The translations under genes and the position numbers were made by a program. Source: Roseibacillus sp. (GTDB lineage Bacteria > Verrucomicrobiota > Verrucomicrobiia > Verrucomicrobiales > Akkermansiaceae). From it: 32,754 nt of DNA. Shown one piece after another: positions 1-32,754 of the stretch. A model generated the notes under the pieces. It ran no database searches. It saw nothing but the letters and a program-made list of their open reading frames with translations, and had not been told where the DNA came from. Each line of letters begins with the position of its first letter. Position 1 is the first letter of the stretch. The stretch is taken from assembly GCA_002709915.1 (NCBI GenBank), contig PARF01000079.1, positions 1 to 32,754 on the forward strand, read 5' to 3'.

Positions 1-2
1 AT

Positions 3-164
3 CCGGCCTTCATTCTCCGCTACCGGGCGATGAGCTTCATACTCCAATCGGAGCACTTTTCGCCCGTGGTGATGATTCCGGACCAGACCTTCGAAGATCG
101 ATACCGCACCGGCATGAGGATTATTTGCCTCATCCCGCAGAGTGCCTCGGTCTATCGGTTCTGA
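3..164 (+). CDS. 3' end of an unidentified CDS, truncated by the window edge
   Basis: Open frame 3 from the window start, reading PAFILRYRAMSFILQSEHFSPVVMIPDQTFEDRYRTGMRIICLIPQSASVYRF*, convergent with mobA; no family recognised. Confidence 0.3.
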   Translation, partial: PAFILRYRAMSFILQSEHFSPVVMIPDQTFEDRYRTGMRIICLIPQSASVYRF

Positions 165-183
165 AGTAAGGCAGAACATGGAT

Positions 184-1014
184 CTAGCCTCCTGCAAAGG
201 GAGGGAAAAGGGTTACTTTATCCTCTTCAGTGAGAGGCTGATTCCAAGATTTGAATTCATCATTGATAGCGACTTTCACCGAATCGATTTCAAGGGAAAG
301 CGCCCGGGATAGACGCAGTTCTTCCCAGAGACCCGCAGCTGTGACTGACCGTGTCTGGAACTCTTCGGAATGACAGCCTGCGTCTTCCCTCAGGACTCCG
401 CAGTATTCGACGAAGACTTTTTTAAGAGTTCGTCCGTGATTGAGGCTCAGGCGCGCTTCCTCAAGGTCTTCGGGGCGGTTGCAGTTATCCAGAGCCGATA
501 GTTCGGGTAGTTCAATTTCCTTGCGGTTCAAAGTGGAGAGGAATCGACGTGCACAACGGATGCCCTCGGAGAGCACCTTTTTCAGAGAGGGATGGGCGGA
601 GGGCTCGTAAATCGTGCACAGAGGTTCGGGTTTTCCGTCGAAGCGGCTGGTGAAGCAGGTCGCATCGCTGGAGGGGGCTCTGGATTCCACCAGATATTTC
701 AGGGTGGATGAGGTAAGAAAGGGCAGGTCACAGGCAGTGACGAGCCACGCAGCCTCAGGCGAATGGCGGAAAGCGGCTTCCAGTCCAGCCAACGGACCGG
801 CATTATCTCGCAGGTCCTGAATGGTCGGATGGTTATAATTCCGGGTGTCATCTCCTGCGATGGCCAGATAAGACTGTGCGGTAACTGCTCCAAGAAGTTC
901 CATTCCACTGTCGCGCATGGAGAGCCCATCAACAATCTTCAGGTCAGCCTTGTCACGGCCCATCCGGGAGCTTTTCCCTCCTGCAAGGAGGAGACCGTAG
1001 GTGGGGGTCCTCAC
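184..1014 (-). CDS. mobA: Molybdenum cofactor guanylyltransferase (MobA) fused to a C-terminal MoaD-like sulfur-carrier domain
   Basis: N-terminal LLAGGKSSRMGRDKADL nucleotidyltransferase motif and DLPFLT; C-terminal ~80 aa end in VTLFPPFAGG*, the MoaD/ThiS-like di-Gly terminus; adjacent to moaC and moeA. Confidence 0.85.
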   Translation of the reverse strand: MRTPTYGLLLAGGKSSRMGRDKADLKIVDGLSMRDSGMELLGAVTAQSYLAIAGDDTRNYNHPTIQDLRDNAGPLAGLEAAFRHSPEAAWLVTACDLPFLTSSTLKYLVESRAPSSDATCFTSRFDGKPEPLCTIYEPSAHPSLKKVLSEGIRCARRFLSTLNRKEIELPELSALDNCNRPEDLEEARLSLNHGRTLKKVFVEYCGVLREDAGCHSEEFQTRSVTAAGLWEELRLSRALSLEIDSVKVAINDEFKSWNQPLTEEDKVTLFPPFAGG

Positions 1015-1496
1015 GAAGTCTGAGTGGGGGAAAAATCGCTTTTACCTCCTCGCTTTTCCTCAAGCTGAAGGCTGGTGATTTCGATCGCCGGGTTAAGTCC
1101 CTTGCACATGTCGTAGACAGTCAGCGCGGCAACGGAGGCGCCGGTAAGGGCTTCCATCTCGACTCCTGTCCGGCTGCTGGTTGAGCATTCACACTCTACT
1201 TTGAGCGAGTGATCGTCGTGGGGATCAATCTTCACATTACACTTGTCCAGGGGGAGAGGATGACAGAGGGGAATAAGGGACGAGGTTTGCTTGGCGGCCA
1301 TGATGCCTGCCAGAATTGCAGTATTAAGGATGGAGCCCTTTTTGTTCTGGAAACCCTCTTCCTTGAGCTGGCACAGGAGTTCAGATCCGAGAACGATACT
1401 GCAGCCAGCTCGCGCATACCGGCTGGTAACAGCCTTTGCGCCAACATCAACCATCCTAGGATGGCCTGCTTCATCCAGATGAGAGTGTTCGCTCAC
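1011..1496 (-). CDS. moaC: Cyclic pyranopterin monophosphate synthase MoaC
   Basis: HLDEAGHPRMVDVGAKAVTSRYARA, LIPLCHPLPLDKC, EMEALTGASVAALTVYDMCKG, EKRGGKS motifs of MoaC; 4-bp overlap with mobA. Confidence 0.93.
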   Translation of the reverse strand: MSEHSHLDEAGHPRMVDVGAKAVTSRYARAGCSIVLGSELLCQLKEEGFQNKKGSILNTAILAGIMAAKQTSSLIPLCHPLPLDKCNVKIDPHDDHSLKVECECSTSSRTGVEMEALTGASVAALTVYDMCKGLNPAIEITSLQLEEKRGGKSDFSPTQTS

Positions 1497-1546
1497 GGTA
1501 TTAGGCTAGGACAATGGTGAAAAAAAACGAGAGGATTTACTTCAAG

Positions 1547-2737
1547 TCAGAGCCACGACCAATACCGGGTTAGGGCACCTTTGGGAAAGGAACCTCGCCC
1601 AGCGGGGAGCTCGATAAATCCATCAGATTCAATGGCAGAAGCAAAGTCCCCGGAATTTGCGGGGGGGATAGGTTCGGCGACAATGCATGCATCTTCCTGC
1701 CTTGTTTTGACCGGGAGGCTGTAGGAAAAGGATGAATCGAAGGTGAACTTGGAAGAGAGTGACACTATCTGCGATGAGTGGCTTTGTCTGAGAGCAGCTT
1801 TGAGAAAGGGCAGGACGTAGCGATGGAAGGTAATTTGAACCGACATTGGATTGCCCGGGAGAGCAAAGACGGAGGGAATTCCTTCCCAGAAAGCCAGGGG
1901 CTTGCCGGGGCGCTGAGCAACTCCGTGGAAGGATGGAGGTCCAAACATTTTCTCCATGGCTGGTCGGACGAAGTCGTATTTACCCTTCGAGATTCCACCG
2001 CAGAGGATAAGGAGATCACAATGTCGTTGTCTTTCCACCGCAGTGAAGGTGGCCAAGGGATCGTCCGGCAGGTGCTGATAATGAACTAATTCGGCACCGG
2101 CCTCGAAAAGGGCAGCGTGGAGGGCTGCAGCATTGGATTGACGGATTTCGTGATCTGCCGGAGTGGACTTGGGGTCGACCACCTCGTCGCCGGTAGTGAA
2201 AAGAGAGACACGGGGTCGTTTCACAACTTGCAGTCTAGTAGCGCCTACGGTGGCCGCGACAGCAGCTACGCGAGAATCAATGACGGTGTCTGATGGAACC
2301 AGAATCGCACCGGCTTCGTAGTCACTGGCCCGTCGGTGAATGAAGCGTCCCCGGATGGCTGAACCGGCTTCAATCGCGAAGTGATGATCCTGCCGTGTGA
2401 CCTGCTCGTAGGGTATGACGGTATCGCAGTCGGGTGGGAGGCAGGCTCCAGTCATGACTTCCCAGCAGTGTCCTGGTGGAGTCGCCTGCGGTGCCGGAGC
2501 TCCAGCTGGATGCTCGCCCACAATTGCGAGAGTCGGGTGTTCCTCAAGATCGCGTTCTTTACAGCATATGCCATCCATCATGACCCGGTCATAGGGAGGA
2601 AGAGGTCTGTCAGCTACAAGGGGGCGTGCGAGGACTCTTCCTCCAGCATTTTCCAGAGGCACGTCTTCCTCCCCGAGATCCGGGATAGCGGACAGCGTGA
2701 TTTCTTCTGCAGCCTGGGGAGTGATGAGAGAATTCAT
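1547..2737 (-). CDS. moeA: Molybdopterin molybdenumtransferase MoeA (alternative start at 2749)
   Basis: EDVPLENAGGRVLARPLVADRPLPPYDRVMMDG, FTTGDEVV, LCGGISKGKYDFV, QRPGKPLAFW, ALPGNPMSVQ motifs. Confidence 0.92.
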   Translation of the reverse strand: MNSLITPQAAEEITLSAIPDLGEEDVPLENAGGRVLARPLVADRPLPPYDRVMMDGICCKERDLEEHPTLAIVGEHPAGAPAPQATPPGHCWEVMTGACLPPDCDTVIPYEQVTRQDHHFAIEAGSAIRGRFIHRRASDYEAGAILVPSDTVIDSRVAAVAATVGATRLQVVKRPRVSLFTTGDEVVDPKSTPADHEIRQSNAAALHAALFEAGAELVHYQHLPDDPLATFTAVERQRHCDLLILCGGISKGKYDFVRPAMEKMFGPPSFHGVAQRPGKPLAFWEGIPSVFALPGNPMSVQITFHRYVLPFLKAALRQSHSSQIVSLSSKFTFDSSFSYSLPVKTRQEDACIVAEPIPPANSGDFASAIESDGFIELPAGRGSFPKGALTRYWSWL

Positions 2738-2818
2738 GAACGTCACCATTTCACAGTGAATGGATGAATACCCAAGTATTTAGTTGCGAGATGGCGTTGC
2801 TACGCTTGGCTTGGGTCG

Positions 2819-3811
2819 ATGCTGCTGGATGAGTATGATCGACCGCTTCGGGACCTCCGCATCTCCGTCACCGACCGGTGTAATTTTCGCTGCCGCTACT
2901 GCATGCCGGCAGAGGTGTTTGGTCCCGGTTACCGCTTCCTGCAGCGGAAAGATCTTCTCACTTATGAGGAGATTGAGAATCTGGCAGGGCTGGTCGCCGG
3001 CCTCGGAGTGCGGAAATTCCGTTTAACGGGAGGAGAGCCTCTCCTGCGGCAGGGGCTGGAGGAGTTGGTAATGATGCTGTCCAACCTCGAAGGCGTTGAG
3101 GATCTTGCAATGACGACCAACGGAGTGCTCCTTGCAGCCTACGCGGCGAAATTGCGGCGAGCTGGCTTGCACCGGGTGACGGTTAGTCTGGATGCTCTGG
3201 ATAGAAAGGTTTTCGGACAGATGAATGGGGTGGGAGCAAGGGTGGAAAGAGTGCTGGATGGAATCGAGCAAGCGCTCTCTGAAGGGTTGGGCGTCAAAAT
3301 CAATACGGTCGTGCAACAAGGAATCAATGAGAGTGAGATCTTGCCGCTTGTCCGCTGGGGCAGCGAGCGAGATATACCAGTGAGGTTCATTAAATACATG
3401 GATGTCGGTGAGACTAACGGGTGGCGGATGGAGCATGTCGTTCCCAGCGCAGAGGTTTTCGAGATGATTGCGGCAGAGTTTCCCCTGAACAAACTTGAGC
3501 CTGCTCACCGAGGCGAGGTTGCGCGGCGTTACCAGATCGGGAGGGGGAAGGCAGAAGTTGGGTTTATTTCGTCGGTGACTGAACCATTCTGCGGTGATTG
3601 CAATCGTCTCCGTCTTTCTGCTGAGGGCAAACTGTATACCTGCCTCTTTGCCGAGAGCGGATTTGATGTCCGGGAACTGCTGAGGGCGGGCAAAGAGGAA
3701 ACTCTGGGCCTTGCGATTCGAGGCGTATGGGCTGATCGCAGTGATCGTTACTCGGAGCGGCGGGGGGCAGGAAAAAACCAGAAGGTAGAAATGAGCTATA
3801 TAGGAGGATAG
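2819..3811 (+). CDS. moaA: GTP 3',8-cyclase MoaA (radical SAM)
   Basis: DLRISVTDRCNFRCRYCMP (CxxxCxxC), FRLTGGEPLLR, C-terminal FCGDCNRLRLSAEGKLYTCLF cluster motif and terminal GG. Confidence 0.95.
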   Translation: MLLDEYDRPLRDLRISVTDRCNFRCRYCMPAEVFGPGYRFLQRKDLLTYEEIENLAGLVAGLGVRKFRLTGGEPLLRQGLEELVMMLSNLEGVEDLAMTTNGVLLAAYAAKLRRAGLHRVTVSLDALDRKVFGQMNGVGARVERVLDGIEQALSEGLGVKINTVVQQGINESEILPLVRWGSERDIPVRFIKYMDVGETNGWRMEHVVPSAEVFEMIAAEFPLNKLEPAHRGEVARRYQIGRGKAEVGFISSVTEPFCGDCNRLRLSAEGKLYTCLFAESGFDVRELLRAGKEETLGLAIRGVWADRSDRYSERRGAGKNQKVEMSYIGG

Positions 3812-3816
3812 GAGTT

Positions 3817-4308
3817 ATGGATTGGGAAATTAATATCATTCATTTATTTGTTTCAGGTGGACACAACTATCGGGGGCGGCATGGCAAAGGCTCCCTCGAT
3901 CATCAAATAGAGGATCCTGATCTCATTGAATGTGTGGCGGAAAGGGGGATCCGAGGAGACCGGTTTTTTGACCATCAGGAGAACTTCAAGGGCCAGATCA
4001 CGTTTTTCGATCATGAGGTCTACAACGATGTGAAAAAGGCGTTTGGACTGCCAGACCTCGCTGCCTCGGTCTTTCGCAGGAATGTGGTGCTGAGGGGAGT
4101 GCCTCTTTCGGAGCTCATCGGAAAGCGTTTCACGATCGGGGGCCTCGAGTTCGAGGGAACCGAGGAAGCGGCCCCCTGTTACTGGATGAACGAGGCCGCA
4201 GCGGACGGAGTGCATGAATTCCTCAAAGGTCAGGGAGGACTCCGCGCCCGCATCCTGAGTGGAGGAACGCTGAAGAAGGGGATAAGCTCTCTTTCTCTGG
4301 TTCCCTAA
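3817..4308 (+). CDS. MOSC domain-containing protein
   Basis: GIRGDRFFDH, VFRRNVVLRGVPLSELIGKRFTIGGLEFEGTEEAAPCYWM (MOSC pattern); starts 5 bp after the moaA stop with a GGAG upstream. Confidence 0.8.
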   Translation: MDWEINIIHLFVSGGHNYRGRHGKGSLDHQIEDPDLIECVAERGIRGDRFFDHQENFKGQITFFDHEVYNDVKKAFGLPDLAASVFRRNVVLRGVPLSELIGKRFTIGGLEFEGTEEAAPCYWMNEAAADGVHEFLKGQGGLRARILSGGTLKKGISSLSLVP

Positions 4309-4697
4309 GTCTTGGAGGGTGTTTCCGGCGGGATCTCGCGATCTTGCGAACTAACGCTTCTGCCTGTGGCGTAGCACGTGAAAGGGGATGCGATTTCGGT
4401 CTCGGTAGCGAGGTAATTGAAGGTAAGCTCCTCCCCTTCTTCGATTTCACGAAGGGCAAAAAACTGGCGGCCCTCAAGGCGGAGATTTTGATTGAAAGAG
4501 TGATTGAGGCAGACCGCATAGTCATCTACCACATGCTGCTCCGGTGCAATTTCGATGCTTTCCCGGGTCCGCGTTGCAGAGGGTTCGCCGCGGACGACGT
4601 AGACGAGCTCCCCTTGTGAAAAGGCGAAGCGAGAGTAGGTAGCATTCTCTCCATGTTCATTTTCACTTGTCCGGAAGCAGTCGCTGCGGTCATTCAC
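4305..4697 (-). CDS. Small SET domain-containing protein (GTG start)
   Basis: SRFAFSQGELVYVVRGE ... LNHSFNQNLRLEGRQFFALREIEEGEELTFNYLATETEIASPFTC matches the SET core (NHSxxxN, I..GEELTFxY, post-SET Cys). Confidence 0.72.
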   Translation of the reverse strand: MNDRSDCFRTSENEHGENATYSRFAFSQGELVYVVRGEPSATRTRESIEIAPEQHVVDDYAVCLNHSFNQNLRLEGRQFFALREIEEGEELTFNYLATETEIASPFTCYATGRSVSSQDREIPPETPSKT

Positions 4698-4826
4698 CTC
4701 GCCTAGATCGATACCACGACGAATGGATCATGGCGAGGCGAATAGATCTCTGAGGCTGGATGATCGTCAGAGGGAATAAAACTGGAAATACACCCAGCCT
4801 GTCAGTGGCAGGACTTGACGGTAGTC

Positions 4827-7796
4827 TCAGTTGATCTGGAGAAAACTTTCACTGAGAAGTACTGCGCGGATGAGAGATCTCAACCGATGGCTCTCGTTAG
4901 CTGTATTCTCCACGATCTCTTCAACAACGAGAAAGTCCGCTGGATTCAACTCCCGCGAAGTAGCATACCGCATGAGATGCGCCGTGAAGGCTCGAGCGAA
5001 ACGACGCTCCTCTTTTGCCAGTGATTCCTTGAAGCGAACTGCCCCATCAAAGGGATACTTTTTCATGAGGGTGCCGCTGGCGTCAACATCCCGGCCATTT
5101 GGATACTTGTCTCTCCACCTGCCAATGATGTCATAGTTCTCAAGAGCAAAACCGAGTGGATCAAGGCGCGAGTGACAGCCCGCGCAGTCTGGATTCTCGC
5201 GATGCTTGGCGAACTTCTCGCGGATGGTGAGATTCTCGTCGGCAGCATCCTCATTCAACGGGGGTACATCATTGGGCGGAGGCGGGGGAGGATCATTGAA
5301 AATCACCTCGATCACCCATGCCCCCCGGGCAATTGGATGAGTGCGTTTGGGGCCGGAGGTCATGCTCAGCATCGCTGCGTTGGTAATAATCCCTCCGTAG
5401 CGGGGATCGTCAGCCGCCCGACGGGAGAAAGATCTTGAGCGCAGTTTGCTACGAATATCATCTTCAAATATCTTCTTGGCGTCCTGCCGCGCCCGGCCCG
5501 GGTCAGTATTGGGAGGAATATTATCGAATGAGCTCTGAGCCCGTTGAAGTTCCTGAACGAGACTACTGCGCCTGTCCTTCTGGGGTGGGGTAAGGGCCTT
5601 TTCGAGTTCCGACTCGGTGACATAAAGCCCACCGGCGGAACCGGCAATCTCCTCCGCATCGAGAGCGCGGTTGTATAGTCGCGCTCGAGCCAGACTGACA
5701 TCAAGGTATCGTCCGCCTCCGGCAGGAAGATGTCGCACTCCAAAAATGATGGAGCTCTTATCCTTGGGAAATGTGGCGAGGCTCGTTCGGAAGGGCTTGC
5801 CGTAGGGCATGCCGTTTCTATAGAGGGTCACCGAGCCATCGGTGCCATAGACCATAGCGAGGTGAATCTTCTGGTTGGGCTTCATCTCGGGGGTAGATCC
5901 AGGGAAGTCCTTTGTACGGGCGAAGCGGTTGCTGCCTGAGATCCAATGACGTTTTTTCCGCTCCCCTAGCACGATGGTATCAAAAAAGTCGCCGGGTCCC
6001 TGGACCCCCATGAATCCCCCTCCGTCCTGGTCAATATTGTGCACCATACCCCAGACCTCGAGAGTCTTCTCTTTCAGGTCAAGTGAGAGGGGAGGGCTCT
6101 GCAGGTAGGAGTTTTTCAGGACCGCCATACCTTCGCTGAAGCTGATTTTGCCGTGGCTTTTCAGGTGCAGCGATCCCACTGAATCCCGAAGGTTATTGTT
6201 GAATTCCCATGCTGCTATGGGGTCAAGGTTGACTGGTTTTCCTCCCTTGCGGCGATCCTTTAGGAGACGAGTTTTGACGGGGTCCAGCAGGGATTTGAGT
6301 TCCGCTTCTTTCGATTGAATTATAGTCCTGAAGGCTGAACGCTTCTGGTCGTTGGATTTGTTGCGGGTTACAATGGCCTCCGTGTCAAAGCGGGGTGGTT
6401 TCAGATCGGAGTTATACCAGGTCTGGAGGAATTCACTCTGATAGGAAAACCGGGGAGCAATAAGCTCAATGACTGGCCGGTCCTCAAGGAACATGGCGTC
6501 GAAAAGAAGAAGTGGTTCGAGAATCATCTGAACGCTGGCCGGGCTGGAATTATCGACGTTGAAAAGGCGTGCTAGTTTTGGATCTGGAGTAGCGCCAAGA
6601 AGGTTTTCGAGTTGCATCCATTGGGAGGGAAAAGCATCCAGAAAGCGCTCGATCCGGGAATCAGACATCATGCGATCACAGGCTTTCTTGAAGACCTCCA
6701 GATTGGCGAGCTCCCCGCTCTCCGCCGATCGTAGAAGCTCGAGATCCGGGCCACTGTTCCAGAGAAAGAAAGAAAGATTGCTTGCGACGACGAAAAGGTC
6801 CTTCCCTTCGCTGGTTGATCCATATCGGAGAAGAAATCGGGGAGACGAGAGGACAGCAGAGGCTACTCGTTTCATCGCGTCGGTGAAGGATGTTCCCTGC
6901 TCGATCTTTCCGAGGGTATAGTTGGTGTAGCGCTCAAGGGTATCTACCTCGATAGAGCTTCGGAAAGCGAGGAGAAGAAAGTTCTTCAACCGTTTTTGGA
7001 CCTCTTCCCGCATGTCTCCCTCCTTGGGGGCCTGAAAGAAATCGTTCCATATGCCCACCGTTTGCTCATTAAAGTCCGGGCTTTCAATGATTGAGACGCT
7101 GAGACGCAGGAAGGAATCGAGAAGGAGGGGCGACAAGGAAAGCTGATTTGCCTGATTGTCATACCCGTGAGCGGCCCGAAGGTCTTTAGGGAAGGATTTG
7201 ACATTGCGCATTCCTGCGGCGGGCGAGAGTGAGTGACAGGCAACTTCGACCTTGTCGGGCATCTTTCTGGTATCCGGTGCGAGATAGTTGCTATGCCGGG
7301 TCATGAGCTTTTCCGGGAGGGCAAAGAGATCGCGGTTGAGCCCGAAAAGGTCACGAACAGCGTTATTATACTGGAACCTGTTGAGTCTCCTGATCTGAAC
7401 GTGTCGGTCTTCGGGGTTTGCCGCGGTGGCCTCGCGCAGCGTTGCTTTTAAGCTGGCCAAAAGTTCCTCTCGTTTGGCCTCCGGGATCTCAGGCTCATCT
7501 TCGGGAGGCATATCGTAGGAATCGACGGCCTCGATCAGTTCCTTCAGCAGCTTTGGATTGGCCCGGAGGTGAGCGGAGGTGGTGATTTCCCTGAGGTTGA
7601 CCTTCCCCTTGGTCTTTTCGCCTCCATGGCACTTTATACAGTGCTGTGCAAAGAGAGGTTTGAGCAAGGAGTCGAACTGGGCTCTGCTGTCTGAATTTGG
7701 AGCAGTAGCGTTGCTGGCCGGGCTCAATAGAAGGGTCATGCTCAACAACATCAAAGCAGAAGCCCTCACAGGCATATATGCGCTTGATGTCGCCAT
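4827..7796 (-). CDS. PSCyt1/DUF1587-DUF1592-DUF1588-DUF1585 family cytochrome-like protein with internal LamG domain
   Basis: N-terminal signal peptide, LFAQHCIKCHGGEKTKGKVNLR; RRLNRFQYNNAVRDLFG; internal LamG-like segment (AAWEFNNNLRDSVG...LYNRALDAEEI); C-terminal CAGCHSRLDPLGFALENYDIIGRWRDKYPNGRDVDASG. Confidence 0.88.
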   Translation of the reverse strand: MATSSAYMPVRASALMLLSMTLLLSPASNATAPNSDSRAQFDSLLKPLFAQHCIKCHGGEKTKGKVNLREITTSAHLRANPKLLKELIEAVDSYDMPPEDEPEIPEAKREELLASLKATLREATAANPEDRHVQIRRLNRFQYNNAVRDLFGLNRDLFALPEKLMTRHSNYLAPDTRKMPDKVEVACHSLSPAAGMRNVKSFPKDLRAAHGYDNQANQLSLSPLLLDSFLRLSVSIIESPDFNEQTVGIWNDFFQAPKEGDMREEVQKRLKNFLLLAFRSSIEVDTLERYTNYTLGKIEQGTSFTDAMKRVASAVLSSPRFLLRYGSTSEGKDLFVVASNLSFFLWNSGPDLELLRSAESGELANLEVFKKACDRMMSDSRIERFLDAFPSQWMQLENLLGATPDPKLARLFNVDNSSPASVQMILEPLLLFDAMFLEDRPVIELIAPRFSYQSEFLQTWYNSDLKPPRFDTEAIVTRNKSNDQKRSAFRTIIQSKEAELKSLLDPVKTRLLKDRRKGGKPVNLDPIAAWEFNNNLRDSVGSLHLKSHGKISFSEGMAVLKNSYLQSPPLSLDLKEKTLEVWGMVHNIDQDGGGFMGVQGPGDFFDTIVLGERKKRHWISGSNRFARTKDFPGSTPEMKPNQKIHLAMVYGTDGSVTLYRNGMPYGKPFRTSLATFPKDKSSIIFGVRHLPAGGGRYLDVSLARARLYNRALDAEEIAGSAGGLYVTESELEKALTPPQKDRRSSLVQELQRAQSSFDNIPPNTDPGRARQDAKKIFEDDIRSKLRSRSFSRRAADDPRYGGIITNAAMLSMTSGPKRTHPIARGAWVIEVIFNDPPPPPPNDVPPLNEDAADENLTIREKFAKHRENPDCAGCHSRLDPLGFALENYDIIGRWRDKYPNGRDVDASGTLMKKYPFDGAVRFKESLAKEERRFARAFTAHLMRYATSRELNPADFLVVEEIVENTANESHRLRSLIRAVLLSESFLQIN

Positions 7797-7823
7797 GATG
7801 CAGAGTGCTCTTGGTTTCTTCCC

Positions 7824-9185
7824 TCAGGTCCACAGGTCGGAGATCACCCCGGAGCTGTCCGCAAAGGAATTGATCTCTGCTCCCATCAATTGAGCCATGG
7901 TGAGCCACATGTTAGAGTTGAGAGTGCCACTCTTGCATTTGATGAACCTGCCCTGCTTGATCTGTCCCTGCGCACCACCGGCGAGAATGAAAGGTAGATC
8001 ATAAAACTGGTGAGTTGCGCCATCACCCAGAGCGGCCCCATAGGAGACCAGCGAATTATCGAGCATCGTGCTTCCGTCCGCCTCGCGTATCTCCTTCATT
8101 CTCCTCAACATGTAGGCGTACTGCTCAAGGTGAAAGATATCGATCTTCTGAACCTCCTTCCATCCTTCTCCCTTCTGGTTATGGGTCATGTTGTGGTGTT
8201 GGACCGGTTTATCAAACACGCCCTCATACATGAGTGTTGCGTCCCAGCGCTCTGGCCCGATCATGAAAGTGCTGATGTTCGTCATGCCCATCTGGAAGGC
8301 GAGGAGCATCAGGTCTGTCTGCAGGCGAATGTATTCACCGCGGGGTAGAATTTCGTCCTTTGGGATTCGGATGTCCGCCTTTGCGATTCGCTCCTTCTGT
8401 TTGGCGATTCGAATTTCGACATTGCGAATCATCTCCATGAACTCGCCCAAGGTCTCTCGGTCATCTGTGCCAAGTTTCTTCGAGAGGCTCTTGGCGTCGG
8501 CGAGCATCAGGGAAGAGACATCACTGAGGTGAGACTGAAAATTATCGGCCTTAAAGAGGCGCTCGTAAAGTTTCTGAGGATCCTTGATGGAAGGAGCAAT
8601 CTTGTCCGGACCATACCATGAGATGTTATCGAAGTAGATGGGTTCCTTGGGGGCCCGGAAACCATTGCAGCTTATCTCGAGAGTTTTGAATACGGTGGAA
8701 TTTCCGACATGATCGCCGATAACCTGGTCGAGGCTGCGACCGTTGGGATAGCGCCATCCTTTTTCGGTGGCCTGCTCAGGAGAGACACTGGTGAGATAGC
8801 AGGAGGCCCCCTGTGCGTGAACGTCCTGTCCGTTCTTGAAGGTACGTTCCATGCCGGTGACAAGAGTAATATCGTTCGCATGCTCACGCAGGGGTTGCAT
8901 TGAAGAGCTGAACTCCAGAGGGTAGATACCAGCTTTGTTTTCAACGCGCTTCTGTTGCTTGGTCTTGTCTGCATTAAAGCCTCCCACGAATCCCGGGAGC
9001 TGGGCCTGCTCTTCACCGGGGAAAAAGCCGCGCCTGTTGATGCCGTTGGGAATGTAGAACATGACCATTTTCTTATCCGGCTTTTTCCGCTCCTTGAGGG
9101 ACTTGGCGGAGGCCAGTGAAGGCATGAAGGGCAATGTCAGTAGTGCGCCTTGGGTTCGCAGAAATTTCCTTCTCGAAAGCTTCAT
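7824..9185 (-). CDS. DUF1552 domain-containing secreted protein (Tat-like signal)
   Basis: MKLSRRKFLRTQGALLTLPFMPSLASA Tat-type signal from ATG at 9185, then MVMFYIPNGINRRGFFPGEE; adjacent to a DUF1592-type gene as is usual for this pair. Confidence 0.88.
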   Translation of the reverse strand: MKLSRRKFLRTQGALLTLPFMPSLASAKSLKERKKPDKKMVMFYIPNGINRRGFFPGEEQAQLPGFVGGFNADKTKQQKRVENKAGIYPLEFSSSMQPLREHANDITLVTGMERTFKNGQDVHAQGASCYLTSVSPEQATEKGWRYPNGRSLDQVIGDHVGNSTVFKTLEISCNGFRAPKEPIYFDNISWYGPDKIAPSIKDPQKLYERLFKADNFQSHLSDVSSLMLADAKSLSKKLGTDDRETLGEFMEMIRNVEIRIAKQKERIAKADIRIPKDEILPRGEYIRLQTDLMLLAFQMGMTNISTFMIGPERWDATLMYEGVFDKPVQHHNMTHNQKGEGWKEVQKIDIFHLEQYAYMLRRMKEIREADGSTMLDNSLVSYGAALGDGATHQFYDLPFILAGGAQGQIKQGRFIKCKSGTLNSNMWLTMAQLMGAEINSFADSSGVISDLWT

Positions 9186-9287
9186 GGGTGCTATATTTTC
9201 ATACCAGTGGCGCTCGAAAAGCCTTATTGTCCACGTTTTCGAATTACAAGGCTCTCCGATTGCTTGAAATACGGATTCTCTGTTCAC

Positions 9288-11042
9288 ATGAAAGCGGTCA
9301 TATCTCTCTACGCTTTAATACTTTTCGCTATCCCCGCACTGGGGGAGAGGCCACTTCGCCCCAATGTTCTGATTATCTTCACCGACGATCAGGGTTACGC
9401 AGACCTCGCGTGTTACGGTAACACGAAAAACAAGACTCCTCGTCTTGATCAACTAGCGAGGCAAGGAACGCGTTTTACTTCGTTCTACTCTCAAACGGTC
9501 TGTGGGCCCTCGCGATCAGCACTTCTTACTGGGCGCCAGCCACTGAGAAGTGGAGGCTGGGGAATGCCCGCGTCAGAGGTCACATGGGCAGAGTTGGCCC
9601 GTAAGGTGGGGTATCAGACGGCCTGTATTGGCAAATGGGATGTTTCCAACCGAAAGCCAATTGTAGACCGCATGCCTAACGCTCAGGGTTTTGAATATTA
9701 CTTTGGTGCTCTCGGGGCTAACGATAACGGATCAGTTCAATTCCACGAGAACAACAAGGCTGCAGGTAGCAGTCGGGACATGGGAGGGTTGGTGCGCCTT
9801 TACACGGAGAAGTCTATTGAGTTCCTCAAGCACAAGCGGGATCCTGAAAAGCCATTCATGCTCTACCTGGCGCATACCATGATGCACACAATTATTGATG
9901 CGTCACCCTCCTTCAAAGGAAAGTCGGAGGGAGGACTTTATGGGGACGTAGTGGAGGAATTCGATCATGAAACAGGAAGGCTACTCGATGTTTTGGATGA
10001 ACTGAATCTTTCTGAGAATACGCTTGTGATTTACACCAGTGATAATGGGCCATGGAACCAGGATAAATATACCAAGCGCAAGAGAGGGCATCCGGAGGGC
10101 TCGATTTTCTGGGGAGAAGCTGGACCACTTCGGAATGGCAAAGGGTCTCCCTATGAGGCGGGTTACCGTCTCCCATGTATTGTGCGATGGCCAGGGATAG
10201 TGCCGTCTAATCGTATCAGCGACGCCATTTTTGCCAGCATAGATTTTCTTCCCACCTTTGCTGAACTCTGTGGCTTTGAGACCCCGAATGACCGTCAAAT
10301 TGATGGCATTGATCAGACCAGGCTGCTTACAGGTAAAACCGAGAAGGGCCGTGACTATTTTTATTTCAATCGCGCCGGGGTCCGGAAGGGTAAGTGGAAA
10401 TATCTGCGTCCGGATGCGCATTTTCATGGCTATGCTGTAGAGGATGGACGGAAGAAAGTAGATGAGCTCTATGATCTCGAGGTGGACCTTGGTGAGCGCC
10501 ATAATCTCGCTGAAAAGCATCCGGATATTGTATCAGAGCTAAAGAAGCTTATGAACCAGCTGGAATCCAAGAAGGTCACGGTGGATAAGCGTGATCAGTT
10601 TGAAATACGTCTCAATGACAGAGGCCCCCACCCGGAAAGTAGCAGCATCAATGTCAGTGTGGGGCAGCCGGGAGTGATATTTGAGGTTCGCGATGAATCG
10701 GGTATTGGTGGTGGTTCGATTCACCTGCTCAACGGGGAGTGGCCTGAGAAAGTTGTTCTACGCCTTCTTCTTTCCGGACTGGAAGGTTTTGAGGTTAAGG
10801 TGGGGGGCGAGATTTTCTCGGGCGCCTATCGTGGAAAGAACGCGCCGCAGTCGGGCAACTGCCTGCCGGTCAAGATGCTTGATGCAGAGGGAAGTCCACT
10901 CAGTGGGCGGTATCTGGTTGAGTCAGATAAAGGTGGGAATACGACCCGGAGGGAAGGGTATTATGAAATAGAGTTTCCTCAAGCGCTCCTGAACCCGGAG
11001 GTCCGAGCCATAGAGTTGTCCTGGGTGGACTTCTATCGTTGA
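9288..11042 (+). CDS. Sulfatase (alkaline phosphatase superfamily) with extra C-terminal beta-rich domain
   Basis: Signal peptide; RPNVLIIFTDDQGYADL; SQTVCGPSRSALLTGRQ (C-x-P-S-R formylglycine motif); YTSDNGPW. ATG at 9288 chosen over the longer 9150 ORF. Confidence 0.92.
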   Translation: MKAVISLYALILFAIPALGERPLRPNVLIIFTDDQGYADLACYGNTKNKTPRLDQLARQGTRFTSFYSQTVCGPSRSALLTGRQPLRSGGWGMPASEVTWAELARKVGYQTACIGKWDVSNRKPIVDRMPNAQGFEYYFGALGANDNGSVQFHENNKAAGSSRDMGGLVRLYTEKSIEFLKHKRDPEKPFMLYLAHTMMHTIIDASPSFKGKSEGGLYGDVVEEFDHETGRLLDVLDELNLSENTLVIYTSDNGPWNQDKYTKRKRGHPEGSIFWGEAGPLRNGKGSPYEAGYRLPCIVRWPGIVPSNRISDAIFASIDFLPTFAELCGFETPNDRQIDGIDQTRLLTGKTEKGRDYFYFNRAGVRKGKWKYLRPDAHFHGYAVEDGRKKVDELYDLEVDLGERHNLAEKHPDIVSELKKLMNQLESKKVTVDKRDQFEIRLNDRGPHPESSSINVSVGQPGVIFEVRDESGIGGGSIHLLNGEWPEKVVLRLLLSGLEGFEVKVGGEIFSGAYRGKNAPQSGNCLPVKMLDAEGSPLSGRYLVESDKGGNTTRREGYYEIEFPQALLNPEVRAIELSWVDFYR

Positions 11043-11174
11043 TCAAAACTTGGAATGGGGAGGGCGTGAACCATTCTCCCGGTCTTATATTTTTCTTCAT
11101 GGAATGATTGTATTCGGAAATTGCGGAGCGGTCTCCTGTGTTGGATATTTGCAAACTGGTGTCCTTCGGATCTG

Positions 11175-14072
11175 ATGCGATACGCAATCTTTTCAGAGAT
11201 ATACGGTAATCTTCAGGCGTGGAACGCTATCGTAGACGATTTCACGAGCCTCGGGGTAGACATGCCAATCTGTCTTGGCGACGTATCTGGGCACGGTGCA
11301 GGAACAGCAGAAATTCTGGAAGATCTGAGGGCTCGTACTGGAAACGTTGTTCTGGGGGACTGCGATGCGGCACTCGTGGGCTTACTGGGAGAAGCTCACC
11401 CGGACGAGGAAACAAACTACTGTATCAGGTGGACCCGTGAGCACCTTCATCAAGATGCCTTGTCTTATCTTGCGGAGCGCCCACTCGCTCTGGAGACCGG
11501 GGGAATCCTTTTTGTGCACGGAGAGTGCTCACAACCCGGACGCTATCGGGGCATTAGCAGTGAATCAGTGGCGCGTGAAAATCTGGAAGCAACCATGCAC
11601 AAGATCACATTCCTCGGGCATGCACAGGAGGCGGGTGTCTACCGGCAGCGGGCGCATGGGGTAATCGACAGGCTTCCAGCAGAAAACCGGAAGCTATCCA
11701 GTGACTGTCGATATCTCGTGAATGTAGGATCGGTGGGAGAGCCCGACTCAACAGAGGATCCGGCGGCGGCGTATGTTATCTATGACAACGAGACGCAGGA
11801 GCTCACTTTCCGGCGCGTAGCATTTGATGTTGCCGCCTACCAGGCGGACATACTCGACGCTGGCCTTTTTCTTCGTCCATGGTGCACCGATGGCGAGCAG
11901 AGAAATACTCCCGGGATGCCATCGTCCGGGTCCCTCGGTCTCGAGTATCGGGAGGAAGAGGCGGTGGTGGCGCTGGCGTCGATAGGAACGGTTGTGGAGC
12001 CTGCGGTCCAGTCGTCGGTGAACTATCCGGTTCGCCGGAGCCGGGGCGTGCTGGCATGGATGGCGCTGGTCTCTGTGATGGCATTGGCGGCAGGGGTAGG
12101 ACTTTTTTCCTATCAGGAAATCAGAAAACGGCAGGAGGCAGAGACCACTCAGGGAGGCAGAGAGGCGAGATCTCCTGGCGTGGCGTTGCCACAAGCGGAT
12201 CCCGAACGAGGTCGTCAGCCGCGGCCCCTCCCACAAAATGGCATTGAGCTGGCAAAGAAGCCACCCGCATTGGTCGATCTTCCGCAACGCAACGAAGAGC
12301 TGGTCAATCGTGATCCAGATCATTCTTCGGATGTCATTGCAGAGCATGATCCCGCCAAGGGCTCAGACCCACCAGCATCGGAGCTCACTCATCAATCAGA
12401 GCCAGCTGATACGCCTGAGCCTGCCGATCAGCCCGAGTCCACCGATACCCCGGAACAAGAGGTGGCGGAGACGGTTCTGCCCGAGGGAAAAGCACCCATA
12501 CCCCCGGAGCCAGCCGATGTGGCATCACTCCGGCCTCCTACTCGTAGCCTCATTTATTATGCGCCATTTGATGAAGATTCGACGGAGTTCCGGATACGTG
12601 ATCTTTCCGGAGGAGAGCGCGACTTGGACGCCACCAGTGGGAGTCCTGGAATCCTTGGTCGGATCGGTATGGCCTGTCGGCTCGTGGAGGAAAACGGCAG
12701 TGAAGCCATGCGCTCACCGGTGAAGCCTCTTCCCGAGTTGAAGGACGTCACAATGGCTTTCTGGCTGAAGCGTCCCGATACCGCCCTGCAGACTCCTTCC
12801 GAGCCGGACGGACCGACTGAAATCAAGAAGCTGACCGATGCGACACTTCTCTCCTTTGATAGTGTTGGAGAAGTCCGGGTAGTCGATGACCGGATCGAGG
12901 CAAAGGTTGGAGAGGGCGCGCCGGCCACTATTGGATTTCCTCAGGATTTGCTCTGGCATCATATCCTCGTCGAGCGAGTGAATGGGGAAACATCGATCTG
13001 GCTGGATCACAGGGTGCAATCCAAGATCATCCGAGGGGTTGCTGGACCTTCTGCAGCCGAGGGGGCAGCGGTTCAGGTGGGCAGTAAGAATGCTGACTTT
13101 TGTATCGATGAAGCTGCCATATGGGCGCGCGGTTTTACCGCCGATGAGCGTTGTGTCCTGTATCGTCTCGGACGATTTGACACTCCCATCATGGCGCCTC
13201 CAAGGTCGATCGCCTACTGGGGTTTCGACAAGAGTAAGCTGGGAAAAGGAGTCTTTGGAGACTACATCGGAACCCGGCCGCTGGGATCGTACGCCCGGTG
13301 GAAGCCGGCCAAGCCCCTTGCTCCTGATCCGGTTCCGATGACGAGAAAGAGAAACTTGGTCGCGGCACAGGTATCCCACGTTGCTGAGAGTAAGGAAGGG
13401 GCAGGCAGCTTTGAAATGAAAGGGGACAGCCCTTTTACCTACGAGGGCTGGTTCAAGCCAGGACGGCTGACGGCCGGCACTCTGGGAGGGACGGTTCCCT
13501 CTACGAATGACAAAGGGGAGGCTGGCTGGCGACTTGCCCTCAGTCCGGGGAAGAGTGGAAAAGGGTTTCTGGCCTTTATCTATGATACCGGATCAGAGAA
13601 AACACAGGCAATCGCCGAGAACGTGTCCATATATGATGGGCTTCCACACCACCTTGCTGCGGTCTGGAATCCCAGATCCTCGGAAACCCATGGGAGTATG
13701 AGAATTTTTCTGGATAACAAGCTCGTTGCATCTGAGCAGCTGTCCCTCGAAGACTTGGAGCCGGCAGCCGGTCAGCACTTCAGGATAGCAGTTGGCGGCT
13801 CGGCAGTGGTCGTCGATGAATTGCGCTTCACAACTGGCTCTCTAAGGCCCAGTGAATTTTTGACGAAAGGGGAGGACCGGCCCGCGGCAGGACCGCCGAT
13901 TGCTGGGAATGGTGGAAGAAGGGTAGCGCCAGCTGCAAGACCGGGCGAATCGCCTTTTCAACGGGCAGCCCGCGAATTAGAGGAGCGAAAGGCCGAACAG
14001 GCTGCGGAACGAGAGCGCAAGAGAGCGGAGGAAGCCAGGCGGCGCCGCGAGGGTTTCGGAGTGCGAGACTGA
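11175..14072 (+). CDS. Degenerate metallophosphoesterase domain - TM helix - Pro/Glu-rich linker - two LamG-like domains - charged tail
   Basis: MRYAIFSEIYGNLQAW...CLGDVSGHG...VVLGDCDAAL...FVHGE...FLGHAQ align with YfcE-type phosphoesterase landmarks; TM GVLAWMALVSVMALAAGVGLFSY (~12047-12115); two LamG-like segments (IYYAPFDEDSTEF..., IAYWGFDKSKLGK...). Confidence 0.8.
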   Translation: MRYAIFSEIYGNLQAWNAIVDDFTSLGVDMPICLGDVSGHGAGTAEILEDLRARTGNVVLGDCDAALVGLLGEAHPDEETNYCIRWTREHLHQDALSYLAERPLALETGGILFVHGECSQPGRYRGISSESVARENLEATMHKITFLGHAQEAGVYRQRAHGVIDRLPAENRKLSSDCRYLVNVGSVGEPDSTEDPAAAYVIYDNETQELTFRRVAFDVAAYQADILDAGLFLRPWCTDGEQRNTPGMPSSGSLGLEYREEEAVVALASIGTVVEPAVQSSVNYPVRRSRGVLAWMALVSVMALAAGVGLFSYQEIRKRQEAETTQGGREARSPGVALPQADPERGRQPRPLPQNGIELAKKPPALVDLPQRNEELVNRDPDHSSDVIAEHDPAKGSDPPASELTHQSEPADTPEPADQPESTDTPEQEVAETVLPEGKAPIPPEPADVASLRPPTRSLIYYAPFDEDSTEFRIRDLSGGERDLDATSGSPGILGRIGMACRLVEENGSEAMRSPVKPLPELKDVTMAFWLKRPDTALQTPSEPDGPTEIKKLTDATLLSFDSVGEVRVVDDRIEAKVGEGAPATIGFPQDLLWHHILVERVNGETSIWLDHRVQSKIIRGVAGPSAAEGAAVQVGSKNADFCIDEAAIWARGFTADERCVLYRLGRFDTPIMAPPRSIAYWGFDKSKLGKGVFGDYIGTRPLGSYARWKPAKPLAPDPVPMTRKRNLVAAQVSHVAESKEGAGSFEMKGDSPFTYEGWFKPGRLTAGTLGGTVPSTNDKGEAGWRLALSPGKSGKGFLAFIYDTGSEKTQAIAENVSIYDGLPHHLAAVWNPRSSETHGSMRIFLDNKLVASEQLSLEDLEPAAGQHFRIAVGGSAVVVDELRFTTGSLRPSEFLTKGEDRPAAGPPIAGNGGRRVAPAARPGESPFQRAARELEERKAEQAAERERKRAEEARRRREGFGVRD

Positions 14073-14078
14073 CCCCCG

Positions 14079-15620
14079 CTAGAATCGGTATCCTTTGGCC
14101 TCCTCGTAGGATCTGAGTTCCTCAATCTCTCGGATCGAACGTTTCGTATAGTTTTTCATGAAGAGTTGAAGGGCTTCAGGATCATGGCGGTCATCGAAGG
14201 CAGGTAGTGCGGGATCCGCGGTATGAAGCATAAATTCCCTGAGATGCTCTCGGAACTTGCCGACCGGGATGGGGTTCCTTGGGGGTAAGGACCCTGACGC
14301 CAGCAGGTTGGATAGACAGTGGGGGTCTTTACGGAGATCATAGAACTCCTCGACTGACCGGAAAGAGAGATGACGGACGCGGCGTTCCATGAGGGGGTGG
14401 GCCCTCGCCAACTCGCGCAACACATCAAATCCGTTCCACTGCCTGGGGAAATTCCGTGAGCCGTCAGCCCACGGATTGAAGACATACGCCCATTCGCGTG
14501 ACAGAATTCCTCTCATTGGGAACGCATCCCTGCCGTGAATATGGAAGAATTGTGTCAGGACGTAATCCCGGTCTTCTTGTTGGTTCCCTTGGAGGATCGA
14601 GAGAAAGGAGCGCCCGTCAGCTTGGGGAGCAGGGGGTAATTTTACGGCCTCCAGAAAGGTTGGCTGAAGGTCTACGCAGGAAAGCATGTGCTTCCTGTCG
14701 TCCTGACCGCCGGAAACTACCCCGGGCCATCGTATAATCCAGGGAGAGCGGGTGCTGTCGGGATAGCAATTTGCCTTTACCCCCGGGAACGCCATCCCGT
14801 GGTCGGACAGGAACATTACGATCGTATTATCTGCGAGTCCGGCCTGATCCAGCTCCTGCAGTACGGCGCCTACCATGTCGTCTGTCCGGCGCACGGATCC
14901 CGCATAGCGAGCGAGATGTTTGCGGATCTCTGGTGCGTCGGGAAGTCCAGCGCTGATCCTAACTTCGGATGGGTCGTAGCTTTGCGATGATTCCGCCCGC
15001 TCGTAATGAGGATTGCCCGGGTGACGGCCCTTCGGTCCGGGGGTGGCGAACGGGTCGTGAGGGTCGTGAGTATTTGCCATCAGGAAGAAGGGTTGGCGCG
15101 CTGACTTTGCGCTTGCGAAAAAGTCCCGTGCGAAACGGCGATAGATCGCGGGGTCTCGCCCCCAGAGGTTCTCGTCGCCCTTACCTTGCCATGTGTATGT
15201 TACCGACCACCTGAAAAGCTCCTGTTGGTTAAGGGGCTTTCCGATAGTTCCACAGAGAAAGCCAGCTGCATTCAGGAGGGAAGGAAGGTTGGGAGTTCCC
15301 GGACGGATGCGCTGAAACCCCTCTGCGCCATTGTTTTGAGGATAGAGACCGGTCAGCATCACGCTACGGGAGGGTGTACAGATGGCAATGTTGGCATAAC
15401 CGTGCCAGAACTGGATACCTTCCTCAGCCAGTCGGTCTATATTGGGGGAGACCCCCTCTGCTACGCCTCCAAAGCAGCCCGGAGAATCCCAGTTCATGTC
15501 GTCTGCAACCAGCCACAGAATATTTGGACGAGCGGGTGGATGGCGAAGCTGCTGTGCGGCGGCAACCGGGGTCAGCAGTGCGACAGCGATCAGTGTAATA
15601 ACGGCTACAGGACGCATCAT
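14079..15620 (-). CDS. Sulfatase
   Basis: Signal peptide; RPNILWLVADDMNWDSPGCFGG; AICTPSRSVMLTGLYPQNNG (CTPSR motif); FLSDHGMAFPG. Confidence 0.93.
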   Translation of the reverse strand: MMRPVAVITLIAVALLTPVAAAQQLRHPPARPNILWLVADDMNWDSPGCFGGVAEGVSPNIDRLAEEGIQFWHGYANIAICTPSRSVMLTGLYPQNNGAEGFQRIRPGTPNLPSLLNAAGFLCGTIGKPLNQQELFRWSVTYTWQGKGDENLWGRDPAIYRRFARDFFASAKSARQPFFLMANTHDPHDPFATPGPKGRHPGNPHYERAESSQSYDPSEVRISAGLPDAPEIRKHLARYAGSVRRTDDMVGAVLQELDQAGLADNTIVMFLSDHGMAFPGVKANCYPDSTRSPWIIRWPGVVSGGQDDRKHMLSCVDLQPTFLEAVKLPPAPQADGRSFLSILQGNQQEDRDYVLTQFFHIHGRDAFPMRGILSREWAYVFNPWADGSRNFPRQWNGFDVLRELARAHPLMERRVRHLSFRSVEEFYDLRKDPHCLSNLLASGSLPPRNPIPVGKFREHLREFMLHTADPALPAFDDRHDPEALQLFMKNYTKRSIREIEELRSYEEAKGYRF

Positions 15621-15827
15621 GATTTTGTGGAGAAAGAATTCTAATTAAAGGTAATAGGTCTTCCCACTGAGGTGAAATTCAATCCGTTACGGCGCTACAA
15701 ATTGTGTATAACTTCGAACCAGCCGGGGGGTAGCGCGCGACAGCCAGGAGGGAAATAGACTACCGGTAAATTTCGGGCCGCGGTTTTTGGTGTTGCGGAT
15801 TATGATACCGGGAATCATCAAACCTTT

Positions 15828-16781
15828 ATGAAGGTTTCGGATTGCCTGAAGAAGAAGCGCCCGGGGCGCCAGGTGCAGGGATTAGCGGCTTGCCTGCTAC
15901 CGTTTGATGATAATGGCGCAATCGCAGGGCAGGCCTTTAGAGAAGCAGTGGAGCGGACTGCTGAGGCAGGCCTAGGTTGCGCGGTGAACATGGACACAGG
16001 ATATGCGAACTACATCACGCCCAGCGAGAGGACAGAGGTTCTGCAATGGACGGTTGACACTCTTGGGCGGGGACAGGATTTTGCAGCCGGTGCTTTTGTA
16101 GAGGGAAGAGAGGGTGAGTTGGAGGATCTTTACCGAAGAGAAATGGATGAAATCGTCTCCTACGGAGGGACACCAGTGATTTTCCAGACTACCCGTTTCC
16201 ATGACTGGGAGCCGCAGCGGATTATCGATCTCTACGCTTCCATCTGTGAGCCCTATCCCAAGGTAATTGGGTTCGAACTTGGGAAGGTCTTCGCCCCGTT
16301 CGGAATGATTTACGGGGAGGAGACGATCAGGGGACTCATGGGCATTCCCAGCCTCAGCGGAATCAAGCATAGTTCCCTGAGCCGGGTTGAGGAGATGAAT
16401 CGACTGGCTCTGCGAGACGAGCTAAGACCAGAATTCCGGATTTACACCGGAAACGATTTGGGGATCGACATGATTGAGTATGGATCCGACTACCTGCTCG
16501 GTTTGGCGGCTTTCTGTCCCGAGAAGTTTGCGGAGCGGGACCGGCTCTGGGAGGAAGAGAACCCCAACTACTATGAGCTGGCAGACGCTCTCCAATACCT
16601 TGGAAACGTTGGGTTTCGTGCTCCGGTCCCCGCATACAAGCACAGTTGCGCGGTCTTTCAACACCTTCTCGGCCGAATTCCCAGTAGTGAGCCTCATCCC
16701 AGTTGTCCGCGGCGACCCAATTGGGAAGGCGAGATCATGCAGGACTGTGTCTTGCGCCTTGGCTACGAACTTCAAGGTTGA
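15828..16781 (+). CDS. Dihydrodipicolinate synthase / N-acetylneuraminate lyase family protein
   Basis: TIM-barrel aldolase pattern with candidate Schiff-base Lys in GIPSLSGIKHSSLSRVEEM, followed by RIYTGNDLGIDMIEYGSDYLLGLAAFCPE. Confidence 0.75.
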   Translation: MKVSDCLKKKRPGRQVQGLAACLLPFDDNGAIAGQAFREAVERTAEAGLGCAVNMDTGYANYITPSERTEVLQWTVDTLGRGQDFAAGAFVEGREGELEDLYRREMDEIVSYGGTPVIFQTTRFHDWEPQRIIDLYASICEPYPKVIGFELGKVFAPFGMIYGEETIRGLMGIPSLSGIKHSSLSRVEEMNRLALRDELRPEFRIYTGNDLGIDMIEYGSDYLLGLAAFCPEKFAERDRLWEEENPNYYELADALQYLGNVGFRAPVPAYKHSCAVFQHLLGRIPSSEPHPSCPRRPNWEGEIMQDCVLRLGYELQG

Positions 16782-16850
16782 GCAATCTTGGATTGGGAAA
16801 TCGTGGTTTTGCTGTGATGCTCCACGTCCTTTTGATTGAACTCTCGTCCG

Positions 16851-17675
16851 ATGTCCTATCCTGAACTGGCTGTCCATACGTTTACGACTCGTCCGTGGTC
16901 AATGTCCGAGTGTATCGAAGGTTATGCCCGGCGTGGAATCGGTGGTATTTCGGTTTGGAGAGAGACATTGGAAGGGGAAGACCTTTGCTCGGTCAGGAAG
17001 CATATTTGCGACGCAGGTCTGAAGGGGCTCGCCTTGGTGCGCGGCGGGTTCTTCACGGGTTCGTCAGCGGAGATAAGGCGAGAAGCGATTGAAAAAAACC
17101 GTGAATGCCTGAAGGAGGCAGAAGCTCTTGGCCTTCCTCAGGTGGTGCTCGTATGTGGTGCGACTCCGGGTCAGACTGCCAGACAGAATTACGAGCAGAT
17201 CCGCGATGGAATCGGAGTGATCGCGGGAGAGGCGGAGCGAATGGGAATACGTCTTGCAATCGAGCCTTTGCACCCCGTTTACGCTGGCGATCGTTCCGGG
17301 ATATGTTCCCTGCGTGACGCTAATGCCCTTGCCGAGGAGTTATCGCTGCCCAATGTCGGGGTGGCAGTCGATGTCTATCATGTCTTCTGGGAGGTGGATC
17401 TACGTGAACAGTTGCAGCGCTGTGCGGACAATGGCTGGCTGGACGCCTACCACATATGTGATTTCAAGCCTGATCAGGAGGATGTTCTCCTCGATCGGGG
17501 GATTATGGGAGAAGGCTGTATTGCTCTTGGGGAAATCGACCAGTGGGTCAAAGAGGCCGGGTTTGATGGCCGCCGCGAAGTTGAGATATTTTCGCGCAAA
17601 TGGTGGGACGAGGATCAGGATAAGTTTCTGGATCGTATCCTGGAATCCTATGAAAAGGTGTATCGTGTCGAATAA
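16851..17675 (+). CDS. Sugar phosphate isomerase/epimerase (xylose isomerase-like TIM barrel)
   Basis: RLAIEPLHPVYAGDRSGICSL, VGVAVDVYHVFWEVDL, YHICDF, IMGEGCIALGEIDQWVKEAGFDGRREVEIFS; ATG at 16851. Confidence 0.85.
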   Translation: MSYPELAVHTFTTRPWSMSECIEGYARRGIGGISVWRETLEGEDLCSVRKHICDAGLKGLALVRGGFFTGSSAEIRREAIEKNRECLKEAEALGLPQVVLVCGATPGQTARQNYEQIRDGIGVIAGEAERMGIRLAIEPLHPVYAGDRSGICSLRDANALAEELSLPNVGVAVDVYHVFWEVDLREQLQRCADNGWLDAYHICDFKPDQEDVLLDRGIMGEGCIALGEIDQWVKEAGFDGRREVEIFSRKWWDEDQDKFLDRILESYEKVYRVE

Positions 17676-17780
17676 TGGAATAATGAAAGGCGAGAGTTTG
17701 ACTTGGAGTCAACCCGGTCCACCTTTTCAGCGGCAGCTGTGAAAGCCACAGGGCGCGCGTCTGTCCAAAAACTAAGCACA

Positions 17781-18959
17781 ATGAACGAGCATCGAATCGG
17801 GATTATCATGAATGGCGTCACCGGGCGCATGGGGACCAATCAACATCTCGTGCGATCCATTCTGGCGATCAGGGAGCAGGGAGGAGTCGTGTGCGGGGAC
17901 AAGAGAATCATTCCGGACGTAGTGTTGACCGGGCGCAACGAAACCAAGTTACAGAGTTTGGCAGAGCGGCATGGTGTGGAAAACTACACGACTGATCTGG
18001 ATGCGGTTCTTGCCAACGAGGCGTATCCTGTCTTTTTTGACGCATCAGGAACTCCTTACAGGGTCGGCTTCCTTGAGCGGGCGATTGAGGCGGGAAAACA
18101 CATCTATTGCGAAAAGCCTACAGCAAGTGATTATGGAGAAGCACTCGCTATTGCCGAGAAGGCAGAGCAGGCGGGGGTGAAGAACGGAAGTGTTCAGGAC
18201 AAGCTCTGGCTTCCGGGTATTCAGAAATTTCGATCTCTCCGAGACCAGGGATTTTTCGGGAAAATTCTCTCAGTGCGTGGAGAATTCGGATATTGGGTGT
18301 ATCCGGGTCACGATCCGGAACGTCCCGCGCAGCGACCAAGTTGGAATTACCGAAAAGAAGACGGGGGAGGGATCATAATCGATATGCACTGCCACTGGCG
18401 TTATGTAATCGACAACCTCTTTGGAAAAGTAACCCGTATTTTCAGTCATGCGGCTACGCACATTCCAGAGAGGGTCGATGAAAATGGAGAGGTCTACCAG
18501 TGTACAGCTGATGATTCTGCCTATGCGATCCTTCAGACAGACGCTGGAGTGGTTTGTCAGTTCAACTCCTCGTGGTGCGTTCGGGTGCGGCGTGATGAAC
18601 TGTTCACGATGCAGGTTGACGGCACTGAGGGTAGTGCGACGGTAGGCCTCCGTAAGTGTATTGTTCAATCTCGGGCCGATACTCCAACACCGGTTTGGAA
18701 TCCTGATGTGGAGAGCCCGATTGATTTCTTTAAGGACTGGGAAGAAGTACGACCACAGGAGGAATTTGAGAATGCCTTCAAAAGCCAGTGGGAGTTGTTC
18801 CTCAAGCACGTTGTCGGAGAAGAACCCTTTCCCTGGACTCTGCGGGAAGGAGCGAAAGGTGTTCAGCTTGCTGAGCTGAGCCTGCAATCGAGCAGTGAAG
18901 GTCGGTGGATTGACGTGCCTCGGGAGCAGCTTTCTCAGCTTTCTACTCAGTCGAGCTAA
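17781..18959 (+). CDS. Gfo/Idh/MocA family oxidoreductase
   Basis: N-terminal GVTGRMG dinucleotide-binding loop, HIYCEKPTASDYGEAL, GGGIIIDMHCHWRYVIDNLFG; ATG at 17781. Confidence 0.85.
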   Translation: MNEHRIGIIMNGVTGRMGTNQHLVRSILAIREQGGVVCGDKRIIPDVVLTGRNETKLQSLAERHGVENYTTDLDAVLANEAYPVFFDASGTPYRVGFLERAIEAGKHIYCEKPTASDYGEALAIAEKAEQAGVKNGSVQDKLWLPGIQKFRSLRDQGFFGKILSVRGEFGYWVYPGHDPERPAQRPSWNYRKEDGGGIIIDMHCHWRYVIDNLFGKVTRIFSHAATHIPERVDENGEVYQCTADDSAYAILQTDAGVVCQFNSSWCVRVRRDELFTMQVDGTEGSATVGLRKCIVQSRADTPTPVWNPDVESPIDFFKDWEEVRPQEEFENAFKSQWELFLKHVVGEEPFPWTLREGAKGVQLAELSLQSSSEGRWIDVPREQLSQLSTQSS

Positions 18960-19902
18960 GGGCACATCTGAAGCCGAGATGACAGGTTGTCGAGTCAGGG
19001 CTGACCTTGCTTCGGGCAGAGTTTCGGTAGCGGTTACAGTAGGATTCGTGGCAGAGAAACGATCCTCCCCGGATGACCTTTTCCGTGCCGCTCACGGGTC
19101 CCCCGGGGTCTCTGAACGGAGACTGGTTGTAATAGCGCGGGTCAAACCAATCAGCAACCCAATCCCAAGTATTACCCACCATGTTGTAGAGTCCAATATC
19201 GTTGGCTTGAAATGAGCGTGCTGGAGCCGTGCCGCAGTAGCCATCAGCACCAACATCCTTTTCCGGAAATTTTCCCTGCCATATGTTACAGCGATGTTTA
19301 CCCCCGGGGTTCAGTTCATTGCCCCACGGATAAGTCGAACCCTCTTTCCCGCCGCGGGCTGCGCATTCCCACTCCGCTTCAGTAGGAAGGCGCTTCCCCG
19401 CCCATTGGCAGAAGGCCATAGCGTCATGCCACGAGATATGGACAACCGGATGGTTCATGATCTTGCGAATATTTGTGCCGGGTCCACCAGGTTTTTTCCA
19501 GCTGGCACCCTCTACCTTTGCCCACCATTCGATGCCAAAGGCCCGGTCAAAGCTCAGGCGTTTGAGGTGCGCCTTTGGAATCTGGTTGTGAAAAACAAAA
19601 GACCATCCGAAGTGCTCCGCCTGAGACTGGTATCCGGTCGCATCCACAAAAGCAGAGAATGACTCATTGGTGACTGCGGTTTGATCAATGAAATAGTTCT
19701 CAAGGCTGACTTGGTGAACCGGGCCCTCCCCGTCTCCGCTCCAACATTCGGGTCCTTCGGCGCCCATGCAGAACATCCTTCTTCCCACCATGGTCATGCC
19801 ATTATTTGAACCAGCTTCAGGTGACCGGACGACGCATGATTTCCTGCGCCCGTAATCGCTTTGATCTCTTGAAGGGGTGCAGCAACGTTTTCCTTCCGGC
19901 AT
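18943..19902 (-). CDS. Formylglycine-generating enzyme (SUMF1/FGE-sulfatase domain)
   Basis: VTNESFSAFVDATGYQSQAE, PVVHISWHDAMAFCQWAGKRLPTEAEWECAARGG, YPWGNEL, NMVGNTWDWVADWF, KVIRGGSFLCHESYCNRYRNSARSKVSPDSTTCHLGFRCA with the catalytic Cys pair pattern; start MPEGKRCCTPSR at 19902 chosen over 20046. Confidence 0.92.
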   Translation of the reverse strand: MPEGKRCCTPSRDQSDYGRRKSCVVRSPEAGSNNGMTMVGRRMFCMGAEGPECWSGDGEGPVHQVSLENYFIDQTAVTNESFSAFVDATGYQSQAEHFGWSFVFHNQIPKAHLKRLSFDRAFGIEWWAKVEGASWKKPGGPGTNIRKIMNHPVVHISWHDAMAFCQWAGKRLPTEAEWECAARGGKEGSTYPWGNELNPGGKHRCNIWQGKFPEKDVGADGYCGTAPARSFQANDIGLYNMVGNTWDWVADWFDPRYYNQSPFRDPGGPVSGTEKVIRGGSFLCHESYCNRYRNSARSKVSPDSTTCHLGFRCALSSTE

Positions 19903-19975
19903 ATCTCTAGCTAGCGCGGAGCATTGAGCATGTCGAATATGATTGCGATGCCTTTTAGAAGGGGCAGCTTTCAGT

Positions 19976-21154
19976 ATGCTCAGATTTCTTTTCCTTGTAG
20001 TGACTTTTTGGGAATCAGCATGTGCAGCTCCGGAGGTTACTGTCATTGACTTCAGTGCCGATCAGAAGCGGATGATCGTGGTGGACCGGGAAAAGGATCA
20101 GTATCTGGGACACGTTTCTACTTGTCTGCTGGATGACGGAAAAACCATCCTTGCGGTGTATCCCAAAGGGCATGGGCGGGGCGCTATAGTTTATAAGAAA
20201 AGTACTGATGGCGGGCGAACGTGGGGAGAGCGGCTGCCGACACCAGCGTCGTGGGCTACGTCCCGGGAGGTGCCAACCTTACATCGCATGATCGGCCCGG
20301 ACGGGAAGAAGCGCATTATCCTCTGGTCGGGCTTGTATCCCGCTCGGAATGCGATCAGCGAGGATGAAGGGGAGAGCTGGAGCGAATTGAAAAAAGTTGG
20401 GAACTGGGGGGGGATCGTAGTGATGGGAAGTCATCTTGAAATGAGAACCGGACAAGGGCACTACATGAGTGTTTTTCATGATGACGGCCGCTTTTTTTCA
20501 GAACGGGGAAAGCCGTCCAAACCGGTAGAGTTCTCTCTCTACAGAACACTGACCAAGGACGGAGGGTTGAGCTGGTCTTCCCCGGAGGTTCTTCAGAAGG
20601 ACAGCTCGGTTCATCTTTGCGAGCCTGGTCTCGTACGATCGCCGGATGGTAGTCAAATTGCGATGCTGTTGAGGGAGAACAAGCGGAGAAAGAACTCGCA
20701 TATTATGTTTTCAGACGATGAGGGTGCTACTTGGAGCAGGCCAAGAGAGCTTCCCGTTACTCTCACTGGGGATCGTCACACTTGCCGTTATGCGGCCGAT
20801 GGGCGCTTGATCATAGTGTTCAGAGGGCGTTACGCTAAGGGTAACCTTATTCCGGCTCTGGATGGAGATTGCGTGGCATGGGTTGGGCTCTACGACGATC
20901 TTGTAAAAGGCACCCCGGGACAGTATCTCCTCCGCCTTCTTGATAACAAGGTAGGCCATGACACCACATACCCCGGTGTGGAAATCCTTCCGGATGATAG
21001 TGGGTCCATCGTCGTGACGACGTATGGCCACTGGATAAAGGGCGAAGCCCCGTTTATACTGAGCACCCGATTTTCCACCACAGAACTTCCAAGTTACTCC
21101 GAAAGAGGTTCGAAGATTTTGTTGGAAGAAGACGTAATGAGGGTCCGAAAGTAG
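19976..21154 (+). CDS. Sialidase/BNR-repeat family protein, secreted
   Basis: Signal peptide MLRFLFLVVTFWESACAA; four Asp-box-like motifs: STDGGRTWG, SEDEGESWS, TKDGGLSWS, SDDEGATWS. Confidence 0.82.
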   Translation: MLRFLFLVVTFWESACAAPEVTVIDFSADQKRMIVVDREKDQYLGHVSTCLLDDGKTILAVYPKGHGRGAIVYKKSTDGGRTWGERLPTPASWATSREVPTLHRMIGPDGKKRIILWSGLYPARNAISEDEGESWSELKKVGNWGGIVVMGSHLEMRTGQGHYMSVFHDDGRFFSERGKPSKPVEFSLYRTLTKDGGLSWSSPEVLQKDSSVHLCEPGLVRSPDGSQIAMLLRENKRRKNSHIMFSDDEGATWSRPRELPVTLTGDRHTCRYAADGRLIIVFRGRYAKGNLIPALDGDCVAWVGLYDDLVKGTPGQYLLRLLDNKVGHDTTYPGVEILPDDSGSIVVTTYGHWIKGEAPFILSTRFSTTELPSYSERGSKILLEEDVMRVRK

Positions 21155-21182
21155 GAATGTTGAGAGATTCGCGCTAAGGGCT

Positions 21183-22190
21183 TTGAGTTTGTGCTCGAAA
21201 GGCTACCCTCCCCCCGTGGAAGGAATTCCTCAGATCCTTGTCGCAGTTGTTCCGATCTATTGCCTCATGGTGGTTGGCGGAGGATTGCGGCGTGCGCGGG
21301 TGCTGGGCCCACAGATGGATGATGGACTCACCAAGCTGGTGATTCATGTGCTCTATCCGGCACTGATTCTTGATAAGGTGCTCCGGGCTGAGTTGCTGCG
21401 CGATTTTTCGGTAGTCGCTTGGGCAATCATCGTGGGATTTGCGGTGATCGTAATCGGATTAATGGTGGCTCTTCTGATAGGGCGCGTCATTGGTCTCAGA
21501 AAGGGGACGGGATGGCGTAGCTTTACTCTTACCGCAGGTGTCCAGAATTACGGCTACGTTGCAATTCCCCTGCTCATGGTTTTTTTTCCAGAAAATGAAG
21601 CCGCCGTTCTTGGCGTTCTTTTCACGCACAGTCTGGGGGTAGAACTGGGAATCTGGACGCTGGGAATGTTTATTCTGCGGGGCGAGCCCATGAAGTCGCC
21701 CCGTGAGTTCATCTCCGGTCCCATGGTGGCAGTCGTTATCGGGTTGCTCATGGTCCTTGCCCGGGTTGATACTCTGGTCGGGTATAGCAAAGTGACCCAA
21801 TTTGCGTTCGAGATCTTTCTCAATCTCCTTCACTGGCTGGGGCTTGCGGCGTTCCCTGTCGGTCTATTGCTAATTGGCACGGTGATATCCGACGTCCTCG
21901 GCAAAGAACGGTATTCGCTGCGGGTTGGATTCGGGAGCATCCTTGTAAGAATGATTGTGATGCCGATGGTGATTCTATCGATCGCGAAATTCCTGCCCGT
22001 TGTTGTTGAGTTTAAGCAAGTTCTACTTGTGCAGGCCGCCATGCCCAGTGCGGTGGCGCCGATCGTCTACGCGCGGCATTATGGCGCGAATGCAGCTGCC
22101 GCAATGCATGTCGTGATTACCACCTCGATCGTCGCGATCGTCACAATTCCGGTTACGATAGCATTCGGGCGAGTGTGGTTGGGACTGTGA
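21183..22190 (+). CDS. AEC-family (auxin efflux carrier-like) transporter; start uncertain (TTG 21183 or GTG 21216)
   Basis: About 10 hydrophobic segments; VVGGGLRRARVL, LVIHVLYPALILDKVL, AGVQNYGYVAIPLL, VQAAMPSAVAPIVYARHYG. Confidence 0.78.
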   Translation: MSLCSKGYPPPVEGIPQILVAVVPIYCLMVVGGGLRRARVLGPQMDDGLTKLVIHVLYPALILDKVLRAELLRDFSVVAWAIIVGFAVIVIGLMVALLIGRVIGLRKGTGWRSFTLTAGVQNYGYVAIPLLMVFFPENEAAVLGVLFTHSLGVELGIWTLGMFILRGEPMKSPREFISGPMVAVVIGLLMVLARVDTLVGYSKVTQFAFEIFLNLLHWLGLAAFPVGLLLIGTVISDVLGKERYSLRVGFGSILVRMIVMPMVILSIAKFLPVVVEFKQVLLVQAAMPSAVAPIVYARHYGANAAAAMHVVITTSIVAIVTIPVTIAFGRVWLGL

Positions 22191-22725
22191 GGAGAGCTCA
22201 TCTGTCGCAGGACGCGGTGAGCTCGCAAGTGGTTAAATGTGTAATCCTCTGATAATGAGAAGAATGAAGGTGTGGCCTTTCTTCCACGGGGGACTTGTGT
22301 TCGCGTCTGGAACGTCGGGGATCAAGCGTTTGGCGTCAATTCAGGGGCTTTAAACCAATAGAAACATTGAATTCTCCTCTCCGTAGCGGCCAATCAGAGG
22401 AGTCAGGGGTGAATTGACTTAAATCGTCCGGCTATTTCGCTGCCTGAGACGGAGAAAGAATGTTGATGGAAGCAGATTTCAGGCGGTTTTTACATGTTTT
22501 TACGGCCTGCAGCCGTTTCCCTTTTGCCTGTGGGGATCCACCGAGGATCTTCACTCCTAGTCACACCGTCGTGGCACGTTTTTTCTGTATGTGGAGGCTG
22601 AATTTTGCCCTAATTTGCGGGTGTGAGTCAGTCAATGAGCAGAGGTATCTGTAGATATCTTTCCTTGTTTTCTGGACGCGCTGCCGAAACACAACCAGCT
22701 TACGCTGTTATTGCTTGATCACTGC

Positions 22726-25350
22726 ATGAAGACCGCTCTGCCAATCCTGTTGGGACTCTCTCTGTTCCCAACCTTTTTGACTGCCGAGGATGACATTACC
22801 AAGGTGAATGCCACCACTAAGGCATTCTGGTCCTACAAGCCCCTCCGCCGGCCGAGTGTGCCGGAGGTTAAGAATCCGGAGTGGAACCGGAGCCCAATCG
22901 ACGCCTTCCTCTTTGATCGCTTAGAGGCCAATGGACTTAAACCTAATGGCCCGGCGTCGAGACGAGAGTTGATCCGGCGGGCGAGTTTCGACATCACGGG
23001 GTTGCCTCCGACTCTGGAGGAGGTGGAGGCCTTCGAAAAGGATTCTTCTCCCGAGGCCTGGGAAAAGGTCATCGACCGGCTTCTGGCCTCGCCGCACTAT
23101 GGAGAAAAGTGGGCGCGGCACTGGCTCGATATTGTTCGATACGCTGAGTCTAACGGTTTTGAGCGGGACTCCGACAAACCACATATCTGGCGTTACCGTG
23201 ATTATGTGATCGATGCGCTGAATGCGGATCTTCCCTATGATCAGTTTCTGCTGGAACAGCTGGCAGGCGATGAGCTAGAAAAGCCTACTTCGCAGTCCAT
23301 GATTGCGACGGGATATCATCGCCTCATGCAGTGGGATGATGAACCTGCGGATCGGCTATTGCACTTGTTTGATAATCTGGATGACGACCTGCGGATTACT
23401 ACCGAGGGAATGCTGGGGATGACCGTGGGGTGCGCGCGTTGTCACGACCACAAGGGAGACCCCATTTCACAGGAAGATTACTATAGCTTCATGGCTTTTT
23501 TCCGCGGTGTAAAACAGCCCGGGAAGGGCGGAGCGAACATTGAAAATGTTGGTGGCGGGGAAGAGGATGCGGGATACCAGGCTGCTCTTGAAAAGCACGA
23601 CGCAGAAGGAGAAAGGGTTAAGGGGGAACTGGAAAGCGCCGAGAAGAAGATTGGACAACAGTTGATCAAGGCATTTCCGAGCCTCAAGGGAAGACTTAGC
23701 AGCTCAGGGGATGAATTTCTGGTCTTGCTAGGGGATGGCCGCGAGCCCAACCCCGGGAAGTGGTTTTACACTAACCGCAAGCCCTCGGCGAACTGGTCGG
23801 CGGTCAATTTTCGTGCTGAAAATGAGAAGTGGAAAAGGGGGCTTGCAGGGTTTGGAAAAGCAGGGACCCCTGGCGTCAAGGTGAACACAGAATGGAGTTC
23901 CAAGGAGCTATGGGCTCAGGGCACCTTCTTGTTGGAAAGTATTCCCGAAAAGCTGAGACTCTCGTTGATCCACGATGAGGACGTAGAGATCTTTCTGAAC
24001 GGGCAACTCGTTCTCAGGGAAAGTGGAGTCCTTGGCGATTATAAGGATTTCGATGCGGACAAGAAGTTTCTTTCTGCTCTCCAGACGGGTCGGAATGTGG
24101 TGGCGGCGAGGGTGCGACAGACGAAGGGTGGCCAGTCCTTTGATTTTGGGGTCAAGTCCTACCATGGGGAAAAGTTTACCATCGATGTGGCCCTCGCCAT
24201 GGCGAAAGCAAAGGGTGTTGATGGGGGCCTCCTCGCCAAGAGGAAAGACCTTAAAAAGCGGATTGCACAACATGCTCAGAGCCGTCCTAAGCCGACGAGC
24301 GTCAGCGCTCAGGTCGTGCAGGAGCATGGGAAAACACCGCCCCCTCTTTATGTGCACTACCGTGGTAATCCCCACGTAAAGGGAGAGAAGGTGATGACCA
24401 CGAGGATCCCGACGATCTTCGGAGGAGATGAGCTGGAGCACGAGTCTCCGGCTCATGGGCGAAACACCAGCGGGCGGCGACTGGCCCTTGCGAAGTGGAT
24501 AATCAAACCCGACAATCCCCGGACCTCGCGGGTGATCATGAATCGCCTCTGGCAGCACCACTTTGGGCGGGGAATCTGTGCTACTCCCAATGATTTTGGA
24601 TATCTCGGAGAGCGCCCAACTCATCCGGTTCTTCTCGACTGGCTCGCTACGGAACTGGTGAGTAAAAAGTGGAGCCTCAAGCAGATGCACAAGGTGATTA
24701 TGCTTTCTCAGGCCTATCAGATGTCCTCAAAGGGGCAGGCCGCAAGTTTGGCAAAAGATCCGGACAACAAATTATTCTGGCGTTTTAACATGCGCCGTTT
24801 GACTGCCGAGGAGCTGCGGGATTCAGTGCTCGCCACGACTGGGCGGTTGAACCGAAAAATGGGAGGCCCGAGTATCTTCATCAAGCTCGCGCCGGAGGTA
24901 TTGGCGACGTCCTCGACAAAGGGCGGAAAATGGGGCAATTCTCCCCCGGAAGAGCAGACTCGAAGGAGCGTATATATCAAGGTGAAGCGGTCGATCGTTC
25001 CGCCGATTCTACAGGATTTTGACTTGGCGGATACAGATGGCACCTGCCCGGTTCGCTTCCGGAGTATACTGCCCACTCAGGCCCTAGCCATGATGAACAG
25101 CACCTTTGTAAACGAAGAGGCCGTAAGTTTCGCTGAACGACTTCGATCTGAAGCCCCTGATGATCCTCGCCGGCAGGTAGGTCTTGCTCTTGAAATCGCT
25201 CTCGCCAGGTCGGCCACAGTGAGAGAGCTGGACTATGGCATGGAATTTGTAGAGGTTATGATGCGTGAACATAAGCTATCCTCTGAAGACGCTTTCAATC
25301 GATTCGCTCTCCTGGTCCTGAACCTTAACGAATTTTTCTTTGTCGACTGA
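22726..25350 (+). CDS. DUF1549/DUF1553 domain-containing secreted protein with an internal beta-sandwich-like insert
   Basis: Signal peptide; NRSPIDAFLFDRLEANGL, RRASFDITGLPPTLEEVEAF, GMTVGCARCHDHKGDPISQEDYYSF, NPRTSRVIMNRLWQHHFGRGICATPNDFGYLGERPTHPVLLDWLA, RRLTAEELRDSVL. Confidence 0.9.
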   Translation: MKTALPILLGLSLFPTFLTAEDDITKVNATTKAFWSYKPLRRPSVPEVKNPEWNRSPIDAFLFDRLEANGLKPNGPASRRELIRRASFDITGLPPTLEEVEAFEKDSSPEAWEKVIDRLLASPHYGEKWARHWLDIVRYAESNGFERDSDKPHIWRYRDYVIDALNADLPYDQFLLEQLAGDELEKPTSQSMIATGYHRLMQWDDEPADRLLHLFDNLDDDLRITTEGMLGMTVGCARCHDHKGDPISQEDYYSFMAFFRGVKQPGKGGANIENVGGGEEDAGYQAALEKHDAEGERVKGELESAEKKIGQQLIKAFPSLKGRLSSSGDEFLVLLGDGREPNPGKWFYTNRKPSANWSAVNFRAENEKWKRGLAGFGKAGTPGVKVNTEWSSKELWAQGTFLLESIPEKLRLSLIHDEDVEIFLNGQLVLRESGVLGDYKDFDADKKFLSALQTGRNVVAARVRQTKGGQSFDFGVKSYHGEKFTIDVALAMAKAKGVDGGLLAKRKDLKKRIAQHAQSRPKPTSVSAQVVQEHGKTPPPLYVHYRGNPHVKGEKVMTTRIPTIFGGDELEHESPAHGRNTSGRRLALAKWIIKPDNPRTSRVIMNRLWQHHFGRGICATPNDFGYLGERPTHPVLLDWLATELVSKKWSLKQMHKVIMLSQAYQMSSKGQAASLAKDPDNKLFWRFNMRRLTAEELRDSVLATTGRLNRKMGGPSIFIKLAPEVLATSSTKGGKWGNSPPEEQTRRSVYIKVKRSIVPPILQDFDLADTDGTCPVRFRSILPTQALAMMNSTFVNEEAVSFAERLRSEAPDDPRRQVGLALEIALARSATVRELDYGMEFVEVMMREHKLSSEDAFNRFALLVLNLNEFFFVD

Positions 25351-25389
25351 TCGAGAAGTTCTTTTCCAATACAATTTTTCCCAAATATT

Positions 25390-26847
25390 ATGAAACAACC
25401 AGTGAACAGTTTTTGCGGTCAGATCAACCGGCGCGAGGCGATTCGCCATCTTGGTGGCGGGTTTACCTCGTTGGCTCTGACTGGAATGTTGGCTCAGGAT
25501 GGATTCTTCAATAAGGCAAATGCGGCAAGTCTCCAAGGTAACCCTCTGGCCCCGAAGGACTCCATGCTCCCTCAGCGAGCCAAGTCAGTGATCTTCCTCT
25601 TCATGTATGGAGGTCCAAGTCACATGGATACCTTCGATTACAAGCCGAAGCTTTACCCCCTTGATGGAAAGACTATTGACGTCAAAACATTTGGACGTGG
25701 TGGTAAGAAAAATAAAGGACGGGTCGTCGGGCCCAAGTGGGAGTTTTCCCAACACGGCCAGTCTGGAAAACACATTTCTAACCTGTTTCCTCATCTTGCC
25801 AAGAGAGCTGACGATATCGCGTTTATTCATTCGATGTCTGCGGAGTCGCCAATTCATGGATCAGCGATGCTGAACATGAACTGTGGTTCTGTGGTGAGTG
25901 GAAAGCCCTCGCTTGGATCTTGGGTGAACTATGGACTGGGGAGTGTGAACGAGAACCTTCCGGGCTACGTGGTCATGCTTGAAAACAGTGGAGGACCTAT
26001 CAGCGGAGCAAAGAACTGGACGTCCGGGTACATGCCTGCGAGCTATGCGGGAACGGTCTTCCGATCGCAGGGGGACCCAATTCTGAACCTGAAGAATGCC
26101 CATAATATGCCACGGGAGCAGCAGCGGACTCTTCTCGATTATCTCAGCACCATGAATCAGGAGCACCTTGGGTTGCGGGGAGATCAGTCGGACTTGTCAT
26201 CCAGAGTTTCCAGTTATGAATTGGCTTACCGGATGCAGACGACGGCGCCAGAAGCGATTGACTTGGATAGTGAACCGGATCACGTGAAAGAGCTTTACGG
26301 AGTTGGAGAAGGGCGGACCGATGACTTCGGCAGAAAATGTATGTTGGCGCGGAGACTCGTGGAACGAGGAGTTCGCTTCATTCAGATTTACTCGGGAGGT
26401 GCACACAATGATGCGAACTGGGATGCCCATGGAAACTTGGAAGCAAATCACAATAAGCACGCGGGAAATACCGACAAGCCTATCGCCGGACTTATAGCTG
26501 ATTTAAAGCAGCGGGGTATGCTTGATGAAACTCTGATCGTCTGGGGCGGAGAATTTGGACGCCAACCGACTGCGGAATATGCGAAAGGAACGGGCAGAGA
26601 TCACAACTCCTTCGGTTTCACGATGTGGATGGCAGGAGGTGGAATTAAAGGAGGTGTTTCTCATGGAGAAACGGATGAGCTAGGTTCCGCTGCGGTGGGG
26701 GATAGTCTGCACGTGCGGAACATGCATGCCACCGTGCTTGACCGGATGGGCCTTGATCCGAACAACCTCAGCTATTTTCACGGCGGACTCGATGAGAAGC
26801 TGGTCGGAGTGGAGGGCGCCAAGCCCATCCATGAGATTATGGCCTAG
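25390..26847 (+). CDS. DUF1501 domain-containing protein
   Basis: INRREAIRHLGGGFTSLALTGML signal-like N-terminus; KSVIFLFMYGGPSHMDTFDYKPKL; ARRLVERGVRFIQIYSGGAHNDANWDAHG; WGGEFGRQPTAE; follows DUF1549/1553. Confidence 0.93.
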   Translation: MKQPVNSFCGQINRREAIRHLGGGFTSLALTGMLAQDGFFNKANAASLQGNPLAPKDSMLPQRAKSVIFLFMYGGPSHMDTFDYKPKLYPLDGKTIDVKTFGRGGKKNKGRVVGPKWEFSQHGQSGKHISNLFPHLAKRADDIAFIHSMSAESPIHGSAMLNMNCGSVVSGKPSLGSWVNYGLGSVNENLPGYVVMLENSGGPISGAKNWTSGYMPASYAGTVFRSQGDPILNLKNAHNMPREQQRTLLDYLSTMNQEHLGLRGDQSDLSSRVSSYELAYRMQTTAPEAIDLDSEPDHVKELYGVGEGRTDDFGRKCMLARRLVERGVRFIQIYSGGAHNDANWDAHGNLEANHNKHAGNTDKPIAGLIADLKQRGMLDETLIVWGGEFGRQPTAEYAKGTGRDHNSFGFTMWMAGGGIKGGVSHGETDELGSAAVGDSLHVRNMHATVLDRMGLDPNNLSYFHGGLDEKLVGVEGAKPIHEIMA

Positions 26848-26872
26848 AAGATCGAGGTTTTTTTTCATCCAA

Positions 26873-26899
26873 GGGAGAGCAGATTGCTCTCCCTTTTTT
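26873..26899 (+). terminator. Intrinsic terminator downstream of the DUF1501 gene
   Basis: gggagagc-agatt-gctctccc followed by tttttt: perfect 8-bp stem, 5-nt loop, U-tract. Confidence 0.85.
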
Positions 26900-26972
26900 G
26901 TATCCCCAGCAGGCCTTTCAGATCCGGTCGCAAAAAGGTAGACCAGACCGGATTCAGAGAGATATACCAAAC

Positions 26973-27593
26973 CTACCTGCCCCTCCCACGAGGTTGGGCT
27001 GGGCGGCGTGGTCCTATCTGAGGTCTTCGTGGTCCACGTTGTGTTCGTTCCTCGGCTTCGAGACGTCTCAGCCGGTGTTCAAGTTCAGATAGGCGGGCCT
27101 CAAGCTGCCTCAGGGAATGATGTAATTCAGACACTCTGTCATCCTCCTGCCGATGCCGCCGGTCGTGGTGGTGTTCTTGGTCGTGGTGGTGCTCCTGCTC
27201 GCGGTGGTGTTCTTGGTCGTGGTGGTGCTCCTCCTCTTGGTGACCATTCCGCTCGTGGTGATGCTCCTGCTCGCGGTGACGTTCCCGGTCGTGGTGACGT
27301 TCCCGGTCGTGGTGACGTTCCCGGTCGTGGTGACGTTCCTGGTCGCGGTGACGTTCCCGCTCGTGGTCGTGTTCCTCTTGGTGGCGATGATGGTCCCGGT
27401 TGTGGTGACGTTGCCTCTGATCCTGGTGGTTGCGATTTTCGGGACGACTGCTTCGGGTGTTTTCTTTATCTTTTCCCGCCCGGGTGGAATTTTCTGCTTC
27501 GGGCCGGCGTTTGTCGGCATTGTCTCTGTTCTGCCCGAGGGAAGGTAAAGAGAGTATGCTGACGAGGGTAAGAATGAAAAATAGGTTTCTCAT
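26973..27593 (-). CDS. Secreted His/Arg/Glu-rich hexapeptide-repeat protein with C-terminal coiled coil
   Basis: Signal peptide MRNLFFILTLVSILSLPSLGQ from ATG at 27593; repeats such as HHDRER and HHHDQE; C-terminal LHHSLRQLEARLSELEHRLRRLEAEER heptads. Confidence 0.7.
   Translation of the reverse strand: MRNLFFILTLVSILSLPSLGQNRDNADKRRPEAENSTRAGKDKENTRSSRPENRNHQDQRQRHHNRDHHRHQEEHDHERERHRDQERHHDRERHHDRERHHDRERHREQEHHHERNGHQEEEHHHDQEHHREQEHHHDQEHHHDRRHRQEDDRVSELHHSLRQLEARLSELEHRLRRLEAEERTQRGPRRPQIGPRRPAQPRGRGR
27167..27364. repeat. 18-bp tandem repeat array, 11 contiguous units
   Basis: Units of form ggtggtgttcttggtcgt / ggtgacgttcccggtcgt; three identical units 27275-27328, others diverged; 198 bp = 11 x 18. 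Confidence 0.9.
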
Positions 27594-27844
27594 CGCGAAG
27601 TAGTTCATGGGTGAAGGACCAAGAGGCAATTAAATTCTCATTGGTGGAAGGAGAGGTTGCTCCTTTTCTCAAGCGAGGTCCAGAATTGATGCTTAAATAC
27701 TCTGGGGCAGTGCCTCTCGGGCACCAAAAACGGGGTCGGCCCTGAGAAATGGCGTATCAATGCCGGGATTTGGTCGAATTCGCTTCTGGCAGAGCTGGTC
27801 GATGGCAGATACTTCCACGTCTCCATAGCCTTGACCCTGAATTC

Positions 27845-29260
27845 ATGAAAGTCCTGATCGCCTTCATCTCTCTCTGCTTCACATCTCTCTTAGCGACCGC
27901 ATCGAAACCAAACATACTTTTCATATTTGCGGATGACATGACCTACGATGCTATTGCAGCCCTTGGGAATGAAGAGATCGAGACTCCCCACCTAGACCAG
28001 CTGGTGAGGGAAGGAACGACCTTCACCCACGCTTACAACTCGGGATCGTGGAGTGGGGCAGTTTGTGTCGCGAGTCGACATATGCTGATGACGGGGCGTC
28101 AGCTCTGGAACGCTCAGAAAGTTGCCAACAGAAAAGGAATGAGTGCATTCCAAGAGGAGGGAAAGTGCTGGCCCCAGTTGCTTGAGCGCGCCGGGTATAG
28201 AACCTACATGTCCGGGAAGTGGCATGTGCAGATTGATGCGGGTAAGATCTTCAATGTAGCGAAGCATGTGAGGCCAGGGATGCCACGATCGGTGAAAAAG
28301 GCATACAATCGTCCGCTTGAGGGAAAACTCGATCCATGGGACCCCGCCGACAAGTCGATCGGGGGATTCTGGGAAGGAGGTAAACACTGGAGTGAGGTGC
28401 AGGCAGATGACGCGGTGGGCTTTCTTCAGGATGCGGACAAGTCAGAGCGGCCCTTCTTTATTTATCTGGCTTTCAATGCCCCTCATGATCCGCGTCAGGC
28501 TCCGCAGGAGTATCTTGATAAGTATCCGGCCAGCGAGATTATCGTGCCTCCGAACTTCCTGCCCCGGTATCCCTACTGTGATGAAATCGCAAATCCTCAT
28601 CGGCTCCGGGATGAGAACCTTGCCCCCATGCCGAGGACACGGCATTCCGTCCAGGTTCACCGACGGGAGTATTATGCCATCATCACGCATATGGATACGC
28701 AAATTGGACGCGTCCTCGATAAGTTAAAAAGCAGCGGGAAGGAGAAGGAGACCTATGTGATCTTTACTGCTGACCATGGATTGGCGGTGGGTCAGCACGG
28801 TCTCTTCGGTAAGCAGAATATGTATGATCACAGCGTTCGAGTACCATTCATCGTGACGGGGCCTGGGGTGGCGGCTGGGAAGACGAATGATGCTCCAGTC
28901 TATCTGCAGGATATTATTCCAACTTCTCTGGATTGGGCGGGTGCGGATACCCCGGACCATGTCCAGTTTGAGAGTATTCAGCCCCATTTAGAGGGGAATG
29001 GTAAAAAGCGGGAATATGTATATGGCGCGTATCTGGGAGTGCAGAGGTCGATCACGGCGGATGGATACAAGCTGATGTATTATCCCAAGGCGAATAACAG
29101 GCTACGTCTCTACAAAGTTTCTGAGGATCCCCATGAAACCAACGATCTGATGAAAAGCGACGACCCGGCGCTGAAGGATGTAGTGGCCAGACTGTGGAAT
29201 CGTCTTATAGAGGTTCAGGGAGAATTTGGAGATACCCTGAAGCTGCAGAAGTCTGAGTAA
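27845..29260 (+). CDS. Sulfatase (C-x-A-S-R type signature)
   Basis: Signal peptide MKVLIAFISLCFTSLLATA; KPNILFIFADDMTYDAIAALGN; GAVCVASRHMLMTGRQ; FTADHGLAVGQHGLFGKQNMYDHSVRVPFIVTGPGV. ATG at 27845. Confidence 0.9.
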   Translation: MKVLIAFISLCFTSLLATASKPNILFIFADDMTYDAIAALGNEEIETPHLDQLVREGTTFTHAYNSGSWSGAVCVASRHMLMTGRQLWNAQKVANRKGMSAFQEEGKCWPQLLERAGYRTYMSGKWHVQIDAGKIFNVAKHVRPGMPRSVKKAYNRPLEGKLDPWDPADKSIGGFWEGGKHWSEVQADDAVGFLQDADKSERPFFIYLAFNAPHDPRQAPQEYLDKYPASEIIVPPNFLPRYPYCDEIANPHRLRDENLAPMPRTRHSVQVHRREYYAIITHMDTQIGRVLDKLKSSGKEKETYVIFTADHGLAVGQHGLFGKQNMYDHSVRVPFIVTGPGVAAGKTNDAPVYLQDIIPTSLDWAGADTPDHVQFESIQPHLEGNGKKREYVYGAYLGVQRSITADGYKLMYYPKANNRLRLYKVSEDPHETNDLMKSDDPALKDVVARLWNRLIEVQGEFGDTLKLQKSE

Positions 29261-29751
29261 GGCTTTTCGGATTTGAGAAGATCAGGTCCTTCTGCGTGTC
29301 TATGACGGGAGAAGATTCGTGGATACAGAAGGGGTCGAGGGAGTAGTCCCAAGGCCATTAAGTGGTGGATGATTTCGAGCAAGCGTGCCTTAAATACAAA
29401 CTGGGTATGAGAGACTGTCTCCTGTTCGGTTCACAGTTGAGAGCCTTAGAGATTCTGCCAGGGGAGCAATTCTTCCGAGGAGTAACCTGCAGGCTTCCAG
29501 AACCGGAGGCCGCGCCGCGCTCGCACAGCCTTTTTTTCCTAGAATGCAGTTTAAACAGAGTTTTACAGACCGAAGAGAGGTATCCGGTCCGTGATCATCG
29601 TAGGCCACGCCACCGATTGCCCGATCATAAGGGGCCGCTCAACTACAACTGTAGCAGCGAACAGGAGAAGCAGACGAGCAGGTAACTGCAGCAGGTAAGG
29701 GTAGCGCCTGATGGGGGTGGACTTGTCGAGAACGAGACCTAGAGTCCTCTC

Positions 29752-30810
29752 ATGCCTATCGATGTAGAGTTACTGTCGCGTATATGTAAGGAGCCCGGAG
29801 CTCCCGGTTTTGAGACGCGGATTCGCAATGTAGTGCTGGAGGAACTGGATGGTCTGGCGGATGACGTAAGAGTCGATGCGATAGGCAACGTGATAGCCCT
29901 TAAACGCGGAAGATCCTCTGAGATGAAGTCCATGGCCGCGGCCCACATGGATGAAATCGGTTTTATTGTCACTCACATCGATAATGATGGGTTTCTACGC
30001 TTCAACCCTCTGGGAGGATTTGATCCCAAAACCCTGACTTCGCAACGTGTCCTTGTGCATGGTCGCGAGGACCTCATTGGCGTGATGGGGTCGAAGCCCA
30101 TTCATATCATGAGTCCCGAGGAGCGAAACAAGCCTCCGAAGCTTGAGGACTACTTTATTGACCTCGGATTGGAGCGAAGTGAAGTAGAGAAGCTTGTAGC
30201 GGTTGGTGATTCAATCACGAGGGAGCGTGAACTGGTTGAGATGGGAGATTGCGTCAACGTCAAGTCTCTGGATAACCGGGCTTCGGTCTTTCTCCTGATT
30301 GAGACATTACGAGCGCTCAAGAAGAGCCGGCGGAAACCAGCCTACGATTTTTATGGGGTGTTTACGGTCCAGGAAGAGGTTGGACTGCGCGGAGCCCAGG
30401 CTTCAACTCTGGAGATCCAGCCCGATTTCAGTTTTGGTTTGGATACGACGATAGCCTTCGATACTCCGGGGGCGAAACCTCAAGAGCGATGCACCAGGCT
30501 CGGAAAGGGAGTGGCTATCAAGATCATGGACTCATCGGTTATCTGTGACCAACGGATGGTGGAGTTCATGAAAACCATCGCAGGTGAAAAGAAAATCGAA
30601 TGGCAACCTGAGATCCTCAGGGCCGGGGGAACGGATACCGCCTCTTTGCAAAGAATGACCCCGGGCGGTTCAATCGCCGGGGCAGTTTCTTTACCTACTC
30701 GTCACATCCACCAAGTTATTGAGATGTGCAACAAGCACGACGTTGCGGAAGCAATCAAACTCCTCGCCGCGTGCCTTTGTGGCCTAGATAAGTATGACTG
30801 GGAGTTCTGA
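29752..30810 (+). CDS. M42 family metallopeptidase (glutamyl aminopeptidase/deblocking type)
   Basis: APGFETRIRNVV, AAHMDEIGFIVTHIDNDGFLRFNPLGGFDP, SLDNRASVFLLIETL, TVQEEVGLRGAQ, AGGTDTASLQ, SLPTRHIHQVIEMC. Confidence 0.9.
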   Translation: MPIDVELLSRICKEPGAPGFETRIRNVVLEELDGLADDVRVDAIGNVIALKRGRSSEMKSMAAAHMDEIGFIVTHIDNDGFLRFNPLGGFDPKTLTSQRVLVHGREDLIGVMGSKPIHIMSPEERNKPPKLEDYFIDLGLERSEVEKLVAVGDSITRERELVEMGDCVNVKSLDNRASVFLLIETLRALKKSRRKPAYDFYGVFTVQEEVGLRGAQASTLEIQPDFSFGLDTTIAFDTPGAKPQERCTRLGKGVAIKIMDSSVICDQRMVEFMKTIAGEKKIEWQPEILRAGGTDTASLQRMTPGGSIAGAVSLPTRHIHQVIEMCNKHDVAEAIKLLAACLCGLDKYDWEF

Positions 30811-31239
30811 TTGCTCCTCAGTTCAAGTTGAGGGTTCCTTGTGCTCACCTCGTGGATCCCAGCTGGTTCGCTTGGGCCTTATGAAGCAGAGCTCCGGTGG
30901 ATCTGGACGCTTTTGGGTGGCATCTCGGGCAGCATAGACTGATTACCTCAATTGCGTTAAAATTAGCCGGATTTATCGGTTTTGTTAGAAATTTAAATTT
31001 TTGAATAAACGAAACGCAGGATTTCAGGGGTTGAAACCGCGCAACGCCCGAAATCGGGGGTCCGTAAAAGGCGTCTTTTTGTAAAATGTGAGTGACCGGA
31101 GCCAGGTTGGGACTTCTTTCATTTTTTTACACCGGATTTCTTGCATGAGCGACTTGTTAGAAAGTGATCTCTGAGGCCTGATTTGCTCGGTCGAGAGAGC
31201 TCGCAAGCAAAATCTCGACCTGCTGCAGAATCTGCAAAA

Positions 31240-31287
31240 ACACAACATGTGGTATTGTGAATAATTTGAGCATACAATATGGACAAG
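31240..31287 (+). promoter_or_regulatory. Candidate pair of NrdR boxes upstream of nrdB
   Basis: Box 1 acacaacatgtggtat (31240-31255) and box 2 atacaatatggacaag (31272-31287), starts 32 bp apart, compared with consensus acaCwAtATaTwGtgt; box 2 right half is weak. Confidence 0.45.
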
Positions 31288-31405
31288 ATTCCGTTGACGA
31301 ATTTGAAGAAAAGGCCTTACTCTCCCCACCGCTGCGCCAAGCAGCATATTTATTACGGAAGCTTTAAGTAGCTGCAGAAAAATCGGGAAAATCGCCTAAT
31401 TTAAG

Positions 31406-32503
31406 ATGTCAAAAACCACCACAGTCCAGATCGGAGATCGATCCTTTGTTCTAGATCAAGATAAGGCGCAAGAGGCGTTTGCCGCCAAAAGCGTGATCAA
31501 CGGGAAGGAAACCATGTTTTTCAACATTCTTCCCCTAAAATATCAGTGGGCGTATGAGCTCTACAAGACCATGAAAAACAACCATTGGGAGCCCGAGGAT
31601 ATCCCAATGCAGAGAGACGTGGAGCAGTGGAGGGGGATCGACGAAATCTCCGACGTTGAACGCTGGATCATTAAAATGGGCATCGGCTACTTCTCGGCGG
31701 CAGAGGGTATCGTCGGCGACAACATCATGCACGTGATTCGGGAGCTGGTTACTGCTCCCGAACTCAAAATGGTTCTGGGTCGTCACGCCCACGAGGAAAA
31801 CATTCATGCGGATTCCCTCGTCTACATGATTTCCTCTCTGGGACTCAATCCGCACGAGTGCGAAGCCATGTTTGAAGACATCCCTACCATTACAGCGAAA
31901 AACAACTTCCTGGTGACTAATAGTCGAGCCATGCGCAGGGATGTCGATCTGACCACGACAGAAAACAAGCAGGCCCTCGCAAAGAACATGTTCATGTTCG
32001 GGCAAGTCATGGAAGGAACCCAGTTCTACGGACTGTTCGGGATGATTCTGAGTCTTTACCGGCAGAACAAGTTTCCCGGCATCGGACAGATGTTCCGTTA
32101 TACCCTCCGGGATGAGTCAAATCACATCGAGCTTCTGCGACAGCTTCTCAACGAACTAGTCGTAGAAAATCCAGACATCTGGACCGAGGAATTCCGAAAC
32201 GACCTCCGTGAAACGATGCGGAAGGGTGTTGCCTTGGAGAAGCAGTTTATCCGAGATTGCCTGCCAGTGGATGCGGTAGGTCTCAACGCGTCCGATTTTG
32301 AGCAGTATATCGACTATATAGGTGACCGGCGGCTTGTGAACTGCCGTCTAGATCCTCTTCATGAAAATGCTTCCAACCCATTCCCTTGGCTTGCCGAGAT
32401 GATGGACATCAAGAAGGAGCAGAATTTCTTTGAAGGCCGTGTCACGGAGTATCAGAAATCCTCAGCTCTGGAGCATGCAGGGTATAGTGACGACGACCTC
32501 TAG
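31406..32503 (+). CDS. nrdB: Class I ribonucleotide reductase beta subunit (R2), class Ic-like
   Basis: SAAEGIVGDNI, HAHEENIHADSLVYMI, MEGTQFYGLFGMILSLYRQNKFPGIGQMFRYTLRDESNHIELL; all six carboxylate/His ligand positions recognisable; C-terminal GYSDDDL tail. Confidence 0.95.
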   Translation: MSKTTTVQIGDRSFVLDQDKAQEAFAAKSVINGKETMFFNILPLKYQWAYELYKTMKNNHWEPEDIPMQRDVEQWRGIDEISDVERWIIKMGIGYFSAAEGIVGDNIMHVIRELVTAPELKMVLGRHAHEENIHADSLVYMISSLGLNPHECEAMFEDIPTITAKNNFLVTNSRAMRRDVDLTTTENKQALAKNMFMFGQVMEGTQFYGLFGMILSLYRQNKFPGIGQMFRYTLRDESNHIELLRQLLNELVVENPDIWTEEFRNDLRETMRKGVALEKQFIRDCLPVDAVGLNASDFEQYIDYIGDRRLVNCRLDPLHENASNPFPWLAEMMDIKKEQNFFEGRVTEYQKSSALEHAGYSDDDL

Positions 32504-32683
32504 GACGATTTGAAAGCGAGAGGGCAGGGGCCCCGACGAGGAAAAAGGTAGGCGACCTCTTGCGCCACCGAGTTACTCATGGCTCCCGATCCCAGATTGT
32601 TTCTCGTTACGGCGCCTCCCCAAGCAAACCAGCTAATCTTACCCACCCCCCCCACGTGAGCCCTTACACCCCAAAAACCTTTT

Positions 32684-32754
32684 ATGTATAGATCCATAAC
32701 CCTCGAGGAAGACATCGCGCTGAAGCAAGTCATTGCAAATCGGCATGGCGAAGA
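32684..32754 (+). CDS. nrdA: 5' end of a CDS, probably ribonucleotide reductase alpha subunit (truncated by window edge)
   Basis: ATG at 32684: MYRSITLEEDIALKQVIANRHGE; inferred mainly from position after nrdB and loosely ATP-cone-like start. Confidence 0.4.
   Translation, partial: MYRSITLEEDIALKQVIANRHGE

Follow-up and report, generated by a model that had tools for sequence, protein, structure and literature searches.

A probable pseudoenzyme receptor with a degenerate metallophosphoesterase head, of single origin in one Akkermansiaceae genus

What does a phosphoesterase domain do once residues that hold its metals have been replaced? The question is raised by one gene in a 32,754-nucleotide stretch of Roseibacillus sp. 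DNA (contig PARF01000079.1 of GCA_002709915.1; hereafter the window), part of a 3.6 Mb assembly of 93 contigs (G000). A first-pass annotation described a YfcE-like metallophosphoesterase (MPE) domain with several metal ligands replaced, joined by a transmembrane (TM) helix to two LamG-like domains, and proposed a catalytically dead sensor or scaffold. We think it likely that the gene encodes a pseudoenzyme receptor, with a dead cytosolic MPE domain, one TM helix and two periplasmic LamG domains, which has a single origin from an intact MPE–TM–LamG protein. The head probably serves in binding or signalling, not in cleavage.

The proposed architecture holds along the whole protein (Table 1). Residues 1–205 match Metallophos_2 (PF12850; 36.6 bits against a cut-off of 27), which places the head in the MPE superfamily, and residues 751–885 match Laminin_G_3 (PF13385; 42.3 bits against 27.6), which identifies the second LamG domain. 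The first LamG domain of the window protein has no Pfam match; it is recognized from two congeneric homologues (L044 and L090), each with two LamG stretches, and from a model with local pLDDT mostly 70–88. Overall pLDDT of the LamG model is 58, too weak for an argument about a ligand site. The single TM helix is evident from hydropathy, and congeners have a helix at the matching place. The protein begins directly with the MPE domain, has no signal sequence and carries RRSR on the N side of the helix; we infer that the N terminus is inside and the LamG domains outside. The charged tail and the two flanking sulfatases are also present as annotated. Elsewhere in the window (184–4308) lies a group of molybdenum cofactor genes encoding a MobA–ThiS fusion, MoaC, MoeA and MoaA.

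Table 1. Features of the receptor gene and its neighbours, in window coordinates
Feature	Position	Strand	Basis
Whole gene, putative pseudo-MPE / TM / LamG-LamG / charged tail, 965 aa	11175..14072	+	Intact ORF; start the same, length nearly so, in congeners
Cytosolic pseudo-MPE domain (predicted), aa 1-236	11175..11882	+	Pfam Metallophos_2, phmmer, AF2, Foldseek
E8-I-Y10 replacing D-x-H (site-1 metal ligands)	11196..11204	+	Homologue comparison
D36 kept, bridging Asp of GD motif	11280..11282	+	Invariant in all homologues
D62-C63 replacing N-H of GNHD (site-2 ligand, catalytic His)	11358..11363	+	Homologue comparison
H115 kept (VHG)	11517..11519	+	Homologue comparison
H149 kept, Q151 replacing second His of GHxH	11619..11627	+	Q, R, G, I, S or A at 151 among clade members
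Single TM helix, aa ~290-314, RRSR before it	12042..12116	+	Hydropathy; congeners alike in position
Pro/Glu-rich linker, aa 319-450	12129..12524	+	Poor conservation, omega 0.22-0.43
LamG-like domain 1, aa 459-670	12549..13184	+	Modelled beta sandwich; Laminin_G in homologues L044, L090; omega 0.09-0.115
LamG-like domain 2, aa 675-900	13197..13874	+	Pfam Laminin_G_3, E 1.1e-10; omega 0.055-0.115
Charged C-terminal tail GESPFQRAARELEERKAEQAAERERKRAEEARRRREGFGVRD, conserved; also borne by a TM kinase encoded at another locus of the genome	13944..14069	+	
Upstream sulfatase ORF, conserved neighbour	9150..11042	+	Pfam Sulfatase; synteny
Downstream convergent sulfatase, conserved neighbour	14079..15620	-	Pfam Sulfatase; synteny

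The head is confidently modelled as an MPE fold. AlphaFold2, with a 72-sequence alignment, gave a pLDDT of 92.6 and a pTM of 0.90. The best phmmer match among solved structures is 3rqz_A (residues 1–231, E 8e-22), and Foldseek matched the model to 3rqz (TM 0.83), SapH (3qfm, TM 0.72), and then YfcE and VPS29. The MPE fold and layout of the earlier description stand, but the closest relatives are 3rqz and the SapH group and not YfcE itself, whose NCBIfam equivalog (PRK09453) scores 16.9 bits against a cut-off of 117. Likeness to VPS29 goes no further than the common fold (TMq ~0.42, 11–13% identity).

The catalytic motifs of the window protein read FSEIYGN (E8, Y10), CLGDVSG (D36), LGDCDAA (D62, C63), FVHGE (H115) and FLGHAQ (H149, Q151). 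The three annotated substitutions, D-x-H to E-x-Y, GNHD to GDCD and GHTH to GHAQ, are thus as read in the reading frame, as are the retained GDxxG and VHG. From general knowledge of the superfamily, we take D8, H10 and H151 to be ligands of metal site 1, N62, H115 and H149 to be ligands of site 2, and D36 to be the bridge. All three ligands that serve site 1 only have been changed in the window protein. The signature of catalytic MPEs and class III PDEs, D-xn-GD-xn-GNH[E/D]-xn-H-xn-GHxH (PMC8366450), is broken in three places: E8 stands for D, GDCD for GNH[E/D] and GHAQ for GHxH.

The loss is shared by relatives, and it has one origin. Copies in 12 congeners (Roseibacillus-like Akkermansiaceae, Verrucomicrobiota: G001, G002, G003, G005, G006, G007, G008, G009 copy a, G010, G011, G013 and G014) also lack the canonical set, and none restores it. 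A window subclade of seven genomes has SEIYGN / GDCD / GH[AT][QR], and a sister subclade of four has SDIYGN / G[DYF]FD / GHA[GIS]. The G001 copy reads SDIYGN / GDHD / GHGA, and copy a of G009 reads SDIQGN / GDCD / GHGF. In a tree of the MPE domain the 13 degenerate copies form a single clade (support 99/98). Its nearest outgroup, G009 copy b, has the same MPE–TM–LamG–LamG plan and a related tail, with fully canonical motifs. In a scan of the genome collection, the 80 best loci showed degenerate motifs in this genus only, and in a second search the nearest members outside the clade, from other genera or G009 copy b, were all canonical (18 of 18). Because homologues outside the clade are canonical, the loss is derived, not refuted. 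From these sequences, we read the protein as a pseudoenzyme of single origin that arose once within one Akkermansiaceae genus. The clade thus presents a series of active sites, intact, partly degraded and further degraded, all within a single genus and a single architecture, which makes it possible to test directly the order in which ligands were lost and how replacement residues were gained.

Chance, sequencing error or assembly error can be rejected as the source of the degenerate motifs, which recur in independent assemblies of the 12 congeners. The gene order around the receptor gene (DUF1552 protein, sulfatase, receptor, convergent sulfatase, DUF993-like protein, xylose-isomerase-like protein, GFO/IDH) is conserved, as far as contigs reach, in all congeners except G009 (11 genomes), and is absent at both G009 loci.

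Could the head still be an enzyme, of an altered kind? Site 2 (D36, D62, H115 and H149) might hold one metal and, with a new general acid, support a slower or different phosphoester reaction. Indeed, no copy in the clade varies at D36, H115 or H149 (the bridging Asp and site-2 ligands), most members show the conservative change of Asn to Asp at position 62, and selection on the domain is strong. However, every copy has lost H10 and H151, D8 is lost in the window subclade, and position 151 is unconstrained. Cys or Phe has replaced the catalytic His63 in 11 of 12 orthologues. Moreover, Phe63 occurs in four members of the sister subclade, three of which also have Tyr or Phe at position 62, a change that would damage site 2 too. 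We consider an altered enzyme unlikely. The same residues qualify the pseudoenzyme receptor: with D36, H115 and H149 kept and D62 a possible ligand, one metal may still bind, and since position 62 is D, Y or F in the sister subclade, no single replaced pocket is kept clade-wide. Retained ligands do not, however, imply activity, because VPS29 has a pocket that can coordinate metals and is nevertheless judged inactive (PMC3101248).

Nor does the head look like a decaying relic that drifts while only the LamG ectodomain works. By NG86, omega for the degenerate MPE domain is 0.064 within the window subclade, 0.119 within the sister subclade and 0.134 between them; between-clade synonymous distances are saturated, which makes this and the following between-clade ratios approximate. 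In the same order, the canonical PA14-type paralogue from the same genomes gives 0.049, 0.066 and 0.042, and the receptor linker gives 0.427, 0.221 and 0.292. Values for the LamG domains lie at 0.055–0.115. Drift would account for a head omega that exceeds the value of the canonical paralogue by a factor of about 1.3 to 3, and for motif residues that vary between subclades. It accounts poorly for an omega of 0.06–0.13 next to a far less constrained linker, for a fold predicted with high confidence, and for intact copies free of internal stops. Because the degenerate head is under purifying selection, a functional pseudoenzyme is likelier than decay, which we regard as improbable. Conserved loss of catalytic residues, a retained fold and purifying selection are thus found together in this domain, as expected of a pseudoenzyme, in which catalysis itself would have been lost; the first reading of a dead sensor or scaffold gains support accordingly from fold, ligand loss and selection.

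Residues that distinguish the clade have also been fixed. Fourteen positions that are fixed in 94 canonical homologues are changed in the clade, and five of them are metal or catalytic positions (8, 10, 62, 63 and 151), fixation at 62 and 63 being in part a selection effect, since the 94 were largely picked by the presence of GNH[DE]; the other positions are unaffected. Y10 is invariant in all 12 orthologues compared. It is most improbable that the head is a structural plug that only sets membrane orientation or stability and has no specific partner: MPE–TM proteins are common in PVC bacteria and carry diverse ectodomains, which would suit a generic anchor, but residues that never vary in the clade and are seldom found outside it (among them Y10, G43, T44, D77, C118, G126 and W236) point to a specific surface or pocket that has been conserved.

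How might such a pseudoenzyme receptor work? The ancestor would have been a membrane-anchored MPE–TM–LamG protein with intact catalytic residues. Its dinuclear metal centre would then have been lost and the fold kept as a binding module. The LamG pair may bind a periplasmic ligand, and glycans are the usual kind of LamG ligand. The TM helix could relay the ligand state to the MPE-fold domain, which would bind a protein or phospho-ligand without cutting it. The conserved tail probably docks the receptor to a partner or site that is also used by a tail-bearing TM kinase.

The tail provides the lead to this kinase. Its box, GESPxQRAxREL..., occurs on only two protein types among 145 family genomes, the receptor and a TM Ser/Thr kinase (L074:1925–4960, G000:C71, in the window genome). 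A 47-residue tail query matched 22 times, in 12 of the 15 genomes of the genus, and had no match in 43 genomes outside it; a 42-residue query across the 145 family genomes again gave 22 matches, all in those 12 genomes, and none in the remaining 133. Restriction to two protein types in 145 genomes, with kinase E values down to 1e-13, leads us to reject a low-complexity chance match as the main explanation of the tail. In G008 the tail lies on a 54-residue fragment at a contig end, and the next gene is the one that follows the kinase elsewhere, which fits the kinase. In G005 and G008 the kinase tails are closer to receptor tails (64–92%, over 36 residues only) than other kinase tails are. Co-conversion of tails within a genome was considered, yet over this short span the likeness is not specific to the receptor of the same genome.

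The tail-bearing kinase has itself changed. HRD is kept in all genomes compared, but DFG, intact in G005, G006 and G008, has become NFG in exactly the seven genomes of the window subclade, with loss of a key catalytic residue. A second kinase lies nearby, downstream, and lacks its catalytic Asp: HRD is replaced by HQA in the window subclade, while three sister genomes have HRN or HRA. This second kinase is found at L074:5913–6500 and L166:3945–5999; the L166 copy has a TM helix and, by eye, C-type-lectin-like sequence. Of the five strong kinase matches in the window genome, all but these two are canonical. From these sequences, a pseudophosphatase/pseudokinase module is plausible. In its full form, a dead-enzyme membrane module in which the pseudophosphoesterase receptor and the NFG TM pseudokinase recognize each other, or a common periplasmic partner, through the genus-specific tail, alongside the second TM pseudokinase, and signal by assembly and not by catalysis, it is a tentative and rather doubtful extension. 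The coincidence of kinase and receptor changes weighs little statistically, because each happened once on the sampled tree. Against a partnership, as against the receptor reading at large, the kinase of G003 and G014 (L166 and L167) no longer has the tail box or most of its ectodomain, although its final residues, RRRKSPERPR, persist; in addition, the kinase gene is not linked to the receptor gene. A strict obligate receptor–kinase pair is not supported by these two tail-less kinases. Even so, the shared tail gives a concrete, testable hypothesis that the dead phosphoesterase has a membrane kinase as its partner.

Full-text searches of open-access papers gave no description of a bacterial pseudo-MPE. 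A PF12850 scan of the window genome did not return the receptor gene (head at 11175–11882), so family scans under-count pseudo-MPEs. We also found no paper on the MPE–TM proteins that occur widely in PVC bacteria with a variety of ectodomains. One of these, at L054:4978–7944 (G000:C11), is a canonical MPE–TM–PA14 paralogue conserved in the genus. The window protein shares the head–TM–ectodomain plan with these proteins (L090, L101 and the PA14 type among them) and, with L090, two LamG domains and a related tail, but all those examined have the full metal-ligand set.

Among solved structures, the nearest by both sequence and fold is 3rqz, a metallophosphoesterase of Sphaerobacter thermophilus. 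Unlike the window domain, which lacks the site-1 ligands, it has canonical motifs (SDVHAN / GNHD / GHTH). SapH/Spr1479, an asymmetric Ap4A hydrolase and phosphodiesterase, is also among the nearest; the solved chains of both, 239–270 residues long, lack a TM or LamG part. YfcE (1su1), a soluble canonical enzyme, has the superfamily and motif layout in common with the head but is more distant than either (TMq 0.43). The functional parallel lies with VPS29 (1w24 and 1z2w in the Foldseek search). This eukaryotic protein is small, soluble and still able to coordinate metals, and resembles the head at the level of fold only; it is a retromer subunit that has an MPE fold, is inactive as a phosphatase and acts as a rigid scaffold for binding proteins (PMC3101248). 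Eukaryotes thus already provide one example of an MPE-fold scaffold that has no activity.
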